From contig NZ_JAUNTJ010000006.1 of the NCBI RefSeq assembly GCF_030538755.1, forward strand, positions 82,951 to 146,950: 64,000 nt of DNA, given 5' to 3'. The notes beneath the pieces are model-generated. The model was not told the DNA's origin, did no database searches, and saw nothing but the letters and a program-made list of their open reading frames with translations. The translations under genes and the position numbers were made by a program. Of this stretch, positions 1 through 64,000 are shown piece after piece. Source of the DNA: Paracoccus sp. (in: a-proteobacteria) (GTDB lineage: Bacteria > Pseudomonadota > Alphaproteobacteria > Rhodobacterales > Rhodobacteraceae). How positions within the stretch are numbered: position 1 is the stretch's first letter; every line of letters starts with the position of its first letter.

Positions 1-272
1 GCCGGGATCGCCACGATCAGCGCCAGCACCGTAGAGCCGACCGCAATGATGACCGAGTTCATGAAGGGCAGGAAATAGTTGTTCTGCGACTGCACCGCCT
101 GAAAGCTGTCCAGCGTAAAGGACGGGATCAGGGCAAAGCCGGAAATCGCCTCTTGTTCGGTCTTGAGGCTGGTGATGATCGTGTAAAGGATCGGAAAGAA
201 CAGCAGCAGCGCCACGAACCATGCGGCGATGGTCCACAGGATGCGGCTGCGTTGCGGGATCGCGCGTGCCAT
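1..272 (-). CDS. Polyol/sugar ABC transporter permease, MalG/SmoG type (partial)
   Basis: The first 90 codons of an inner-membrane permease that runs off the left edge of the window. The start ATG (272) lies 12 bp past the stop of the upstream permease gene, so the two are co-transcribed. One strong membrane segment covers roughly residues 12-30 and is followed by a short polar stretch (SLKTEQEA) typical of the MalG-type family. The C-terminal EAA loop that would contact the ATPase is outside the window. From the neighbours it should be the second permease of a sorbitol/mannitol (Smo-type) uptake system; the substrate is inferred from homology of the binding protein. Confidence 0.85.
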   Translation of the reverse strand, partial: MARAIPQRSRILWTIAAWFVALLLFFPILYTIITSLKTEQEAISGFALIPSFTLDSFQAVQSQNNYFLPFMNSVIIAVGSTVLALIVAIP

Positions 273-284
273 GATGGTGCCCCC

Positions 285-1154
285 TTAATCCAGATTCTTG
301 CCGACGGCGCGCATCAGGAACAGCGCCACGATATTGGCCAGCACCACGGCGATGATCCCGCCTGCCGCCGCGCCGCCCACGTCGAAATTCAGACGCGCCG
401 CGCGATAGATCAGGAAGGTCAGGTTGGTCGAGGCATTGCCCGGCCCGCCGTTGGTGGTGACAAGGATTTCGGCATAGACGCCCAGCAGAAAGATGGTCTG
501 GATCAGCACGACCACGGTGATCGCCCGCGCCATATGCGGCAGCACCAGATGGGTGAACCGCGCCCAGGCACCTGCGCCGTCCATTTCCGCCGCTTCGATC
601 TGTTCGCTGTCCAGTGATTGCAGCGCGGTCAGCAGGATCAGCGTGGCAAAGGGCAGCCATTGCCAGGCCACGATGACGATGATCGAAAACAGCGGATATT
701 GCGCGAACCAGTCTACCGGCGACACGCCGATGAAACGGGCGATATCAGCAAAAACGCCGTAACTCGGGTGCATGATCATGTTCTTCCAGATCAGCGCCGC
801 GACCGGCGGCATCACGAAGAACGGTGAGATCACAAGGATGCGCACGATCCCCTGACCAAAGATCGGCTTGTCGATCAGCATGGCGATGCCGATGCCGCCG
901 ATCACCGTGATCGCCAGCACCCCCAGCACCAGAACCAGCGTATTGCGGATGGATTCAAAGAAGGCCGGGTCCGAGTAGAAATACTGATAGTTGAACCAGC
1001 CGGCCCAACTGGTCTGTCCGGGCATCAGCAGGTTGTAATTCAGAAACGAATAATACAGCGTCATACCCAGCGGCACGACCATCCAGATCAGCAGCAGGAT
1101 AATCGCGGGCATCCGCATCAGTCGGGCAATCCGGGCCGTTTGCCTTGTGGCCAT
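285..1154 (-). CDS. smoF: Polyol ABC transporter permease SmoF-like
   Basis: A 289-residue MalF-type permease with about six membrane segments, the first near residues 16-36. The cytoplasmic EAA loop that docks on the ATP-binding subunit is visible near residues 190-205 (EAAEMDGAGAWARF). The length is normal for the shorter alphaproteobacterial members, which lack the large MalF periplasmic insert. It sits between the binding protein gene upstream and the second permease downstream, giving the order smoE-smoF-smoG known from Rhodobacter polyol operons. A GC-rich hairpin separates it from smoE. The polyol specificity (sorbitol, mannitol) is inferred from the neighbour's similarity to SmoE, not from this sequence. 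Confidence 0.85.
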   Translation of the reverse strand: MATRQTARIARLMRMPAIILLLIWMVVPLGMTLYYSFLNYNLLMPGQTSWAGWFNYQYFYSDPAFFESIRNTLVLVLGVLAITVIGGIGIAMLIDKPIFGQGIVRILVISPFFVMPPVAALIWKNMIMHPSYGVFADIARFIGVSPVDWFAQYPLFSIIVIVAWQWLPFATLILLTALQSLDSEQIEAAEMDGAGAWARFTHLVLPHMARAITVVVLIQTIFLLGVYAEILVTTNGGPGNASTNLTFLIYRAARLNFDVGGAAAGGIIAVVLANIVALFLMRAVGKNLD

Positions 1155-1182
1155 GGCGCGCGTCCTTTGGACAAAGGGAAAA

Positions 1183-1206
1183 GCGCCGCCCGGTCAGGGG
1201 CGGCGC
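1183..1206 (-). terminator. Intercistronic hairpin between smoE and smoF
   Basis: A perfect 9-bp stem (GCGCCGCCC paired with GGGCGGCGC) with a 6-nt loop lies between the binding protein and permease genes, without a U tract. Such hairpins after a binding-protein gene commonly stabilise the upstream message or partly terminate transcription, so that the binding protein is made in excess over the permeases. The role here is inferred from position. Confidence 0.6.
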
Positions 1207-1215
1207 GGGTTGGTC

Positions 1216-2532
1216 TTATTTCGGATAACCGGCACGGGCCATTTCGCGGGTGGCGGTGGCTTGCGCCGCGCTCAGCGCCGCGTCTGCCGTGGTCTGCCCG
1301 GCCAGTGCGGCGGCGAATTGCTGGCCGACCGCGGTGCCGATGCCCTGAAATTCCGGGATCGCGACGAACTGGCCGCCGGTATAGGGCACATCCTGCACCG
1401 AAGCCTTGGCGGTATTGGCCGCATCCATCGCCGCCAGCGTGATCGGCGCAAAGGATGCCGCCGCCTGATAATCGGCGCTTTCATACAGCGAAGTGCGGGT
1501 GCCGGGCGGGGCGGCGCGCCAGCCCTCGCGCTCGGCCACAAGGTTGGTGTAATCCTTGCTGGTGGCCCAGGCGATAAAGGTTTTCGCGGCGTCCTGCGAT
1601 CTGGACGATGCCGGGATGGCCAGGTTCCACGACCACAGCCAGTTGCCGTGATTGTCCACGCCGTCCTTGTTGGGGAAGGTGGCAAAGCCGACATGTTCGG
1701 CCACGGTCGAATTTTCCGGGTCGGTCACAAAGCTGGCCGCCACCGAAGCGTCGATCCAGATGCCGCATTTGCCCTGCTGGAACAGCGACAGGTTTTCGTT
1801 GAACCCGTTCGACGACGCGCCGGGCGGGCCGTATTCGGTCAGCATCGTCAGATAATCGGTCAGGGTTTCGGCCCATTCCGGGCTGTCGAACTGGGCCTTC
1901 CACGCCATATCGAACCAGCGCGCGCCATAGCTGTTGGACATGGCGGTCAAAAAGGCCATGTTTTCGCCCCAGCCCGGCTTGCCGCGCAGGCAGATGCCGT
2001 ATTGTTCCGCGCCCTTGTCGGTCATCGCGGCGGCGGCGGTCTTGATGTCGGTCCAGGTCGGGTTTTCGGGGATGGTCACACCGGCGGCCTGCGCCAGATC
2101 CGTGCGATACATCACGATCGCTGATTCGCCATAGAAGGGCGCGGCATACAGCGTGTCGTTCACCGACAGCGCCTGACGCACGGCGGGCAGGATGTCGTCG
2201 GTGTCATAGCCTTCGGGCATGTCGGTCATCGGCACCAGCCATTCCTGCGCGGCCCAGATCGGCACTTCGTAATTGCCGATGGTCAGCACGTCATACTGGC
2301 CGCCACGGGTGGCGATGTCGGTGGTCACACGCTCGCGCAGGATGTTTTCTTCCAGCGTGACCCAGTTCAGCGTGATGTCGGGGTGGGCGGCGGTGAATTC
2401 GCCGGCCAGCCGCTGCATACGGATCATGTCGCCGTTGTTCACGGTGGCGATGGTGATGGTTTCGGCCATGGCGGGCGCGGCCAGTGCCATGACAGCGCAG
2501 GCGCCCAGCAGGGCGCGCATCGGGTGCTTCAT
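1216..2532 (-). CDS. smoE: Polyol ABC transporter substrate-binding protein SmoE-like
   Basis: A 438-residue periplasmic binding protein of the extracellular solute-binding protein family 1. A Sec signal peptide covers about residues 1-22 (hydrophobic ALLGACAVMALAAPAMA, then AE). The mature start ETITIATVNNGDMIRMQ and the VTLEENILRERVTTDIA stretch are characteristic of the SmoE group that binds sorbitol and mannitol. An upstream ATG at 2574 is in frame, but the start at 2532 has a strong ribosome site (GGAGGAGG) and puts the signal peptide at the N terminus. It is the first gene of the transporter operon and diverges from the SorC-type regulator, with a perfect palindrome 20 bp upstream of its start. 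Confidence 0.88.
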   Translation of the reverse strand: MKHPMRALLGACAVMALAAPAMAETITIATVNNGDMIRMQRLAGEFTAAHPDITLNWVTLEENILRERVTTDIATRGGQYDVLTIGNYEVPIWAAQEWLVPMTDMPEGYDTDDILPAVRQALSVNDTLYAAPFYGESAIVMYRTDLAQAAGVTIPENPTWTDIKTAAAAMTDKGAEQYGICLRGKPGWGENMAFLTAMSNSYGARWFDMAWKAQFDSPEWAETLTDYLTMLTEYGPPGASSNGFNENLSLFQQGKCGIWIDASVAASFVTDPENSTVAEHVGFATFPNKDGVDNHGNWLWSWNLAIPASSRSQDAAKTFIAWATSKDYTNLVAEREGWRAAPPGTRTSLYESADYQAAASFAPITLAAMDAANTAKASVQDVPYTGGQFVAIPEFQGIGTAVGQQFAAALAGQTTADAALSAAQATATREMARAGYPK

Positions 2533-2551
2533 ATTTCCTCCTCCGGGCACG

Positions 2552-2578
2552 GCATTTGCCCTTCCTATGGGCAAATGC
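2552..2578. promoter_or_regulatory. Perfect inverted repeat, probable operator of the SorC-type regulator
   Basis: Arms GCATTTGCCC (2552-2561) and GGGCAAATGC (2569-2578) are exact reverse complements separated by 7 bp. The site lies in the 104-bp gap between smoE and the divergent regulator gene, where it could control both. SorC/DeoR-family sugar regulators bind such palindromes as oligomers. Binding is inferred from position and symmetry. Confidence 0.6.
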
Positions 2579-2636
2579 TCACATTATCTGCTATGCTTGT
2601 CAAATTGAATCTTGAATCTGCCGCGCAGGGGGCCGG

Positions 2637-3572
2637 ATGGCACGGAATGATCGCAAGCTGGATCAGGCGGCGCAGGCGGCGTGGCTGTCTTATGTTGCCG
2701 GGCTGACGCAGGACGAAATCGCCCGCGAAATGGGTGTGTCGCGCCAGACCGCGCAGCGGCTGGTTGCGCAGGCGATGGCGTCGGGCATGGTCAAGGTGCG
2801 AATCAATCACCCGCTGGCGGAATGTCTGGATCTGGCCGAGGCGCTGAAGGTGCGTTTCGGGCTGCGGATGGCGCGGGTGTCGCCTGCCGCCGCCGGGATG
2901 ACCGGCGTGGCGATGGACGTGGCCGATCTGATCGAGACCGAGCTGTCGCGCCCCGATCCGGTCACGCTGGCCATCGGCACCGGGCGCACCCTGCGCGCGG
3001 CGGTGGCGCAGATGTCGCGGCTGGATTGTCCGCGCCACCGGATCGTATCGCTGACCGGCAATATCGCGCCAGACGGATCAGCTGCCTATTATAACGTGCT
3101 GTTTTCGCTGTCAGAGATGGTGACAGCGCCCAGCTTTCCGCTGATGGTGCCGGTGATCGCCACCAGCCCCGAGGAACGCGCCGCCCTGCACCGCCAGCCC
3201 GGCATCGCCCGCGTGATGGACATGGCGCATCGCGCCGATGTGGCGGTGATCGGGCTGGGGGCCTTGGGCAGCTATGCCCCGCTGGTCGCCGACGGCTTTC
3301 TGTCCGAACCCGAGGTGCAGAGCCTGCGCGATCAGGGGGCCGTGGGCGAGATTCTGGGCCGTTGCTACGACAGCGCGGGCGCGTGGCTGCCTGCGGATGG
3401 CCGCGTCGCCTCGGCCCGGTTGCCGGGGCTGGACCGCGCGCTGGTCGCCGCCGCCGCCCACGGCCCCGAACGGCGCGAGGCCGCGCTTGGCGCGCTGCGC
3501 GGCGGGCTGGTCAACGGGCTGCTGACCGATACCGACAGCGCCGCATGGCTGCTGGCGCAGGTGGCGGGGTAA
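2637..3572 (+). CDS. SorC-family sugar-binding transcriptional regulator
   Basis: A 311-residue regulator. The N-terminal helix-turn-helix is at about residues 18-45 (LTQDEIAREMGVSRQTAQRLV). The rest is a sugar-phosphate-sensing domain of the SorC/DeoR effector fold, with the family-typical glycine-rich GTGRTLRAAV near residue 115 and VIGLGALG near 200. Length and layout match SorC regulators. It is divergent from the polyol transporter operon with one perfect palindrome between them, which indicates local control of polyol uptake. Whether it activates or represses, and which phosphorylated polyol it senses, cannot be read from the sequence. Confidence 0.85.
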   Translation: MARNDRKLDQAAQAAWLSYVAGLTQDEIAREMGVSRQTAQRLVAQAMASGMVKVRINHPLAECLDLAEALKVRFGLRMARVSPAAAGMTGVAMDVADLIETELSRPDPVTLAIGTGRTLRAAVAQMSRLDCPRHRIVSLTGNIAPDGSAAYYNVLFSLSEMVTAPSFPLMVPVIATSPEERAALHRQPGIARVMDMAHRADVAVIGLGALGSYAPLVADGFLSEPEVQSLRDQGAVGEILGRCYDSAGAWLPADGRVASARLPGLDRALVAAAAHGPERREAALGALRGGLVNGLLTDTDSAAWLLAQVAG

Positions 3573-3584
3573 GGGGGCGCGACC

Positions 3585-3944
3585 CTAGTTCCCCGCGATC
3601 ACCCGCTGCGCCGACAGGGTGCAATAGACCGCCGGATCGGCGTCGGGCGCGTCCTCGCAGGGTTCATCGGTCAGCGGTGTGACGGTAAAGCCCCCGGTCT
3701 GGGGCAGTTCGACGCGGAAACGGTTCACCTCGGCCCGGCGCGGGGCGCCGTGGACATAGGGCGTCACCCTTACGTCGGTTTCGCCGCACATCGCCACCAG
3801 CATTTCCTGCCCCGCATCGGCCAGAACCTGCGTCACCACCTCGCGCGCGCCCTCGCAGGCGTCGGGGCTGTCATAGCTGGACATGGTGATGCGCGTGCCG
3901 TCATCGGCCATCAGGGTCAAAATCAACAGCGTGGATTTCATCAT
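3585..3944 (-). CDS. Small hypothetical protein with four cysteines, possibly secreted
   Basis: An unrecognised protein of 119 residues (118 if the second ATG at 3941 is used). A longer in-frame start at 4010 exists but its extension looks non-coding. The N terminus (MMKSTLLILTLMA) is a short hydrophobic stretch that could be a weak signal peptide. Four cysteines are spread along the chain (in ACEGA, MCGET, PCEDA, YCTLS), as in small disulfide-bonded periplasmic proteins. It is convergent with the SorC-type regulator (12 bp between stops) and divergent from macA. No function is proposed. Confidence 0.55.
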   Translation of the reverse strand: MMKSTLLILTLMADDGTRITMSSYDSPDACEGAREVVTQVLADAGQEMLVAMCGETDVRVTPYVHGAPRRAEVNRFRVELPQTGGFTVTPLTDEPCEDAPDADPAVYCTLSAQRVIAGN

Positions 3945-4127
3945 CGGGGGCACCTGCAAACCTGTTGCGCGGATCATAACCCGGTCCGGCGGCGGATTTG
4001 AACCTGCCAACGATCACGCCGCGTCACTGTGTCGAGAGCCGCGGCGCGCGTCATCGTGACACGACTCACCTTGAATCGGGGCGGCGCAGGTGACACTTGC
4101 ACCAAAAGAACAGAACGGATCGTGCGG

Positions 4128-5297
4128 ATGAAATTGCGCAAACTTCATATCCTGCTGCTGGTGGTGCTGGCGGGCGCGGCGCTGTGGCTGTGGTCCAGCC
4201 AGCGTGGCGGCGAAGAACAGCCGCCGGTCACGGCGCAGGCCCGGATGGGCGATGTCGCGGAAACAGTGCTGGCATCGGGGATGCTGGAGGCGCGCGAGCT
4301 GGTCAGCGTCGGGGCACGGGTGTCGGGCCAGATCGAAACGCTGGCCGTGCAACTGGGCCAGTCCGTCACCGCAGGCGATCTGATCGCGCAGATTGATTCG
4401 CGCGATCAGGAAAACACCGTTTTGCAGGCGCAGGCCGCGCTGGCCAATATCGAGGCGCAGATCGCCGCCCGGCAGGCGGTGCTGAACCGCGCGGAGCTGG
4501 CGCTGACCCGTGCGCAGCGGCTGGGGACGCAAAGCCTTGCCTCGCAGGAATCGGTCGAAAGCGCCACGGCGGATGTGCAGGTTTACGTCGCCGAGATCGC
4601 TTCGTTGCAGGCGCAGCGCGACAGTGCGGCGGTGACGGTGGCCAATGCGCAGATGGAACTGGACCGCACCCGGATCACCGCGCCGATCAGCGGCACCGTG
4701 GTCGCCATCGTCACCCGGCAGGGCCAGACGGTGAACGCGGTGCAGGCCGCGCCGACCATCGTCAAGCTGGCCGATCTGGCCACCATGCTGGTCAAGGCGG
4801 AAATATCCGAGGCGGATGTGATGAATGTCGCTGTCGGCCAGAACGTGACCTTTACCACGCTGGGGGCGCCGGATCAGCCGTTCCACGCCGTTGTGCGCAG
4901 CATCGAACCCGCGCCATCCGAGATCGAGACCACCGACACTTTGTCCACCGACAGCGCCATCTATTACAACGCCACGCTAGAGGTGGATAACAGCGACGGG
5001 CGGCTGCGCATCGGCATGACGGCGCAGGTTTCGGTGGAACTGGCGCGGGCCGATGATGTGCTGGTGGTGCCGTCCTCGGCGGTGCAGATGGATGCGCAGG
5101 GCACCTATGTCGAGCTGTATGACGCCGCCACCGGGCAGACCACGCAGCAGCCGGTCACGGTGGGGCTGAACAACAAGGTGCTGGCGGAAATCCGGTCGGG
5201 GCTGACCGAAGGGCAGGCGGTCGTGACCGGCGTGGCGCTGGCCCCGGCATCGACCAGCACCGATCAGGGCGGCCCGCCCCCGCCGATGGGATTTTAG
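4128..5297 (+). CDS. macA: MacA-like periplasmic adaptor of a tripartite efflux pump
   Basis: A 389-residue membrane fusion protein of the HlyD/MacA family. An N-terminal membrane anchor is at about residues 6-22 (HILLLVVLAGAALWLW). It is followed by the split lipoyl domain (VGARVSGQIETLAVQLGQSV), an alpha-helical hairpin around residues 95-185 and the beta-barrel and membrane-proximal domains. It should link MacB in the inner membrane to a TolC-like channel, which is not encoded in this window. The start at 4128 places the anchor at the N terminus; an ATG at 4029 would add a 33-residue basic leader with no family support. Its stop is one base before the macB start, so the pair is an operon. 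Confidence 0.88.
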   Translation: MKLRKLHILLLVVLAGAALWLWSSQRGGEEQPPVTAQARMGDVAETVLASGMLEARELVSVGARVSGQIETLAVQLGQSVTAGDLIAQIDSRDQENTVLQAQAALANIEAQIAARQAVLNRAELALTRAQRLGTQSLASQESVESATADVQVYVAEIASLQAQRDSAAVTVANAQMELDRTRITAPISGTVVAIVTRQGQTVNAVQAAPTIVKLADLATMLVKAEISEADVMNVAVGQNVTFTTLGAPDQPFHAVVRSIEPAPSEIETTDTLSTDSAIYYNATLEVDNSDGRLRIGMTAQVSVELARADDVLVVPSSAVQMDAQGTYVELYDAATGQTTQQPVTVGLNNKVLAEIRSGLTEGQAVVTGVALAPASTSTDQGGPPPPMGF

Positions 5298-5298
5298 G

Positions 5299-7245
5299 AT
5301 GAGCGCGGTCGCTGATGCGCCGCTGGTTTCGGTGCGCGGCATCTCGCGCAGCTTTCCGGCGGGCGAGGATCAGATCACCGTTCTGTCGGGCGTCGATCTG
5401 GACATATGGCCGGGCGAATTTGTCGCCATCATCGGGGAATCGGGGTCGGGCAAATCCACCCTGATGAACATTCTGGGCTGTCTGGACCGGGCCACCACCG
5501 GCAGCTATCGCTTTGCCGGGCGCGATGTCAGCACGCTGGACCCCGACGAACAGGCGCAATTGCGGCGCGAACATTTCGGTTTCATCTTTCAGCGGTATCA
5601 GTTGCTGGGCGATCTGGATGCGGTCGGCAATACCGAGGTGCCGGCCATCTATGCCGGCGAAGGCCGCAGCGCCCGGCGGCAGCGGGCCACCGATCTGCTG
5701 ACCCGGCTGGGGCTGGGGCGGCGGCTGGATCACCGCCCCGGCCAGTTGTCGGGCGGCCAGCAGCAGCGCGTGTCGATTGCCCGCGCGCTGATGAACGGCG
5801 GCGAGGTGATTCTGGCTGACGAACCCACCGGCGCGCTGGACAGCAAAAGCAGCGCCGAGATGATCCGCCTGCTGGAAGATCTGAACCGCGACGGCCACAC
5901 CATCATCATGGTGACGCATGATCCCAAGGTCGCCGCCCAGGCCAGCCGCACCATTGAAATCAGCGACGGCGTCATCATCGCCGACAGCGGGCGCGCCGAT
6001 GCCGCCCGCCGGGTTGACGCCCCGACCCGCAGCGCCTCGGCCTTTTCGGTGCTGACCCGCCTGCGCGAGGCGTTCAACATGGGCGTGACCGCGCTGATGG
6101 CGCACCGGATGCGCAGTTTTCTGACCATGCTGGGGATCATCATCGGCATCGCCTCGGTCGTGCTGGTGGTGGGGCTGGGCACCGGCACGCAGGAAAAGGT
6201 CTTGCAGGATATTTCCTCGCTGGGGACGAACACCATCACCATCCGCGCGGGCAGCGGCTTTGGCGCGCGCGATGCCGGGCGGATCGAAACGCTGATACCA
6301 TCCGATGCCGATGCCATCGCCTTGCAGGATTACGTCGCCGGAGTGTCGCCCGCCGTGTCGTCGCAGGCAACGGTGCGCTATGGCAATGTCAGCGCCTCCA
6401 GCACGATCAGCGGCGTCAGCAGCGATTATTTCGCGCTGCATTCCTATGACACCGTGTCGGGCAGCCTGTTCGACGCCAGCGACATCACCGGCCTGTCGCA
6501 ATTCGCCGTCATCGACGAAGACACCGCCACCACCCTGTTCGGCACGGGCGTCGATCCGGTCGGGCAGGTACTGCATCTGGGCCGGGTGCCCGCGCGGGTG
6601 ATCGGCGTCGTCCGGCTTGGCGGGGCCAGCTTTGGCCCCTCGTCGCTGAACGTCTGGCTGCCTTACACCACCGTCATGTCGCGGGTGTCGGGGCAGAAAT
6701 ATCTGGACAGCATCACCGTGCAGGTGGCCGACGGCTATGACAGCCAGCAGGCGCAAGAGGAACTGACCGATCTGCTGCGCAGCCGCCACGGCGTCGAAGA
6801 TTTTTTCATGATGAACAGCGATACGATCCGGCAGACGATCACCTCGACCACGCAGACGCTGACGCTGCTGGTGGCGGCGATTGCGGTGATTTCTCTGCTG
6901 GTGGGGGGCATCGGGGTGATGAACATCATGCTGGTGTCGGTGACGGAACGGACCAAGGAAATCGGTGTCCGCATCGCCATCGGCGCGCGGCGGTCCGACA
7001 TTATCGCGCAATTCCTGATCGAGGCGGTGCTGGTCTGCATCATCGGCGGTTTGCTGGGGATCGCCACGGCGGTTGGGCTGGCCAGCCTGATTACATCTGT
7101 CGCGCCGACTGTGCCGCTGACCATATCGCCGCTGTCCATCGTGGCCGCCTTCCTGTCATCGACGCTGATCGGCATCACCTTTGGGTTCCTGCCTGCCCGG
7201 TCGGCGGCGCAGCTTGACCCGGTGGTGGCGCTGAGCCGCGAATAG
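5299..7245 (+). CDS. macB: MacB-like ABC efflux transporter (ATPase-permease fusion)
   Basis: A 648-residue fusion with the MacB layout. The N-terminal ATPase has Walker A GESGSGKST near residue 46, signature LSGGQQQRVSIARAL near 150 and Walker B ILADEPTGALD near 172. The first membrane helix is at about 275-295, then a large periplasmic domain and three C-terminal membrane helices (VAAIAVISLLVGGIGVMNIML onward). MacB exports macrolides, lipopeptides or toxins with MacA and an outer membrane channel, working by mechanotransmission rather than direct passage. The substrate here is unknown. It follows macA by one base. Confidence 0.9.
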   Translation: MSAVADAPLVSVRGISRSFPAGEDQITVLSGVDLDIWPGEFVAIIGESGSGKSTLMNILGCLDRATTGSYRFAGRDVSTLDPDEQAQLRREHFGFIFQRYQLLGDLDAVGNTEVPAIYAGEGRSARRQRATDLLTRLGLGRRLDHRPGQLSGGQQQRVSIARALMNGGEVILADEPTGALDSKSSAEMIRLLEDLNRDGHTIIMVTHDPKVAAQASRTIEISDGVIIADSGRADAARRVDAPTRSASAFSVLTRLREAFNMGVTALMAHRMRSFLTMLGIIIGIASVVLVVGLGTGTQEKVLQDISSLGTNTITIRAGSGFGARDAGRIETLIPSDADAIALQDYVAGVSPAVSSQATVRYGNVSASSTISGVSSDYFALHSYDTVSGSLFDASDITGLSQFAVIDEDTATTLFGTGVDPVGQVLHLGRVPARVIGVVRLGGASFGPSSLNVWLPYTTVMSRVSGQKYLDSITVQVADGYDSQQAQEELTDLLRSRHGVEDFFMMNSDTIRQTITSTTQTLTLLVAAIAVISLLVGGIGVMNIMLVSVTERTKEIGVRIAIGARRSDIIAQFLIEAVLVCIIGGLLGIATAVGLASLITSVAPTVPLTISPLSIVAAFLSSTLIGITFGFLPARSAAQLDPVVALSRE

Positions 7246-7256
7246 CGGCGGCGCGG

Positions 7257-8930
7257 TCAGGGGGCGGGCTGGAAAGGCGGGGCATCCGGCGCGATTGCGA
7301 TGCCCTGCGCCAGCCGGTGGAAAGATCCGGCATGGACCTGCGCCAGCCCGCTGGCCCGGATCAGGTAACGCGCGCCCGGCGGCGGTTCCCGGTCCAGATA
7401 GTCGGTTGCGGCCAGCGCGCCGCCGTTCAGCGGGCGATAGGGGTCGTCGCCCTCGGCACGCAGGATCAGCGCGCCCTCGGCCCCGTCCGGCAGGGTCCAG
7501 CGCAGGTGGGTGCCCTGCGGCGTGGTCCGGGCCTGTGCGTCGCGGACCGGCGGCAGAGGAAAGGGGCGCAGCGTCGGGTCGCCCAGCAGGTTCACCCAGG
7601 GCGGGTTCAGCCAGTCGTAATTGCCATTCGCCGGATAGTCGCGCGTTTCCAGCCCCCCGCGCGAGGCATGGCCATTGTTGACCGTGCGCAGATGCGCCTG
7701 CCCGATGCTTTCGCCCAGGGCCATGCCGTGCAACTGCCACGCGGGCCTTCCGCCCCAGCCGACAGCCAGCGGGCCGGGCTGCGCCAGCAGCGCGGTCATG
7801 GCGTTGTTGCGCTGGTCAAAGCGATGCTTGGCGCTGCCGAAATTGATGGTAAAGGCGGCCTCGGACGGGGGCAGGGCGTGATAGCCTCCGCCGCCCCACT
7901 GGCCGAAATCGACGCCGATCAGATAGGGGCCGCCGCCTGCCGTATCGTGATGCCCGCCCGCCGTCACCGCATCCGGGCCAACGATATTGTTCACCGCATT
8001 GCGTTCGACCATCAGATGATTGCTGCCCGCATAGGCGCGGCGCGGATCACCGACCTGCCCGTGCCGCCAGCGGTGATTGCGGTCGAAATAGGCGCGCAGC
8101 AGGGGTAACTCGCCGCCGAAACGGTCGTCCAGCAGGGCAAAGTCGATGCGCCCGATCTGCATACGGATGCCATCGGCGGGCAGGGTGCCGGGGATCAGTT
8201 GCGGCGTGCCATCCGCGCCGGGGGCCGAGGGCCAGAACCCGTCCGGGTCGGCATAGAACAGATCGGTCGGCACGGCATGAGGGTCGTGGCCATCGGGGTT
8301 CACCCGGCCGGTGCGGACAATCGGCAGGTGCCCGATCAGGATCACCGTATGCGGCGTTTCCGGGTCGGCGCGGAACTGCGCGGTGATCCAGCGGCGCAGC
8401 GCCATGGCGCGGCCAAGGTTGTCGGCCGGGTCATCGGCGGCGCGCGGCGACAAATGGCGCGTGACCCGGTATCCCGCGCCGGTCAGATCGGATTGGAACA
8501 GGTCCAGCGACGTGGCTAGATCGTCTGCCAGCGTGTCATCGACGACCATCAGCGCCACGCCCTGATCGGCCAGCGCGGGCACCTGATGCCCGGCGGCCCA
8601 GACGGCGGTGGCCGGGCGGGTGCCGTCGATCCGCACCTGATATTCGCGCGCGACCCCGGCGGGCAGGTCGTCGGTGAACAGGCGCGCGGTGCCGGGCTGC
8701 CGGGGGACGGGCTGCCATGTCTGCGGCCCGCTCTGCCCCAGATCGCGGCGGAACACCTGCGCCATGCCGCGCGGCGCGGTGGGCCAGTCCAGCCGCAACC
8801 CGGCCCCCCCGTCCGAGACCTGCCCGTTCAGCATCAGCGGATGTGTCTGTGCCCCGGCTGCGCCCGCCCCCGCCCCCGCGCCCATGGCCGCGATCACCGC
8901 CAGCGCGATGAGGCGCCCGGCCCGGATCAT
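7257..8930 (-). CDS. Secreted protein with a gingipain (peptidase C25)-like core and C-terminal beta domain
   Basis: A 557-residue exported protein starting with a Sec signal peptide (about residues 1-28, AVIAAMGAGAGAGAAGAQT). An N-terminal beta-sandwich is followed by an alpha/beta core (VALMVVDDTLADDLA, then HTVILIGHLPIV, then a late NLLGDPTLRPFPL) that resembles the caspase-like fold of C25 proteases, and a C-terminal domain of fibronectin type III appearance (GTHLRWTLPDGAEGALILR). I do not see a convincing His-Cys catalytic pair, so it may be a non-catalytic relative. The start ATG overlaps the dctM stop (ATGA), so it is translationally coupled to the TRAP transporter. Function is unknown; a surface role linked to substrate capture is speculation. 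Confidence 0.6.
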   Translation of the reverse strand: MIRAGRLIALAVIAAMGAGAGAGAAGAQTHPLMLNGQVSDGGAGLRLDWPTAPRGMAQVFRRDLGQSGPQTWQPVPRQPGTARLFTDDLPAGVAREYQVRIDGTRPATAVWAAGHQVPALADQGVALMVVDDTLADDLATSLDLFQSDLTGAGYRVTRHLSPRAADDPADNLGRAMALRRWITAQFRADPETPHTVILIGHLPIVRTGRVNPDGHDPHAVPTDLFYADPDGFWPSAPGADGTPQLIPGTLPADGIRMQIGRIDFALLDDRFGGELPLLRAYFDRNHRWRHGQVGDPRRAYAGSNHLMVERNAVNNIVGPDAVTAGGHHDTAGGGPYLIGVDFGQWGGGGYHALPPSEAAFTINFGSAKHRFDQRNNAMTALLAQPGPLAVGWGGRPAWQLHGMALGESIGQAHLRTVNNGHASRGGLETRDYPANGNYDWLNPPWVNLLGDPTLRPFPLPPVRDAQARTTPQGTHLRWTLPDGAEGALILRAEGDDPYRPLNGGALAATDYLDREPPPGARYLIRASGLAQVHAGSFHRLAQGIAIAPDAPPFQPAP

Positions 8931-10216
8931 CAGCGATAACCGCCCAGTGCCGGCAGCCATGTGGACAGCGCCGGCACAAAGGTCAGCACCAGCAGAACCA
9001 GCAGCGCCGCGGCCAGAAACGGCGGCAATTCGCGGATCAGCGCGCCCGGCCTTTGCCCGGTGGCGGCGGAAATCACAAAGATCAGCCCGCCCACGGGCGG
9101 TGTCAGCAGCCCAAAGGTCAGGTTCACGATCACGACGATGGCGAAATGGTTCGGCGCAATCCCCAGCGAATAGGCAATCGGCGCAAGGATCGGCACAAGG
9201 ATCATCACCCCCGGCAGCGGGTCCATGAACATGCCAAAGATCAGCAGCAGCACGTTCACCGCCAGCAGGAACATGATCGGCGACAGCTCCAGCGCGACGA
9301 CATGCTGCGCCAGGGCCTGCGGCACGCCCTCGATAATCAGCACCCAGGCAAAGGCGCGGGCGGATGCAAGGATCAGCAGCACCGCCACCGACATGATGGC
9401 CGCGCGGCGCAGCGCATCCCACAGCGCCGCCAGCGACAGGCTGCGATAGATGACCGAGCTGATGACCAGCGCATAGAACACGGCCATCACCGATGCCTCG
9501 GTCGGGGTGGTGATACCGCTGCGGATGCCGCCCACGATCATCACGATCAGCAGCAGCGAGGGCAGGGCATACAGGGATGTGCGCCCGATTTCGCCCCAGC
9601 CGGGGCGGTTGCCGGTGCCGCGATAGTTGCGGCGGCGGCTGATGATGGCGTTGACCACCGCCATGCTGGCCGAAATCAGCAGGCCCGGCAGGATGCCCGC
9701 CATGAACAGCGACCCGACCGAAACCCGCTGATCCTGAAGCGCATAGATAATCATCGTGATCGAGGGCGGGATGATCGGTCCCACCACCGCGCTGGAAATG
9801 GTCAGCGCCCCGGCATAGGCGCGGTCATAGCCACCGCGCTCCATCATGCGGGTCATGATCGCGCCCGGCCCGGCGGCATCGGCCAATGCCGACCCGGAAA
9901 TGCCCGCGAACAGCGTCTGCGACAGCACGTTGGCATGGCCCAGACCGCCGCGCAGATGGCCGACGAATTGCGTGGCAAAGCGCAGCAGCGCCTGCGAAAT
10001 CGCCCCTGCCGACATGATTTCCGCCGCCAGAACAAAGAACGGCACCGCCAGCAAGGGGAAACTGTCGATCCCCGAAAACATTTCCTTGGGGATCACCAGC
10101 AACGGATAGGGGCCAAGGATGCCCAGGGCGACAAAGGCCGACAGCCCCAGCGCAAAGGCCACCGGCACACCGATGGCAACAAAGACCAGAAAGGCCACGA
10201 TCATCAGGGTAATCAT
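8930..10216 (-). CDS. dctM: TRAP transporter large permease DctM
   Basis: A 428-residue integral membrane protein of the DctM family, about 12 membrane segments, normal length. Family hallmarks include the early VPVAFALGLSAF region and the GISGSALADAAGPGAIM motif near residue 107, part of the ion-coupled substrate gate. With DctQ it imports organic acids delivered by DctP using the sodium gradient. It starts 3 bp after the dctQ stop, and its own stop overlaps the start of the secreted C25-like protein, so dctP-dctQ-dctM-secreted protein form one transcription unit. Confidence 0.93.
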   Translation of the reverse strand: MITLMIVAFLVFVAIGVPVAFALGLSAFVALGILGPYPLLVIPKEMFSGIDSFPLLAVPFFVLAAEIMSAGAISQALLRFATQFVGHLRGGLGHANVLSQTLFAGISGSALADAAGPGAIMTRMMERGGYDRAYAGALTISSAVVGPIIPPSITMIIYALQDQRVSVGSLFMAGILPGLLISASMAVVNAIISRRRNYRGTGNRPGWGEIGRTSLYALPSLLLIVMIVGGIRSGITTPTEASVMAVFYALVISSVIYRSLSLAALWDALRRAAIMSVAVLLILASARAFAWVLIIEGVPQALAQHVVALELSPIMFLLAVNVLLLIFGMFMDPLPGVMILVPILAPIAYSLGIAPNHFAIVVIVNLTFGLLTPPVGGLIFVISAATGQRPGALIRELPPFLAAALLVLLVLTFVPALSTWLPALGGYR

Positions 10217-10219
10217 CGG

Positions 10220-10732
10220 TCAGACGGCCTCGTTTTCGTCGCGGTCCAGCCCGTGGCGCAGATAGCGCCGGGCGATCAGCAGCAGATGCACGGTCAGCAG
10301 GGTAAAGCCGACCGGCATGGCCAGATAGACCCATGACATCGACAGCCGCAGCGCCGCCGAGCGCTGGAACTGTGCGCGGGCGGCGTATTCCCAGCCGATC
10401 CAGATCATCGCCGCGAAAAAGCCCAGAAGCAGCAGCAGAACCACCATCCGCAGGCCCCGCGCCACCAGATCGGGCAGCGCGGTTTGCAGGTTGGACAGTG
10501 CGACATGCGCGCCTTCGCGCAGGGCCAGCCCGGCACCCAGAAAGCTCATCCAGATCATCGCATAGCGCGCCACCTCGTCCGCCCATGGCAGCGAGCGGTT
10601 GGTGAAATAGCGCAGGCCCACGTTCCAGCCGACGGTGATGCACATCACCACCAGCAGCGCGATAATGACGGCGGCGTTCAGCGCGACAAAGCCGCGTTCC
10701 AGCCGTCCGATGATCTGGTTGTGCCGGGTCAT
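10220..10732 (-). CDS. dctQ: TRAP transporter small permease DctQ
   Basis: A 170-residue protein with four membrane helices, the usual size for DctQ. The family motif is visible as NVGLRYFTNRSLPWADEVAR near residues 38-57, followed by GAGLALREGAHVAL. It forms the heterodimeric membrane complex with DctM. The start ATG at 10732 overlaps the dctP stop (ATGA); longer in-frame starts lie inside dctP and are rejected. Confidence 0.9.
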   Translation of the reverse strand: MTRHNQIIGRLERGFVALNAAVIIALLVVMCITVGWNVGLRYFTNRSLPWADEVARYAMIWMSFLGAGLALREGAHVALSNLQTALPDLVARGLRMVVLLLLLGFFAAMIWIGWEYAARAQFQRSAALRLSMSWVYLAMPVGFTLLTVHLLLIARRYLRHGLDRDENEAV

Positions 10733-11700
10733 TGCGTGGCGATGATGCTGTCCATCAGTTCCTGCCCGAACTGGCCCTGATAGGTGGCATAGGTGTCGGC
10801 CAGACGATCCTGAAACACCTGTTTTTGTTCGGGCGTCAGGGTGTTCACCTCCATCCCGCGCGCTTGCAGGGTCTCGACGCCCTCGACCTCGACCTGATCG
10901 ACATAGGCGCGCATCGCGGCGGCGGCGGCGTCGCCGGCCTTTTCGAAGGCGGCCTTTTGCGTGTCGTCCAGATCGTTCCACAGCCGCTGCGACACCATCA
11001 CGATGGCCGAGGAATAGACGTGGCCATCAAGGGTCAGGTATTTCTGCACCTCGTTCAGATTGGCCGAGACGATCACCGACAGCGGGTTTTCCTGCCCGTC
11101 GATGGCACCCTGTTCCAGCGCCGGGATCACCTCGGGCCAGGCCATCGGGGTGGGGGCCGCGCCAAGCGCCTCGAAGGCGCGGATGTGGACCGGGTTTTCC
11201 ATGGTGCGGATCTTCAGCCCGGCCATGTCTTCGGGGGTGACGATCGGGTTGCGGTTATTGGTGATATGGCGAAAGCCCTGTTCGCCCCATGCCAGCGCGT
11301 GGGTGCCGACATTATCGAATTTCGCCAGCATATCCTGCCCGATAGGACCGTCCAGCACCTGCCGGGCGTGGTCCATGTCGCGGAACAGGAAGGGGATGTC
11401 GAACACGCCGACCTCGGGGACGAAGTTGGACAGCGTGCCCGAGGACGCGATCATCGCCTCGACCGTGCCCAGTTGCAGGCCCTCGATCACCTCGCGTTCG
11501 CCGCCCAGCCCGGACGAGGGGAAATGCCGCACGGTAAAGGCATCGCCCAGTTCGGATTTCAGCGTTTCCTCAAAGGCGCGGGCACCGGCGCCGTAATGGC
11601 TGTCTTCGGCCAGGGCATAGCCGATCTTGACCTCGGCCGCGCTTGCCATGCTGACACCAAGGACCAGCGCGCTGGCCGTGCAGAAAAAGAACCTTGTCAT
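10729..11700 (-). CDS. dctP: TRAP transporter substrate-binding protein DctP
   Basis: A 323-residue periplasmic binding protein of the DctP family. A signal peptide covers about residues 1-21 (FFFCTASALVLGVSMASAAE). The conserved arginine that clamps the carboxylate of the ligand is in AGLKIRTMENPVH near residue 165, followed by GAAPTPMAWPEV and QGAIDGQENP, both family hallmarks. Three ATGs stand in tandem (11706, 11703, 11700); the third has the best spacing from the GGGAG ribosome site. The ligand is an organic acid, but which one is not readable. Confidence 0.92.
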   Translation of the reverse strand: MTRFFFCTASALVLGVSMASAAEVKIGYALAEDSHYGAGARAFEETLKSELGDAFTVRHFPSSGLGGEREVIEGLQLGTVEAMIASSGTLSNFVPEVGVFDIPFLFRDMDHARQVLDGPIGQDMLAKFDNVGTHALAWGEQGFRHITNNRNPIVTPEDMAGLKIRTMENPVHIRAFEALGAAPTPMAWPEVIPALEQGAIDGQENPLSVIVSANLNEVQKYLTLDGHVYSSAIVMVSQRLWNDLDDTQKAAFEKAGDAAAAAMRAYVDQVEVEGVETLQARGMEVNTLTPEQKQVFQDRLADTYATYQGQFGQELMDSIIATQ

Positions 11701-11838
11701 CATCATCTCCCTTTGTTGCGGGGATTTGGGCCGGACGGGCGCGTGACGTCAAGGCACCTTTTCTGGCAGGTGCGCGGGAATGGTCATATGAATGACATAT
11801 CCATGCGCTTGGTTAAGGGCGCAAAAAAGAGGTTTCCC

Positions 11839-12318
11839 ATGCGCCGCAGCCTGATCGCCCTGAGTGTCGCCCTGTTCCCCGCCATTGCGCTGGCCGCAGA
11901 TGACCACGCCCATCACGTCAGCGAGGCCGGGGGGCTGCGTGTGCTGCACGCATGGACCCCGGCGCGGTCAGCGGGCGATGAGGCGCTGATCTATCTGGAG
12001 GTCGAGAACCTGTCGGGCACCGACGCCACCCTGACCGGCGGCGAGGCATTGGGCAAACCGCTGGAGATCGTCGGTTTCCAATACGGTTCTTCGGGCGAAA
12101 GCTGGGTGGTCCTGCCCGCCCTGCCGCTGCCTGCGGGGCATAAGGTCGCATTGGAGCCGCGCGTGATCGCCCTGCGGCTGGACCGGTTGCCGCAGGCTTT
12201 GGTGGCGGGGGATGAATTGGATATCGAGGTGCGGATCGGCGATGTCCATCTGGATGCCCATGCCGAAATCGGCGCACGAAATGCCAGCGCGCACAGCCAT
12301 GCGGGGCACGCGCATTAA
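11839..12318 (+). CDS. Exported PCuAC-fold-like protein with His-rich termini
   Basis: A 159-residue secreted protein. Signal peptide at about residues 1-20, then a mature start with DDHAHHVSEAGG and a C terminus ending AHSHAGHAH. The middle follows the PCuAC (periplasmic copper chaperone, DUF461) pattern (HAWTPARSAGDEALIYLEVENLSG, then LPAGHKVAL, then LVAGDELDIEV), but the methionine and histidine ligands of true PCuAC are not obvious. The terminal histidine clusters suggest metal buffering, possibly zinc or copper. The start at 11839 has an AAGAGG ribosome site and the signal peptide follows at once; ATGs at 11788 and 11803 are less likely. It is convergent with the metal-type ABC operon. 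Confidence 0.6.
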   Translation: MRRSLIALSVALFPAIALAADDHAHHVSEAGGLRVLHAWTPARSAGDEALIYLEVENLSGTDATLTGGEALGKPLEIVGFQYGSSGESWVVLPALPLPAGHKVALEPRVIALRLDRLPQALVAGDELDIEVRIGDVHLDAHAEIGARNASAHSHAGHAH

Positions 12319-12455
12319 AGGCGAGGTTGCGCCCGAAGGTGCGTATTTTGGCAAACAGGAAGCGGCGGGCGCTGGTTTGATGCTGGTTTTCGTGTTGCCC
12401 GTGATTGTTGGGTTTTGGGCTGCGAAAGTTGTGTGCAGGTGGCTGCGCCGGGGTT

Positions 12456-13763
12456 TTACCCCCGCAAATCGGTCAGCAGCGGGCGGCGGACGGCCATCCA
12501 TGCGGGGACCAGGGCCAGCAGCAGGGTCAGGCTGACGAAGGCGGCAACGAGGTGCAGTTCGGGCCAGCCCAGACGGGCGGCTACCAGCACGTCGGTTCGG
12601 GTGGTGACGATGGTCGAGATGACCCGCGCGGCGATCCAGCCAAGGCCAAGGCCAAGCGTCGCGCCGATCAGGATCAGGGCGGCGGAATAGCTCCAGACGA
12701 CGGCGAAGACAAAGCGCAGCGGGGCACCGACGGCGCGCAGCAGGGCAAGGCTGCGTGCCACCAGCCGCACAAGGATCATCAGCCCGATCAGCACCGACAG
12801 CGTGACCAGCACCTGCGTCAGCACTGCCATCAGCGACATGGCAGACCGGACCTCGCCCATCAGCCCGTGCAGTTGCGACAACACGGTGCCGGGGAAAAAC
12901 GCCATCAGATCGGATCGGGTGAATTGCGAGCGCAGGGCGTAATTGCCCCATAGTTCTGTCGCGCGGACCAGCACGGCGGGGGTGCCGGGCATGTATTCGG
13001 GGATGAAGGGCGGGCCGATGCGGGGATCGCCGGTTTCGTGGCCGTTGGGCAGGCCGTGCACCTCCCACACGCCTTCGACGGGGACCAGAATGGCCCGGTC
13101 CCACGGGCTGCCGGTGGGGGCCATGCGGCCGGTGACGTGATAGCTGAAACCGGCATGGCCGTGATCGTCGGTATCATGCCCGGTGCCGTGTGCGGGGGTA
13201 AAGCTGTCGCCGATGGCGACGGGGGCAAAGGCACCGGCGACGGCCTGATACGCGGTTTCGAACATCTGGCCCTGGGCCAGTGTGCCGGCCAGATGGGTGA
13301 CGAATTCGGCGGTTGTGCCGACGACGGGGGCACCCTGATAGCTGTCGCCAAAGGCGATGGGGGCGGCAAGGGCGACGCCTTGGGTCGTGGCGATTTCGTT
13401 ATATTGCGCGCCCGTGACCAGCGCCATGTCGGACGGTTGCAGATAGACGGCGGCCAGCATCGCGGTGACTTCGCTGCCCGGCGCGGCGACGATCAGATCG
13501 AACGGTTCAGCCGCGCGGGCCGAGCCTTGGCGCAGGCCGCGTTCCTGTGCCAGCAGGCCGACGCCAAGGCCGACCGACACCGCGATCAGCAGCACGAACA
13601 GCGCGTTGACCCATGTGAAGCGGCGCAGCATGGCGGTGGCCAGCGGCAGCGGGCGCAGGCCGCGCAGCACGATCAGCCCGGCGATCAGCCCCGGTGCGAT
13701 CAGGGCCAGCGCGATCAGCGTATCCTGAATGGCGGGGGGCAATCCGGCCCAGAAATCACCCAT
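12456..13763 (-). CDS. ABC transporter permease, FtsX-like, with His-rich periplasmic loop
   Basis: A 435-residue permease of the FtsX/MacB/LolC type: an N-terminal helix near residues 14-34, a second near 50-70, a large periplasmic domain, and three C-terminal helices from about residue 315. The periplasmic part contains a histidine-rich stretch near residues 198-212 (HGTGHDTDDHGHAGF), unusual for LolC/E or FtsX and suggestive of metal handling. The start at 13763 overlaps the end of the ATPase gene by 8 bp. The longer reading frame beginning at 14048 lies inside the ATPase gene and is rejected. Role inferred: membrane half of a metal-related ABC system. Confidence 0.75.
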   Translation of the reverse strand: MGDFWAGLPPAIQDTLIALALIAPGLIAGLIVLRGLRPLPLATAMLRRFTWVNALFVLLIAVSVGLGVGLLAQERGLRQGSARAAEPFDLIVAAPGSEVTAMLAAVYLQPSDMALVTGAQYNEIATTQGVALAAPIAFGDSYQGAPVVGTTAEFVTHLAGTLAQGQMFETAYQAVAGAFAPVAIGDSFTPAHGTGHDTDDHGHAGFSYHVTGRMAPTGSPWDRAILVPVEGVWEVHGLPNGHETGDPRIGPPFIPEYMPGTPAVLVRATELWGNYALRSQFTRSDLMAFFPGTVLSQLHGLMGEVRSAMSLMAVLTQVLVTLSVLIGLMILVRLVARSLALLRAVGAPLRFVFAVVWSYSAALILIGATLGLGLGWIAARVISTIVTTRTDVLVAARLGWPELHLVAAFVSLTLLLALVPAWMAVRRPLLTDLRG

Positions 13764-14439
13764 GGCTGTCCTCGGTGATGCGGCCATCGGCCAATGTGAT
13801 CTGCCGCTGCATCTGCGCGGCCAGCGTGGCGTCATGGGTGACGGTGACAAGCGTGCGCCCGCCCTCGGTCGCCAGTGCCACCAGATCGCGGCCCAGCCGG
13901 TCGGCATTGTCGCGATCCAGCGCGGCGGTGGGTTCGTCGGCCAGAATGACCGGCGGATCGGCGGCCAGCGCGCGGGCCACGGCGATGCGCTGACGTTCGC
14001 CGCCGGAATAGCTGTCCACCGTGCGCGCGCCGGTCTGCGGCAGGCCAAGGCGCGTCAGCCAGCGGGCCGCCGTGTCATGGATGCCGCCCCGCGCCCGTGC
14101 CGGGGAAAAGGCGGCGGCCAGCGCCGCATTGCCAAGGGCCGACAGTTCCTCGAACAGGTGGCAGTCCTGAAAGATCAGGCCAAGGGTTTCGCGGCGAAAG
14201 CGGGCGCGGTCGTCCTGAGACAGGGCGGCGATATCGCGCTCGGCCCACAGCACCTGCCCCGCCGATGGCCGCACCAGCCCGCTGAGGACATGCAGCAGCG
14301 TCGATTTGCCCGCCCCCGATGGCCCGCGCAGGGCGACGGTCTGGCCGCCGGGGATATGCAGCGCCGCGATGTCCAGCAGCACCCGCCCCTGAGGGGTGGT
14401 CACACGCAGATCGTGGATATGCAGGGCGGGCGCGGCCAT
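13756..14439 (-). CDS. ABC transporter ATP-binding protein, LolD/MacB type
   Basis: A 227-residue ATPase. Walker A is GPSGAGKST near residue 37, the Q-loop is LIFQDCHLF, the signature is YSGGERQRIAVARAL and Walker B is VILADEPTAALD. The sequence belongs with the LolD/FtsE/MacB-like ATPases that work with FtsX-type permeases, agreeing with the next gene. The start at 14439 follows the preceding stop by one base (TGACATG); an ATG at 14454 inside the upstream gene would add five residues and cannot be excluded. Middle gene of the three-gene transporter operon. Confidence 0.85.
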   Translation of the reverse strand: MAAPALHIHDLRVTTPQGRVLLDIAALHIPGGQTVALRGPSGAGKSTLLHVLSGLVRPSAGQVLWAERDIAALSQDDRARFRRETLGLIFQDCHLFEELSALGNAALAAAFSPARARGGIHDTAARWLTRLGLPQTGARTVDSYSGGERQRIAVARALAADPPVILADEPTAALDRDNADRLGRDLVALATEGGRTLVTVTHDATLAAQMQRQITLADGRITEDSHG

Positions 14440-14440
14440 G

Positions 14441-14878
14441 TCAGACGCGGGCATAGGTGGCGTCGCTCAGGCGCACCTTGGAATAAAAGCCCAGTTCGGG
14501 ATCGACATGATCGCCCAGTTCCAGCACGCCGTTGACGGTGATCGGCACGTTGAAGGCGATGACATTGACCACACGTTTCGCATAGACCGCCAGAATATCG
14601 TTGGGCCACGGCATCCCCGGTTCGCAGAACGGGCAGACGGCCATCGGGCGGTTGGTCAGCACAAAGAACACCGAATCCGCCTTGAGCGGCGGCGCCATAA
14701 AGCCCCAGATCTCGGTCCGCTTGCCTTCCTGTTCCAGCGCAAAATCGGAAAAGCTCATGTCGCGGTTATACAGTTCACGCAGGCGCGCGGTCTTGTCCGA
14801 GGCGAGGGCGGGCCTGCCCGGCAAGGTCAGACCGGCACCAAAAGCGGGCAGCGAGGTCAAAAGCTGGCGGCGGTTCAT
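14441..14878 (-). CDS. Exported DUF3299-like protein linked to the ABC transporter
   Basis: A 145-residue exported protein. The leader RRQLLTSLPAFGAGLTL starts with a twin arginine, so Tat or Sec export is possible. The core fits DUF3299 as I remember it: IWGFMAPPLKADSVFFVLTN, then a cysteine-containing loop (AVCPFCEPGMPWPN) and a last strand (FNVPITVNGVLELG). CPFC could bind metal or be a redox pair. DUF3299 proteins are repeatedly encoded with LolD-like ATPases and FtsX-like permeases; the zinc-regulated zrg cluster of Vibrio is, from memory, built of comparable parts. First gene of the operon; metal link is inference. Confidence 0.6.
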   Translation of the reverse strand: MNRRQLLTSLPAFGAGLTLPGRPALASDKTARLRELYNRDMSFSDFALEQEGKRTEIWGFMAPPLKADSVFFVLTNRPMAVCPFCEPGMPWPNDILAVYAKRVVNVIAFNVPITVNGVLELGDHVDPELGFYSKVRLSDATYARV

Positions 14879-14916
14879 GGCGGTTCCTTTCGCGCGGGGC
14901 GGGTAAGGTCATGGCG

Positions 14917-14944
14917 AATGGCCCCGACAGATGCCGGGGCCATT
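14917..14944 (-). terminator. Hairpin terminator downstream of the alkaline phosphatase gene
   Basis: Perfect 10-bp stem (AATGGCCCCG with CGGGGCCATT), 8-nt loop, 16 bp after the phosphatase stop on the minus strand. There is no U tract, but the placement fits an intrinsic or partial terminator that separates the phosphatase from the downstream metal-type operon on the same strand. Confidence 0.65.
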
Positions 14945-14960
14945 GCAGTTTGACACAGGA

Positions 14961-16547
14961 TCACTCGGCGGTGACAGCGTGGTGCATGACGTGGAAGATC
15001 ACGTTCTGCTCGACCACGCCGCCGAACAGATGCGCCCAGGGACCGTTGGCAAAGATACCGACATCGGTGCCCGCATGGGTTTCCGACGACATCGGGATCA
15101 GCGCCTGCTGAAGATAGTCGATGTCGGTGGCCTGTTCTTCGGTGATGGTCGGACGGCCTTCCGGCGCGGCAAAGACCGGCGTCGGGGCCTCGGCCTCGGT
15201 CGATTCGGCGGGGGCAGGCGCGGTTGCGTCGGCGGCGATCTGTTCGCCTTCGGGCTGTTCGGGCATGGCCTGTTCCACCAGAATCGAACCCGCGCCGTTC
15301 AGGAAGCCGGCAACGGTATAGGGCTTGCCGTCAGCCGCCAGGTTCGGGTTGCCGGTGTGTTCGACGCCCTGTTCGTTTTCTTCCATGCACAGGCCAAGGA
15401 TGTTGGACCCGCGGCCGCAATAGCCGTTAAAGGCGATGGCGTGTTCATGGTCGGCGGTGACGATAATCAGCGTTTCCTGTGGATCGGTCATCTCGACCGC
15501 CTTGGCGATGGCATCGGCAAAGGCTTTGCCGTCGCCGACGGTGCGGTGCAGGTTGCCATCGTGGTTGGCGTGGTCAACGCGGCCACCTTCGACGTTCAGG
15601 TAAAAGCCGTTTTCGTTGTTCGACAGCGCGGTGATCGCCGCTTCGGTCATTTCCGCCAGCGAGGGTTCGCCGTGACGATCAAGGTCATACAGCATGTGGC
15701 TGGATTCAAACAGGCCAAAGATCGGCGCGTTGGTGGCGCTCAGATCCAGTTCGGCAAAGTCGGTGTCGGCGAAAACGACCTGCGCGCCAGCCGCCTGCAT
15801 TTCCTCGATCATGTTGCGGCCATCGGTGCGCTGACCCGAGTTGCCCTCGACATCGGTCGCATCGGCGGGCAGGAAGGCGCGGCGGCCACCACCCAGGGCG
15901 AGGTCGATCACGCCAGCGTTCATCTGGTCGATCAACTGCGCGGCGATGTCTTTCTGGTCGCAACCCTCGGGCACCTGCGCGTCGGATTCGTAATCGCGAT
16001 GCACGGTGCGGGCGTAAACGGCAGCCGGGGTGGCGTGGGTGATGCGCGCGGTCGAGACGACGCCGACCGATTTGCCCATTTCCGACACGATTTCCGAGAA
16101 CAGCTTGCTGCCGGCATCCGCACCGGCGGCGCAATCGCCCACCGAAACGTGGTCCATGATGTTAATCATGCCGTTCTTGCCTTTGACGCCCGAGTTCATG
16201 GCGCCGGCGGTCGGGGCCGAATCGGCGGTCTGGCCGTTCGAGGTATAGGTCTTGGACAGCGCGACATTGGGGAAACGCTCGTGCGGCTGAACGTAGTCGT
16301 CGCCCAGCCCGCCTTCCAGCTGGCCGGAATACAGACGGATCGCATAGTTCGTGCCGATGCCGTTGCCGTCAGCGGTGAACAGGATCACGTTCTTGGCTTT
16401 GTTGGTGATCGGCTGCACGGCCAGACGTTCCTGAATGGTCGCCTGTGCGTTTTTGAACCAATCGGTGTCGGCCTGCGGCAGGGTTTCGGCGGCAGCCAGC
16501 CCGGCCAGACCAAAGGTCGCGACGGTGGTAAGAAGAAGGGTCTTCAT
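14961..16547 (-). CDS. Alkaline phosphatase, PhoA family
   Basis: A 528-residue periplasmic phosphomonoesterase with a signal peptide (residues 1-20). Active-site parts are all present: metal ligand D60 in LFTADGNG, nucleophile S110 in TADSAPTAGA, EGGRVDHANH and TADHEHA metal-binding segments, and H491 in SETHAGTDVG. An Ala/Pro/Glu-rich segment of about 44 residues (around 429-472) interrupts the C-terminal part just before the last metal ligand; it looks like a flexible insertion or tether. The start at 16547 has GGAG seven bases upstream, whereas the ATG at 16553 is only one base from it. A four-unit Pho box lies 41-84 bp upstream, so expression should rise under phosphate starvation through PhoB. 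Confidence 0.92.
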   Translation of the reverse strand: MKTLLLTTVATFGLAGLAAAETLPQADTDWFKNAQATIQERLAVQPITNKAKNVILFTADGNGIGTNYAIRLYSGQLEGGLGDDYVQPHERFPNVALSKTYTSNGQTADSAPTAGAMNSGVKGKNGMINIMDHVSVGDCAAGADAGSKLFSEIVSEMGKSVGVVSTARITHATPAAVYARTVHRDYESDAQVPEGCDQKDIAAQLIDQMNAGVIDLALGGGRRAFLPADATDVEGNSGQRTDGRNMIEEMQAAGAQVVFADTDFAELDLSATNAPIFGLFESSHMLYDLDRHGEPSLAEMTEAAITALSNNENGFYLNVEGGRVDHANHDGNLHRTVGDGKAFADAIAKAVEMTDPQETLIIVTADHEHAIAFNGYCGRGSNILGLCMEENEQGVEHTGNPNLAADGKPYTVAGFLNGAGSILVEQAMPEQPEGEQIAADATAPAPAESTEAEAPTPVFAAPEGRPTITEEQATDIDYLQQALIPMSSETHAGTDVGIFANGPWAHLFGGVVEQNVIFHVMHHAVTAE

Positions 16548-16587
16548 CGACATGCTCCACAACAAGGTCAGCCTGCGTCTAGCGGCG

Positions 16588-16631
16588 GATTGTGACGGCT
16601 TTGCAGCGGAAATGTGACGGGTTTGTGATGG
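16588..16631 (-). promoter_or_regulatory. Pho box array (four 11-bp units) upstream of the phosphatase
   Basis: Read on the minus strand, four consecutive 11-bp units occur: CCATCACAAAC, CCGTCACATTT, CCGCTGCAAAG, CCGTCACAATC. Each is a 7-bp CCGTCAC-like element plus a 4-bp A/T-rich spacer, the geometry of tandem PhoB sites (consensus near CTGTCAT-N4). It ends 41 bp before the phosphatase start. Three of the four units match well; the third is weaker. Confidence 0.75.
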
Positions 16632-16669
16632 TTGGCGGGGGGGCGTTTTTGGGGTTGTCCCGGCCGGTT

Positions 16670-16683
16670 CCAGTTGCAACTGG
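16670..16683. promoter_or_regulatory. 14-bp perfect palindrome upstream of the VIT-family transporter
   Basis: CCAGTTGCAACTGG is self-complementary with no spacer and lies 66 bp before the VIT-family gene, between it and the Pho box. It could be a dimeric repressor site for the metal transporter. No known consensus is matched with confidence. Confidence 0.35.
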
Positions 16684-16748
16684 CATGGAGCGGTCGTATT
16701 GAAACCGCCTTGCTTGCGGCGATTCCCGCCCCGGACCGGAGTTAGACC

Positions 16749-17456
16749 ATGCGCCATCTGTCCAGTGCTCATTCCGATGATCCGCATTTCATCAGCCGGT
16801 CCAACTGGCTGCGCGCCTCCGTTCTGGGGGCCAATGACGGCATCGTTTCGGTCAGTTCGCTGATCGTGGGCGTGGCTGCGGCGACGCCCGATCCGGCCAC
16901 GGTGGCGCTGGCGGGCGTGGCCGGGCTGACCGCCGGGGCCATGTCGATGGCGGCGGGGGAATATGTCTCGGTCAGTTCGCAGACCGACATCGAACGGGCC
17001 GACATGCGGCGCGAGCTTGAGGCGCTGGAAAGCGACCCCGACGGCGAGATGGCCGAACTGGCCGCGATCTGGCGCGACCGGGGCCTGTCGGATGAAACGG
17101 CGCAAAAGGTTGCATGGGAACTGACCCATCACGACGCGCTTGGCGCGCATATGCGTGACGAACTGGGCCTGACCGAGGCGCTGGCCGCCAATCCGTTGCA
17201 GGCGGCGCTGGCATCCGGGCTGACCTTTTCGGCGGCGGCGGCCATGCCGGTCGCGGCCAGCTTGCTGGCGCCTGCGGGGCAGATCATCCCGGCGGTGCTG
17301 GTGGTGACGCTGCTGGCGCTGGTTTTGCTGGGCGCGATCGGTGCGCGGGCGGGCGGTGCGCCGATGGGGCGCGCGATCTTGCGGGTGGTCATCTGGGGCG
17401 GCTTTGCCATGGCCGTGACGGCGGGCGTCGGGCGGCTGTTCGGCGTCAGCGTCTGA
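16749..17456 (+). CDS. VIT1/CCC1-family iron/manganese transporter
   Basis: A 235-residue membrane protein of the vacuolar iron transporter family. The first helix motif SNWLRASVLGANDGIVSVSS (about residues 18-37) and GLTAGAMSMAAGEYVSVSSQ (about 60-80) are near-invariant family signatures carrying the metal-translocating residues. A cytoplasmic three-helix metal-binding region with Glu/Asp-rich sequence follows (about 85-150), then three more helices. Bacterial members export or sequester Fe(II) or Mn(II). It is divergent from the phosphatase gene and appears to be a single-gene unit. Confidence 0.88.
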   Translation: MRHLSSAHSDDPHFISRSNWLRASVLGANDGIVSVSSLIVGVAAATPDPATVALAGVAGLTAGAMSMAAGEYVSVSSQTDIERADMRRELEALESDPDGEMAELAAIWRDRGLSDETAQKVAWELTHHDALGAHMRDELGLTEALAANPLQAALASGLTFSAAAAMPVAASLLAPAGQIIPAVLVVTLLALVLLGAIGARAGGAPMGRAILRVVIWGGFAMAVTAGVGRLFGVSV

Positions 17457-17549
17457 TTTCCGGCGCGGCTTAACGGTTTCTCAAGCCCCGTGGGGTTAAC
17501 CTGCCCTTTCCTTGCCGCGAATCTGGCGCGGTGTGAAAAGGGGGGACGG

Positions 17550-18527
17550 ATGCTGACCGGCTATCATCATGTGACGGCCATTACAGCCGACCTGCGGGCC
17601 TGCCATGATTTCATGGCCGGGCTGCTGGGCCTGCGGCTGGTCAAGCGCAGCGTGAACGAGGACAGCGGCGGCCTGCATCTGTTTTACGGCGACGGGGCAG
17701 GGCGTGTGGGGGCTACGCTGTCGTTCTTTCACTGGAACAGCGCGCCGGAACAGCGCGGGACGAATGCCATCGTCCGGGTGGGCTTTCGCATTCCGCCGGA
17801 CAGTCTGGATTTCTGGGCCGCGCGCCTGGCGGGGGCGGGCTGTGCGGTGCGGGCGCAGGCTGTCGGTGCGTGGGATGCGCTGCTGTGTGACAGCCCCGAC
17901 GGGCTGCGGCTGGCGCTGATCGCGGACCCCTGCGGGCCGGCGGCTGTGGCGCATCGGGACTCATCCGTGCCGCCCGAACATCAGATTCGCGGGCTGGGGG
18001 CGGTTGCCCTGTCGGTGCATGACGCGGCGGGCAGTTGCTGGTTTCTGACCGGCCTGATGGGGATGCGGCAGGCCGGGGAATGGGATGACCCGGACGGGGC
18101 CGGGCGGGTCATGGCCTTTGTCATGCCGGGCGCGCCCCCCGGCCCCGCTGGCGAGGTGCATGTCATCGTGCAGCCAGACCTGCCCCCGGCGCGGCAGGGG
18201 GCGGGGGCGGTGCATCATCTGGCCTTTTGCGTGGACGATGCCGCCGCCGGGCTGGCCTGTCGGCAGCGGCTGATCGACCATGGCGTTCAGGTGGCCCCTC
18301 AGATCGACCGCCGCTATTTCCAGAGCATCTATTTCCGCGAACCCGGCGGCAATCTGCTGGAAATCGCCACCCGTGGCCCCGGATTCACCGTGGATGAGCC
18401 GCTGCCCGCTCTGGGCGGCAGGCTGATCCTGCCGCAGCGGCTGGAACACATGCGACCGCAGCTTGTGCAGGATATGCCGCTGCCCGAACCGCAGGGCACT
18501 GGAAATTGCGGGCAATCCGGTTCATAG
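17550..18527 (+). CDS. Ring-cleaving dioxygenase of the VOC superfamily (MhqO/MhqA-like)
   Basis: A 325-residue protein made of two glyoxalase/VOC modules. The first begins GYHHVTAITADL, giving a metal-binding histidine. The second contains VHHLAFCVDDA and ends with GGNLLEIATR, giving the other histidine and the glutamate. The order fits the hydroquinone-type ring-cleavage group that opens aromatic rings using Fe(II). Start at 17550 has GGGGGAC five bases upstream; the in-frame ATG at 17490 is rejected for lack of family sequence. The physiological substrate is not evident; the neighbours are not aromatic catabolic genes. Confidence 0.78.
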   Translation: MLTGYHHVTAITADLRACHDFMAGLLGLRLVKRSVNEDSGGLHLFYGDGAGRVGATLSFFHWNSAPEQRGTNAIVRVGFRIPPDSLDFWAARLAGAGCAVRAQAVGAWDALLCDSPDGLRLALIADPCGPAAVAHRDSSVPPEHQIRGLGAVALSVHDAAGSCWFLTGLMGMRQAGEWDDPDGAGRVMAFVMPGAPPGPAGEVHVIVQPDLPPARQGAGAVHHLAFCVDDAAAGLACRQRLIDHGVQVAPQIDRRYFQSIYFREPGGNLLEIATRGPGFTVDEPLPALGGRLILPQRLEHMRPQLVQDMPLPEPQGTGNCGQSGS

Positions 18528-18557
18528 GGGCGCGATATATCAGCAAGAGACCGCGTG

Positions 18558-19172
18558 ATGAGCATTCATCTTTATCAGGGCGACCTGCCCGACGATCTGG
18601 AGCTTGGCCCCAGCGTTGCCATCGACACCGAAACCATGGGCCTTGACCCGCGCCGCGACCGGCTGTGTCTGGTGCAGTTGTCCTCGGGCGATGGGCAGGC
18701 GCATCTGGTGCAGATCGCCCGCGGCCAGCACGAGGCGCCGAACCTGACCCGGATGCTGGTCAATCCTCAGGTGCTGAAGCTGTTCCACTTTGGCCGCTTT
18801 GACATCGCGGCGCTGGAAAATGCCTTTGGCGTGGTGACGGCTCCGGTCTGGTGCACCAAGATCGCGTCCAAGCTGGTGCGCACCTATACCGACCGGCACG
18901 GGCTGAAATATCTGCTGAACGAACTGGTCGAGGTGGATATTTCCAAGCAGCAGCAGACCAGCGACTGGGGCGCCGAGGAACTGTCGGATGCGCAGTTGGA
19001 ATATGCGGCATCCGATGTGCTGCATCTGCACAAGCTGAAGGATGTGCTGGAAGAACGCCTGAAGCGTGAAGGGCGGATGGGTCTGGCGCAGGCCTGTTTC
19101 GATTTTCTGCCTGCCCGCGCGCATCTGGATCTGTTGGGCTGGGGGGATGAAAAGGACATCTTCAGCCATTAA
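18558..19172 (+). CDS. Ribonuclease D-like 3'-5' exonuclease
   Basis: A 204-residue protein consisting only of the DEDDy exonuclease domain. Catalytic residues are visible: D and E in AIDTETMG near residue 25, D in FHFGRFDIAAL near 80, and the terminal Tyr/Asp in LEYAASDVLHLH near 153. Full-length RNase D (about 370 residues) has two HRDC domains; their absence is normal for the short alphaproteobacterial paralogue. It trims RNA 3' ends, including tRNA precursors. ATG at 18558 preferred over the adjacent GTG at 18555. Upstream of kdsD, separated by an interspersed repeat. Confidence 0.87.
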   Translation: MSIHLYQGDLPDDLELGPSVAIDTETMGLDPRRDRLCLVQLSSGDGQAHLVQIARGQHEAPNLTRMLVNPQVLKLFHFGRFDIAALENAFGVVTAPVWCTKIASKLVRTYTDRHGLKYLLNELVEVDISKQQQTSDWGAEELSDAQLEYAASDVLHLHKLKDVLEERLKREGRMGLAQACFDFLPARAHLDLLGWGDEKDIFSH

Positions 19173-19185
19173 TTTGACTGTCGGA

Positions 19186-19234
19186 CCGGGGGCCAGCCCC
19201 CGGGCCCCCGGGATATTTGCAAACGAAAGACGGG
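19186..19234. repeat. Intergenic repeat element, copy 1
   Basis: A GC hairpin-rich stretch (GGGGGCCAGCCCCCGGG) leads into GGATATTTGCAAACGAAAGA at 19211-19230 followed by CGGG. The same A/T-rich core occurs at 46250 and, more diverged, at 55636. The element fills most of the gap between the RNase D-like gene and kdsD and may function in mRNA end formation. Confidence 0.65.
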
Positions 19235-19240
19235 TCTGGT

Positions 19241-20188
19241 GTGAGCGGATATATCGAAACAGCGCGGCGGGTGATCGCGGTCGAGGCCGAGGGGCTGGCG
19301 CAACTGGCTGCCGGGCTGGATGCGTCCTTTGATCGTGCTGTCGACCTGATTCTGGGGGCCAGCGGTCGGGTGATCGTGTCGGGCATGGGGAAATCCGGCC
19401 ATATCGGGCGCAAGATCGCCGCCACGCTGGCCAGCACCGGCACGCCCGCGCAATTCGTTCATCCGGCCGAGGCCAGCCACGGCGATCTGGGCATGGTCAC
19501 GCAGGCCGATGTCGTCTTGATGCTGTCGAACAGCGGCGAAACGCCCGAGCTGGCGGATATGATCGCCCACACGCGGCGGTTCTCGATCCCGCTGATCGGC
19601 GTGGCCTCGCGGCCCGAATCGACGTTGCTGCGGCAGGCGGATGTGGCGCTGGTTCTGCCGCAGGCGGCCGAGGCCTGTGGCACCGGAATCGTGCCCACGA
19701 CATCGACCACCATGACGCTGGCGCTGGGCGATGCGTTGGCCGTTGCGCTGATGGAGCACCGGCAGTTCACCCCCGAACATTTCCGCACCTTCCATCCCGG
19801 CGGCAAGCTGGGCGCGCGGCTGGCCAAGGTGGGGGATCTGATGCACCGCGATATGCCGCTGGTGCCTGACGACGCGCCGATGGCCGATGCGTTGCTGACG
19901 ATCAGCCGCATGGGCTTTGGCGTGACGGGTGTGGTGGACGGGCAGGGGCGGCTGACCGGCATCATCACCGACGGCGACCTGCGCCGCCATATGGACGGGC
20001 TGCTGGATCGCCGCGCCGGGCAGGTGATGACCGCGAACCCGCGCAGCATCTCGCCCTCTGCCCTGGCCGAGGCGGCGCTGGCGGAAATGCAGGCGCGCAA
20101 GATCACCTGTCTGTTCGCGCTGGATGATGACGGGCGGCCGGCGGGCATTCTGCACATCCACGACTGTCTTCGTGCCGGGATGGTATGA
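19241..20188 (+). CDS. kdsD: Arabinose-5-phosphate isomerase KdsD/KpsF
   Basis: A 315-residue sugar isomerase that converts ribulose 5-phosphate to arabinose 5-phosphate, the first step to Kdo for LPS. The N-terminal SIS domain shows VIVSGMGKSGHIGRK, PAEASHGDLGM and LMLSNSGETPEL; two CBS domains follow from about residue 200. Start GTG at 19241; the in-frame TTG further upstream lies in the repeat element. Its stop overlaps the lptC start (ATGATG), so it heads the kdsD-lptC-lptA-lptB operon. Confidence 0.93.
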   Translation: MSGYIETARRVIAVEAEGLAQLAAGLDASFDRAVDLILGASGRVIVSGMGKSGHIGRKIAATLASTGTPAQFVHPAEASHGDLGMVTQADVVLMLSNSGETPELADMIAHTRRFSIPLIGVASRPESTLLRQADVALVLPQAAEACGTGIVPTTSTTMTLALGDALAVALMEHRQFTPEHFRTFHPGGKLGARLAKVGDLMHRDMPLVPDDAPMADALLTISRMGFGVTGVVDGQGRLTGIITDGDLRRHMDGLLDRRAGQVMTANPRSISPSALAEAALAEMQARKITCLFALDDDGRPAGILHIHDCLRAGMV

Positions 20189-20763
20189 TGAACCGCACGC
20201 GTATCGTTCGCTGGCTGCGTGTGCTGTTGCCGTTGCTGGCGCTGGCGATTCTGTCAACGCTGTTCCTGCTGGGCCGCAAGCCGGGGGTTGCGCCGAATAT
20301 CCCCTATGCGCAGGTCGATGCCGAGGATATGGCCCGCGACCCGCGCATCACCGCGCCGCATTATGCCGGGGTGACGCCGGATGGCGCGCAGATTTCGCTG
20401 AGCGCGGCCGAGGCTTCGACCGACCCGGCGGATGGCCGGCTGCGCAGTTTGCAGATGGACTGGCGCGCGCCCGGTGATGGCGGGCTGACCGCCAGTCTGG
20501 CTGCGCCTCTGGCCGAAACCAGCCCTGATTCCGTGCATCTGTCCGGCGGTGTGCAGATGCAGACCTCATCCGGCTGGCGGCTGACGGCGCCCGACATCAC
20601 CGCGATGATGACCGATGACCGGATCAGCGCCAGCGAAGGCGTGGCCGCCACCGCCCCCTTTGGCCGGATCGAGGCGGGGGCGATGGATCTGGTGCCCGAT
20701 GGTGCGGGCGCGGGCCATGTCTTGAACTTCACAGGCGGCGTGCGTCTGTTATACCAGCCCTGA
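20185..20763 (+). CDS. lptC: LPS export protein LptC
   Basis: A 192-residue bitopic protein with one N-terminal helix (about residues 10-30, VLLPLLALAILSTLFLLG) and a periplasmic beta-jellyroll (DPRITAPHYAGVTPDGAQISLSA). LptC receives lipopolysaccharide from the LptBFG ATPase complex and hands it to LptA. Start overlaps the kdsD stop; the ATG at 20188 is an equally good alternative. Position between kdsD and lptA supports the call despite low conservation of the family. Confidence 0.9.
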   Translation: MMNRTRIVRWLRVLLPLLALAILSTLFLLGRKPGVAPNIPYAQVDAEDMARDPRITAPHYAGVTPDGAQISLSAAEASTDPADGRLRSLQMDWRAPGDGGLTASLAAPLAETSPDSVHLSGGVQMQTSSGWRLTAPDITAMMTDDRISASEGVAATAPFGRIEAGAMDLVPDGAGAGHVLNFTGGVRLLYQP

Positions 20764-20789
20764 TCCCATCCGCGCACCCCGAGGTTGCC

Positions 20790-21284
20790 ATGTTCCGTGC
20801 CACATTGATCGCCCTGACCCTGACCGCCCTGCCCGCTGCGGCGCAGACCGTGGCTTTTGGCGGGATGCGCGCCGACATCAGCGCCCCGGTCGAGGTGTCG
20901 GCGGATTCGTTAAGCGTGAATCAGGCCGATGGCACGGCGTTGTTTCAGGGCAATGTCGTGATCGGGCAGGGCGAGATGCGGCTGTCGGCGCAAAGCGTGC
21001 GGGTCGAATATGCCGATGGCGCGGGTGCCGGCACGGACGGGCAGCGCCGCATCCGGGCGCTGGATGCGTCAGGCGGGGTGGTGCTGGTCAGCGGGCCGGA
21101 CGCCGCCGAGGCGAAATCGGCCCGATACGAGGTGGACAGCGGCATGGTGACGCTCAGCGGCGATGTGCTGCTGACCCAGGGCAGCAATGTCATGAGCGGG
21201 GATCGCATCGTCGTCAATCTGGCCGACGGCACCGCGCAGGCGCAGGGGCGTGTGCGGTCTGTGCTGCAACCGGGCCGCAACTGA
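20790..21284 (+). CDS. lptA: LPS transport periplasmic protein LptA
   Basis: A 164-residue OstA-type protein with a signal peptide (about residues 1-18, LIALTLTALPAAAQ). The repeating beta-jellyroll pattern is clear: VSADSLSVNQADGTALFQGNV, MRLSAQSVRVEYADGAG, KSARYEVDSGMVTLSGDV. It bridges the periplasm for LPS transport to LptD/E. Its stop overlaps the lptB ATG by one base. Confidence 0.92.
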   Translation: MFRATLIALTLTALPAAAQTVAFGGMRADISAPVEVSADSLSVNQADGTALFQGNVVIGQGEMRLSAQSVRVEYADGAGAGTDGQRRIRALDASGGVVLVSGPDAAEAKSARYEVDSGMVTLSGDVLLTQGSNVMSGDRIVVNLADGTAQAQGRVRSVLQPGRN

Positions 21285-22036
21285 TGGCGGGCACGGCGGC
21301 TGACCCCGGCGCTCAGGGGCTGCGTGTCCGCGCGCTGCGCAAATCATACCGCAACCGGCCGGTGATCCGCGATGTGTCGATGGATCTGGCCCGTGGCGAG
21401 GTGGTGGCCCTGCTGGGGCCGAACGGATCGGGCAAGACCACCTGCTTTTATTGCATCGCCGGGTTGGTGGCCGCCGATGCCGGGCAGGTGCTGATCGACG
21501 GGCATGATGCCACCGTGCTGCCGATGTTTCGCCGGGCGCGGCTGGGGATCGGCTATCTGCCGCAGGAAATGTCGATCTTTCGCGGGCTGACGGTCGAGCA
21601 GAACATCATGGCCGTGCTGGAGCTGTCGCAGCGCGACAGCCACCGCCGCCGCGACCGGCTTGAGGAATTGCTGGGCGATTTTTCCATCGCGCATCTGCGG
21701 CAGGCCCCGGCCATGGCGCTGTCCGGGGGTGAACGGCGGCGGGTGGAAATTGCGCGCTGTCTGGCCTCTAACCCGTCTTATCTGCTGCTGGACGAACCCT
21801 TTGCCGGGGTCGATCCGATTGCGGTGAACGAAATTCGCGGGCTGGTGCATGATCTGAAATCGCGCGGCATCGGCGTGCTGATTACCGACCATAACGTGCG
21901 CGAAACGCTGGGGATCGTGGACCGCGCCTATATTCTGCACGATGGCCATGTGCTGATGTCGGGCACCACCGATGAAATCGTTGCCGACCCGCGCGTGCGG
22001 CAGGTCTATCTGGGCGAAGGCTTTCGCATGGTCTGA
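21284..22036 (+). CDS. lptB: LPS export ABC transporter ATP-binding protein LptB
   Basis: A 250-residue ATPase. Walker A GPNGSGKTT near residue 45, signature ALSGGERRRVEIARCLA near 145, Walker B YLLLDEPFAGVDPIAV near 165. The YLPQEMSIFRGLTVEQN Q-loop region is diagnostic for LptB. It energises LPS extraction with LptF/LptG, encoded elsewhere. In many proteobacteria rpoN follows; here hpf follows directly. Confidence 0.95.
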   Translation: MAGTAADPGAQGLRVRALRKSYRNRPVIRDVSMDLARGEVVALLGPNGSGKTTCFYCIAGLVAADAGQVLIDGHDATVLPMFRRARLGIGYLPQEMSIFRGLTVEQNIMAVLELSQRDSHRRRDRLEELLGDFSIAHLRQAPAMALSGGERRRVEIARCLASNPSYLLLDEPFAGVDPIAVNEIRGLVHDLKSRGIGVLITDHNVRETLGIVDRAYILHDGHVLMSGTTDEIVADPRVRQVYLGEGFRMV

Positions 22037-22181
22037 TCGCGCAATGCCGCAATGCGGCATCTTGCTGCGATTGACAGCGAAACAATTCCGGCAGCAAACT
22101 GTTGGTATGGGGGCAATTTCCGCCCTCGCGCATCCGTCGCGCAGTCATTGGCCGTGTGGCGGCAACAAGAAAGGACCAACG

Positions 22182-22757
22182 ATGCGCTATACCATCAGCG
22201 GAAAACATCTGGATGTCGGCGATGCACTGACATCGCATGTGAAAACGGAACTGGGTGAGACGATCGACAAATATTCGCAGCGGCCGACCGATGCGACCAT
22301 CACCTTTTCCCGCGATGCGCATCAGTTCACCTGCGATGCCGTGGTGCATCTGTCCACCGGCCTGACCGTGCAGGCCAAAGGGTCCGCAGCCGAGGTCTAT
22401 GCCGCCTTCGAGGCGTGCCGCGAAAAGATGGACAAGCAGTTGCGCCGCTACAAGCGCCGCCTGAAGGATCACCACAAGGAACGGCAGACCCCGGTTGAGT
22501 TCGGGCAGGCAGGCATGTATGTGCTGGCCGCCGATGAGGATGAATGGGAATCGCAGGAAACCGGCCTGCAACCGATCATCATCGCCGAAATGGAAAGCCG
22601 TGTGCCCACCCTGTCGGTTGGCGATGCGGTGATGCAGATGGAACTGGCCGGCGCGCCGTTGCTGGTGTTCCGCAATGAAAAGCACGGTGGCGTTAACGTG
22701 GTCCACCGGCGCGAAGATGGAAACGTGGGGTGGATCGACCCCCGCAGTATGTCGTGA
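22182..22757 (+). CDS. hpf: Ribosome hibernation promoting factor, long form
   Basis: A 191-residue long HPF. The N-terminal S30AE domain (about residues 1-100: YTISGKHLDVGDALTSHV, TITFSRDAHQFTCDAVVHL) binds the 30S decoding region; the C-terminal domain (about 130-190, ending VVHRREDGNVGWIDPR) mediates 100S dimer formation. ATG at 22182 has AAGAAAGGA upstream; longer frames reach into lptB and are rejected. A 145-bp gap after lptB suggests its own promoter. Confidence 0.93.
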   Translation: MRYTISGKHLDVGDALTSHVKTELGETIDKYSQRPTDATITFSRDAHQFTCDAVVHLSTGLTVQAKGSAAEVYAAFEACREKMDKQLRRYKRRLKDHHKERQTPVEFGQAGMYVLAADEDEWESQETGLQPIIIAEMESRVPTLSVGDAVMQMELAGAPLLVFRNEKHGGVNVVHRREDGNVGWIDPRSMS

Positions 22758-22765
22758 TGTCCGGG

Positions 22766-22793
22766 CCGGGCGGCGGTCAGCCCCGCCGCCCGG
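22766..22793 (+). terminator. GC-rich hairpin between hpf and ptsN
   Basis: Perfect 11-bp stem (CCGGGCGGCGG with CCGCCGCCCGG), 6-nt loop, 8 bp after the hpf stop. No U tract, so it is more likely a stabilising or attenuating structure than a full stop. Confidence 0.5.
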
Positions 22794-22816
22794 ACGGCTT
22801 GAAAGATCAGGGAAAC

Positions 22817-23281
22817 ATGCAGATCAGCGAAATCCTGAAACCCGAGGCGGTCCGCTCGTTCAGTCAGATCGCCTCGAAAAAGCGGCTGTTTCAGGAACTG
22901 GCCGACCTAGCGGCCAGCGTTTACGGTCTGAACAGCGCCGAGGTTCTGGACGCGTTGCAGGAACGCGAAAGCCTGGGCGCGACCGGCGTGGGGCATGGCG
23001 TGGCCGTGCCGCACGCGCGGCTTCATGCGCTGGGCAAGGTCGTGGGCCTGTTCATCCGGCTGGACAAGCCGATGGATTTCGACGCCGTGGACCGTCAGCC
23101 CGTCGATCTGATCTTTGCCCTGCTGGCCCCACAAAGCACCGGCGTCGATCATCTCAAGGCGCTGGCGCTGGTGTCGCGGACGCTGCGCGACCCGGATCTG
23201 CGCGGCAAGCTGCGCGCCAATGACAGCCCGGTGGCGCTGCATGCCGTGCTGGCGGCGGCGCATGGCATCAAGGCGGCGTGA
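22817..23281 (+). CDS. ptsN: Nitrogen PTS regulatory protein EIIA(Ntr), PtsN
   Basis: A 154-residue EIIA domain of the fructose/mannitol type. The phosphorylated histidine lies in GVGHGVAVPHARL near residue 66. It is the terminal phosphoacceptor of the PTS-Ntr relay and regulates potassium, nitrogen and envelope functions. Start at 22817 with GGGAAAC upstream; an upstream in-frame ATG at 22730 overlaps hpf and is rejected. hpf-ptsN order is conserved in proteobacteria. Confidence 0.93.
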   Translation: MQISEILKPEAVRSFSQIASKKRLFQELADLAASVYGLNSAEVLDALQERESLGATGVGHGVAVPHARLHALGKVVGLFIRLDKPMDFDAVDRQPVDLIFALLAPQSTGVDHLKALALVSRTLRDPDLRGKLRANDSPVALHAVLAAAHGIKAA

Positions 23282-23387
23282 CCCGCCTGCGCCTTTGCGC
23301 ATAATTTGTGCAATTTGCGGAAAACCGCAATTCCGGCTTGGGCCTGCGGGCGATTCGGTCCTATCCTTTCGTGAAAGGAGGACCGCC

Positions 23388-23576
23388 ATGACCCGTCACA
23401 TCAGCGACCAGCACCGCGCCGCCAGCACCGCCCGCCTGCGCGAATTCACCCGGCAAGAGCGTCAGTCAGGGATGCACCCGGCCATTCAGATGCTGCGCAG
23501 CCGCCCGCAGACCCGTGCGGATGACGGGCGGAAAATGACGGAGTTTCTGCGCATTGCCCGTGGCCGCATGGCCTGA
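23388..23576 (+). CDS. Small basic hypothetical protein
   Basis: A 62-residue protein (MTRHISDQHRAASTARLREF at the start), rich in arginine and predicted helical, with no membrane segment. It is supported by a very strong ribosome site (AAAGGAGGA six bases before the ATG) and by flanking hairpins. No family recognised. It could be a nucleic-acid- or ribosome-associated peptide, but that is only suggested by charge. Confidence 0.55.
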   Translation: MTRHISDQHRAASTARLREFTRQERQSGMHPAIQMLRSRPQTRADDGRKMTEFLRIARGRMA

Positions 23577-23586
23577 GGCGGCAGAG

Positions 23587-23614
23587 GCATCGGCCGCGAT
23601 GATACGGCCGATGC
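23587..23614 (+). terminator. Hairpin after the small basic protein gene
   Basis: Perfect 10-bp stem (GCATCGGCCG with CGGCCGATGC), 8-nt loop, 10 bp beyond the stop codon. No U run follows. Confidence 0.55.
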
Positions 23615-23731
23615 AAGGGTTGAACTGGGCCGGCCCTGCGCTGGTTAACAGGATGCAATGACATGTCGGGGGGATAACGCATGGTGCGGCGGCCTATTCC
23701 CGCGCGCCGCGCATTTTTTGCGCGATATGAA

Positions 23732-23755
23732 AAAGCCCCGGCTGGCCGGGGCTTT
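23732..23755. terminator. Bidirectional Rho-independent terminator before ilvE end
   Basis: AAAGCCCCGG and CCGGGGCTTT form a 10-bp stem flanked by A and T runs on opposite sides, as needed to stop transcription from both directions. It lies 5 bp from the ilvE stop between convergent units. Confidence 0.85.
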
Positions 23756-23760
23756 CATGG

Positions 23761-24636
23761 TCAGCTACGGACCAGTTTTTCGTAATCTTCGGCAATGCCG
23801 CGGGTCAGGTCGCCGACGGTAAAGCGCCAGTCGCCGATTTCCGCGACCGGGGTGACTTCGGCGGCGGTGCCGGTCAGCCAGCATTCGGTAAAGCCCGACA
23901 GTTCCTCGGGCTTGATGCGGCGTTCATGGACGGTGATGCCCTTGTCGCGCAGCATCTGAATGACGGTCTGGCGGGTGATGCCGTTCAGAAAACGGTCGGC
24001 CTGCGGGGTATGAACCTCGCCATCCTTGACGAAAAAGATGTTCGCGCCGGTCGCTTCGGCCACATAACCTTCCCAATCCATGAACAGCGCGTCGGAACAG
24101 CCTTTTTCCTCGGCCGCGTGTTTCGACATGGTGCAGATCATGTAAAGACCGGCGGCCTTGGCGGCGGTCGGGATGGTTTCGGGCGAGGGGCGTTTCCATT
24201 TCGCCACGTCCAGTTTCGCGCCCTGCCATTTGGCGTCGCCGTAATAGCTGCCCCATTCCCAGGCCGCGATGGCCAGATGCACCGGGTTGCGCCGCGCCGA
24301 CACGCCCATATCCTGCCCCGAGCCACGCCACATCACCGCCCGCACATAGGCGTCGGTGAAACCGTTGGCCGCCAGCACCTGATCCTTGGCCGCGTCGATT
24401 TCTTCGGCACTATAGGGCGAGGTCATGTCCAGCAGCCGCGCCGATTCGATCAGCCGCAGCGAATGTTCGTGGCTTTTGAAGATTTTGCCGGAATAGCAGC
24501 GTTCGCCCTCGAACACGGAACTGGCATAGTGAAGCGCGTGGCTGAGGATGTGGACGTTGGCTGCGCGCCAGTCCACCAGCTTGCCGTCCATCCAGATCTT
24601 GCCGTCGCGATCATCATATGCAGCCGTCATCGCCAT
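23761..24636 (-). CDS. ilvE: Branched-chain amino acid aminotransferase
   Basis: A 291-residue PLP enzyme of fold class IV, catalysing the last step of Val/Leu/Ile synthesis. Family features: GKLVDWRAANVHILSHALHY near the start, FEGERCYSG, the PLP lysine probably in AAKAAGLYM, and GYVAEATGANIFF plus LNGITRQTVI later. Start 24636 (MAMTAA) is used; the ATG at 24630 is possible. It is divergent from petP and ends in a shared terminator. Confidence 0.92.
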   Translation of the reverse strand: MAMTAAYDDRDGKIWMDGKLVDWRAANVHILSHALHYASSVFEGERCYSGKIFKSHEHSLRLIESARLLDMTSPYSAEEIDAAKDQVLAANGFTDAYVRAVMWRGSGQDMGVSARRNPVHLAIAAWEWGSYYGDAKWQGAKLDVAKWKRPSPETIPTAAKAAGLYMICTMSKHAAEEKGCSDALFMDWEGYVAEATGANIFFVKDGEVHTPQADRFLNGITRQTVIQMLRDKGITVHERRIKPEELSGFTECWLTGTAAEVTPVAEIGDWRFTVGDLTRGIAEDYEKLVRS

Positions 24637-24653
24637 GCCCTCAAATTTTCCAA

Positions 24654-24735
24654 ATCTTGCGCAGATCGTTCAGAAACGTGAAAAATATTTCGCAAGATGG
24701 GTTGACGGCTATCTAACAAATTTTTGAAAGTCAAC
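24654..24735. promoter_or_regulatory. Divergent ilvE-petP promoter region with two inverted repeats
   Basis: The region is A/T-rich compared with its surroundings. ATCTTGCG (24654-24661) is exactly repeated in inverse as CGCAAGAT (24691-24698), and GTTGAC (24701-24706) pairs with GTCAAC (24730-24735). TTGACG at 24702 could be a -35 element for petP. MarR-family proteins often bind palindromes in their own promoter, so PetP autoregulation is plausible. Confidence 0.4.
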
Positions 24736-24766
24736 AACGCTGCCATATCAAAGGGAACCACAGCTG

Positions 24767-25279
24767 ATGCAGGACACAGCGCGGATCGCGGGTCTAGGTG
24801 GGGAAACGCTGCTTTTCCTGACCGACGACCAGTTGCGGCGGGGGATCGAGGCGATGTTTTTCGCCTATCGGGCGTTCACCGCCGACCCCGACATGATTCT
24901 GGGCGATCTGGGCTATGGCCGCGCGCATCACCGGGCGCTGCACTTTATCGGGCGCGATCAGGGGCTGACCGTGACGGCGCTGCTGGATGTGCTGGGCGTG
25001 ACCAAGCAATCGCTGAACCGGGTGCTGCGGACGCTGATCGAAGATGGTCTGGTGGACAGCCGCGTGGGCCGGCGCGACCGGCGCGAACGGCTGTTGCATC
25101 TGACCGACAAGGGCACCGCGCTGGAACGCCGCCTGTCCGAGGCGCAGCGGGGCCGGATGCGCGCGGCCTATCGCGCCGCCGGGCCGCAGGCGGTGGCGGG
25201 TTTTCGGCAGGTGCTTGAGGCAATGATGGACCCGGACACGCGGTCGCAGTATCAGTCGATGAAGGACACCACGGACTGA
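24767..25279 (+). CDS. petP: MarR-family transcriptional regulator PetP
   Basis: A 170-residue winged-helix regulator. The DNA-binding core is visible at about residues 65-105 (LLDVLGVTKQSLNRVLRTLI, then DGLVDSRVGRRDRRERLLHLT with the wing). Immediately followed (4 bp) by an OmpR-type response regulator, the petP-petR arrangement described in Rhodobacter capsulatus. The ligand is unknown. Confidence 0.85.
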   Translation: MQDTARIAGLGGETLLFLTDDQLRRGIEAMFFAYRAFTADPDMILGDLGYGRAHHRALHFIGRDQGLTVTALLDVLGVTKQSLNRVLRTLIEDGLVDSRVGRRDRRERLLHLTDKGTALERRLSEAQRGRMRAAYRAAGPQAVAGFRQVLEAMMDPDTRSQYQSMKDTTD

Positions 25280-25283
25280 CCCC

Positions 25284-26003
25284 ATGACCAGCGCCGCCCC
25301 GGCTGCCGATACGCATATCCTGATCGTCGATGATGACGAACGCATCCGCGCCCTGCTGCGGCGGTTTCTGGAACGGCACGGCTATTTCGTGACCGCCGCC
25401 CGCGATGCGGCGCAGGCGCGGCGGTTGCTGGGCGGGCTGGAATTCGACCTGATCGTGCTGGATGTGATGATGCCGGGCGAGGACGGCTTTTCCCTGACCC
25501 GCGATCTGCGCCGCCGGATCAGCACGCCCATCCTGCTGCTGACCGCCAAGGGCGAGACATCCGACCGCATCACCGGGCTGGAATCGGGGGCCGATGATTA
25601 TCTGGCCAAGCCGTTCGAGCCGCGCGAACTGTTGCTGCGTATTGCCGCGATCCTGCGCCGGATGCCCGCCGCCGAGGTTGCGCAGCCGAAATTTCTGACC
25701 ATGGGCGCGCTGCGCTATGACACCGAAAAGGGCGATCTGTGGTCGGGCGACACGCCGATCCGCCTGACCGGATCGGAAACCGCGCTGCTGCGGCGGCTGG
25801 CGGCCAGCCGGGGCCAGCCGGTCAGCCGCGCCGAACTGATCGAGGATCTGGGCCGGGGCGCCCCCGGTGACGAGGCCGAAAACAGCGAACGCGCCATCGA
25901 CGTTCAGATCACCCGCCTGCGCCGCAAGCTGGAACCCGACCCGCGCGAGCCTCGATTCCTGCAAACCGTGCGCGGCACCGGCTATATGCTGGTGGCCGAC
26001 TGA
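25284..26003 (+). CDS. petR: OmpR-family response regulator PetR
   Basis: A 239-residue response regulator: receiver domain (acidic pair in LIVDDDERIR, phosphoacceptor Asp in LIVLDVMMPG near residue 59, Lys in LAKPFEPRELL near 109) and a C-terminal winged helix (ERAIDVQITRLRRKLEPDP, FLQTVRGTGYML). In Rhodobacter capsulatus petR is essential and lacks an adjacent sensor; likewise no kinase gene is next to it here. Its stop overlaps the next start (TGATG). Confidence 0.9.
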   Translation: MTSAAPAADTHILIVDDDERIRALLRRFLERHGYFVTAARDAAQARRLLGGLEFDLIVLDVMMPGEDGFSLTRDLRRRISTPILLLTAKGETSDRITGLESGADDYLAKPFEPRELLLRIAAILRRMPAAEVAQPKFLTMGALRYDTEKGDLWSGDTPIRLTGSETALLRRLAASRGQPVSRAELIEDLGRGAPGDEAENSERAIDVQITRLRRKLEPDPREPRFLQTVRGTGYMLVAD

Positions 26004-26851
26004 TGGACGGGGGCCGCTGGGACGATCTGGACGCCGCGACCGCGCTGGCCCTGCTGGAATGGCAGGCCGAGATGGGCGCGGACGAACCTGCTTTGGATGC
26101 GCCGCTGGATCGGTTCGCCATGGCCGACCGCCCGCCTGCCGCCGCTGCCGCGCCTGCGCCGCTGGCCGCGTCGCCCGCAATGGTCGGGCCAGCCACCGCC
26201 GCGCCCCAGCTTTCACCGGGCGCTGCCGAACCGGATCTGGACGCGCTGGTGGCCGAGGCGCAGCGCATGGCGGATGCCGCGCCGACGCTGGAGGATCTGG
26301 CGGCGGCGCAGGAACGCTTTGACGGGATCGAGCTGAAAAAGGGCGCGCGCCGCTTTGTCTTTGCCGATGGCAACCCCGCCGCCCGCGTGCTGATTCTGGG
26401 CGAGGCGCCTGGCGACGAAGAGGACCGTCAGGGCCGCCCCTTTGTCGGCCGCGCCGGGCAGTTGCTGGACCTGATGTTCGCCGCCATCGGCATGGCGCGC
26501 GATCACGTCGATGCCACGCGGGCGCTGTATATCACCAATATTTTACCGTGGCGGCCACCGGGCAACCGCGATCCCTCGGATGCGGAAATGGCGATGATGA
26601 TGCCCTTTGTGCGCCGCCATGTCGAACTGGCCGCGCCTGATCTGGTGGTGCTGATGGGCAACACGCCCTGTCAGGCGGCGCTGGGCCGTCGCGGCATTCT
26701 GCGGCTGCGCGGCAACTGGACCGAGGCCTTTGGCCGCCCCGCCATGCCGATGACCCACCCGGCCTATCTGCTGCGCAATCCGGTGGCCAAGCGCGAATCA
26801 TGGGCCGATCTTTTATCGGTGCAGGCACGGCTGGAATCTCTTTCCGTTTAG
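26003..26851 (+). CDS. Uracil-DNA glycosylase, family 4/5-like, without Fe-S cysteines
   Basis: A 282-residue DNA repair enzyme. A variable Ala/Pro-rich N-terminal part (about 1-90) precedes a family 4-type core: motif A ILGEAPGDEEDRQGRPFVGR near residue 130, NILPWRPPGNRDPSD, VVLMGNTPCQAAL and the C-terminal THPAYLLRNP. Family 4 enzymes ligate a 4Fe-4S cluster through four cysteines, two at the start of the core; here that place reads FDGIELKKGARRFVF and only one cysteine (in NTPCQ) exists in the whole chain. It should remove uracil from DNA without a cluster. Translationally coupled to petR. Confidence 0.78.
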   Translation: MDGGRWDDLDAATALALLEWQAEMGADEPALDAPLDRFAMADRPPAAAAAPAPLAASPAMVGPATAAPQLSPGAAEPDLDALVAEAQRMADAAPTLEDLAAAQERFDGIELKKGARRFVFADGNPAARVLILGEAPGDEEDRQGRPFVGRAGQLLDLMFAAIGMARDHVDATRALYITNILPWRPPGNRDPSDAEMAMMMPFVRRHVELAAPDLVVLMGNTPCQAALGRRGILRLRGNWTEAFGRPAMPMTHPAYLLRNPVAKRESWADLLSVQARLESLSV

Positions 26852-26886
26852 GTTCCGTTTGGCCTAGATCGGGCAAACGAGGTTTT

Positions 26887-28245
26887 ATGCGCTTTATGAT
26901 CCGCAGTTTTGGCGGGCTGGCGATTGCCGCCCTGACGATTGCCCTGCTGTTTCTGGCGGGGTTTCAGTTGTGGCAGGCGCTTGAGACGCGGCGGGCCGGG
27001 CCGGGGGGCGGGCGGCCCGTTGGGGAACAGGTGTTCACCGCGCGGCTGCTGACGGTGGTGCCGGGGCCGCAGAATCCGCTGATCGAGGTGTTCGGCACCG
27101 TGCAGGCGCGCCGCTCGCTGCAAATGCGGGCGCAGGCGGCGGGGCGGATCGTTCAGCTTGACCCCTCGATGCACGAAGGCAGCAGCGTGTCGGCGGGGCA
27201 GTTTCTGCTGCGCATCGACCCGGCCCCGGCGCAGGCGCAGGTGGCCGTGGCCGAGGCCGCGCACGAGGCGGCGGCAGCGGTGCTGGCCGAGGCGCAGAAC
27301 GCCGTCGGCATTGCCCGCGACGATCTGACCGCAGCCGAGGAACAGGCCACGCTGCGCCGTGCGGCGGTGGCGCGGCAGGAACAACTGGCCGGGCGCGGCC
27401 TTGGCACCAGCGCCGAGGCGGAAACGGTGCGGCTGGCGGCCTCGACCGCCAATCAGGCGGTGCTGTCGCGCCGGTCGGCTTTGGCCAGTGCCGAAGCGGC
27501 GGTGGATTCCGCCACCATCAGCCTGCGCCGCGCCGGGATCGACCTGTCCGAAGCGCAGCGGGCGCTGGATCAGACCGCGCTTTTCGCGGGATTCGACGGG
27601 CAGATCACCAATGTCACCGCATCCGAAGGCGGGCTGGTGTCGGTGAATGAACAACTGGCCGAACTGATCGACCCGGCCGCGCTGGAGGTGCAGATCATCC
27701 TGTCGCTGGATCAGTTCGCGCGGCTGTCGGCGGCACCCGGCGGGCTGGGCGGCACGCCGGCTCAGGTCATGCTGGATGGGTCAGCCGGGCGGATCGCCGT
27801 GCCTGCGGTGCTGGACCGGGCGGCGGCATCCGTCGCGCAAGGCTCGGCGGGCCGCACGGTCTTTGCCCGGATCGAGGGCAGCCAGTCGGGCCTGCGCCCC
27901 GGTGATTTCGTCGCGGCTGCGATTGCCGAACCGCCGCTGGATGATGCGGCGGCGATCCCGGCGGCGGCGCTGGGCGGTGACGGCGCGGTGCTGGTCGTGG
28001 ATGAGACCGGGCGGCTGTCTGCGGTGGTGGTGCAGGTGCTGCGGCGTCAGGGCGATCAGGTGCTGATCGCCGTGCCGCCGGGGCTGGCGGGCGCGCGGAT
28101 CGTGGCCGAACGCGCGCCGCAGCTTGGCGTTGGTATCCGCGTGCGCGATGCCGCCGCCCCCGCGGACGAGGCGACAGGCCGCAGCGGCGGCGCGCCCGGC
28201 AACGGACGGCAGGCCCGTCAGGGCGCGGGGCAGGGCAATGGCTGA
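26887..28245 (+). CDS. RND efflux periplasmic adaptor subunit
   Basis: A 452-residue membrane fusion protein. N-terminal anchor at about residues 10-30; lipoyl half-motif RRSLQMRAQAAGRIVQLDPSM near residue 75; alanine-rich coiled-coil hairpin at about 115-215; beta-barrel afterward; and a Gly/Arg-rich low-complexity C-terminal tail. ATG at 26887 has GAGG four bases upstream; an earlier in-frame ATG at 26800 lies in the glycosylase gene. It overlaps the start of the RND pump gene by 8 bp. No outer membrane channel gene is adjacent. Confidence 0.88.
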   Translation: MRFMIRSFGGLAIAALTIALLFLAGFQLWQALETRRAGPGGGRPVGEQVFTARLLTVVPGPQNPLIEVFGTVQARRSLQMRAQAAGRIVQLDPSMHEGSSVSAGQFLLRIDPAPAQAQVAVAEAAHEAAAAVLAEAQNAVGIARDDLTAAEEQATLRRAAVARQEQLAGRGLGTSAEAETVRLAASTANQAVLSRRSALASAEAAVDSATISLRRAGIDLSEAQRALDQTALFAGFDGQITNVTASEGGLVSVNEQLAELIDPAALEVQIILSLDQFARLSAAPGGLGGTPAQVMLDGSAGRIAVPAVLDRAAASVAQGSAGRTVFARIEGSQSGLRPGDFVAAAIAEPPLDDAAAIPAAALGGDGAVLVVDETGRLSAVVVQVLRRQGDQVLIAVPPGLAGARIVAERAPQLGVGIRVRDAAAPADEATGRSGGAPGNGRQARQGAGQGNG

Positions 28246-31200
28246 GCGGGGGCACAGCCCCTTGCCGCCGGGGCGCGGCGTGCTGTCGCTGTTCACCCGC
28301 CACGCCACGCTGGCCAATATCGTCATGGTGGTGATGATAGTCACCGGCCTGCTGGCCGCGCCCCGGATGCGGTCGCAGCATTTCCCCGATTCGGTGGTGC
28401 AGACGATCAGCGTCTCTGTTCAATGGGACGGTGCCGGGGCCGATGACGTGGACCGTGCCATCGTCGGGGTGCTGGAACCGGCGCTGATGGGGGTCGAGGG
28501 GGTCGCCAACACCACCTCGCGCGCGGTCGAGGGCGCGGCGCGGCTTCAGATGGAGTTCGAACCCGGCTGGGACATGTCGCGCGCCATGACCGAGGCCGAA
28601 GCCGCCGTCGATTCCGCCGGGCAATTGCCCGAGGGGGCCGAAACGCCGGAACTGACCCGTGGCGCATGGCGCGACGGGGTGGCGGATGTGGTGATCTCTG
28701 GCCCGGTCAGCGTCGATCTGCTTGGCCGCTTTGGCGACGATCTGCTGACCCGGCTGTATCAGCGCGGCATCACCCGCGCCACGCTGACCGGGGTGGCCGC
28801 GCCCGAAACGCTGGTCACGCTGCGCGCCGCCGATCTGGAACGCCATGACCTGACGATGGAGCAGGTCGCCGCCGTCATATCCGCCGCCGCCAGCGCACGT
28901 CCGGCGGGCGAGATCGCATCGGGTGCCGCGCGGGTGCGCACCGGGGCCGAGGCGCGCGACCCCGATGCGGTGGGCGCGCTGGTGCTGCGGGCGCAGGCGG
29001 ATGGATCGAACCTGCTGATCCGCGATGTGGCCGAGGTGACGTCTTCGGGCGCGGCGCGGGCGGTGTCGATGTTCGTGGGTGACGATCCGGCGGTGATCGT
29101 GCAGGTGCAACGCTCGGCCGCGGGCGATGCCATCGCCATGCAGCGCGAGGTCGAGGCCGCGCTGGACGAGATGCGCCCCGGTCTGCCGCAGGGGGTAGAG
29201 CTGACGCTGGTGCGCGCGCGCGCCGAACAGATCGCCGGGCGGCTGGCGCTGTTGGTCGATAATGCCGTCATGGGGCTGGCGCTGGTTCTGGGGCTGCTGT
29301 TTCTGTTCCTGAACGCGCGCACCGCGATCTGGGTGGCGGCGGGGATTCCGGCGGCGATGCTGGCGGCGATTGCGATGATGTATGCGCTGGGCATGACGCT
29401 GAACATGATTTCGCTGTTCGCGCTGATCCTGACGCTGGGCATCGTGGTGGATGATGCCATCGTGGTCGGCGAACATGCCGATTACCGGGGCCGCAAGCTG
29501 CACGATCCGCCGGTGCTGGCTGCTGAACGTGCCGTGCGGCGGATGGCGGCGCCGGTGATTTCCTCGACCCTGACGACGATCATCGCCTTTGCCGGGCTGA
29601 TGATGATCGGCGGGCGGTTCGGCACCATGGTCGTGGATATTCCGACGGTGGTCGGGCTGGTGCTGATCGGGTCGCTGGTCGAATGCCTGCTGGTGCTGCC
29701 GCATCACATGTCGCGGGCGCTGGCGGGCAGTCGCCAGCCGCGCTGGTATGACGCGCCCTCGCGCGTGGCGAACCGGGGGCTGGACTGGTTCGTGCGTGTG
29801 GTGATGCGCCGGGTGACGGAATGGATATGGCGGCTGCGCTATCCGGTGCTGGCGGGGGTGCTGGCGCTGTTTGCCTGGGCGGCGGGTGTGCTGATGACGG
29901 GGCAGGTGCCGTGGCGGTTCTTTGATTCGCCCGAACAATCCTCGATCAGCGGCAATTTCGCCATGCTGCCGGGGTCGGAACGCGCCGACAGCCTGCAAGT
30001 GATGCGCGCGATGCAGACCGCGGTCGAGGATCTGGGCCGCGAATACGAGGCTCGCTATGGCCTGAACCCGGTCGTTCACACGGTTGCCCAGATCGGCGGC
30101 AATATGGGACGCCCGCTGCCGGTGGCGGAAACCATTGATGCCGATCTGCTGGGCGCGATCCAGATCGAACTGATCGACACCGACCTGCGGCCCTATTCCA
30201 GTTTCGAATTTCTGATGGCGGTTCAGCGGGCCATGCCCGACGATCCGCGTCTGGAACAGATTTCCTTTCGCGGTGCCGGTTCAGGCCCCGGCGGCGATGC
30301 CATCTCGGTGCTGATGACCGGGGCGGATGCGCAGCGGCTGAAAGATGCCGCCGAGGCGCTGAAAACCCGGCTGGCGGCCTACCCCGAGGTTTCGGCGCTG
30401 GAAGATTCGATGTCCGTCGATAAAGAGGAAATGGCGCTGGCCCTGACCCCGCAGGGCCGCGCACTGGGCTTTACCACCGAGACGCTGGCCGCAGAATTGC
30501 GCCGCCGTCTGGCCGGGATCGAGGCGGCGACCTTTCCCGTCGGCACCCGCAGCGGCACGATTCAGGTGGAACTGGCCGATCAGGAACGGCGCGGCGATTT
30601 TCTGGACAGGATGCGGCTGCGCGCGCCCGGCGGGCAATGGGTGCCGCTTGGCGATATTGTCACGGTCAGCACGCGCGCGGGCTTTTCCACCATCCGCCGC
30701 GAAAACGGCCAGCGGATGATTCTGGTCACGGGCGACATTGCGGGCGACGATCCCGGCGCGGCGGCGGCCCTGACCCAGCGGATCGACAGCGAAATCATGC
30801 CCGAGATCGCATTGGCCTATGGCGTCGATTTCCGCATGACCGGGCTGGCCGAACAGGAAGAGGAATTCCTGGACGACGCCCTGCTGGGCTTTGCCATGGC
30901 CATGCTGGGCATCTATGTGGTGCTGGCGTGGATCTTTGCCTCGTGGAGCAGGCCGCTGATCGTCATGTCGGTGATCCCTTTCGGCCTGATCGGCGCGGTC
31001 TGGGGGCATTACCTGTGGAGCCTGCCGATGACGATGTTTTCGGTCGTCGGGCTGGTCGGCATGTCGGGCATCATCATCAACGATTCCATCGTGCTGATTT
31101 CCGCCATCGACGAAAAAGCCGCCACGCGCGGCCTGCGCCCCGCCGTGATTTCCGCCGTGGCCGAGCGGTTCCGCCCGGTCATGCTGACCACCGCCACCAC

Positions 31201-31639
31201 TGTTCTGGGCCTTGCGCCGCTGCTGTATGAGCGGTCGTCGCAGGCGCTGTTCCTGAAACCCACGGTCGTGTCGCTGGCCTATGGGCTGGGGTTCGGCATG
31301 ATCGTGGTGTTGCTGATCGTGCCCGCTGTGCTGGCGGTGGGCAATGACATCGGCCGGGTGCGGCGGGCGTTCCGCCGTGGCTGGCGCAGCGCCGAATTGT
31401 CGCGGCCCTTGCGCGTTGGTGCGGGGGTCGCGGCACTGGGCTTTGCCGCGACGATCCTGCCGGTAACGCTGTTGCCTGCGGTAGGGGTGGCGCTGCCCGC
31501 GTGGTGGCCGGTGGCGGCATCGGCGGGGCAGGCGTTTGCGTGGTATCTGGGCGCGGTTATGCTGGCGCTGTTGGCGGCGGTGCTGGTCAGCCTTGCGGGG
31601 CGCAGCCGCGATGCTCGGTCGCGCCATCCGGCTGAATAA
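28238..31639 (+). CDS. RND-family efflux pump inner membrane subunit (AcrB-like)
   Basis: A 1133-residue transporter of the HAE1/AcrB family, about 12 membrane helices. The proton relay aspartates are in LTLGIVVDDAIVVGEH (helix 4), and the helix 11-12 region shows GMSGIIINDSIVLISA. About 100 residues longer than AcrB, with extra hydrophobic segments at the C terminus (two helices after residue 1060) that are uncommon. Start ATG at 28238 overlaps the adaptor's stop. Probably a drug or envelope-lipid exporter; substrate not readable. Its 3' end overlaps the convergent DsbD-alpha-like gene by 53 bp. Confidence 0.9.
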   Translation: MAERGHSPLPPGRGVLSLFTRHATLANIVMVVMIVTGLLAAPRMRSQHFPDSVVQTISVSVQWDGAGADDVDRAIVGVLEPALMGVEGVANTTSRAVEGAARLQMEFEPGWDMSRAMTEAEAAVDSAGQLPEGAETPELTRGAWRDGVADVVISGPVSVDLLGRFGDDLLTRLYQRGITRATLTGVAAPETLVTLRAADLERHDLTMEQVAAVISAAASARPAGEIASGAARVRTGAEARDPDAVGALVLRAQADGSNLLIRDVAEVTSSGAARAVSMFVGDDPAVIVQVQRSAAGDAIAMQREVEAALDEMRPGLPQGVELTLVRARAEQIAGRLALLVDNAVMGLALVLGLLFLFLNARTAIWVAAGIPAAMLAAIAMMYALGMTLNMISLFALILTLGIVVDDAIVVGEHADYRGRKLHDPPVLAAERAVRRMAAPVISSTLTTIIAFAGLMMIGGRFGTMVVDIPTVVGLVLIGSLVECLLVLPHHMSRALAGSRQPRWYDAPSRVANRGLDWFVRVVMRRVTEWIWRLRYPVLAGVLALFAWAAGVLMTGQVPWRFFDSPEQSSISGNFAMLPGSERADSLQVMRAMQTAVEDLGREYEARYGLNPVVHTVAQIGGNMGRPLPVAETIDADLLGAIQIELIDTDLRPYSSFEFLMAVQRAMPDDPRLEQISFRGAGSGPGGDAISVLMTGADAQRLKDAAEALKTRLAAYPEVSALEDSMSVDKEEMALALTPQGRALGFTTETLAAELRRRLAGIEAATFPVGTRSGTIQVELADQERRGDFLDRMRLRAPGGQWVPLGDIVTVSTRAGFSTIRRENGQRMILVTGDIAGDDPGAAAALTQRIDSEIMPEIALAYGVDFRMTGLAEQEEEFLDDALLGFAMAMLGIYVVLAWIFASWSRPLIVMSVIPFGLIGAVWGHYLWSLPMTMFSVVGLVGMSGIIINDSIVLISAIDEKAATRGLRPAVISAVAERFRPVMLTTATTVLGLAPLLYERSSQALFLKPTVVSLAYGLGFGMIVVLLIVPAVLAVGNDIGRVRRAFRRGWRSAELSRPLRVGAGVAALGFAATILPVTLLPAVGVALPAWWPVAASAGQAFAWYLGAVMLALLAAVLVSLAGRSRDARSRHPAE

Positions 31640-32366
31640 GCGTCAGCACGATCTGCGCCGGGTCCAGATCGAAGGGCTTGCCCGCAGGGGGCACGAAATC
31701 GGCGGTCACGGTCTGCCCCTCGATCACCGCGCCGGATGCCCAGACGGGCTGATCGCCGTCCAGCTCCATCGCGGCGACATGCGGGGCGGTGTCGCCGGGC
31801 AGGGTCAGCGCCACCTGCATCCCGTCGCGGATCGGGCGGATGGTGCAGGCGGGTGCCGGGCCTTGGGCGGGGGCGGGCACCTGCGCCATCGCGGCGCTGA
31901 TCTGTGGATCGGGCGTGGCCCCGGCCTGCGGCGCGCTCAGCGCCAGATGCGCCGGGACGCAGACATTTTCGCACAGGCCCAGATCAATGCGGGCGACCAG
32001 ATCGACGGGCGCGGCCGCATCTGCCGGGGTGGCGGTCAGCGGCAGGATCAGGCTTTCGTGATAGCCCAGCGTGACGGTGCCTTCGGAATCAATCGCCTCG
32101 GGCGCGGGCCAGTGCAGGGTGACACCGGCCAGATTGGCGGACCCGCTCCAATCGAATTCGGGCGGCAGGCCGGTATCGCCGGGGCTGCGCCAATAGGTTT
32201 TCCAGCCCGGTTCCAGCAACAGTTCCAGCGCCGCGATGCGCTGGCCCTGCGCATCGGTCCAGCCGGGCAGCAGCCGGGCCGACACAAGGCCGGGCGGCAG
32301 CGCATCTTGCGCAATGGCGGGCAGGGCGGCGCAGGCCAGCAGGGCGGTCAGGGTCAGGGCTTTCAT
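31587..32366 (-). CDS. DsbD N-terminal (alpha) domain-like periplasmic protein
   Basis: A 259-residue exported protein with a signal peptide (about 1-19). The fold resembles the thiol:disulfide interchange protein DsbD alpha domain: GWKTYWRSPGDTGLPPEFDW, then LGYHESLILPL, then the redox cysteines in DLGLCENVCVPAHL near residue 130. Membrane and thioredoxin domains of full DsbD/ScsB are absent. Two further cysteines (PACTIRP, HRGCAPQG) may form a structural disulfide. It could deliver electrons to envelope proteins; ccdA 5 kb away is a possible partner by analogy. Confidence 0.75.
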   Translation of the reverse strand: MKALTLTALLACAALPAIAQDALPPGLVSARLLPGWTDAQGQRIAALELLLEPGWKTYWRSPGDTGLPPEFDWSGSANLAGVTLHWPAPEAIDSEGTVTLGYHESLILPLTATPADAAAPVDLVARIDLGLCENVCVPAHLALSAPQAGATPDPQISAAMAQVPAPAQGPAPACTIRPIRDGMQVALTLPGDTAPHVAAMELDGDQPVWASGAVIEGQTVTADFVPPAGKPFDLDPAQIVLTLIQPDGATEHRGCAPQG

Positions 32367-32455
32367 GCCGCGACCATAGACGCAACCGCGCAGCGGGTGA
32401 AGTCACATCACCGCAAGCCCTTGCAACGGGGCAGGGCAATGCTGATCTTGGGGGC

Positions 32456-33043
32456 ATGGAACACGATACCAAAGCAGATGAAACCAACCTGACCGGCAAG
32501 GTGCTGATCGCCATGCCCGGCATGAGCGATGCGCGCTTTGCCAAATCGGTGGTGCTGATCTGCGCGCATTCTGATGACGGGGCGATGGGGCTGGTGCTGA
32601 ACCACCCCCTGCCGGAGCTGGATTTCGCCGATCTTCTGGAACAGCTTGGCATCGACGCCGATGCCGGTTCGCGCGGGATCGAGGTGCGCTTTGGCGGGCC
32701 GGTCGAACCGGGGCGCGGCTTTGTGCTGCACCGCGTGGCCGAAGGCGGGGCCGATCCCGAAGGGGTTTTGCGCATCGGGTCGCGGCTGGCCATGACCACC
32801 ACCCGCGACATTCTGGAAGACATCGCCCATGGCACCGGCCCCGACACCGCCTTTCTGGCGCTTGGCTATGCCGGTTGGGGGCCGGGCCAGCTTGAGGCGG
32901 AAATGGCGCAGAACGGCTGGCTGACCGGCGAAGGCGCGGATGATCTGATCTTTGGCGATGCGCATGACGGCAAATGGGCCTCGGCGCTGCGGGCGCAGGG
33001 GATCGAGCCGTCGCTGCTGTCGGGCACCGCCGGGCGGGCCTGA
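32456..33043 (+). CDS. YqgE/AlgH family protein
   Basis: A 195-residue cytoplasmic protein matching the UPF0301 family: TGKVLIAMPGMSDARFAKSV, MGLVLNHPLPELDF, FGGPVEPGRGFVLH and LGYAGWGPGQLEAEM. Biochemical function is not established; AlgH in Pseudomonas was linked to alginate regulation. Divergent from the DsbD-alpha-like gene. Confidence 0.9.
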   Translation: MEHDTKADETNLTGKVLIAMPGMSDARFAKSVVLICAHSDDGAMGLVLNHPLPELDFADLLEQLGIDADAGSRGIEVRFGGPVEPGRGFVLHRVAEGGADPEGVLRIGSRLAMTTTRDILEDIAHGTGPDTAFLALGYAGWGPGQLEAEMAQNGWLTGEGADDLIFGDAHDGKWASALRAQGIEPSLLSGTAGRA

Positions 33044-33065
33044 GGGCGGCCCGGAGATCCGGCGA

Positions 33066-33962
33066 TCAGGCGCGCAACAGCCCTGTCACATCGGATGGCA
33101 GCGCGAACAGCCGCGACCAGCGCGGGGCCGGGCGCACCGGCAGCGCGCCGCGCAGCAACCCCAGCGGCAAGGCCCATGGCTGGCGCAGCGCGGTGCGATA
33201 AAAATCGAACACGCCGGGCCGCAGATAGGGCGACCAGTGGCACAGGCGCGCGGCGCGGCTGTCCATGCGGAACCCCAGCCCCGCCAGCGCATCCAGCGTG
33301 TCGGCATCGTCGATCTGCACGTCGATCCAGTTGCGCAGCGGCTGGTCCAGCCCAAAGCCCAGCGTCCTGCGCCGCAACCGGCCGACCAGCAGCTCCATCC
33401 CGAAATCGAACAGGTCATTCTCGCGCGAGGTGATGTTGATGATCTCGGCCTGCTGCCCCGCCGGGCTGGCCATGGCACTGGCGGCGGCGCAGCGGAACTC
33501 GGCGGCGGTCAGCAGAATCGCCCGGCTGATGGTGCCGGGGGTGACGTGATGCAGCGCCGCCAGCGCCACCCGCGCCCCCAGCGAATGCCCGATCATCGCT
33601 ACCGGGCGGCCCGCGCGTTGCGCCAGCGTCTCGATGCTGCGGGCCAGCGACTGCCCGGCGGCATCGGCGCGCAGATAGGCCGAATGCAGGCTGCCCCGCG
33701 CCTCCCACCCAAAGGCGATGGCCAGCCCGTCGCCGCACGCCTCGCCAAAACCCAGCGCGCGCGGCCATGACATCGCCCGGCGCGAGGTCAGTTCCGGGTC
33801 CAGCGCCAGAATATGCCGGTGCGGGTCGGTGCCGGGCAGGGCGGGCGAAAAGCGAAAGCCGTGGATCATCGCGATCAGCGGCGCCCCTTCGGGCAGCGCC
33901 GCCGCTGCCGCAAGTGCCGCATTATCAGGCAACTGACCTTCGTTGATCCGTATCAGCGTCAT
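33066..33962 (-). CDS. Alpha/beta hydrolase
   Basis: A 298-residue hydrolase-fold protein. Nucleophile elbow GHSLGARVALAAL near residue 124 and oxyanion-type IAMIHGFRFSP near 35. A late His (in RLCHWSPYLRPG) and an Asp (in SRENDLFDFG) could complete the triad. No signal peptide. ATG at 33962 is chosen for its AAGG ribosome site; the frame continues to 34031 without family-like sequence. Substrate unknown; family includes DUF900-like esterases. Confidence 0.75.
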   Translation of the reverse strand: MTLIRINEGQLPDNAALAAAAALPEGAPLIAMIHGFRFSPALPGTDPHRHILALDPELTSRRAMSWPRALGFGEACGDGLAIAFGWEARGSLHSAYLRADAAGQSLARSIETLAQRAGRPVAMIGHSLGARVALAALHHVTPGTISRAILLTAAEFRCAAASAMASPAGQQAEIINITSRENDLFDFGMELLVGRLRRRTLGFGLDQPLRNWIDVQIDDADTLDALAGLGFRMDSRAARLCHWSPYLRPGVFDFYRTALRQPWALPLGLLRGALPVRPAPRWSRLFALPSDVTGLLRA

Positions 33963-34514
33963 CGCGACACCTTGGCGCAGAACCTGCCGACCCGATGCCA
34001 CGGCGATGCGACAGCCGTGTGAAACAATCATTACGCCGGTATGAAACCGCCGCTGCTGGCGTGCCGGGGGCGGTTTGCCGCCAGCCCGTCTGAACCCGCC
34101 GATTCATTTTGCCATTGAAGTTGACCGGCTTGCGCACTTATGTTGCGGACATGCCCTGTGCGCGGATCAACCCGTGGCTGCATGTGGCAGACAGTTTCGC
34201 AGCGCGCCACATCTGACCCGCCCACCAGACGGACGGCAGATGGCACGCGGAAAACCCGGCCCGGCGGCGCAGTATCATCCTGCGCGGGGGCAGATTCACC
34301 GCTGGGGCGCGTGCCGCCGCAGCCAAAAAGGTAACAGACGCGATGGAACGCGCCCTGAAACGGACAGCAGACGACAGGCAGGCCCCGCGCCATGCCCCGT
34401 TTCCTGCCACATCAGACGGCGCGCCCGCTTCCCGCTCAATACGCTCTACCCGATTTCCTGCCGCGCTGTTTGCAACAGGGGCAGGCTGTCCGGGGGTGCG
34501 CGAAAGATATATGA
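33963..34514. promoter_or_regulatory. 552-bp divergent intergenic region holding the long rne leader
   Basis: No gene is supported here. TTGAAG (34115-34120) and TATGTT (34139-34144) with an 18-bp spacer are a candidate rne promoter, which would give a leader of about 365 nt, close to the length known for the autoregulatory rne leader of E. coli. An 8-bp hairpin (AAACCGCC with GGCGGTTT, 34044-34076) lies upstream. The leader contains U/A-rich single-stranded patches near its 3' end (AAAGATATATGA) suitable for RNase E cleavage. Confidence 0.45.
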
Positions 34515-37061
34515 ATGGCAAAGAAAATGCTGATCGACGCCACCCATGCCGAGGAAACTCGGGTCGTGGTGGCCGACGGAACCAAGGTCGAGGAATTTGA
34601 TTTCGAGACCGTCAACAAGCGGCAGCTTGCTGGCAATATCTATCTGGCAAAGGTCACACGGGTCGAACCGTCCTTGCAGGCCGCCTTTGTCGATTACGGC
34701 GGAAACCGCCACGGATTTCTGGCATTCGCCGAAATTCACCCCGATTATTACCAGATCCCCGCCGCCGACCGCGAGGCGCTGATCGCCGAGGAACGCGCCT
34801 ATGCCGAGGCGCAAGAGGCCGAGGAAAACGCCCGCGCCCGCAAATCCACCCGCCGCGCCAGCGCCAGCGCCAAGGCGGCGGAGGCCGATGCCGTGGCCAC
34901 CTCGGACGATATTCCGGGGATGGAGGTCGTCGATCACGGCGAAGATGACGCCGAACCCGTTGCCGATGTGACCGATGCCGCCGCCGAAGACGCCGCGCCG
35001 CAGGATGCCACCGACAAGGATGACAGCATCGAATCCGTCGCCGACGAAGACGTGGCCGAGGAAATCCCCGCGCCCAAGAAACCCCGCCCGCGCCGCTACA
35101 AGATTCAAGAGGTCATCAAGGTCCGGCAGATCATGCTGGTGCAGGTGGTCAAGGAAGAACGCGGCAACAAGGGCGCGGCGCTGACCACCTATCTGTCGCT
35201 GGCGGGCCGTTACTGCGTGCTGATGCCCAACACCGCGCGCGGCGGCGGGATCAGCCGCAAGATCACCAACGCCGCCGACCGCAAAAAGCTGAAAGACATC
35301 GCCAGCGAGCTGGAGGTGCCAAAGGGCGCGGGGCTGATTATCCGCACCGCCGGCAGCCAGCGCACCCGCACCGAAATCCGCCGCGATTACGAATATCTGA
35401 TGCGGCTGTGGGAACAGGTGCGCGAACTGACCTTCAAATCGGTCGCCCCCGCGCCGATCTATGAGGAAGGCGACCTGATTAAGCGGTCGATCCGCGATCT
35501 TTACAGCAAGGAAATCGACGAAGTTCTGGTCGAGGGCGAGCGTGGCTATCGCACCGCCAAGGACTTTATGAAGATGATTATGCCGTCTCACGCCAAGAAC
35601 GTGAAGCATTACGGCGATCAGATGCCGCTGTTCGCCCGCTATCAGGTCGAAAGCTATCTGGGCGGCATGTTCAATCCGGTCGTGCAGTTGAAATCGGGCG
35701 GCTATATCGTCATCGGCGTGACCGAGGCGCTGGTGGCCATCGACGTCAACTCGGGCCGGGCGACCAAGGAAGGCTCGATCGAGGATACGGCGACCAAGAC
35801 CAACCTGGAAGCCGCCGATGAAATCGCCCGCCAGTTGCGCCTGCGCGATCTGGCCGGGCTGATCGTCATCGACTTTATCGACATGGACGAACGGAAAAAC
35901 AACGCCGCCGTCGAAAAACGCTTCAAGGAAAAGCTGAAAAACGACCGGGCGCGGATTCAGGTCGGCAAGATTTCCGGCTTTGGCCTGATGGAGATGAGCC
36001 GCCAGCGTCTGCGCCCCGGTATGCTGGAATCGACGACCCAGCCCTGCGCGCATTGCCACGGCACCGGGCTGATCCGTTCAGATGACAGCCTTGCGCTGAC
36101 CATTCTGCGCGCCATCGAGGAAGAGGGCACCCGCAAACGCTCGCGCGAGGTTCTGGTGCGCGCGCCGGTGGCGGTGGCGAATTTCCTGATGAACGCCAAG
36201 CGCGAACATATCGCCGGGATCGAGGCGCGCTATGGCCTGTCGGTCCGGGTCGAGGCTGATCCCTCGCTGATCTCGCCCGATTTCGCGCTGGAGAAATTCA
36301 AGACCGCGACCCGTTTTGTGCCCGAGGTGGCCTCGGCGGCGCTGTCGGTCGATGCGCAGATCATGGCGCAGATCGACGATGAAGACGATACGGCGGTCGA
36401 TGAAACCGCCGATGATGTGGCCGATGACGCGACCGAGGCCGGGGCGGCTGACGAAGCCAACGGCAATGGCGAGGGCGAGGGCAAAAAGCGCCGCCGCCGT
36501 CGTCGTCGCCGCAAGGGCAACGGCGATCAGCCCGAGGGTGAGGCCGTGGCCGATCAGGATACGGGCGGTGATGCTGGCGATGCAGACAGCACCGATGCAG
36601 ACAGCGCCGCACCCGCCGGTGCCGAACCCGCCGCCGAGGCCGAGCCGGTGAAAAAATCCCGCAGCCGCCGGGGCCGGGGCCGCAAATCCGCCAAAGCGGA
36701 CGAATCGGTTTCGGATCAGGCTGCGGCCCCCGCTGATGCCGAGGGTGCTGGTGTCGCACCGGATCAGGCCATCGCGGGCGCGGCAGGCGATGCCGCCGTC
36801 AGCAATGCCGCGCCGGAACTGGTTGACCTGCGCGACCCGCCGCCCTCTGCCGTGGAACCGCAGGCCGATGCGGGCGGGACGGATGAGGCCGCAGCGGATG
36901 TCGCTGCGACCGAACCTGCCGCGCCCCAGGCTGATGCCGCATTGGCAACAGAACCCGCCGCAGCGGAACCCGAAGCCGATGCCGCAGATCAGGATGCCGC
37001 ACCCGAACCCGCAGAGCCTGCCCGTCCCAAGCGGCGCGGCTGGTGGTCTGCCGGAGAGTGA
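34515..37061 (+). CDS. rne: Ribonuclease E
   Basis: An 848-residue endoribonuclease, scaffold of the RNA degradosome. The S1 domain (about 38-210) is split by an acidic insertion at about residues 90-195, typical of alphaproteobacteria. The catalytic DNase I-like domain has D410 in VAIDVNSGRATKEG and D453 in VIDFIDMDE; the Zn-link cysteines are C511/C514 in CAHCHGTG. The C-terminal part (about 610-848) is disordered, with alternating acidic stretches and arginine blocks (KKRRRRRRRRKG, SRSRRGRGRKS) that bind RNA, and a conserved tail PKRRGWWSAGE. The long leader upstream implies autoregulation. Confidence 0.97.
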   Translation: MAKKMLIDATHAEETRVVVADGTKVEEFDFETVNKRQLAGNIYLAKVTRVEPSLQAAFVDYGGNRHGFLAFAEIHPDYYQIPAADREALIAEERAYAEAQEAEENARARKSTRRASASAKAAEADAVATSDDIPGMEVVDHGEDDAEPVADVTDAAAEDAAPQDATDKDDSIESVADEDVAEEIPAPKKPRPRRYKIQEVIKVRQIMLVQVVKEERGNKGAALTTYLSLAGRYCVLMPNTARGGGISRKITNAADRKKLKDIASELEVPKGAGLIIRTAGSQRTRTEIRRDYEYLMRLWEQVRELTFKSVAPAPIYEEGDLIKRSIRDLYSKEIDEVLVEGERGYRTAKDFMKMIMPSHAKNVKHYGDQMPLFARYQVESYLGGMFNPVVQLKSGGYIVIGVTEALVAIDVNSGRATKEGSIEDTATKTNLEAADEIARQLRLRDLAGLIVIDFIDMDERKNNAAVEKRFKEKLKNDRARIQVGKISGFGLMEMSRQRLRPGMLESTTQPCAHCHGTGLIRSDDSLALTILRAIEEEGTRKRSREVLVRAPVAVANFLMNAKREHIAGIEARYGLSVRVEADPSLISPDFALEKFKTATRFVPEVASAALSVDAQIMAQIDDEDDTAVDETADDVADDATEAGAADEANGNGEGEGKKRRRRRRRRKGNGDQPEGEAVADQDTGGDAGDADSTDADSAAPAGAEPAAEAEPVKKSRSRRGRGRKSAKADESVSDQAAAPADAEGAGVAPDQAIAGAAGDAAVSNAAPELVDLRDPPPSAVEPQADAGGTDEAAADVAATEPAAPQADAALATEPAAAEPEADAADQDAAPEPAEPARPKRRGWWSAGE

Positions 37062-37067
37062 TCCGGT

Positions 37068-37110
37068 GCGGGGGCGGTCGGGCTGTTGACGCAGCCGTGA
37101 CCGCCCCCGC
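37068..37110 (+). terminator. Terminator of rne
   Basis: A 12-bp perfect stem (GCGGGGGCGGTC with GACCGCCCCCGC) encloses a second 5-bp stem (GGCTG with CAGCC). It starts 6 bp after the rne stop and is followed by a T-rich tract. It separates rne from ccdA. Confidence 0.8.
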
Positions 37111-37146
37111 TCTGGCTTCTTTGACCCGACGCGCTAAGGTGCCGCC

Positions 37147-37890
37147 ATGCTGGGAATGGAAATCGTCGATGCCGCCTTTTTGCCCGCCGCCTTTGTGGCG
37201 CTGCTGGCCGGTGTGCTGTCGTTCCTGTCGCCCTGCGTGCTGCCCATCGTGCCGCCCTATCTGGGCTATATGGCCGGGGTCAGCGTCAGCGGCCTGAAAA
37301 CGGGCGAGCGCAGCGCGGTGCTGCCCGCACTGTTCTTTGTCATGGGCCTGTCCACGGTGTTTCTGCTGATGGGGCTTGCCGCATCGACCTTTGGGCGGCT
37401 GGTGCTGACCTATATGGATTGGCTGGCGCGGATTTCCGGCATCATGGTCATCATTCTTGGCCTGCATTTCCTGCGCGTCTTTCGCATCCCGCTGCTGGAT
37501 CAAGAGGCGCGGATGCAGGCGGGCAAGGGCGATGGCGGCGCTTTGGGCGCTTATGTGCTGGGGCTGGCCTTTGCCTTTGGCTGGACGCCCTGCATCGGGC
37601 CGATTCTGGGGATGATCCTGTCGCTGGCGGCCTCGTCTGCCGATGCCAGCCGGGGCATGGGCCTGTTGGCGGTTTATGCGCTTGGGCTGGGGATTCCGTT
37701 CCTGCTGTCGGCGCTGTTCATCAACCGCGCCATCGGGCTGATGAACCGGATCAAGCCCTATATGGCCACCATCGAACGCGCCATGGGCGCGCTGCTGATC
37801 GTGGTCGGGCTGATGCTGCTGACCGGGGCCTTCGCCTCGGTGTCGTTCTGGCTGCTGGAAACCTTCCCCGGTCTGGCCCTGCTGGGCTAA
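37147..37890 (+). CDS. ccdA: Cytochrome c biogenesis protein CcdA
   Basis: A 247-residue protein with six membrane helices. The two redox cysteines are in FLSPCVLPIVPPYLGYM near residue 30 and GWTPCIGPILGMIL near 155. CcdA passes electrons from cytoplasmic thioredoxin to periplasmic thiol proteins for cytochrome c maturation. Its stop TAA and the convergent enoyl-CoA hydratase stop share bases (CTAA at 37887-37890). Confidence 0.93.
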   Translation: MLGMEIVDAAFLPAAFVALLAGVLSFLSPCVLPIVPPYLGYMAGVSVSGLKTGERSAVLPALFFVMGLSTVFLLMGLAASTFGRLVLTYMDWLARISGIMVIILGLHFLRVFRIPLLDQEARMQAGKGDGGALGAYVLGLAFAFGWTPCIGPILGMILSLAASSADASRGMGLLAVYALGLGIPFLLSALFINRAIGLMNRIKPYMATIERAMGALLIVVGLMLLTGAFASVSFWLLETFPGLALLG

Positions 37891-38672
37891 GCCCAGCCTG
37901 GCGGGCGCTTTTCCAGAAATGCGGTGATGCCTTCGTCGGTGTCGGGCAGCAGCATGTTTTCGCACATCACCGCCCCCGCGCTGCCATAGGCATCCGCCAG
38001 CCCCAGCCGAAGCTGATCGTAGAACGCGCGCTTGCCCATCTGCACGGCGGCGGGCAGCTTGGCCGCGATGGTCTGCGCCAGATCCATCGCGGCATCGGCC
38101 AGCGCGTCGGGTTCGGTTACGCGGTTGACCAGCCCCAGATCGCGGGCGCGGTCGGCGTCGATGAATTCGCCGGTGGTCAGCATCTCGAACGCGGCTTTGT
38201 GGGGCACGGCGCGGGTCAGGGCAACCATCGGGGTGGAACAGAACAGCCCGATATTCACCCCGTTCACGCCAAAGCGCGTGCCCCGCGCCGCTACGGCCAG
38301 ATCGCAGGTGGCGACCAACTGGCACCCCGCGGCGGTGGCGATGCCGTGGACCTGCGCGATCACGGGCTGGGGCAGGGCCGGGATCATCTGCATCATCCCG
38401 GCGCAGCGGGTGAACAGCGCGTCAAAGGCGGCCCGCCCGGCATCGTCATCGCCCCGCGCCGCCTGCATCTGCCGCAGGTCATGCCCGGCGCAGAACGCCT
38501 TGCCCGCGCCAGACAGGATCACCGCGCGGATGCCATCATCCTGCGCGATGTCGCGCAGCGCCGCCGACAGCGCGTCGATCATATCCAGCGACAGCGCGTT
38601 GAAATTGGCCGGGCTGTTCAGCGTCAGACGGGCCACGCGCGCCGTGTCGTGGCGCAATACCAGTTCGCTCAT
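37887..38672 (-). CDS. Enoyl-CoA hydratase/isomerase family protein
   Basis: A 261-residue crotonase-fold enzyme. Oxyanion-hole segments: GAGKAFCAGHDLRQM near residue 62 and HGIATAAGCQLVATCDLAV near 108. The sequence resembles the ECHDC3 subgroup. The usual catalytic glutamate positions are not both evident (VNIGLFCSTPMVAL lies in the region), so the exact reaction is uncertain; hydratase or thioesterase-type chemistry are both possible. Convergent with ccdA, divergent from the thioesterase gene. Confidence 0.85.
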   Translation of the reverse strand: MSELVLRHDTARVARLTLNSPANFNALSLDMIDALSAALRDIAQDDGIRAVILSGAGKAFCAGHDLRQMQAARGDDDAGRAAFDALFTRCAGMMQMIPALPQPVIAQVHGIATAAGCQLVATCDLAVAARGTRFGVNGVNIGLFCSTPMVALTRAVPHKAAFEMLTTGEFIDADRARDLGLVNRVTEPDALADAAMDLAQTIAAKLPAAVQMGKRAFYDQLRLGLADAYGSAGAVMCENMLLPDTDEGITAFLEKRPPGWA

Positions 38673-38728
38673 CTTGTCATCCTCTCTGACTTTGGTCAGC
38701 TTAGGCGTGACAGAGGCAGGAGGGAAGA

Positions 38729-39169
38729 ATGGCTTTGATGATGGATGCGGCGGCGCTGAATGCGTTCTTGCGTAACGATTTTCCGCAATGCCCGGATGGC
38801 GTGACGGTGGAATCCGTCACGGCCGAGGGCGCAGCCCTGCGCCTGCGTATTCAGGATCAGCACCTGCGCCCCGGTGGCACGGTCAGCGGGCCGACCATGT
38901 TCATGCTGGCCGATGTGGCGGTCTATGTGGCGATTCTGGCGCGCATCGGGCCGGTGGCCCTGGCCGTGACAACCGGCGCCAGCATTGATTTCATGCGCAA
39001 GCCCGCCGCCGGGCGCGATCTGCTGGCCGAGTGCCGCATTCTGAAACTGGGGCGGCAACTGGCCGTGGGCGATGTGCTGATCCGGTCCGAGGGCAGCGAG
39101 GCCGTGGTGGCGCGCTCAACGATGACCTATGCCATCCCGCCGCGCGGCGCTGCGGATCATCCCGGCTGA
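38729..39169 (+). CDS. PaaI-type hotdog-fold thioesterase
   Basis: A 146-residue acyl-CoA thioesterase-like protein. PGGTVSGPTMFMLADVAVYV (about residues 48-67) holds the active-site Asp on the long helix, and GASIDFMRKPAAGRDLLAE is the second family segment. Ribosome site GGAGGGAAGA is directly upstream. Divergent from the enoyl-CoA hydratase and possibly co-functional in acyl-CoA turnover. The last 54 bp overlap the convergent membrane protein gene. Confidence 0.85.
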   Translation: MALMMDAAALNAFLRNDFPQCPDGVTVESVTAEGAALRLRIQDQHLRPGGTVSGPTMFMLADVAVYVAILARIGPVALAVTTGASIDFMRKPAAGRDLLAECRILKLGRQLAVGDVLIRSEGSEAVVARSTMTYAIPPRGAADHPG

Positions 39170-39763
39170 TTGCGCGGTCCAGAACCCGGCCCAGAACATG
39201 ATCCCGGCCAGCTTGGCGAAATCTTCCAGCAGCAGGCCGAACTGCGAATAGGTCTGGAATTCGTCCACCACCAGCGAGGCGGCAAAGCACAGCATCGCGG
39301 TTGCCAGTGTGGGCAGGCGCAGGGTCAGTATCCCTGGCAGGAACCGCCGCAGCACCCATAATGCCACGATGGCATATATGGCCAGAACCGCCATTTCCGG
39401 GATGCCCAATCCGGGCAGCACATGTTCATGCAGCAGGAACTGATCGTCGATGGCCAGCCACAGCGACAGCACGGACACCGGCAGCAGCGTAGACCGCAGG
39501 TCGCGCCGCACCGCGCTGGCCAGCCCGGTCGCCGCCGCTGCGAAAACCCAGCCCATCACCCCGATAACCGACACCGCCCCGGCATAGGTCGGCAGCTCGA
39601 AATGGGTGGCGGGATCGCGCACCAGTTCGGCCACCGTCCAATATCCGGCGCGATGTCCCACCACCGTTGCCATCAGCAGAACCGCGACGATCACCCCCGG
39701 CAGTATGACCCGCGCCATCGTGCCATGTTCCGTTGTTGCGCGCGGACGGTCGCGTTCTGTCAT
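39116..39763 (-). CDS. Multi-pass membrane protein of unknown function
   Basis: A 215-residue protein with about six membrane helices. Possible metal-binding polar residues lie in or next to membrane segments: LWLAIDDQFLLHEHV (Asp-Asp and two His) and LVVDEFQTYSQFGLLLEDF (Asp/Glu). That pattern recalls membrane hydrolases of the CREST type, but order and spacing do not match well enough to name it. An internal start at residue 16 is possible. Its upstream region is unusually A/T-rich. No function proposed. Confidence 0.65.
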   Translation of the reverse strand: MTERDRPRATTEHGTMARVILPGVIVAVLLMATVVGHRAGYWTVAELVRDPATHFELPTYAGAVSVIGVMGWVFAAAATGLASAVRRDLRSTLLPVSVLSLWLAIDDQFLLHEHVLPGLGIPEMAVLAIYAIVALWVLRRFLPGILTLRLPTLATAMLCFAASLVVDEFQTYSQFGLLLEDFAKLAGIMFWAGFWTAQSAGMIRSAARRDGIGHR

Positions 39764-39839
39764 TCCTGATACCCCTTACCTTACTAACTGTCCTTGTCGC
39801 CAAAAGGCCAACGCAGGGCAGGGACAGAAAATTCCCTGA

Positions 39840-39950
39840 ACATCGTCATAAAAAAGTCGTATCTGCACCTGTTTTGAGCAAGATATGAGGTATTTAAATA
39901 CCTATATTGTAATGTATTGTTTTGCATTGAAAAAATACGAATTGTGACAC
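39840..39950. promoter_or_regulatory. A/T-rich promoter island with 16-bp palindrome
   Basis: This 110-bp stretch between the membrane protein gene and rplM is far richer in A/T than everything around it. AGGTATTTAAATACCT (39888-39903) is a perfect 16-bp palindrome, followed by runs such as GTAATGTATTG and GAAAAAATACGAATTG. TTGACC at 39951 may be the -35 element of rplM. Possible UP element or repressor/nucleoid-protein site. Confidence 0.45.
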
Positions 39951-40045
39951 TTGACCCGCGCGACGCTTTGCTGGAAAAGCACACGATCTTTCGCTGATCC
40001 GCCGAATCAACGCGGCCGATCATTTGTGAATCTAAGGACCACGGC

Positions 40046-40510
40046 ATGAAAACCTACACCGCTAAACCGGCGGAGATCGAAAAGAAGTGGATCCTGATCG
40101 ACGCCGAGGGTGTCGTTCTGGGCCGTCTTGCCACGATCGTGGCTTCGCGTCTTCGCGGCAAGCATAAACCGACCTTCACCCCGCACATGGACATGGGTGA
40201 CAACGTCATCATCATCAACGCCGACAAGGTGCAGATGACCGGCAACAAGCGGGATGACAAGAAATACTATTGGCACACCGGCCACCCCGGCGGCATCAAA
40301 CACCGCACCGCCCGCCAGATTCTGGAAGGCGCGCACCCCGAACGCGTGGTGTTCAAAGCGGTCGAGCGGATGATCTCGCGCAACAAGCTGGGCAAGCAGC
40401 AGATGACCAATCTGCGCGTCTATGCCGGTGCGGAACACCCGCACGAGGCGCAGCAGCCCGAAGTGCTGGACGTCAAGTCCCTGAACGCCAAGAACACCCG
40501 GAGCGCGTGA
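40046..40510 (+). CDS. rplM: 50S ribosomal protein L13
   Basis: A 154-residue L13, normal length. Clear family sequence: [20 protein letters not shown] near the start, [17 protein letters not shown] in the centre and [20 protein letters not shown] at the end. L13 is an early 23S rRNA-binding assembly protein. One base separates it from rpsI, the universal pairing. Confidence 0.98.
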
Positions 40511-40511
40511 T

Positions 40512-41006
40512 ATGGCCGAAGATATCAAATCCCTCGACGATCTGAAGTCGGCCGTCTCGGGCAAACCCGCCGAAACCGCCGCCGCCCCCGCCCCGACCCG
40601 TGAACCGCAGCGCGATTCGCTGGGCCGGTCCTATGCCACCGGCAAGCGCAAGGATGCGGTCGCCCGCGTCTGGGTCAAGCCGGGTTCCGGCAAGGTCGTG
40701 GTGAACGGCAAGGACATGAGCGAATATTTCGCCCGTCCGGTGCTGCAAATGATCCTGCGCCAGCCCTTCGAAGTGGCGGGCGTCACCGGCCAGTATGACG
40801 TGCAGGCCACCGTCAAGGGCGGCGGTCTGTCTGGTCAGGCCGGCGCGGTGAAACATGGCATCAGCCAGGCGCTGCAACTGCACGAACCGTCGCTGCGCGC
40901 CGCGCTGAAAGCCGCCGGCTTCCTGACCCGCGACAGCCGCGTGGTGGAACGCAAGAAATACGGCAAGGCCAAGGCCCGCCGCAGCTTCCAGTTCTCGAAA
41001 CGCTGA
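40512..41006 (+). CDS. rpsI: 30S ribosomal protein S9
   Basis: A 164-residue S9 with a 35-residue N-terminal extension (Ala/Pro-rich, typical of alphaproteobacteria) before the conserved core [20 protein letters not shown]. The C-terminal tail ends [17 protein letters not shown], which reaches the P-site tRNA. Followed by a strong terminator. Confidence 0.98.
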
Positions 41007-41026
41007 TCCGCGTTTCCGCGAAACAG

Positions 41027-41055
41027 AAAAAGCCCCGGTTTTCCGGGGCTTTTTT
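41027..41055 (+). terminator. Rho-independent terminator of rplM-rpsI
   Basis: AAAAAGCCCCGG, TTTT loop, CCGGGGCTTTTTT: a canonical terminator with U tract 20 bp after rpsI; the leading A run makes it usable from the argC side too. Confidence 0.93.
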
Positions 41056-41081
41056 GTTGCGTGCCGGGGCAAGGGGGGGCG

Positions 41082-41999
41082 TTACAGCCCCGCCGCCTCG
41101 TCCGCACCGATCATCAGGTTCAGGTTCTGCACCGCCGCGCCGGATGCGCCCTTGCCCAGATTGTCCAGCACCGCGACCACCGTAGCACAGCCCGCTGCAT
41201 CATCGCCGTTCACCGACAGATGCAGCATGTTGGTATCGTTCAGCGCCGTCGGCACGATCCGCGCCCCCACTTCGTCATGGGTCAGCACGCGGACGAAATG
41301 CGCGCCTGCGTAATGCGCCGCCAGAGCCTCGCGCAGCCCCGCCAACGTGCGGCCCGAATGCAGATGCAGCGGCACCTGCACCGCCATGCCTTGGGCGAAA
41401 TTCCCGACCGAGGGCGCGAACACCGGCCGTGCGCTCAGCCCGGAATGGCGCATGATTTCCGGCAGATGTTTATGCCCTTGGGTCAGCGCATAGATGAAAT
41501 GATCGGGTGCGGTGCCGTCGCGATATTCCGCGATCAGCGCGTTGCCGCCGCCGGTATAGCCGCTGACGGCGTTGATCGACAACGCTTCGTCAGGCTCGAT
41601 CAGGCCGGCGGCGACCAGCGGCGCCAGAATGGAGATCGCCCCGGTGGCATAGCAGCCCGGATTGCTGACGCGCCGCGCATCCGCCACCGCCGAGCGGTGG
41701 TCTGCCGACAGTTCGGGAAAGCCATAGGTCCAGCCCTCGGCCACCCGATGCGCGGTCGAGGCGTCGATCAGCCGCACGGCCATGCCCTCGGCCAGCACCA
41801 CGGCTTCGCGCGCGGCATCGTCGGGCAGGCAGAGGATCGCCACATCGGCACCGGCAAAGGCTTCGCGCCGGGCATCCGGGTCTTTGCGGCGGTCGTGGTC
41901 GATCTGGATCAGGGTAATATCCTCGCGCCCGGCCAGTCGGTCGCGGATTCGCAGCCCGGTCGTGCCTGCCTCGCCGTCGATGAAAACCCTGTGCGTCAT
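41082..41999 (-). CDS. argC: N-acetyl-gamma-glutamyl-phosphate reductase, short (type 2)
   Basis: A 305-residue enzyme of arginine synthesis that reduces N-acetylglutamyl phosphate. The short form (about 310 residues) shows FIDGEAGTTGLRIRDRL at the N-terminal nucleotide-binding fold, catalytic Cys in VSNPGCYATGAIS near residue 113, and YTGGGNALI. ATG at 41999 has a purine-rich AGGGGGC upstream; a farther in-frame ATG is rejected. It follows the alcohol/aldehyde gene cluster but is not functionally related. Confidence 0.93.
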   Translation of the reverse strand: MTHRVFIDGEAGTTGLRIRDRLAGREDITLIQIDHDRRKDPDARREAFAGADVAILCLPDDAAREAVVLAEGMAVRLIDASTAHRVAEGWTYGFPELSADHRSAVADARRVSNPGCYATGAISILAPLVAAGLIEPDEALSINAVSGYTGGGNALIAEYRDGTAPDHFIYALTQGHKHLPEIMRHSGLSARPVFAPSVGNFAQGMAVQVPLHLHSGRTLAGLREALAAHYAGAHFVRVLTHDEVGARIVPTALNDTNMLHLSVNGDDAAGCATVVAVLDNLGKGASGAAVQNLNLMIGADEAAGL

Positions 42000-42050
42000 G
42001 ATGCCCCCTGTCTCTGCCCCGGTTTTAGCGCCAATGGCCCGGCGACACAA

Positions 42051-42407
42051 TCAGCGCGCACAGGCCCCGCTGCGGGTCAGAAAGCGCCGCTCGCGCCCGT
42101 TATCAAGGCTGAACATCCCGCCCCGCCCCGGCACCACGTCGATCAGCAGATCGACATTACCCCAGGCCGCCAGTTGCACCCCCGAGATATAGAACGGCGC
42201 GCCGCCGATATGGCCCAGCAGCACGTCATGGTCGCCAATGCGAAAATCGCCCTGAGCATAGCACATCGGCGATGACCCGTCGCAACAGCCGCCTGACTGG
42301 TGAAACAGCACCGGACCGTGATCGGCCACGATCTCGGCCAGCAAATCCAGCGCGGCGGGGGTGGCCGCGACCCTATTGAGGTCGCAGCCGGTGTCATCGC
42401 GGATCAT
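42051..42407 (-). CDS. DUF779 protein associated with aldehyde dehydrogenase
   Basis: A 118-residue protein of DUF779. Hallmarks: [18 protein letters not shown] near residues 33-50 with three cysteines that could bind metal, then [16 protein letters not shown]. The family is consistently encoded beside NAD-dependent aldehyde dehydrogenases, and here too it ends the ald-adh cluster. Start overlaps the adh stop (ATGA). Biochemical role unknown. Confidence 0.9.
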
Positions 42408-43435
42408 GTCATATCCAGAACCATGCGGCCTTCGATCTGGCCTTTGTGCATTTTGGCAAAGATGTCGTTGATGTCTTCCAGCCGCGCGCTCTGGATGGTG
42501 GCGCGGACCTTGCCTTCGGCGGCGAAATCCAGCGATTCTTGCAGGTCCAGCCGGGTGCCGACGATCGAGCCGCGCACGGTGACGCCGTTCAGCACCATGC
42601 CGAAAATATCCAGCGGGAAATCGCCCGGCGGCAGACCGTTCAGCGCCACCGTGCCGCCGCGCGACACCATACCGATGGCCTGCTCAAACGCCTTGCGCCC
42701 CACGGCTGTCACCAGAACCCCCTGCGCGCCGCCATCGGTCTGTTTCTTGATCGCGGCTGCCGGATCGGCTTCGGTCGCGGCGTTGACGGTGACGGTCGCG
42801 CCCAGCTTGCGGGCCAGAGCCAGCTTGTCATCGTCGATGTCAACGGCGGCGACATTCATGCCCATGGCCTTGGCATATTGCACGGCCATATGGCCAAGAC
42901 CGCCCACGCCCGAAATCACCACCCAATCGCCGGGCTTGGTGTCTGTGACCTTCAGCCCTTTGTATACCGTCACCCCCGCGCACAGCACCGGTGCGATTTC
43001 CAGAAAGTCGATGTTCTTGGGCAGGTGCCCGACATAGTTCGGATCGGCCACGACATAATCGGCAAAGCCGCCATTCACCGAATAGCCGGTGTTCTGCTGG
43101 CTTTCGCACAGGGTTTCCCAACCGCCCAGACAGTGGCGGCAATGGCCGCAGGCGGTGTAAAGCCACGGCACGCCCACGCGGTCGCCCTCTTTCACATGTT
43201 TGACGCCCGCGCCCACGGCTGACACGAATCCGACGCCTTCGTGACCGGGAATGAAGGGCGGTTTCGGTTTCACCGGCCAATCGCCTTCGGCGGCGTGCAG
43301 ATCGGTGTGACAGACGCCGGACGCCTGAATTTTCACCTGAATCATGCCGGGGCCGGGTTCGGGCACCGGCACTTCGTCGATGGTCAGGGGTTTGCCGAAT
43401 TCACGCACAACGGCAGCTTTCATCGTTTTCGCCAT
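42404..43435 (-). CDS. Zinc-dependent alcohol dehydrogenase (AdhP/AdhA type)
   Basis: A 343-residue medium-chain dehydrogenase. Catalytic zinc ligands: C in [16 protein letters not shown] and H in [10 protein letters not shown]; structural zinc cysteines in [18 protein letters not shown]; Rossmann motif [14 protein letters not shown]. It oxidises primary alcohols to aldehydes with NAD. ATG at 43435 has an excellent ribosome site (AAGGAGATATTTC); the much longer open frame upstream is rejected. Together with the upstream aldehyde dehydrogenase it forms a two-step alcohol oxidation route. Confidence 0.93.
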
Positions 43436-43477
43436 GAAATATCTCCTTGTCGTTCGGGGATGGCCCTGTGACTGTTG

Positions 43478-43502
43478 CCGGGGGCGGCGGTTCCGCCCCC
43501 GG
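43478..43502 (-). terminator. Intercistronic hairpin between ald and adh
   Basis: Perfect 10-bp stem (CCGGGGGCGG with CCGCCCCCGG) and 5-nt loop, 17 bp beyond the aldehyde dehydrogenase stop. No U tract; probably tunes the ald:adh ratio by stability or partial termination. Confidence 0.55.
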
Positions 43503-43518
43503 CCCGGTTTGCGACGGT

Positions 43519-45045
43519 TCAGAAAAAGCCCAGCTTTTTGGGCGAATAGCTGACCAGCATGTTCTTGGTCTGCTGATAATGGTCCAGCATCATCTTGTGC
43601 GTTTCGCGACCGATGCCGGATTGCTTGTAGCCGCCAAAGGCCGCATGGGCCGGATAGGCGTGATAGCAGTTGGTCCAGACCCGGCCCGCCTTGATCCCGC
43701 GCCCCATGCGATAGCAGGTGTTGATGTCGCGCGACCACACCCCGGACCCAAGCCCGAACATGGTGTCATTGGCGATGGACAGCGCCTCGGCCTCGTCCTT
43801 GAAGGTCGTGACGGATACGACCGGGCCAAAGATTTCCTCCTGGAAGATGCGCATCTTGTTGTTGCCGCGGAAAATCGTCGGCTCGATATAGAAACCGCTG
43901 GACAGTTCGCCACCCAGATCGGCCGCCTTGCCGCCGGTCAGAACCTCGGCACCTTCCTGTTTGCCGATGTCCAGATAGGACAGGATCTTTTCCTGCTGTT
44001 CGCTGGATGCCTGCGCGCCGATCATGGTGGCGGCATCGCGCGGATCGCCCTGCTTGATCGCCTGCACCCGCTTGACGGCGCGTTCCATGAACTGATCGAA
44101 GATGCTTTCCTGAATCAGCACGCGCGACGGGCAGGTGCAGACCTCGCCCTGATTCAGCGCGAACATGGCAAAGCCTTCCAGCGCCTTGTCAAAGAAATCG
44201 TCATCCTCGCGCGCGACATCGGCGAAAAAGATGTTGGGTGACTTGCCGCCCAGTTCCAGCGTGACCGGGATCAGGTTTTCAGAGGCGTATTGCATAATCA
44301 GCCGCCCGGTCGAGGTTTCGCCGGTGAAGGCAATCTTGCTGATCCGGTTGGAACTGGCCAGCGGCTTGCCCGCCTCCAGCCCGAAACCGTTAACCACGTT
44401 CAGCACCCCCGGCGGCAGCAGATCGCCGATGACGTTCATCAGCACCATGATGCTGGCGGGCGTCTGTTCCGCCGGTTTCAGAACCACGCAGTTACCCGCC
44501 GCCAGCGCCGGGGCCAGCTTCCAGCAGGCCATCAGCAGCGGAAAGTTCCACGGGATGATCTGCCCGACCACGCCCAGAGGTTCGTGAAAGTGATAGGCGA
44601 TGGTGGTGTCGTCGATCTCCGAGATGCCACCTTCCTGTGCCCGCAACACGCCGGCAAAGTAACGGAAATGGTCGATCGCCAGCGGCAGGTCGGCAGCCAT
44701 CGTTTCGCGGATCGGCTTGCCGTTGTCCCATGTCTCGGCGGTCGCCAGCAGCTCCAGATTCTGCTCCATCCGGTCGGCGATCTTCAGCAGAACCAGCGAC
44801 CGTTCCTGCGGCGGGGTGCGGCCCCATTTGTCCTTGGCGGCATGGGCGGCATCCAGCGCGGCATTCACGTCATCGGCATCGGAACGGGCCACTTCGCCGA
44901 TCTCGGCCCCGGTGATGGGCGTGGTATTGGTGAAATAGCGCCCGGCCTTGGGCGCAACCCAATCGCCGCCGATATAGTTGTCATAGCGTTTCGCAAAGGG
45001 CATCACGCCCACGCCCTTGAATTCGTGCGTCTGATCGTTTGGCAT
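43519..45045 (-). CDS. Aldehyde dehydrogenase (acetaldehyde type, AldB/ExaC-like)
   Basis: A 508-residue NAD-dependent enzyme. Cofactor motif [15 protein letters not shown], catalytic Glu in [14 protein letters not shown] and catalytic Cys in [14 protein letters not shown]. The [10 protein letters not shown] form is typical of the class that oxidises acetaldehyde and other short aldehydes and is coupled to DUF779 proteins. ATG at 45045 has ACAGGAGG upstream. A near-palindrome 100 bp upstream is a likely regulator site. Confidence 0.95.
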
Positions 45046-45144
45046 GTTTTTTCCTCCTGTTCCCCGATCTCCCCTTCGGGTCAGGATCAGTTTGACGCAG
45101 GATTTCCGTAAAGCAACGCGCCAATCCCCGCCGCACCGCAGAAA

Positions 45145-45164
45145 CTGTATCACGAATGAGACAG
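45145..45164. promoter_or_regulatory. Probable operator of the GAF/Fis regulator upstream of ald
   Basis: CTGTATC-N6-GAGACAG: 7-bp arms inverted with one mismatch. Fis-type AcoR-like regulators recognise TGT-N10-ACA-like symmetric sites. It sits 100 bp before the ald start and 40 bp from the end of the regulator gene. Binding is inferred. Confidence 0.5.
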
Positions 45165-45184
45165 TCGCGGCGATTTGCTGCGGC

Positions 45185-46129
45185 TCAGGCCCGGTCCAGC
45201 CCCAGACGGGTCATCCGCCGATACAGCGTGGCACGCCCCACGCCCAAAGCGCGGGCGGCGGCGCTGACATTGCCGCCCGCGCGGGCCAGCGCATGGGTCA
45301 GCGCCGCGCGCTCGGCCCGTTCCAGCCCGCTGCGGTCGTCGGGATTGCCCAGCAGGTCAGAGGCCGGGCGCGGGCGGATCGCCCCCTCGCGTTCCAGCCC
45401 CAGGGCGCGGCGGGCGGCGCGGGTGGCACCGATGGCCAGATCATCGCGGTCCACAGCCAGCAGCGCGGTATCGCCGCCGTCACCGGCCACCACGATCCGC
45501 GCCTCGGGATAGCTGGCGCGGAAATACCCGGCCTCGATCCCCCGCGCGGTCTGAACCACATGCGCGGCGATCAGCCGGTTAAAGGGCGCGGTCTGATCGG
45601 CCCGCGCGCTGGACACATCCAGCGCCGCGATCAGCCGCCCGTCCGGTCCCCAGATCGGCGCGTCGATGCAGGACATGCCGGTGTTGCGGGTGTGGAAATG
45701 TTCGTCGCGATGAATGGTGACGGCGCGGCCTTCGGCCAGACAGGTGCCGATGCCATTGGTGCCCTGCGCCGCCTCGGACCAGTCGGTGCCGCGCCACAAC
45801 CCCCAGTCGCGGAACTGATCGGCATCGGCGTCGGAAACCCGCAGATCCAGCACCACGCCGGCGGCATCGGTCAGCATGACATTGCAGCCCGGCAGGCCCA
45901 GCAGGTGATACAGCTGATCCAGTTGCGGCCCGGCCAGTCGCAGGAACCGCTCCATCGCCTGCTGCCGCTGCGTCAGCGCGCTGCGCTCCAGCCGGTCGGG
46001 GCGGCGGGGGTCGCCGGGGTTCAGCCCGTGCTTTACCATCGAGCGCCGCCACGACGCAGCCAGCGCCGAGGTGGCGGATTTCGACTGCGACTGTTCGGCC
46101 ACGATTTCAGCGTGGTTGCGTTTGGTCAT
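45185..46129 (-). CDS. GAF-domain regulator with Fis-type HTH (AcoR-like, no AAA+ domain)
   Basis: A 314-residue regulator. The N-terminal half has a GAF-type sensory domain ([20 protein letters not shown], then [18 protein letters not shown], about residues 75-140) as in AcoR. The C terminus is a Fis helix-turn-helix ([20 protein letters not shown]). The central AAA+ domain that would contact sigma-54 is missing, so it should act at a normal sigma factor promoter. It lies just upstream of ald-adh on the same strand and most likely switches them in response to an alcohol or aldehyde. Confidence 0.88.
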
Positions 46130-46201
46130 GATTCCCCCCGTCCTTTGCGTGACGATAGCATGGGCCTGACACCTGACACGAAGTTATTGCGTCCCGCGCC
46201 G

Positions 46202-46327
46202 CAGGGGGGCTTTGCGCCCCCCGCCGCCGTTCCGGCGACTCCCCCCGCAGGATATTTGCAAACGAAAGACGGGCGCATAAAAGGGGTGCGATGTCTTTCG
46301 TTTGATAAATATCCCCGCCGGAGGCTC
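46202..46327. repeat. Intergenic repeat element, copy 2, inverted pair
   Basis: A GC hairpin (GGGGGGCTTTGCGCCCCCC) is followed by GATATTTGCAAACGAAAGAC (46251-46270), and then by its inverted relative GTCTTTCGTTTGATAAATAT (46293-46312) with 22 bp between. The arms match almost completely, giving a long stem flanked by GC-rich boxes. Copies of the core are at 19211 and, diverged, 55636. It fills the gap between the regulator and the truncated metallo-beta-lactamase. Confidence 0.75.
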
Positions 46328-46382
46328 CTGTCCGGGCCGCCTGACCAGAGGGTGCGGGTTGTCCGCAGGGGGGCAAGGCAGG

Positions 46383-46865
46383 CTATTCCCATTCCAGTTC
46401 GGCATAGGCGGCGGTGGTGTCGCGGGCGAGGGTTTCGTCAAAGGTCGCCCAATCTTCTGCCATTGCTGCCAGTTGGGTGCTGATGGCCGGGACAGCGGCG
46501 GATAATGGGGTGCCTGCTGCGATCTGGTCTCGCACGGCGCTGTGCAGGGCGGTCAGAAAATCCTGCTGCGCCTGTGCCGCCTGAGGCCAGCTTGCCGCCA
46601 CATCGCCATGGCCGGGCACGATCAGCGCGGGCGCGGGCGGCGGATCGTCCATCCAGCCCAGCCAGCCGTTGATCGAGCCATCTACAACTGGCGTCAGCCC
46701 GCGAAAGATCAGGTCGCCGGTGAACAGCGTGCCGGTGGTCTGGTCGTGCAGCATCAGGTCGGTGTCGGTATGCGCGGGCGGGGTGGCGGTGCAATCCAGC
46801 CCGTTGCCGCGCAGCCCCGGATGCGCGGCCAGCCAGTCGGTGCTGATTCGCGCCGACGTCGCCAT
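46383..46865 (-). pseudogene. Truncated quinoprotein-relay type metallo-beta-lactamase
   Basis: The 160-residue frame corresponds to the C-terminal half of the metallo-beta-lactamase proteins found with PQQ enzymes: AHTDTDLMLHDQTTGTLFTG, DLIFRGLTPVVDGSINGWL and LIVPGHGD, with the late metal-binding His and Asp. The N-terminal half with the HxHxDH zinc motif is absent. The frame stays open upstream to 46976 with cysteine-bearing sequence (DCGPILL, AASCMATSA) but has no ATG, GTG or TTG before a stop. I take it as a decayed gene that lost its 5' half, next to pqqA. A functional short protein starting at 46865 cannot be ruled out. Confidence 0.55.
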
Positions 46866-47048
46866 GCAGGACGCCGCATCCGCAGCCTGGCCCGCCGGCA
46901 GCAGGATCGGGCCGCAATCACCGGCATTACTGGCAAGAAAATGCCCGCTATAAGACCTAAGTCGTGTTGACGGCTGTCACATGACGTTTACCCTGCTATA
47001 TTGACCCGCAATGGGAGGCGTTGCGGTTTATGAAGGAGGAAAAGATCA

Positions 47049-47141
47049 ATGGCCTGGACCAAGCCCACCCTCAAGGAAATCGCCTGCGGCATGGAAATCA
47101 ACATGTATGCCCCGGCCGAGGATGAACCCGTTCTGTTCTGA
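47049..47141 (+). CDS. pqqA: PQQ precursor peptide PqqA
   Basis: A 30-residue ribosomal peptide, MAWTKPTLKEIACGMEINMY at the start. Glu16 and Tyr20 in EINMY are the residues crosslinked by PqqE and converted into pyrroloquinoline quinone. Ribosome site GAAGGAGGA is 8-9 bases upstream. It is separated from pqqB by a strong hairpin, fitting the need for far more PqqA than Pqq enzymes. Confidence 0.96.
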   Translation: MAWTKPTLKEIACGMEINMYAPAEDEPVLF

Positions 47142-47171
47142 CCTGTTTCACCACCACACAGACAGACGGTC

Positions 47172-47203
47172 ACGGCCCCGCCCGATCTTTCGGACGGGGC
47201 CGT
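47172..47203 (+). terminator. Attenuator hairpin between pqqA and pqqB
   Basis: A 14-bp stem with one mismatch (ACGGCCCCGCCCGA with TCGGACGGGGCCGT), 4-nt loop, followed by TCTT. Partial termination here would produce abundant short pqqA messages and fewer full operon transcripts, as reported for other pqq operons. Confidence 0.8.
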
Positions 47204-47220
47204 TCTTACCCGAGGCTTTG

Positions 47221-48102
47221 ATGCAGATTCTTGTTCTTGGCGCAGCGGCGGGCGGGGGCTTGCCGCAGTGGAATTGCGGCTGTGCCAATTGTGACGCCGC
47301 GCGGGCAGGGCGGATTCCGGCGCTGACGCAATCCAGCATCGCGGTCAGCGCGAATGGCGTGGATTGGGCGGTCGTCAACGCTTCGCCCGATATTCGGGCG
47401 CAGATGGCGGCCACGCCCGCGCTGCACCCCACCGGCCCGCGCGAGATGCCGCTGCAATCGGTGCTGGTCACGAATGGTGACATCGACCATGTGGCCGGGC
47501 TGCTGACCCTGCGCGAAAGCCAGCCCTTTGACCTGTTCGCCACGCCCGCGATTCATGCGGCGCTGGATGCGAACCCGATGCTGGCGGCGGTGAACCCGGC
47601 CTTTGTGCCGCGCCGGGCCGTGGCGCTGGATCAGCCCTTTGATCTGGCCCCCGGCCTGATCGCCACGATCTTTGCCGTCCCCGGCAAGGTGCCGCTGTAT
47701 CTGGAGGGGGACACCGTGGACACCGGCTTGATCGGCGAAAATACCGTGGGGGTCGAGTTGAGCGCAGGCGGGCGGCGGGCGCTGTATATTCCCGGCTGTG
47801 CCGATCTGCCCGGTTGGCTGCGCGACCGGATCAGCGGTGCCGATGCGCTGTTGTTCGACGGCACGCTGTGGGATGACGATGAAATGATCCGCGCCGGTCT
47901 GGGCCAGAAAACCGGCCGCCGCATGGGCCATATGGCCGCGCAGGACAGCATCGCCGCGCTGGCCGATGTGCCGGTGACGCGGCGGATTTTCGTGCATCTG
48001 AACAATTCGAACCCGCTGGTCGATCCGGCCAGCCCGCAAACCGCGCAGGCGGCGGCCGCGGGCTGGCATATCGCCCGCGATGGTGAAAGGATCGACCTGT
48101 GA
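47221..48102 (+). CDS. pqqB: PQQ biosynthesis hydroxylase PqqB
   Basis: A 293-residue metallo-beta-lactamase-fold protein. Begins MQILVLGAAAGGGLPQWNCG, the PqqB hallmark with cysteine ligands (CGCANC), and has NGDIDHVAGLLTLRE as the metal motif. It hydroxylates the PqqE-crosslinked Glu-Tyr. ATG at 47221 chosen; the frame extends upstream over pqqA. Its stop overlaps the pqqC GTG start. Confidence 0.95.
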   Translation: MQILVLGAAAGGGLPQWNCGCANCDAARAGRIPALTQSSIAVSANGVDWAVVNASPDIRAQMAATPALHPTGPREMPLQSVLVTNGDIDHVAGLLTLRESQPFDLFATPAIHAALDANPMLAAVNPAFVPRRAVALDQPFDLAPGLIATIFAVPGKVPLYLEGDTVDTGLIGENTVGVELSAGGRRALYIPGCADLPGWLRDRISGADALLFDGTLWDDDEMIRAGLGQKTGRRMGHMAAQDSIAALADVPVTRRIFVHLNNSNPLVDPASPQTAQAAAAGWHIARDGERIDL

Positions 48103-48833
48103 CTGCCCAATCCCGCGCCGATTTCGAAGCCCGCCTGCGCGGTATCGGTGCCGCGCGCTACCATGACAAACACCCGTTCCACGCCCGGCTGCATGGCGGC
48201 GACTGCACCCCGGACGAGGTGCGGGCCTGGGTTATCAACCGCTGGATCTATCAGTCGCGCATCCCGATGAAGGACGCCGCCTTCATGTCGCGCGTCACCG
48301 ACCCCGACCTGCGCCGCGCCTGGCGCAAGCGGATCGAGGATCACGATGGCGACGTCACCGAAGGCGGCGGCATCCGCCGCTGGCTGGCGCTGGCCCGTGC
48401 CGTGGGGCTGGACCCGGATTATGTGGCCAGCGGTCGCGGTGCGATGCCGGCCACGCGCTTTGCGGTAGAGGCCTATGTGCGGTTCGTGCGCGACATGCCG
48501 TTGCTGGATGCCGTGGCCGCCAGCCTGACCGAACTGTTCGCCCCCGCCATCCACGCCCAGCGGATCGAGGGGTTGCTGGCGCATTACGATTTTGCCGATG
48601 AAACGGCGCTGTCCTATTTCCGCAAACGCCTGACCGAGGCGCCCGAGGATGTGGCCTTTGGTCTGGATTATGTGCTGACCCATGCCGATACGCTGGAAAA
48701 GCAGGATGCGGCGGCGGCGGCGCTGGAATTCAAGACCGATGTGTTATGGGCGCAGCTTGATGCGCTGTGGCACGGTTATGTGGCGGGCAACATTCCGCCC
48801 GGCGCATGGCAACCGGGGCAGGGGCTGCTATGA
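48099..48833 (+). CDS. pqqC: Pyrroloquinoline quinone synthase PqqC
   Basis: A 244-residue cofactorless oxidase of the TENA/heme-oxygenase-like fold that carries out the final ring closure and eight-electron oxidation to PQQ. Conserved segments: YHDKHPFHARLHGGDCTPDE, WVINRWIYQSRIPMKDAA, and RIEDHDGDVTEGGGIRRWL. Start is GTG (48099) overlapping the pqqB stop. Confidence 0.97.
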   Translation: MTAQSRADFEARLRGIGAARYHDKHPFHARLHGGDCTPDEVRAWVINRWIYQSRIPMKDAAFMSRVTDPDLRRAWRKRIEDHDGDVTEGGGIRRWLALARAVGLDPDYVASGRGAMPATRFAVEAYVRFVRDMPLLDAVAASLTELFAPAIHAQRIEGLLAHYDFADETALSYFRKRLTEAPEDVAFGLDYVLTHADTLEKQDAAAAALEFKTDVLWAQLDALWHGYVAGNIPPGAWQPGQGLL

Positions 48834-49114
48834 CCGCGCTGATTACCCCCGACGGCATCCCCTATCTGCCGCGCGGTGTGCGGCTGGCCGATGACCGGGT
48901 GCGCGGCATCCGCATTTTGCACGCGCCCGAACGCGCGCTGCAACTGGATGCCATCGGCGATGCGATCCTGTCGGAACTGGACGGCAGCCGCAGCCTGTCG
49001 CAGATCGCCGCCGCGCTGGCCGACCGCTATGCCGCGCCGGTGGATCAGATCACCGCCGATATGACCGATTTTCTGACCGGCCTGATCGAACGGCGCATGG
49101 TGTTTCTGAAATGA
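48830..49114 (+). CDS. pqqD: PQQ biosynthesis peptide chaperone PqqD
   Basis: A 94-residue RRE-type chaperone that binds PqqA and presents it to PqqE. LPRGVRLADDRVRGIRILHA and the LDAIGDAILSELDGSRSL helix are family-typical. Separate gene here, not fused to PqqC as in some methylotrophs. ATGA overlaps at both ends. Confidence 0.95.
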   Translation: MTALITPDGIPYLPRGVRLADDRVRGIRILHAPERALQLDAIGDAILSELDGSRSLSQIAAALADRYAAPVDQITADMTDFLTGLIERRMVFLK

Positions 49115-50238
49115 ACCAGCAGTCCCGCGACATCGACGGCAATCCCGTCACCCCCGCCCTGCCGATGGCGATGCTGGCCGAGGTGACGCATCGCTGCCCC
49201 TTGGCCTGCCCCTATTGCTCGAATCCGGTGGAACTGACCCGCGCCAGTGCGGAACTGAGCGCCGATGAATGGGGCGACATCTTTCGTCAGGCCGCCGATC
49301 TGGGCGTGCTGCAAGTGCATATCTCGGGTGGCGAGCCGGGCGCGCGGCGCGATCTGGCGCAGATCGTGACCCATGCGCGCGATGCGGGGCTGTATGTGAA
49401 CCTGATTACATCCGGCATCGGCATCACCCGCGCCCGGCTGGAGGAACTGGACACGGCGGGCGTCGATCATGTGCAACTGTCGCTGCAAGGTATCCGCCCC
49501 GACATGGCCGACCGCATCAGCGGCCATCCGGGATCGTGGGACAAGAAGATGGCCTTTGCCGGCTGGGTGGCCGAGATCGGCTTTCCCCTGACGCTGAACG
49601 CCGTGGTTCACCGCCAGAACATGGACCGCCTGCCCGATATGATCGCGCTGGCCGACACGCTTGGCGCGCGCCGGATCGAGGTGGCGACGGTGCAGTTCCA
49701 CGGCTGGGCCGATCTGAACCGCAGCGCGCTGATGCCGACGCGGGAACAGGCGGCCTTTGCGCGGCAGGTGGTGAATGATGCGCGGCGCGATCTGCGCGGG
49801 CGCATGGTGATCGACTATGTGCCCGCCGATCACCACTCGATCTATCCCAAGGCCTGTATGGGCGGCTGGGGCTCAACCGGGCTGAATGTGACGCCCGATG
49901 GTCTGGTGCTGCCCTGCCATGCCGCGCAGACGATCCCGTGGATGCAGTTCGACAGCCTGCGCGACCGCCCCTTGGCGGACATCTGGCAGCATGGCGCGGC
50001 GTTTAACGCCTTTCGCGGCACCGCATGGATGCCCGAGCCGTGCCAGTCGTGCGACCGCAAGACGGTGGATTTCGGCGGCTGTCGCTGTCAGGCGATGGCC
50101 ATGGCGGGCGATGCGCGGGCGACCGATCCGGTCTGTTCCAGATCACCGCTGCGGGCCGAAGTCATCGCGCGGGCCGAGGCAGACAGCACCGCCGCCCCGG
50201 CCGAGTTCACCTATCGGCGCATGTCCAGGGGGGGATAG
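49111..50238 (+). CDS. pqqE: PqqA peptide cyclase PqqE
   Basis: A 375-residue radical SAM enzyme forming the Glu-Tyr carbon-carbon crosslink in PqqA. The SAM cluster motif is CPLACPYCSNPVEL near residue 30. The C-terminal SPASM region has the auxiliary-cluster cysteines in PCHAAQTIPWM and EPCQSCDRKTVDFGGCRCQ. Ends 1 base before the SoxYZ-like gene. Confidence 0.97.
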   Translation: MNQQSRDIDGNPVTPALPMAMLAEVTHRCPLACPYCSNPVELTRASAELSADEWGDIFRQAADLGVLQVHISGGEPGARRDLAQIVTHARDAGLYVNLITSGIGITRARLEELDTAGVDHVQLSLQGIRPDMADRISGHPGSWDKKMAFAGWVAEIGFPLTLNAVVHRQNMDRLPDMIALADTLGARRIEVATVQFHGWADLNRSALMPTREQAAFARQVVNDARRDLRGRMVIDYVPADHHSIYPKACMGGWGSTGLNVTPDGLVLPCHAAQTIPWMQFDSLRDRPLADIWQHGAAFNAFRGTAWMPEPCQSCDRKTVDFGGCRCQAMAMAGDARATDPVCSRSPLRAEVIARAEADSTAAPAEFTYRRMSRGG

Positions 50239-50973
50239 ATGAGTCAACATCTGCTGACCGCTGCCGCGATCCTGCTGGCCGCGCCCGCCCTGGCGCAGGA
50301 TAACCCGCTGCGCCCGTCGCCGACATGGGATGACATCCGCGAATCGGTGGTCGGCCTCGACGCCCCTTTTCGCGCGCATGAAGCGGCGATCGTGCCGGTG
50401 CGCCTGACCCAGCCGGCAAAGGCCCCGCCCATCACCGCGCTGGCGCTGGTGATCGACGAAAACCCCGCGCCGGTGGCGGCCGAATACAGCTTTGGCCCGG
50501 CGCTGATGCCGCTGGATTTCGAGATGCGCGTGCGGGTGGACAGCTATTCCGATGTGCGCGCCATTGCCGAAACGCCCGACGGGCCGGTGATGGCGGGGCG
50601 TTTCGTCCGGGCCTCGGGCGGGTGTTCGGCGCCTGCGGGCAAGGATATGGCGATGGTGCGCGAAACCATGGGCCAGATGCGCTGGCGCAGCGCCCCCGAT
50701 GGCGACCGCGCCATCGGCACGCTGATGATCCGCCACCCCAACTTTTCCGGGCTGCAACGCGATCAGCTGACGCTGCTGACCATCCCCGCGCATTTCATCC
50801 AGACGCTTGAGGTGAAACAGGGCGACGCCCCGCTGTTCACCATGGAGGCGGGGATTTCCGTCAGCGAAGATCCGGTGTTCCGCTTTGCCTGTCGCCCGGA
50901 CGGCCAGCCGATCCATGTGCATGTCGCCGATACCAGCGGCACGATCTGGGAAGAAACCTTCACCTCCAACTAA
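50239..50973 (+). CDS. Quinoprotein dehydrogenase-associated SoxYZ-like carrier protein
   Basis: A 244-residue exported protein, signal peptide about residues 1-20. It is a SoxY-SoxZ fusion: the SoxY-like half ends in RASGGCSAPAGKD, with a cysteine resembling the SoxY swinging-arm site but internal, and the SoxZ-like half begins near MIRHPNFSGLQRD. Such fusions occur next to PQQ dehydrogenases in methylotrophs; their role is not settled. Adjacent to pqqE. Confidence 0.85.
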   Translation: MSQHLLTAAAILLAAPALAQDNPLRPSPTWDDIRESVVGLDAPFRAHEAAIVPVRLTQPAKAPPITALALVIDENPAPVAAEYSFGPALMPLDFEMRVRVDSYSDVRAIAETPDGPVMAGRFVRASGGCSAPAGKDMAMVRETMGQMRWRSAPDGDRAIGTLMIRHPNFSGLQRDQLTLLTIPAHFIQTLEVKQGDAPLFTMEAGISVSEDPVFRFACRPDGQPIHVHVADTSGTIWEETFTSN

Positions 50974-50982
50974 GAGGATCAG

Positions 50983-51531
50983 ATGACCAAACGCGCCATC
51001 ATCGCCGTCGATATTCAGAACGATTACTTTCCGGGCGGCAAGTTCCCGCTGGACGGCATGGACGCCGCCGCCGCCAACGCTGCCCGCGTGATACAGGCCG
51101 GGCGTGATCGCGGCGATCTGATCGTGCATGTGCGCCACGAATTCACCGACCCCGCCGCGCCGTTCTTTCACCCCGGTTCTGACGGGGCCGAAATCAACCC
51201 CGCCGCCGCGCCGCAGGGCGACGAGGCGGTGGTGACGAAGAACAGCGTCAATGCCTTCAAGGACACCGACCTGAACCAGATCCTGCAAGATAACGGTATC
51301 GCGCAGGTGGTGATCGTCGGGGCGATGTCGCATATGTGCATCGACGCGGCCACCCGCGCCGCCGCCGATCTGGGCTATGCGACCACCGTCATCCACGACG
51401 CCTGCGCCACCCGCGATCTGGAATTTCAGGGCACCACCGTTCCCGCCGCGCAGGTCCATGCCGCCATGATGAGCGGGCTGGCCTTTGGCTATGCCACCGT
51501 CACCGACACGGGCAGCTTTACCGCAGGTTGA
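50983..51531 (+). CDS. Cysteine hydrolase, isochorismatase superfamily
   Basis: A 182-residue cytoplasmic hydrolase. Catalytic triad: Asp in AIIAVDIQNDYFPGG near residue 10, Lys in AVVTKNSVNAF near 85, Cys in MSHMCIDAATRAA near 119. Related enzymes hydrolyse nicotinamide, N-carbamoyl compounds or isochorismate; the substrate is not assignable. Located 9 bp after the SoxYZ-like gene, so likely in the same operon. Confidence 0.85.
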   Translation: MTKRAIIAVDIQNDYFPGGKFPLDGMDAAAANAARVIQAGRDRGDLIVHVRHEFTDPAAPFFHPGSDGAEINPAAAPQGDEAVVTKNSVNAFKDTDLNQILQDNGIAQVVIVGAMSHMCIDAATRAAADLGYATTVIHDACATRDLEFQGTTVPAAQVHAAMMSGLAFGYATVTDTGSFTAG

Positions 51532-51676
51532 CCGCCCGCCCTGCTGCGGCGCGATCATGCCCCTGCGTCGCATTTTCTGATTTGTGCCCTTGCCACGGGG
51601 GGCGCAGGCAATAAACTTGACCAAAACGCGGGCCGGGGAACCCGTATCACTCAGGGAGGAAACCAAGGAGATGCCG

Positions 51677-52381
51677 ATGACCGCCGCCATGTCGCCGCCA
51701 CGGATACCATCGGGCCGGGCGATGGCCGATCAGGTACGCGAAATCCTGATCGTCGATGACCACCCGCTGATGTGCGATGCGCTGGCACTGACGCTGAAGA
51801 TCAGCCTGGGGTTGAAAAATGTCCGCACGGCGCGCAGCCTCGGCGCGGCGGTGGAACAGATCCGCTCGCAGGGCGCGCCCGATGCGGTGATCCTTGACCT
51901 GAACCTGCCGGATGCGCGCGGCTCGGAAGGGATCGTCACCTTGCGGCGGCAATTGCCCGATGTGCCGATCACGATGATTTCCGCCGATCTGGAATCAGCG
52001 ATGATTTCGGCGGCGATGGCGGCCGGGGCGCAGGGCTATATCAGCAAATCGTTGGGGCGCGAGGCTTTGGTGGATTCGCTGCGCCGCATGTGGGATGGCG
52101 AACGGATCACGCCGGATGGCTATGAACCCGAACTGACCGATGCCGAGGATGAGGCCAAGGCCGAACTGGCCCGCCGCTTCGCCACGCTGACGCCGCAGCA
52201 GATGAAAATTCTGCGGCTGATCTGTCAGGGCAAGGCGAACAAGGAAATCAGCTATGAGCTGTCCATCGCCGAGGCGACGGTGAAAACCCACATCACCGCG
52301 ATCATGTCGAAAATCAACGCTCGCCGCCGCACTCAGGCGGTGCTGCTGGCCAATTCGGTGCGTCTGTTCGAGGCGACCTGA
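51677..52381 (+). CDS. NarL/LuxR-family response regulator (FlhR-like)
   Basis: A 234-residue response regulator. Receiver domain with acidic pair in LIVDDHPLMC, phosphoacceptor in AVILDLNLPDARG near residue 70, and Lys in GYISKSLGRE; C-terminal LuxR HTH in TLTPQQMKILRLICQGKANK and ATVKTHITAIMSKI. Start at 51677 gives normal spacing to AAGGAG; ATG at 51671 is too close. Followed without gap by a FIST protein and a soluble hybrid kinase, an arrangement like the formaldehyde-responsive FlhSR of Paracoccus denitrificans (C1 and PQQ enzyme control). Confidence 0.88.
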   Translation: MTAAMSPPRIPSGRAMADQVREILIVDDHPLMCDALALTLKISLGLKNVRTARSLGAAVEQIRSQGAPDAVILDLNLPDARGSEGIVTLRRQLPDVPITMISADLESAMISAAMAAGAQGYISKSLGREALVDSLRRMWDGERITPDGYEPELTDAEDEAKAELARRFATLTPQQMKILRLICQGKANKEISYELSIAEATVKTHITAIMSKINARRRTQAVLLANSVRLFEAT

Positions 52382-53547
52382 TGACCGCTGCCATGCCCGC
52401 CCCCGGCCCTGTGATGGTGCAGGTGCGGGCAGACGCCCCGGATGCGGCGGCGCAGATCGCCGCCGGGGTGGCGGGTTGCGATCCGGCGCTGGTGCTGATC
52501 TTTGGCCCGCCCGGCCCCGCGTTCGAGGCCATCGCCCACGGGTTGCGCGCGCGCCTGCCGTCGGGCTGTTCTATCGCCGGTTGTTCCTCTGCCGGGGAAA
52601 TCGGGCCGCAGGGCTATGTGACCGGCTGTGTGGTGGCGGTGGCCTTTCCCTCGGCCAGTTTCCGGGCGCGGGCCTTGGTGCTGCGGGATCTGCCGCAATT
52701 GCCGGTGTCGGACTGGATGGCCGAACTGCGGCGGATGCAGGCGGCCTTTGGGGCCGATCCACGCCGGAACACCTTTGGCATCCTGCTGCCCGACGGGCTG
52801 GCGGGCAAGGAAGACGTGCTGGTCGCCACGATCGAGGCGGCGCTGCCCGCGCTGCCGGTTCTGGGCGGCTCGGCCGGGGACGGGCTGGAATTTCGCCGCA
52901 CCATGCTGATCGCCGATGGTCTGGTGACGACCGATGCGGCGGTGTTTCTGATGGTCGAAACCGACCTGTCCCTGGCCGAGGTGACATTCGCGCATTTCAG
53001 CCCCTCGGATACGCTGGCGGTGGTGACGGCGGCGGTGCCCGAACAGCGGCTGATCCTTGAACTGAACGCCGAACCCGCCGCCGCCGAATATGCCCGGCTG
53101 ACCGGCATCGCGCAGGCCGATCTGACCCCGACCGAATTCGCCCGGCATCCGCTGTTGCTGAAAACCGGCAAGCGGCACCATGTCCGCGCCATCAGCGGCA
53201 CGACGCCGCAGGGCGGGCTGTCGCTGCTGTCGGCCATCGACACCGGTACCGTGCTGCGCCTTGGCCGGGCCGAGGATCTGATCCACGGCTTTGCCGATGC
53301 GCTGGACCGGCTGCCACGCCCGCCGCTGATGGTGCTGGGGTTCGACTGCATCCTGCGGCGGCTGGCCATCGAGCGCGCCGGGCTGACTGACGCCATGTCG
53401 GATATGTTCACCCGCTATCGCATCGCCGGGTTTTCGACCTATGGCGAACAGCACAGCGGAATGCATGTGAACCAGACCTTCGTCGGGCTGGCCTTTCTGC
53501 CGCCGCCCGATGCCGCTGATCCTGCCGGGGCATCCGATGCTGCGTGA
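52381..53547 (+). CDS. FIST domain sensory protein
   Basis: A 388-residue cytosolic protein with FIST N and FIST C domains: SIAGCSSAGEIGPQGYVTGC near residue 62, GILLPDGLAGKEDVL, PVLGGSAGDGLEFRRT, and in the C part GFSTYGEQHSGMHVNQTFVG near 365, which is a strong family hallmark. FIST proteins are thought to bind small ligands such as amino acids and to feed signals into two-component systems. It starts on the regulator's stop codon (TGATG) and overlaps the kinase gene, so it is the probable sensory input. Confidence 0.9.
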   Translation: MTAAMPAPGPVMVQVRADAPDAAAQIAAGVAGCDPALVLIFGPPGPAFEAIAHGLRARLPSGCSIAGCSSAGEIGPQGYVTGCVVAVAFPSASFRARALVLRDLPQLPVSDWMAELRRMQAAFGADPRRNTFGILLPDGLAGKEDVLVATIEAALPALPVLGGSAGDGLEFRRTMLIADGLVTTDAAVFLMVETDLSLAEVTFAHFSPSDTLAVVTAAVPEQRLILELNAEPAAAEYARLTGIAQADLTPTEFARHPLLLKTGKRHHVRAISGTTPQGGLSLLSAIDTGTVLRLGRAEDLIHGFADALDRLPRPPLMVLGFDCILRRLAIERAGLTDAMSDMFTRYRIAGFSTYGEQHSGMHVNQTFVGLAFLPPPDAADPAGASDAA

Positions 53548-54859
53548 CGACGACAGCCCCGCCCGGCGCGAGGCCAAGCTGCGCCGCATCACCGATGTGC
53601 TGATCGACCGCATCGACCGGCTGGAAGAAACGCGCGGTTCGGCATGGTCGGTGTTTCAGGCCGCCATGGCGCTGGAACAAGAGGTTACGGCCCGCACCCG
53701 CCAGCTGGAACAGGCACTGGCCGATCTGTCGCAGCGCAACCGCGAACTGGCCGTGGCCCGCGCCGCCGCCGAAGAGGCCAACCGCTCTAAAACCCGGTTT
53801 CTGCGCGCTGCCAGCCATGATCTGCTGCAACCGCTGTCGGCGGCGCGGTTGTTTCTGTCGGCGCTGACCGACACCCCGATGAGCGAGGCGCAGCAGGAGC
53901 TGACCGACCGCCTGTCCGGTGCCTTTGAATCGGTCGAGGAGCTGATGCACGCCGTGCTGGACATTTCCCGGTTGGACAGCCAGCGGATCGAATTTCACCG
54001 CAAACCCGTGCGGCTGGACGATCTGCTGCGGCGTCTGGCCATCGAATATGCGCCGCTGGCCGAGGCCAAGGGCCTGTCGCTGCGATTCCCGCCGACCTCG
54101 GCCGTGGTGGACAGCGACCCGGTGTTCCTGCGCCGCATTGCGCAGAACCTTGTGTCGAATGCGATCAAATACACCGACCGGGGCGCCGTCGTGGTGGGCG
54201 TGCGCCGCCGGGGCGCGACGGCCTGGCTGGAAATCCACGACACCGGCCCCGGTATCCGCGCCGTGGACCGCAACCGCATCTTCGACGAATTTCAGCGGCT
54301 GGAAAACGATAACGGTGCCACCGGCATGGGGCTGGGCCTGTCCATCGTGCGCCGCGCCTGCGCCAAGCTGGGCCACCCGATCCGCCTGCAATCCGAACCG
54401 GGGCGCGGCACGGTGTTCCGCGTCGGGCTGCGGCTGGTCGATGATGCGGGCCAGCCCGTTCCCGCGCCTCAGCTCAATGCCCCTGACAGTCTGCGTGGGC
54501 GGGTCGTTCTGGTGATCGAAAACGACAACGGCATGTTGCGCGGCTATGAGCTGATCTTGTCGGAACGGTTGGGCATGATCCCCCGCCTTGCCAGCAGCAC
54601 CGCCGAGGCTCTGGCCACCATGGGCGAAGAACCCGTGGATGTGATCGTGGCCGATTACAATCTGGACGGCGGCGATACCGGCGTGAATGCGATCACCGCC
54701 CTGCGCCGTCAGGCGGGCCATCCGATCCCCGCCGTGGTCATCACCGCCCGCCGCGACCCCGAGATCGCCCGCAGTTGTGCCGCCATGGGCGTGCCGGTGA
54801 TTGAAAAGCCGGTCCGCACGGTCGATCTGCAACAAGTGCTGGAACAGGTGCTGGCGTGA
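53537..54859 (+). CDS. Soluble hybrid histidine kinase (FlhS-like)
   Basis: A 440-residue kinase with no membrane helix. Coiled coil at about residues 45-85, HisKA with phosphorylated His in RAASHDLLQPL near 94, HATPase domain (QNLVSNAIKYTDRG, DTGPGI, GMGLGLSIV) to about 300, and a C-terminal receiver with phosphoacceptor Asp in IVADYNLDGG near 374. Lack of its own sensor domain implies input from the FIST protein. ATG at 53537 preferred; 53510 is an alternative with deeper overlap. Confidence 0.9.
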   Translation: MLRDDDSPARREAKLRRITDVLIDRIDRLEETRGSAWSVFQAAMALEQEVTARTRQLEQALADLSQRNRELAVARAAAEEANRSKTRFLRAASHDLLQPLSAARLFLSALTDTPMSEAQQELTDRLSGAFESVEELMHAVLDISRLDSQRIEFHRKPVRLDDLLRRLAIEYAPLAEAKGLSLRFPPTSAVVDSDPVFLRRIAQNLVSNAIKYTDRGAVVVGVRRRGATAWLEIHDTGPGIRAVDRNRIFDEFQRLENDNGATGMGLGLSIVRRACAKLGHPIRLQSEPGRGTVFRVGLRLVDDAGQPVPAPQLNAPDSLRGRVVLVIENDNGMLRGYELILSERLGMIPRLASSTAEALATMGEEPVDVIVADYNLDGGDTGVNAITALRRQAGHPIPAVVITARRDPEIARSCAAMGVPVIEKPVRTVDLQQVLEQVLA

Positions 54860-54952
54860 CGTTTGCGACAAGCGGCTGGCCTGTGCGCGGCGGGGCTTGC
54901 GGTGCCGGGGCCGCCACGCGAACCTGCGGGCAGGAGGAACGGGCATGCACTG

Positions 54953-55531
54953 ATGAAATCCCTGCTGCTGGCGGTCGTGCTGGCCTGCGGCTGTGGTGCC
55001 GCCCATGCGGGCGAGGCGGGTGATACTGTCTTTGCCGAACGCGGGCCGTGGGCTTTGGGCGACCGGGTGTTGTCATGGCAGATGACCGTGGATGGCCCGC
55101 AGGCCGAGGGTTTTCAGCCGGTCAGCGATGGCGCGCTGGACGTGGCGCAGATCACCGACCCGTCGGATGGCCAGCTGGTGCTGCAACTGACCGTGCAGGA
55201 TGGCGGGCGTGATCGCCGGATCGGCCCGTTCCCGGTATCCGCCGGTGATCCGGTGCTGACATGGTTTCTGGAACAGACCGCCCGCGACATGTCGAACCTG
55301 ACCGGTGGCAGCCCGTTTTACATCCGCAACCGGATCAAGGATGCGCTGCTCCGGGGCGGCAGCCTGACCCGCGACGGCGATGGTGGCGTGGCCGTGTTCC
55401 AGCCCTTTGCCCATGATCCGAACGCCGCGCGGATGCACGGATTCCAGACCCTGACCTTTGAGGTCGAGGACGGCCCCGACCCGATCCGCCGTATGAGCGC
55501 CGTGACCAAGGCCGAGATCTTGTGTTTCTGA
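54953..55531 (+). CDS. Exported protein of unknown function at the end of the PQQ/FIST operon
   Basis: A 192-residue secreted protein with signal peptide (about 1-19, SLLLAVVLACGCGAAHAG). Mature sequence is soluble and beta-rich, with SWQMTVDGPQAEGFQPVSD and FYIRNRIKDALLRGGSL as distinct segments. Not recognised. GCAGGAGGA lies 16 bases before the ATG, a long spacing. Its place 93 bp after the kinase gene suggests a periplasmic job in alcohol or C1 oxidation, but that is guilt by association. Confidence 0.65.
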   Translation: MKSLLLAVVLACGCGAAHAGEAGDTVFAERGPWALGDRVLSWQMTVDGPQAEGFQPVSDGALDVAQITDPSDGQLVLQLTVQDGGRDRRIGPFPVSAGDPVLTWFLEQTARDMSNLTGGSPFYIRNRIKDALLRGGSLTRDGDGGVAVFQPFAHDPNAARMHGFQTLTFEVEDGPDPIRRMSAVTKAEILCF

Positions 55532-55552
55532 CTCTGCGATTGCGTTCCGCAA

Positions 55553-55660
55553 TCGCCGGGGGGCTGTCTGCCCCCCATGTTCGGCGGGGGAAAGGTCCGC
55601 CGGACCTTTCCCTTTATCCGCCTCACCCCCCCCGAGGATATTTTCAGACCAAAGATGGGG
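55553..55660. repeat. Intergenic repeat element, copy 3 (diverged)
   Basis: GGGGGGCTGTCTGCCCCCC forms a GC hairpin, followed by a second hairpin (GGTCCGCCGGACC) and then CCCCCCGAGGATATTTTCAGACCAAAGATGGGG. The order (GC hairpin, then C-run, GGATATTT, AAAGA) matches the copies at 19186 and 46202 with changes in the core. Confidence 0.6.
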
Positions 55661-55718
55661 CTGGTATTCGCTGTTACGGTTTGCCACATCTCGGGCATCA
55701 GTCTGAGGGGACCCTTTC

Positions 55719-56408
55719 ATGAGCTTTGACCGCCGCATCAAGATTGCTCCGTCCATCCTGTCCGCTGATTTCGCCGATTTCGGCCGCGAGATTCAGGCGA
55801 TCGAGGCGCAGGGGGCCGATTGGGTTCATGTGGATGTGATGGACGGGCATTTCGTGCCGAACCTGACCTTTGGCCCGCCCGCCGTTGCGGCGTTCCGGCG
55901 CCATGTCGGCACGGTGATGGATGTGCATCTGATGATCGCGCCGGTTGACCCTTATATTCAGGCTTTTGCCGATGCGGGGGCCAATATCATCACCGCGCAT
56001 ATCGAGGCCGGGCCGCATATTCACCGCACCTTGCAGGCGATCCGGGCGACCGGCAAGAAGGCCGGGGTGGCGCTGAACCCCGGCACTCCGGCCGATGCGG
56101 TGGCGCATGTGCTGGACCTGGCGGATCTGGTTTGCGTGATGACGGTGAACCCCGGTTTCGGTGGGCAGAAATTCATCGACATGACCGACAAGGTGCGCCG
56201 CCTGCGCCAGCTGATCGGCGACCGCCCCGTGCATATCGAGATCGACGGCGGCGTTGACCCGACCACCGCGCCGATGCTGGCTGCGGCGGGGGCTGACGTG
56301 CTGGTGGCTGGCTCGGCGGTGTTCCGGGGCGGCTCGGTCGCCGATCCGGCGCCTTATGGCGACAACATCGCCGCGATCCGCCGCGCCGCCGAGGGGGCGC
56401 TGGTTTGA
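55719..56408 (+). CDS. rpe: Ribulose-phosphate 3-epimerase
   Basis: A 229-residue TIM-barrel enzyme interconverting ribulose 5-phosphate and xylulose 5-phosphate. KIAPSILSADFADFG, WVHVDVMDGHFVPNLTFGP (metal/catalytic residues), VMTVNPGFGGQKFI and IEIDGGVDP are all present. Serves the pentose phosphate or Calvin cycle; a single gene here between an intergenic repeat and the tRNA. Confidence 0.97.
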   Translation: MSFDRRIKIAPSILSADFADFGREIQAIEAQGADWVHVDVMDGHFVPNLTFGPPAVAAFRRHVGTVMDVHLMIAPVDPYIQAFADAGANIITAHIEAGPHIHRTLQAIRATGKKAGVALNPGTPADAVAHVLDLADLVCVMTVNPGFGGQKFIDMTDKVRRLRQLIGDRPVHIEIDGGVDPTTAPMLAAAGADVLVAGSAVFRGGSVADPAPYGDNIAAIRRAAEGALV

Positions 56409-56496
56409 CGGCGGGGCAGGGGGAGGGTGCAGATTTCCGGCACCTGCATCCGCCCGCTTGACAAGGCACCCGCTGTGCGGCAAACAGCCCGCCTGT

Positions 56497-56572
56497 GGGG
56501 CCGTAGCTCAGTTGGTAGAGCGCGTCGTTCGCAATGACGAGGCCAGGGGTTCGATTCCCCTCGGCTCCACCA
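56497..56572 (+). tRNA. tRNA-Ala (anticodon CGC)
   Basis: Complete 76-nt cloverleaf with encoded CCA. Acceptor GGGGCCG pairs with CGGCTCC and contains the G3:U70 pair that marks alanine tRNAs. D arm GCTCAGTTGGTAGAGC; anticodon loop TTCGCAA giving anticodon CGC (codon GCG); T loop GGTTCGATTCC. Its last 17 bases are the attachment core of the adjacent integrative element; the gene is intact. Confidence 0.96.
56556..56572 (+). other. Attachment site attL (tRNA-Ala 3' end)
   Basis: TCCCCTCGGCTCCACCA, 17 bp, identical to 63707-63723. It spans the T-arm/acceptor 3' strand and CCA of the tRNA, the classic target for tyrosine integrases. Confidence 0.9.
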
Positions 56573-56644
56573 ATCATTCCCATGAGAAATTTTTTCTAGA
56601 AAAATCAGTGGGATGGCGGCGTTCTAGGCGGATTTCACGATCTT

Positions 56645-56679
56645 GAAAGACCAACTGGAAAGACCAATCGAAAGACCAA
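56645..56679 (+). repeat. Left arm-type integrase sites (three GAAAGACCAA repeats)
   Basis: GAAAGACCAA begins at 56645, 56658 and 56670, all in the same orientation, 12-13 bp apart. The same decamer occurs twice at the other end (63620, 63633). Positions 70-125 bp inside the att core fit arm-binding sites for the N-terminal domain of the integrase. Confidence 0.75.
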
Positions 56680-56694
56680 GTTGAGTCGGACGGG

Positions 56695-57129
56695 TCAGCT
56701 TGCGACTTCTTGCGCCCGCTTTCGGTCTTCCGTCCATGAGCCCGAGGCTTCGACGCCAGCCGCCTTTAGGTCCCTAACGTATTTCCGCATCCGGGTCAGG
56801 GTAAGAGAGCTTACTCCGATGATGCTGGGTCCGTCCTGCATAGAGAAGGCCCACTTGGTCCCCTCAATATGCGAGTTCCAGACTTCCCGCCATGCAGCGT
56901 CCAGCCGGTCGGCGTCGGATTGGACTACAGGGGCCCTTGCGGCAACCGTGCGGGAAGCTTCAGCTAGCGCAGCGTCCCTTAGGAGGCCCGTAAGCATAGA
57001 CGCTACGTCCGCGTAGGTGCTGCCTGAGGACGCCTTAGCAATGGCTTCCTTGATCGTGCTGGCGAGTTCTTCCCGCGCCATCTTCGGGGTTGTGATCTTC
57101 AGTTGAATTTCCGCAGTGGGGGTCATCAT
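56695..57129 (-). CDS. Island protein of unknown function, paralogue of the 58476-58811 protein (C-terminal domain)
   Basis: A 144-residue cytoplasmic protein, no family recognised. The C-terminal part (WAFSMQDGPSIIGVSSLTLT, then RMRKYVRDLKAAGVEASGSW) matches the C-terminal part of another island protein (WLFSLPEISEATSVDTPTIA, then MRARYMDLREAGREPVGDWW) in spacing and key residues: W-x-F-S, T, M-R, Y, D-L, A-G-x-E, G-x-W, D-x-K/R-R. The shared domain looks helical and may be a DNA-binding or multimerisation module. ATG at 57129 with AAGGA upstream; 57126 is also possible. Confidence 0.65.
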   Translation of the reverse strand: MMTPTAEIQLKITTPKMAREELASTIKEAIAKASSGSTYADVASMLTGLLRDAALAEASRTVAARAPVVQSDADRLDAAWREVWNSHIEGTKWAFSMQDGPSIIGVSSLTLTRMRKYVRDLKAAGVEASGSWTEDRKRAQEVAS

Positions 57130-57423
57130 GGGTGCTGTTCCTTGTTGATTGGTTGGTGTGGACGTTCCCGCTCATGTCAGCCGCCCCTAAGGGGATCGTA
57201 CCGTCACCTCAGGTGCCTCTTGCGTCCACCATCGGGGGACAAGAACGGCATGAGAAGAAGACCCCCCGCTTGAAGCGACGATGAGGCCGGGACGATCTGA
57301 TTGGAGCGGCTGACAAGAGCGGGAGGGCTCATGCAGCGATAGAGGATGAATTTTGCATAGGTGGAAGGGCGAGAGAATTTCCCCCGCCCGTCCCGTTGTC
57401 AGTGTGGACCTTCTGTCCCTTGG
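57130..57423. other. 294-bp gap with an 18-bp near-perfect inverted repeat pair
   Basis: No gene is supported. Arms at 57167-57184 and 57306-57323 match as inverted repeats at 17 of 18 positions (CCCGCTC, A or T, TGTCAGCCGC). The enclosed DNA holds further small hairpins (CCCCTAAGGGG, CACCTCAGGTG). It could be a structured RNA closed by a long terminal stem or a MITE-like insertion; no target duplication is visible at its edges. Confidence 0.5.
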
Positions 57424-58392
57424 TCAGTCGAAGTAGACGACCCCAAGGCGAACAGCCGCCCCGAAGCCAATCTCTCCGTAGACCGGATGCTTGATGGTCC
57501 ATTCGCGGCGTTGCTCGTCATAGCGCACGGCCTTGCGCTCCTGCTCCCGCATCCCCTCAATCAGATGCCCAAACCCCTCGGGGTCCTTTGAGGGCATCTG
57601 TTCAAGGCGGTTGAGGGAGAGGTGCCCAAGTTCTAGCAACTGCTGCGTGTCCCCTGCCACGACTGCTTGCCGCGCTCTGCGGAGTTCGTGGTCGGTAAGC
57701 GTAGCCTCCAAGCCCCCTACGGAGGTCTTGATTGCTGCCAGTTTGTCGTTCGCCTGAGCGACATAGCCCGCCACCACGCGCTGAACGGCCTCCTCGGAGA
57801 CCCCCTCAGGCAACGTGTCGAGGTCGGGCAGTTCGCCGCTTTCCACTGTGGAGTTCATCAGTCCGTCCACTACAGCCCCCCCGACAATCCGGTCGGCTTG
57901 TTGCAGGGCTTGGCTGGCGGCTTCCACAGCGGACTTGCGGGCAAGGTAGTCAGGGGCGGCGTTGGCCTCCTGTTTTCCTTGTCCGTCTGCTTTACCTTCC
58001 GGGCCCTCGGCTTTGGAGGTCGAGGCATCTTTCCCGGAAGGCTGATTAAAACCCGTGGAGGTTCCTTTGCGGTCCCACGGGGTAGGTTGTCCGGGTTCCC
58101 ACCCTTGCGGCAGGACCCCACCGGCAATGGCTGCCCCAATGGGGGTGATACCCATTCCTGGGATTGCCACGTGACCGGCAGGCGTAGGAGTGCTGACTTG
58201 GACTTGACCCCGGTGCAGGGGCTTTGAGGTCATCTGTCCGTCATGGTATGACACTTCCGTCTTGCGCATATCTTGGATGTGGATTTGCGGACCTTGGGGG
58301 CGGTTAGATCGGCTGTCTAACTGGATCGTCAGGGCCTTGAGGCGGTCCTGATCCACTGGCCCGTTCAGGTCAACGCTAGTGAAATTACTCAT
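57424..58392 (-). CDS. Island protein of unknown function, 322 residues
   Basis: The largest unknown gene of the element. Residues about 1-75 are polar; 76-95 are Gly/Ala/Ile-rich and mildly hydrophobic (MGITPIGAAIAGGVLPQG); 100-150 are low-complexity (GKDASTSKAEGPEGKADGQG); the C-terminal half is helical with coiled-coil character and ends in a compact segment (IKHPVYGEIGFGAAVRLGVV). This layout recalls phage scaffolding or internal virion proteins, but no family is recognised. ATG at 58392 has GGAG 10 bases upstream; the open frame before it overlaps the neighbouring gene and is rejected. Confidence 0.6.
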   Translation of the reverse strand: MSNFTSVDLNGPVDQDRLKALTIQLDSRSNRPQGPQIHIQDMRKTEVSYHDGQMTSKPLHRGQVQVSTPTPAGHVAIPGMGITPIGAAIAGGVLPQGWEPGQPTPWDRKGTSTGFNQPSGKDASTSKAEGPEGKADGQGKQEANAAPDYLARKSAVEAASQALQQADRIVGGAVVDGLMNSTVESGELPDLDTLPEGVSEEAVQRVVAGYVAQANDKLAAIKTSVGGLEATLTDHELRRARQAVVAGDTQQLLELGHLSLNRLEQMPSKDPEGFGHLIEGMREQERKAVRYDEQRREWTIKHPVYGEIGFGAAVRLGVVYFD

Positions 58393-58475
58393 GTCTGTGT
58401 GTCTCCGTTCTTTTCGGTGTGTTGGGGATATGCAGTAGGGGCGCTGGTGAGGCGCAGTTCGCGCTTGAGGCGCGG

Positions 58476-58811
58476 CTAGGGGCGCTGGGAGGGCGTCAGG
58501 ACGGGCCTCTTGACGTCCGTCCACCAATCCCCCACAGGTTCCCTTCCGGCTTCCCTAAGGTCCATGTAGCGGGCCCTCATGGCCGCAATGGTCGGGGTGT
58601 CTACGCTGGTTGCTTCAGAGATTTCGGGCAGGCTGAACAACCACGCTCGGGACGTGTTCAGTTCCCCATGGCCTAGATAGCGAACCATGCGCCAAGCCTT
58701 GTTCAGCTTGTCCTGAAGGTCTTGGATCATCCGCTGGTTTTGGGTCGGCGGACGCTTACGGGTGCGCTGTGATGCCTTGCGGCGGGGAGCGGCTGTAGGT
58801 TTCTCAGTCAT
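58476..58811 (-). CDS. Island protein of unknown function, basic N terminus, paralogue domain
   Basis: A 111-residue protein. The first 25 residues are strongly basic (PRRKASQRTRKRPPTQNQR), then a helix and the domain shared with the 56695-57129 protein (WLFSLPEISEATSV onward). The basic tail suggests nucleic acid binding. Start overlaps the upstream gene's stop (ATGA), so it is translationally coupled to the 95-residue protein. Confidence 0.65.
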   Translation of the reverse strand: MTEKPTAAPRRKASQRTRKRPPTQNQRMIQDLQDKLNKAWRMVRYLGHGELNTSRAWLFSLPEISEATSVDTPTIAAMRARYMDLREAGREPVGDWWTDVKRPVLTPSQRP

Positions 58812-59095
58812 AGACCTACCAGCAAAGCCTCAGCGCCAATCTGCGGAGGGAGGCCGTACACTCTCCGGTCATGCGGAGGGCGGTACTTGCGGAAGTGGAT
58901 AGACCTTCCTTCGGTTTCGGAGGCCGTGAGACCAGCCCAGCGGTGCAGAGGCATGGGATCGAAACACAAGGTCGCGCCTCGCCAAGCGTAGAGGAGCGCC
59001 GCTGGGTCTGCGCCGTTGCGGATCAGCTTGCGGGCCTGAGTACAGAGGCTCTCAGAGCCGGTCAGGTCTAAGTGGATCGCGGGGGCTGCGGTCAT
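58808..59095 (-). CDS. Island protein of unknown function, 95 residues
   Basis: Begins MTAAPAIHLDLTGSESLCTQ. Contains LLYAWRGATLCFDPMPLHRW and FRKYRPPHDRRVYGLPPQIG, no recognised family. ATG at 59095 overlaps the stop of the 62-residue gene (ATGA), and its own stop overlaps the next start, so three genes form a tightly coupled cassette. A longer frame to 59149 lies inside the upstream gene and is rejected. Confidence 0.6.
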   Translation of the reverse strand: MTAAPAIHLDLTGSESLCTQARKLIRNGADPAALLYAWRGATLCFDPMPLHRWAGLTASETEGRSIHFRKYRPPHDRRVYGLPPQIGAEALLVGL

Positions 59096-59283
59096 CAGTT
59101 CAGCCGGCGCTTTACGTGGATGCCGGGGAAACCTCCGGTAACTGCCCATACTGAACCGTCAGCTTCGTTGACGATCTCAGCGCCTTGTAGGCGGGCTTGT
59201 TCAATGGCGGCGTCCAATGCTGCGGCCTTCTGAGCGGCTGTCATGGGACGGGGGATGGTGTAGGCGTAGTCTTCATGGGACAT
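59095..59283 (-). CDS. Island small protein, 62 residues
   Basis: MSHEDYAYTIPRPMTAAQKA at the start, then an Ala-rich helix and a C-terminal beta-like part (SVWAVTGGFPGIHVKRRLN). First gene of the three-gene ATGA-linked cassette. No family recognised. Codon pattern and coupling support it as real. Confidence 0.55.
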   Translation of the reverse strand: MSHEDYAYTIPRPMTAAQKAAALDAAIEQARLQGAEIVNEADGSVWAVTGGFPGIHVKRRLN

Positions 59284-59429
59284 GGACAGGTCGGTCCTGT
59301 GTTTATGTTGAGGGGGAGGAGGGTTAGAACGATTGTGTTCTTTAGTAGGGGGAATTGGCCCCTCCTTCTGAAGTGAGGGGTATTCCCCTTCCCCGCCTCC
59401 CTCTGGGATCAGACCTGTCAGCCCTCAGG

Positions 59430-59729
59430 TTAGCTTGCGGAGGTTTCCCGAGGGATGCTTCGTCCGAGCAACTCGGAAAGCTTCAAAAGCGCCCATTGGG
59501 TATACCTGTCGGCCTCCTCATGGAAACCCTGCGCCCGAAGTTCTGCGGATTGGTAGGCGAGTTCTCCGGCTGTCTTCGCGGCCTGCATGGCGTTGAAGTC
59601 TTTCCGGCTGAGGCCCTTCGCGTCGGCGGCGTCCCGGAGGAGGTCCGCGCAGGCGACAAGGTGCTGGGTGATCGTGACCGGCGGCTCAGAGGCGGGAGCG
59701 ACGGAAAGGCTCTGCTGATGCTGATGCAT
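59430..59729 (-). CDS. Island protein of unknown function, 99 residues
   Basis: A small, mostly helical acidic protein (ITQHLVACADLLRDAADAKG; TAGELAYQSAELRAQGFHEE). AGAGGGA lies 5-10 bases before ATG 59729. The 146-bp gap after it holds purine-rich tracts and no gene. Not recognised. Confidence 0.6.
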   Translation of the reverse strand: MHQHQQSLSVAPASEPPVTITQHLVACADLLRDAADAKGLSRKDFNAMQAAKTAGELAYQSAELRAQGFHEEADRYTQWALLKLSELLGRSIPRETSAS

Positions 59730-59871
59730 GGGTGTCCCTCTAGGTTCCTTGGGTGTGACTGTTATGGAGGTTACGGGCGGGTGGCTCTGCGGCCTTCCTT
59801 GGGTCCCGTAAGACCCTCATACCCTGCCGGAATTTCTATGTAAACCTTTGATTTAGTTGCACTATAGGAGA

Positions 59872-60117
59872 CTATCGGACTAGGTCTAAGTTCTGCAAGA
59901 AAGGCTGCGGAGGCGCTGGGAGGCTAAACACGTGGCCTGCCCTGCCTTCCCCCGAGGTCCCGTAAAGGGAGCGTACGGGTTCTGTCGGGAGACCAAAGGG
60001 ATTGTTTCGGGGAGACCGAGGAGCGTAACAGGGACATGCAATAAGAAGCCATGCACTAAACGCGTAGCTTCGACCTAAATCAGAAAAAGACAGATAGGAG
60101 GCATACTCCTGCGTCAT
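59872..60117 (-). CDS. Questionable small ORF after the resolvase
   Basis: An 81-residue frame whose ATG overlaps the resolvase stop (ATGA). That coupling is the only support; the sequence (SPRNNPFGLPTEPVRSLYG, PAPPQPFLQNLD) is proline-rich with no recognisable fold, and the region also carries several short repeats. It may be non-coding. Confidence 0.25.
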   Translation of the reverse strand: MTQEYASYLSFSDLGRSYAFSAWLLIACPCYAPRSPRNNPFGLPTEPVRSLYGTSGEGRAGHVFSLPAPPQPFLQNLDLVR

Positions 60118-60755
60118 ACCTCAGACCATCTTGCAAGTGCCGCCTCTGCCCCTGCCGGGTCTGCCTTGATCCTCAGCACGGTCTGCCTAGACAGGCCTGC
60201 CGCCCTAGCAATCTCAGTCGTCCCGCTAGTCCCCCCAGCGATCATGTTAAGAACCACGTCAAGCGCCTTCCGGTCATACGCGGGTTTCCTGCCGCGAAAC
60301 TTGGAGGCGTCCTTCTTCGCTTCCTCAATCCCTGCCCGCTGCGCCTCCTTTGTTGCCTCTGCCTGCGCCTGAGCCGTTGCAGCCATGAACGCAATGAGCG
60401 CATCCCGGACGGCCTGTTGAATGGGGTCTTTCGTGGCCCCGTCAAAGGTCATGCCGTTGATGACGGTCCTGATGACCACTCCTCGGCGCATGAGGTCACG
60501 TATCGTGTCCGTCACGTCCGCATAATTCCTGCCCAGCCGGTCCACCCAGCGCACTACCAGCGTGTCCCCTGAGCGGAGCATGTCAAAGAGCCTACGGCCC
60601 TCAGGGCGTTCCCGTAGCGTGGTCGAGACCCCGGAAACCCCTTGATCGGAGATCACCTCGTCAATCTTGAAGCCTGCCGCCTCGGCTTGGGTCTTCTGAT
60701 GTGAAAGGGTCTGATCTGCGGTGGAGACACGGGCATAGAGGATCGTTCTGGACAT
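60114..60755 (-). CDS. Serine recombinase (resolvase/invertase family)
   Basis: A 213-residue site-specific recombinase. Catalytic Ser in ILYARVSTADQTLSHQ near residue 10, the conserved RWVDRLGRNYADV segment with catalytic arginines near 70, and a C-terminal helix-turn-helix (TSGTTEIARAAGLSRQTVLR). Normal length for Tn3-type resolvases or DNA invertases. ATG at 60755 is at the family start; an in-frame ATG at 60809 adds an unsupported leader. It may resolve multimers or invert a segment in the element. Confidence 0.92.
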   Translation of the reverse strand: MSRTILYARVSTADQTLSHQKTQAEAAGFKIDEVISDQGVSGVSTTLRERPEGRRLFDMLRSGDTLVVRWVDRLGRNYADVTDTIRDLMRRGVVIRTVINGMTFDGATKDPIQQAVRDALIAFMAATAQAQAEATKEAQRAGIEEAKKDASKFRGRKPAYDRKALDVVLNMIAGGTSGTTEIARAAGLSRQTVLRIKADPAGAEAALARWSEV

Positions 60756-60798
60756 GTGATGTACAAGCTCCTGAAGGTGTCTGTAAGGGTACTGTCCG

Positions 60799-61170
60799 AT
60801 GACTATCATGTCCGAAAATAAGGATCAACCCTTACGGACAGCCGTTGAGCGCAGGCAGGGAGTGTCCGCTAAAGTATACCCTAACGGTCTATTGAGCCTT
60901 GGAGGGTGTGAGACTGCTTGGCTTGGCTTGCTTAAGGGGCGAGAGGTCCGCACAAGGGAGAGGAGGTCGAGGTTGCACCTCCGAGGGACGCCCATTCCTC
61001 TGCCGGTCTCCCCGGGTGCCCGCAGGGCATGTAACAAGACCCCATGGGGGGTATGCGCGGTAGCAATTCCCGTCGAGGCAAGACTTCAGATTTTTTCGTC
61101 AAATACTTGGGGGATGTTTGGGCTGGGTCTAGGTCCTGCCTGCTACTCCGGGGAGGAGGCTAGACCATAA
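60799..61170 (+). CDS. Possible island protein divergent from the resolvase
   Basis: A 123-residue frame (or 120 from ATG 60808, MSENKDQPLRTAVERRQGVS). AAGGGT is 10 bases before the first ATG. The first 60 residues look plausibly coding; the remainder is low in helix-forming sequence and ends in Gly-rich stretches. The only rightward candidate in the element; not recognised. Confidence 0.3.
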   Translation: MTIMSENKDQPLRTAVERRQGVSAKVYPNGLLSLGGCETAWLGLLKGREVRTRERRSRLHLRGTPIPLPVSPGARRACNKTPWGVCAVAIPVEARLQIFSSNTWGMFGLGLGPACYSGEEARP

Positions 61171-61552
61171 AGGAGCCTGTTAGATGGAAGGGGGAAGACG
61201 TACTCCGCCTCACTGTCCCTTGAGGGCATGTCTACCAACCCGAAGACATTGAACAGGTTTAACCTAAAGGAAGATGTTTAGGGAGCCTCAGGGCTGTAGT
61301 GAGGGGTTATTCTCCTCCCTCCTACTTCCTCCCCCTTCCCTCACGTCCATGTCCAGTCCATTGACCAGAACATGCAGAGCTAACCTTAGGTGTAACCTTA
61401 AGGGATATGTCTAGGGGGGCCTCCCGTTCTGGAGTAGGGGGTAATTCAATCTGGCCTTCTTTCAGATGGCTAGGAGCAGAGGCAGAGGCAGAGGCAGAGG
61501 GGATTCCCCCACCCGCAACGGAGTAGGCCAAGCCCCCGCTCTAAGATGCCCA

Positions 61553-61757
61553 AAGAGTGTACGGCCTCCCCCTCAGGAAGCCCTTAGCGTCCTCTCAGGT
61601 CCCAGCACAGCCGGAATGACGTAGCGGGCCTGTACGGGGCCCCTGAGGGCACTAGGGAATATCCTGAGGAGCGGGGGCAGTCCGAGGCGCTGGGAGGCGT
61701 CCCCGCTGCCTGAGTTGCCCGGAGAGTGTACGGCCTCCCCCTCAGGACGCCCGTTAG
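61553..61757 (+). repeat. Direct repeat pair in the element
   Basis: Two copies of a 36-bp sequence with core GAGTGTACGGCCTCCCCCTC (61555 and 61724), 169 bp apart, about three mismatches overall. The intervening DNA includes GGGCCTGTACGGGGCCCC-like symmetric sequence. Confidence 0.6.
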
Positions 61758-61855
61758 CTGCGCCCGAGGGTTCAGGGTGCCGGGAAGACCCAACGCCCCG
61801 TACTGGCTCGTCAGATCAGGGCTTGCCGGGCAACCGGGACCGACAAAGCCCATGA

Positions 61856-62164
61856 TCAGCGTTTTCTGAGGTCAATGTCCGGCGCGGCGTATAGCAGTTG
61901 CTTCATAGCTTCGCGGTCTTCGGAAACAATCCGCCTCATTAGGTCAACTGCACGATCGACTGCTTCTTCTTGTATCGCGTCAAGGGAAGCTTTCCGGTCG
62001 CTAGGGATAAACAAATTTATCGTTGCCGCAGGCCCGAGGTTTGACCCGTCAATACTGGAAACCCCTAGGGCCACGTTGACAGAAAAACCGGAATCCTCGC
62101 CTCCCTCATAAGTGATCCCGTAAACATCGACCTGAGTAACACGGCGCTCGTCAAAATACCCCAT
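61856..62164 (-). CDS. Island protein of unknown function, 102 residues
   Basis: A small protein directly after the integrase. The N-terminal part is beta-rich (VTQVDVYGITYEGGEDSGFS; GPAATINLFIPSDRKASLDA) and the C-terminal part is one long helix (EEAVDRAVDLMRRIVSEDRE). AAGGA precedes ATG 62164; a longer frame to 62287 lies inside the integrase gene. No family recognised; its place after int is where excisionase-type or accessory genes are often found, but it lacks an obvious winged helix. Confidence 0.6.
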   Translation of the reverse strand: MGYFDERRVTQVDVYGITYEGGEDSGFSVNVALGVSSIDGSNLGPAATINLFIPSDRKASLDAIQEEAVDRAVDLMRRIVSEDREAMKQLLYAAPDIDLRKR

Positions 62165-62201
62165 CCATCCATTCCTTTGATTCAGCGGATATTCGTGCAG
62201 C

Positions 62202-63569
62202 TTACGGAAGGTTTTTCGCTGAAGGAAGCCTGACGCTCTCCACAAGGTCCCGCCTCTGCCTTTCGGAAGCCTGCCCGGTGTACCCAAGCGTCACCTTGTC
62301 CCGCCCCTCTGGCACATGCCCCAAGACCTCCTGAAGCGTTTCCAAGGGGTGCCCGTTATGGCGGGCCTGTTGGGCGAACCAACGGCGGGCGGAGTGGAAA
62401 TTGACAAGGGACCTGCGCCGTCCCTCTGCCTTGTCGTCAACGCCTGCGGCTTCCCGATAGCGTTTGAAGCGTTTGCCGAAGGTGTCGCTAGGTGTTTCGA
62501 GGGAGGCCAGATCCGTGAAGACCGGATCGGTAGACTTCTTATCCTTGGTCAGCTTGGCAAAGATCGGCACAAGGGCGGAGTGCATTGGAACGTCCCGGAC
62601 TGCTGCATCCGTCTTCCCGGCTGTCACCTTGATCCACTTCCCGTCTATAACGTCCGCGACGGTAAGGCTCACGACCTCAGCTTGACGGAGACCGGAGAGG
62701 AGGGAGATTGTCAGCACGTCCAAAAGGTCAGGCACAAGCTTTGCGTTGAAGCTTTCCCGCGCTGGTCCATACAGGAGGGCTTGGACCTCCTCGGCGGTGA
62801 AGGGCCGCTCCTCGGCGTTCCCCTGCGTTCCCCTGCCCGCCCCGTTAGACCTCCTACGGGTGCTAATTTGGTCTGTCCAAGGGTTTCCGTTGGGGTCCCC
62901 TGCGGGCGGCGTGACATGCCCTCGGCGGATCAGGAAGGCCCAATAATCGGTCAGAGCGGTAAGGTGCTTCCGGGCCGTAGCGGGGTCCCGGTCTTGCAGT
63001 TTGGCTGCCACGTACTTTCCGGCAGCGCGTCGGGTCACGTCAGGGAGTGTGAGGCGTTCCTGAGCGGCCCACTCTGCAAACTGACGAATGAGGCCCCGCC
63101 TTTCGTTGATGGTCTTGGGGCGGAGGTCGCTGCGAAAGGCCGCATAATCGTCCGTAAAGGCGTCTACAGACTCATGCCCATGCAAGGCGTTGAGGTACGC
63201 TTCCCGGTCTTTTTCCGGGAGGCTGTCAGCTTGATCGTCCGCGATCATGGCAAGCTGAACGGCGCGGGAAATATCAGGCAGAGGCCCCGGCCTGCCTTCC
63301 CGCTCGGCCTTGGCAATCTCCTCCCGCATGGTTCTGCCTAGATCGGAGGAGCTTTGCGCAACGCCGTGGACCGACTTACCGGAGGCCAGCAAGGCGTATT
63401 CTTCCGTCGTCTGCGCCTCCAAGGCGTCACGGGTCTTCTGAGCGGCCCTTACGTCCCCCGTGCCAGTGCTTTCGGTGATCGCAGTCTTGCCCCCGTAGTG
63501 CCGCCTCAGGGGCTTGGGAATGGGCCTCTTGAACCACCACGTTTGTCCCTTCAGGGTGAGGAGGCGCAT
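62202..63569 (-). CDS. Tyrosine recombinase (phage-type integrase)
   Basis: A 455-residue integrase. N-terminal arm-binding part (MRLLTLKGQTWWFKRPIPKP with GKTAITESTGTGD), core-binding helices to about residue 230, and catalytic domain: Arg in LLSGLRQAEVVSLT, His-Arg in FHSARRWFAQQ, His in EVLGHVPEGRD, Tyr in TLGYTGQ. ATG at 63569 is chosen for its strong AAGGGGAGG ribosome site; ATG 63614 and 63656 are weaker. It lies 138 bp from attR and drives integration into tRNA-Ala. Confidence 0.93.
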   Translation of the reverse strand: MRLLTLKGQTWWFKRPIPKPLRRHYGGKTAITESTGTGDVRAAQKTRDALEAQTTEEYALLASGKSVHGVAQSSSDLGRTMREEIAKAEREGRPGPLPDISRAVQLAMIADDQADSLPEKDREAYLNALHGHESVDAFTDDYAAFRSDLRPKTINERRGLIRQFAEWAAQERLTLPDVTRRAAGKYVAAKLQDRDPATARKHLTALTDYWAFLIRRGHVTPPAGDPNGNPWTDQISTRRRSNGAGRGTQGNAEERPFTAEEVQALLYGPARESFNAKLVPDLLDVLTISLLSGLRQAEVVSLTVADVIDGKWIKVTAGKTDAAVRDVPMHSALVPIFAKLTKDKKSTDPVFTDLASLETPSDTFGKRFKRYREAAGVDDKAEGRRRSLVNFHSARRWFAQQARHNGHPLETLQEVLGHVPEGRDKVTLGYTGQASERQRRDLVESVRLPSAKNLP

Positions 63570-63619
63570 AGGCCCTCCCCTTGCCCGTCTTGCTGTTCTT
63601 CGTGCTGTTGCCATTACCT

Positions 63620-63642
63620 GAAAGACCAACCCGAAAGACCAA
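63620..63642 (+). repeat. Right arm-type integrase sites (two GAAAGACCAA repeats)
   Basis: GAAAGACCAA at 63620-63629 and 63633-63642, 13 bp apart, same orientation as the three copies at the left end. They lie between the integrase start and attR, and may also overlap the integrase promoter, allowing autoregulation. Confidence 0.75.
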
Positions 63643-63706
63643 TTCAGGCTGAACAATACCTAGCGATTACAGCAATTTCAAGGCATTATGAGAGAGTATC
63701 GGAGCC

Positions 63707-63723
63707 TCCCCTCGGCTCCACCA
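63707..63723 (+). other. Attachment site attR
   Basis: TCCCCTCGGCTCCACCA, exact copy of the tRNA-Ala(CGC) 3' end. Bases on either side differ from attL, so the common core is 17 bp. Confidence 0.9.
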
Positions 63724-63945
63724 GTCCATTAGATTAGGTGCTTTCAAGGGGTTGGGTCGCTTGCGGCGCGGTCCTGCTTGTCCTTCGGCATGGGCCTGAA
63801 GCTGGTCCCATAGGTCGCGGTTCTTTCTGGTTCTTCGCCAGCCCTTTTCTTTCCGCTGGACAAGCCAGGCATTCATTCCGTTCGGGATAGGAGGCATCGC
63901 ATGGATTGATCGGTTCGTCGGTCTTATTGTCCAGCACCTTGTATC
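63724..63945. other. Flank between attR and an IS-like terminus
   Basis: 222 bp. A minus-strand frame from ATG 63897 gives a short basic peptide (MPPIPNGMNAWLVQRKEKGW) that would read into the att core; another frame holds three Cys. Neither is convincing. The sequence was the chromosome immediately 3' of tRNA-Ala before the element integrated, or part of a second element. Confidence 0.3.
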
Positions 63946-64000
63946 GGCTCTGTTGCACAAATCGGCTGGTGTCCGGGGTTCTCCTTTCCCCGGACAGACT
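63946..64000. mobile_element. Possible insertion sequence terminus (IS5-like), cut by the window edge
   Basis: GGCTCTGTTGCACAAATCGG at 63946-63965 resembles the terminal inverted repeat of IS5-family (IS427/IS1248-like) elements, which are common in Paracoccus relatives. The transposase and other end would lie to the right of the window. Assignment from memory of the family ends. Confidence 0.45.

Follow-up and report, generated by a model that had tools for sequence, protein, structure and literature searches.

What kind of element lies between a tRNA-Ala(CGC) gene and a second copy of its 3′ end, close to the edge of a Paracoccus sp. contig, and to which other elements is it related? The window, which is the whole stretch of 64,000 nt analysed here (contig NZ_JAUNTJ010000006.1, positions 82,951 to 146,950), had received a preliminary description made from the letters alone, in which a phage satellite, a defence island and a minimal integrative element were offered as readings of this locus. 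We therefore consider in turn the boundaries of the element, its two recombinases, its cargo and the islands that share parts of it.

Boundaries, arm-type repeats and integrase

The tRNA-Ala(CGC) gene (56497..56572, plus strand; found by ARAGORN, Rfam RF00005 with E 5e-13) is intact and stands on the attL side. The sequence TCCCCTCGGCTCCACCA at its 3′ end forms the attL core (56556..56572, plus strand), and an exact 17-bp copy 7,151 bp away forms the attR core (63707..63723, plus strand). This 17-mer comprises the last 16 bases of the tRNA and one upstream base, it is the longest repeat of the tRNA 3′ region anywhere in the window, and chance would not be expected to produce such a match within 64 kb. 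Nine proteins are called within the element, all on the minus strand; two are recombinases, one a tyrosine integrase with DUF6538 and the other of the serine type, and seven are unannotated. The GC content is 59.5%, whereas that of the left flank is 66.0%. The discrete element proposed for this tRNA gene is thus borne out by an exact duplication, and it combines two of the features by which tRNA-integrated islands are recognised, a bounding repeat of the tRNA 3′ end and a tyrosine integrase near one end. Only 277 bp remain to the right of attR, where the window ends together with the contig. The window closes with 53 bases that are similar to an insertion-sequence end in locus L069 (84% over 51 bp), which explains the break of the contig at this point.

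Short tandem repeats are common to both ends of the element. Three repeats of the GAAAGACCAA type are located ∼72–108 bp inside attL (56644..56680, plus strand), and two GAAAGACCAA repeats are located ∼65–90 bp inside attR (63619..63643, plus strand), just upstream of the integrase start; ∼0.06 10-mers common to both ends would be expected by chance. A direct repeat of at least 10 bases common to both ends was present in 12 of 16 bounded islands, with a chance expectation of ∼0.0–0.06 per island, and none was found in L107, L108, L109 and L063. Moreover, four bounded islands with related integrases carry their own versions of the end repeat, CCATTCTGACCAA in L031 and TTCTGCCTAG in L029, L113 and L116. 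These repeats are positioned as integrase arm sites would be, and we regard them as putative arm sites.

The integrase (62202..63614, minus strand, 470 aa; Pfam Phage_integrase 5e-14, DUF6538 6e-10) has relatives at 40–43% identity in six Paracoccus loci. Four of the six islands are bounded by tRNA-Ala 3′-end repeats, from the CGC gene in L029 and L116 and from the GGC gene in L031 and L113, and no tRNA was found within the available stretch of L114 and L115. A ‘ParB-like’ label for proteins beside related integrases (L115/L016 and L031) was set aside, as neither gave a Pfam ParB match. The closest sibling is the 8.2-kb island L029 of P. benzoatiresistens, which occupies the same tRNA and encodes an integrase 41%, a recombinase 71% and an orfD protein 50% identical to those of the window element. 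The preliminary description had allowed for an element that is always present, with no empty sites in relatives; for the L029 island a clean empty site was found in another Paracoccus (L081), where the flanks abut, and L081 matches them at 89% over 8.9 kb and at 85% over 0.8 kb, the two matches overlapping by the 18-bp core. An empty site of the window element was not recovered, its 277-bp right flank having no useful match in the 20 loci compared; genome G098 is 91% identical over the neighbouring gene but has different DNA after the tRNA. When the whole element was used as a DNA query, in a search that scored two first-look candidates per genome, matches were obtained in 19 of 125 Paracoccus genomes including its own, and the other 18 contained only pieces of at most ∼760 bp, mainly from the recombinase gene. 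The att and arm-type repeats, the open integrase frame, the failure to find the element in the other Paracoccus genomes searched and the empty site of a same-tRNA sibling all favour the proposed minimal integrative element.

A resolvase family with a conserved upstream site

The second recombinase, which like the integrase had been named beforehand and was confirmed by Pfam, is a serine recombinase of the resolvase type (60114..60755, minus strand, 213 aa; Resolvase 3e-27, HTH_7 4e-9). Close relatives comprise 14 copies in 13 of 125 Paracoccus genomes, its own included, and occur in 13 of the 294 further genomes sampled from the family, so that 27 loci could be compared (14 from Paracoccus, the window element among them, and 13 from other Rhodobacteraceae). 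For 12 Paracoccus copies the upstream DNA can be aligned gap-free across three sites, beyond which the alignment is lost. In the window element, site I (60863..60890, minus strand) is a 28-bp imperfect dyad and site II (60809..60840, minus strand) is a 32-bp dyad of the form TGTCCG ... CGGACA, with 52 bp between the two centres, and the region of site III, with approximate boundaries, spans 60778..60808 on the same strand. A three-part site upstream of the gene is the geometry of Tn3-type res sites and, as in Tn3-family and plasmid resolvase–res systems, a serine resolvase here accompanies such a site; unlike the Tn3 systems, the module is part of integrative islands in tRNA genes, with no Tn3 transposase next to it. 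Judged from these alignments, the recombinase of the element is a member of a resolvase family with a three-part site upstream.

A weight matrix for the res-type site was trained on the 12 Paracoccus loci and tested on the 13 loci from other genera against 100 shuffles each. The score exceeded all 100 shuffles in 12 of these 13 loci, and the site was always 126–139 bp from the start codon; three of the 12 scores were near zero bits, but these were still ∼35 above the shuffles. L169, where the site was not detected, is the one failure, and with the window element and the training set counted the site is present at 26 of the 27 loci. The arms of site II covary across loci, with 133 of 156 positions complementary versus 113 expected and none of 5000 permutations as high. 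Those of site I gave a weaker signal in an arm frame that was not optimised (94 of 156 versus 82 expected; 21 of 5000 permutations as high). No description of this resolvase–res family was found in open-licence PubMed Central papers.

The family is also associated with tRNA genes. A tRNA gene lies within 6.2 kb of the recombinase in 22 of the 27 loci (12 of 14 in Paracoccus and 10 of 13 elsewhere), compared with ∼5 of 27 expected if tRNA genes were evenly spread (P 5e-12), a calculation that ignores the clustering of tRNA genes and takes their density from the P. yeei value stated in PMC6209633. Three of the five loci with no tRNA within this distance are on short contig stretches. An exact tRNA 3′-end repeat brackets the recombinase in 15 of the 27 loci and, among 23 loci picked by integrase, recombinase or orfD, 16 have tRNA-end repeats, which delimit islands of 3.7–10.3 kb. 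Integrases vary between these islands, and hence the resolvase module is not tied to a single integrase.

Recombinases 63–72% identical to that of the element are encoded in eight plasmid records. Two Methylobacterium nodulans plasmids, pMNOD06 (12.6 kb) and pMNOD07 (9.8 kb), carry the res site of the element (93.6 and 89.4 bits) and a recombinase 72% identical to its own, and they differ from it in their annotated primase/polymerase-type genes and in having no annotated integrase. No 3′ end from a set of 28 tRNAs was found on either plasmid. The recombinase match on pMNOD07 is unannotated and falls into two pieces, and thus this copy may be broken. A copy on an Agrobacterium plasmid adjoins an annotated cytosine methyltransferase and an AAA ATPase.

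Cargo of the element and of its sibling islands

The other seven proteins gave no match near the family cut-off in Pfam, PHROGs, PADLOC or NCBIfam, which agrees with their earlier listing as unfamiliar; all are on the minus strand. orfA (56695..57129, 144 aa) is similar to orfC (58476..58811, 111 aa; E 7.5e-7), which also resembles a protein beside a related integrase (E 2e-8), and both are probably small DNA-binding regulators. orfD (58808..59095, 95 aa, or 113 aa from an upstream ATG at 59149) is of a small-protein type that recurs in other islands and in some of them adjoins primase genes. Its start is overlapped by orfE (59095..59283, 62 aa), one of the proteins with no match in the four libraries, as is orfG (61856..62164, 102 aa). 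For orfF (59430..59729, 99 aa), searches of the plasmid collection and of the 124 Paracoccus genomes besides its own gave no relative. The preliminary description had supposed several genes to be translationally coupled; stop and start codons do overlap between orfE and orfD and between orfD and orfC, so that coupling of these pairs is plausible.

The largest of these proteins, orfB (57424..58392, 322 aa), is an orphan with no relatives in viral contigs, genome contigs, phages or plasmids; the 125 Paracoccus genomes were covered for it by the whole-element DNA search. Its single other match in 295 family-level genomes (32% over 102 residues, E 1e-4) lies in a 13,007-aa open frame and was set aside as compositional. 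It is positioned like the F7 protein of sibling islands, a correspondence of place which does not establish common descent.

A stretch of ∼1 kb between the recombinase and orfG (60895..61855) has no called gene. It contains two related repeats of 55–58 bp (61534–61588 and 61701–61758), part of which recurs inverted within orfD. No Rfam family was found in this stretch, a 326-nt part of it folds no better than shuffles (z −1.3), and terminator-like and promoter-like sites were not above shuffles.

Functions that would reveal the way of life of the element were sought among its proteins. No relaxase or mating-pair gene was found among the nine (Pfam, NCBIfam), no replication or transfer gene was recognised (Pfam, PHROGs), and PADLOC returned one weak match only, of the recombinase to Csa3 (E 0.019).

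The sibling islands are more readily interpreted. At least one non-recombinase protein was scanned against the defence library at 18 of the 27 loci, with the integrase alone scanned at one more (L105), and recognisable defence genes (DRT, PARIS, NACHT and restriction-modification) were seen in 10 of the 18; since the scanned proteins were hand-picked and had no control set, this count describes a pattern and not a measured enrichment. The matches are DRT UG13a in L104 (6e-197), Drt2 in L111 (1e-123), a NACHT ATPase in L109 (Pfam 1e-8, with no clear PADLOC match), PARIS AriA and AriB in L106 (1e-37 and 2e-11), AriA in L167 (4e-42, with an AriB-like neighbour that gave no match), a type I methyltransferase in L162 (4e-156, the restriction subunit not being seen), type IIG systems in L164 (1e-304) and L174, a type II methyltransferase with HerA in L172 and a type II methyltransferase in L171. 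A bounding repeat was not demonstrated for the defence-positive L106, L171 and L174. No defence match was obtained for the window element, L029, L103, L107, L108, L112, L165 and L173; L112 carries a HipA-like kinase (3e-11). The association of resolvase-marked islands with defence genes is thus a strong pattern, and since anti-phage systems are frequent in siblings that share the resolvase–res module, our leading guess for the element is a cargo that protects the host. The suggestion of a defence island is supported by this association only; in the element itself no defence gene is recognisable.

A probable minimal island and its alternatives

The most informative part of the element is the resolvase–res module, which ties it to small tRNA islands of Paracoccus and other Rhodobacteraceae. 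On these comparisons of sequence we consider it likely that the element is a minimal integrative island of a resolvase-marked family which often carries defence genes. In such an island, the DUF6538 integrase would recombine the tRNA-Ala(CGC) gene with an attP site that carries the 3′-end sequence of this tRNA, leaving an intact tRNA on one side and the 17-bp copy on the other, and would use the decamer repeats of both flanks as its arm sites. The serine recombinase would act as a resolvase on the three-part res site that directly precedes its gene and could reduce multimers of the circular form to monomers, and orfB to orfF would be cargo. Because no transfer or packaging gene is recognisable, movement from cell to cell would presumably need a helper. 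Excision and regulation are likewise predictions. The occurrence of the module on free circular DNA supports multimer resolution; against this reading, the element has no recognised replication gene, and thus its own genes leave a need for multimer resolution unexplained.

The same recombinase could instead carry out inversion, or insertion at other res sites, as part of a module that seeks such sites and rides on unrelated islands. The occurrence of this module both beside differing integrases in the islands and on plasmids from another order would fit, but no second res copy was found at any of the 27 loci (one-orientation anchor, 35-bit threshold), hence no inversion pair, and the three-part upstream geometry is that of Tn3-type resolution sites; we regard this mode of action as very unlikely. 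Somewhat less improbable, though still poorly favoured, is the decay of a larger prophage or plasmid to a remnant now merely resident in the tRNA gene, to which the ∼1 kb without a called gene, its degenerate repeats resembling part of orfD and the lack of a recognised replication or transfer gene would point. However, both recombinases look complete, as do the att and res sites and the arm repeats, small size is also the rule among bounded siblings, and the gene set was not found in any larger element; nor did the searches turn all genes into ordinary remnants of one known prophage.

A phage satellite, excised on infection by a helper and packaged by it, in which orfB (or F7 in the siblings) would act on the assembly of the helper capsid, is possible but doubtful. 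The small size of the element, the phage-type regulators Bro-N and Rha in sibling islands, a weak PHROG match to a head scaffolding protein (E 0.044) given by one F7 protein of five, the F7 structure model with its disordered N-terminal and helical C-terminal halves and the presence of anti-phage systems in many satellites, as stated in a review (PMC11389934), agree with such a life cycle. In the element itself, no capsid or packaging gene was recognised (Pfam, PHROGs). Among 25 island and plasmid stretches, only 15 13-mers were common to at least five, one of them within the window element, and none could be assigned to a packaging site. In the phage collection the recombinase had no match at E 1e-30 and orfB had none either, and a strict res pattern found nothing in viral contigs. 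No open-licence PubMed Central paper was found that treats Paracoccus and a phage satellite together.

Tyrosine integrase, duplicated tRNA 3′ end, restored tRNA and small cargo are features that the element shares with the tRNA-integrated islands of Islander and TIGER (PMC4383910, PMC12424338), whose catalogues are general; the shared resolvase–res module is a feature of the present element, and no mention of it was found in the parts of these papers at hand. P4-like satellites (PMC8628076) are of similar size, with an integrase at one end and defence genes in related elements, but psu, sid, delta, epsilon, alpha and AlpA were not recognised among the nine proteins (Pfam, PHROGs, E up to 1). 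PICMI and other minimalist satellites (PMC11389934) also have few genes, with defence cargo in relatives, and the element may resemble them in relying on a helper; unlike them, it has yielded no helper and no packaging motif.

A bolder proposal, which we put forward tentatively and hold to be rather unlikely in its full extent, is that the element represents a new class of integrative islands in Alphaproteobacteria, plasmid-like and dependent on a helper, which have an exchangeable resolvase–res module in common rather than an integrase and circulate single defence cassettes through tRNA genes; orfE-orfD-orfC-orfB-orfA would then be a new defence or anti-competitor system. If the family reading is true, one recombinase family and its 114-bp site would provide an easily searched marker of small islands that, having neither integrase nor cargo in common, are otherwise difficult to detect, and thereby a route to new defence genes in Rhodobacteraceae and other groups. 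A further question is then why an integrative island of 4–10 kb keeps multimer resolution unless its circular form replicates, and the same site on free plasmids of 10–13 kb points toward a replicating circular form. The arm-type repeats, the res-type site, the similarity of orfA to orfC, the geneless stretch of ∼1 kb and the insertion-sequence end at the contig edge are additions to the preliminary description of this locus.

Conserved island core and neighbours of the recombinase

A core composed of the integrase, the recombinase, three small proteins and the F7 protein, which takes the position of orfB in these sibling islands, is kept in three Paracoccus genomes (loci L113, L114 and L116), and the recombinase of this core shares ~35% identity with that of the element. 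The F7 gene of L116 is split by ~1.6 kb of DNA. At L101, L104, L110 and L174 the recombinase is repeatedly adjoined by genes of RNase H type, an assignment that was confirmed by Pfam in L101 only and was made by eye or by clustering at the other three loci. The resolvase and its res site, a three-part site upstream of the recombinase gene, are common to two small plasmids of Methylobacterium nodulans, pMNOD06 (L177) and pMNOD07 (L178), and both plasmids contain primase-type genes and are without an annotated integrase.

orfD and the stretch without called genes

In AlpA-type islands (L097–L100; genomes G072, G090 and G032), Toprim/DUF3987 replication genes are directly preceded by homologues of orfD, which encodes a 95-aa protein; this arrangement suggests a link between orfD and replication. 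Part of two related repeats of 55–58 bp is found again, inverted, within orfD (24 bp, 96%). These repeats lie in a stretch of ~1 kb of the element (window 60895–61855) with zero called genes; possible identities for this stretch are a decayed copy, an origin and a regulatory region.

Occupants of the tRNA and the contig edge

The same tRNA-Ala(CGC) is occupied in G011 by an unrelated 7.6-kb island (L063, 4644–12208), whose genes fall into clusters with L099 proteins, namely the integrase, AlpA, Toprim and DUF3987 proteins of that locus. In G098, which is the nearest relative as judged by its flank (91%), this tRNA is followed by two apparent genes, one for a large serine recombinase and one of VirD4 type (L062, 1–6600), both recognized by eye only.

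At the contig edge, window 63948–64000 matches the end region of an insertion sequence in L069 (84% over 51 bp) and is itself likely, as judged from this similarity, to be an insertion sequence end, which would confine the right flank of the element, beyond attR (63707–63723), to ~220 bp.
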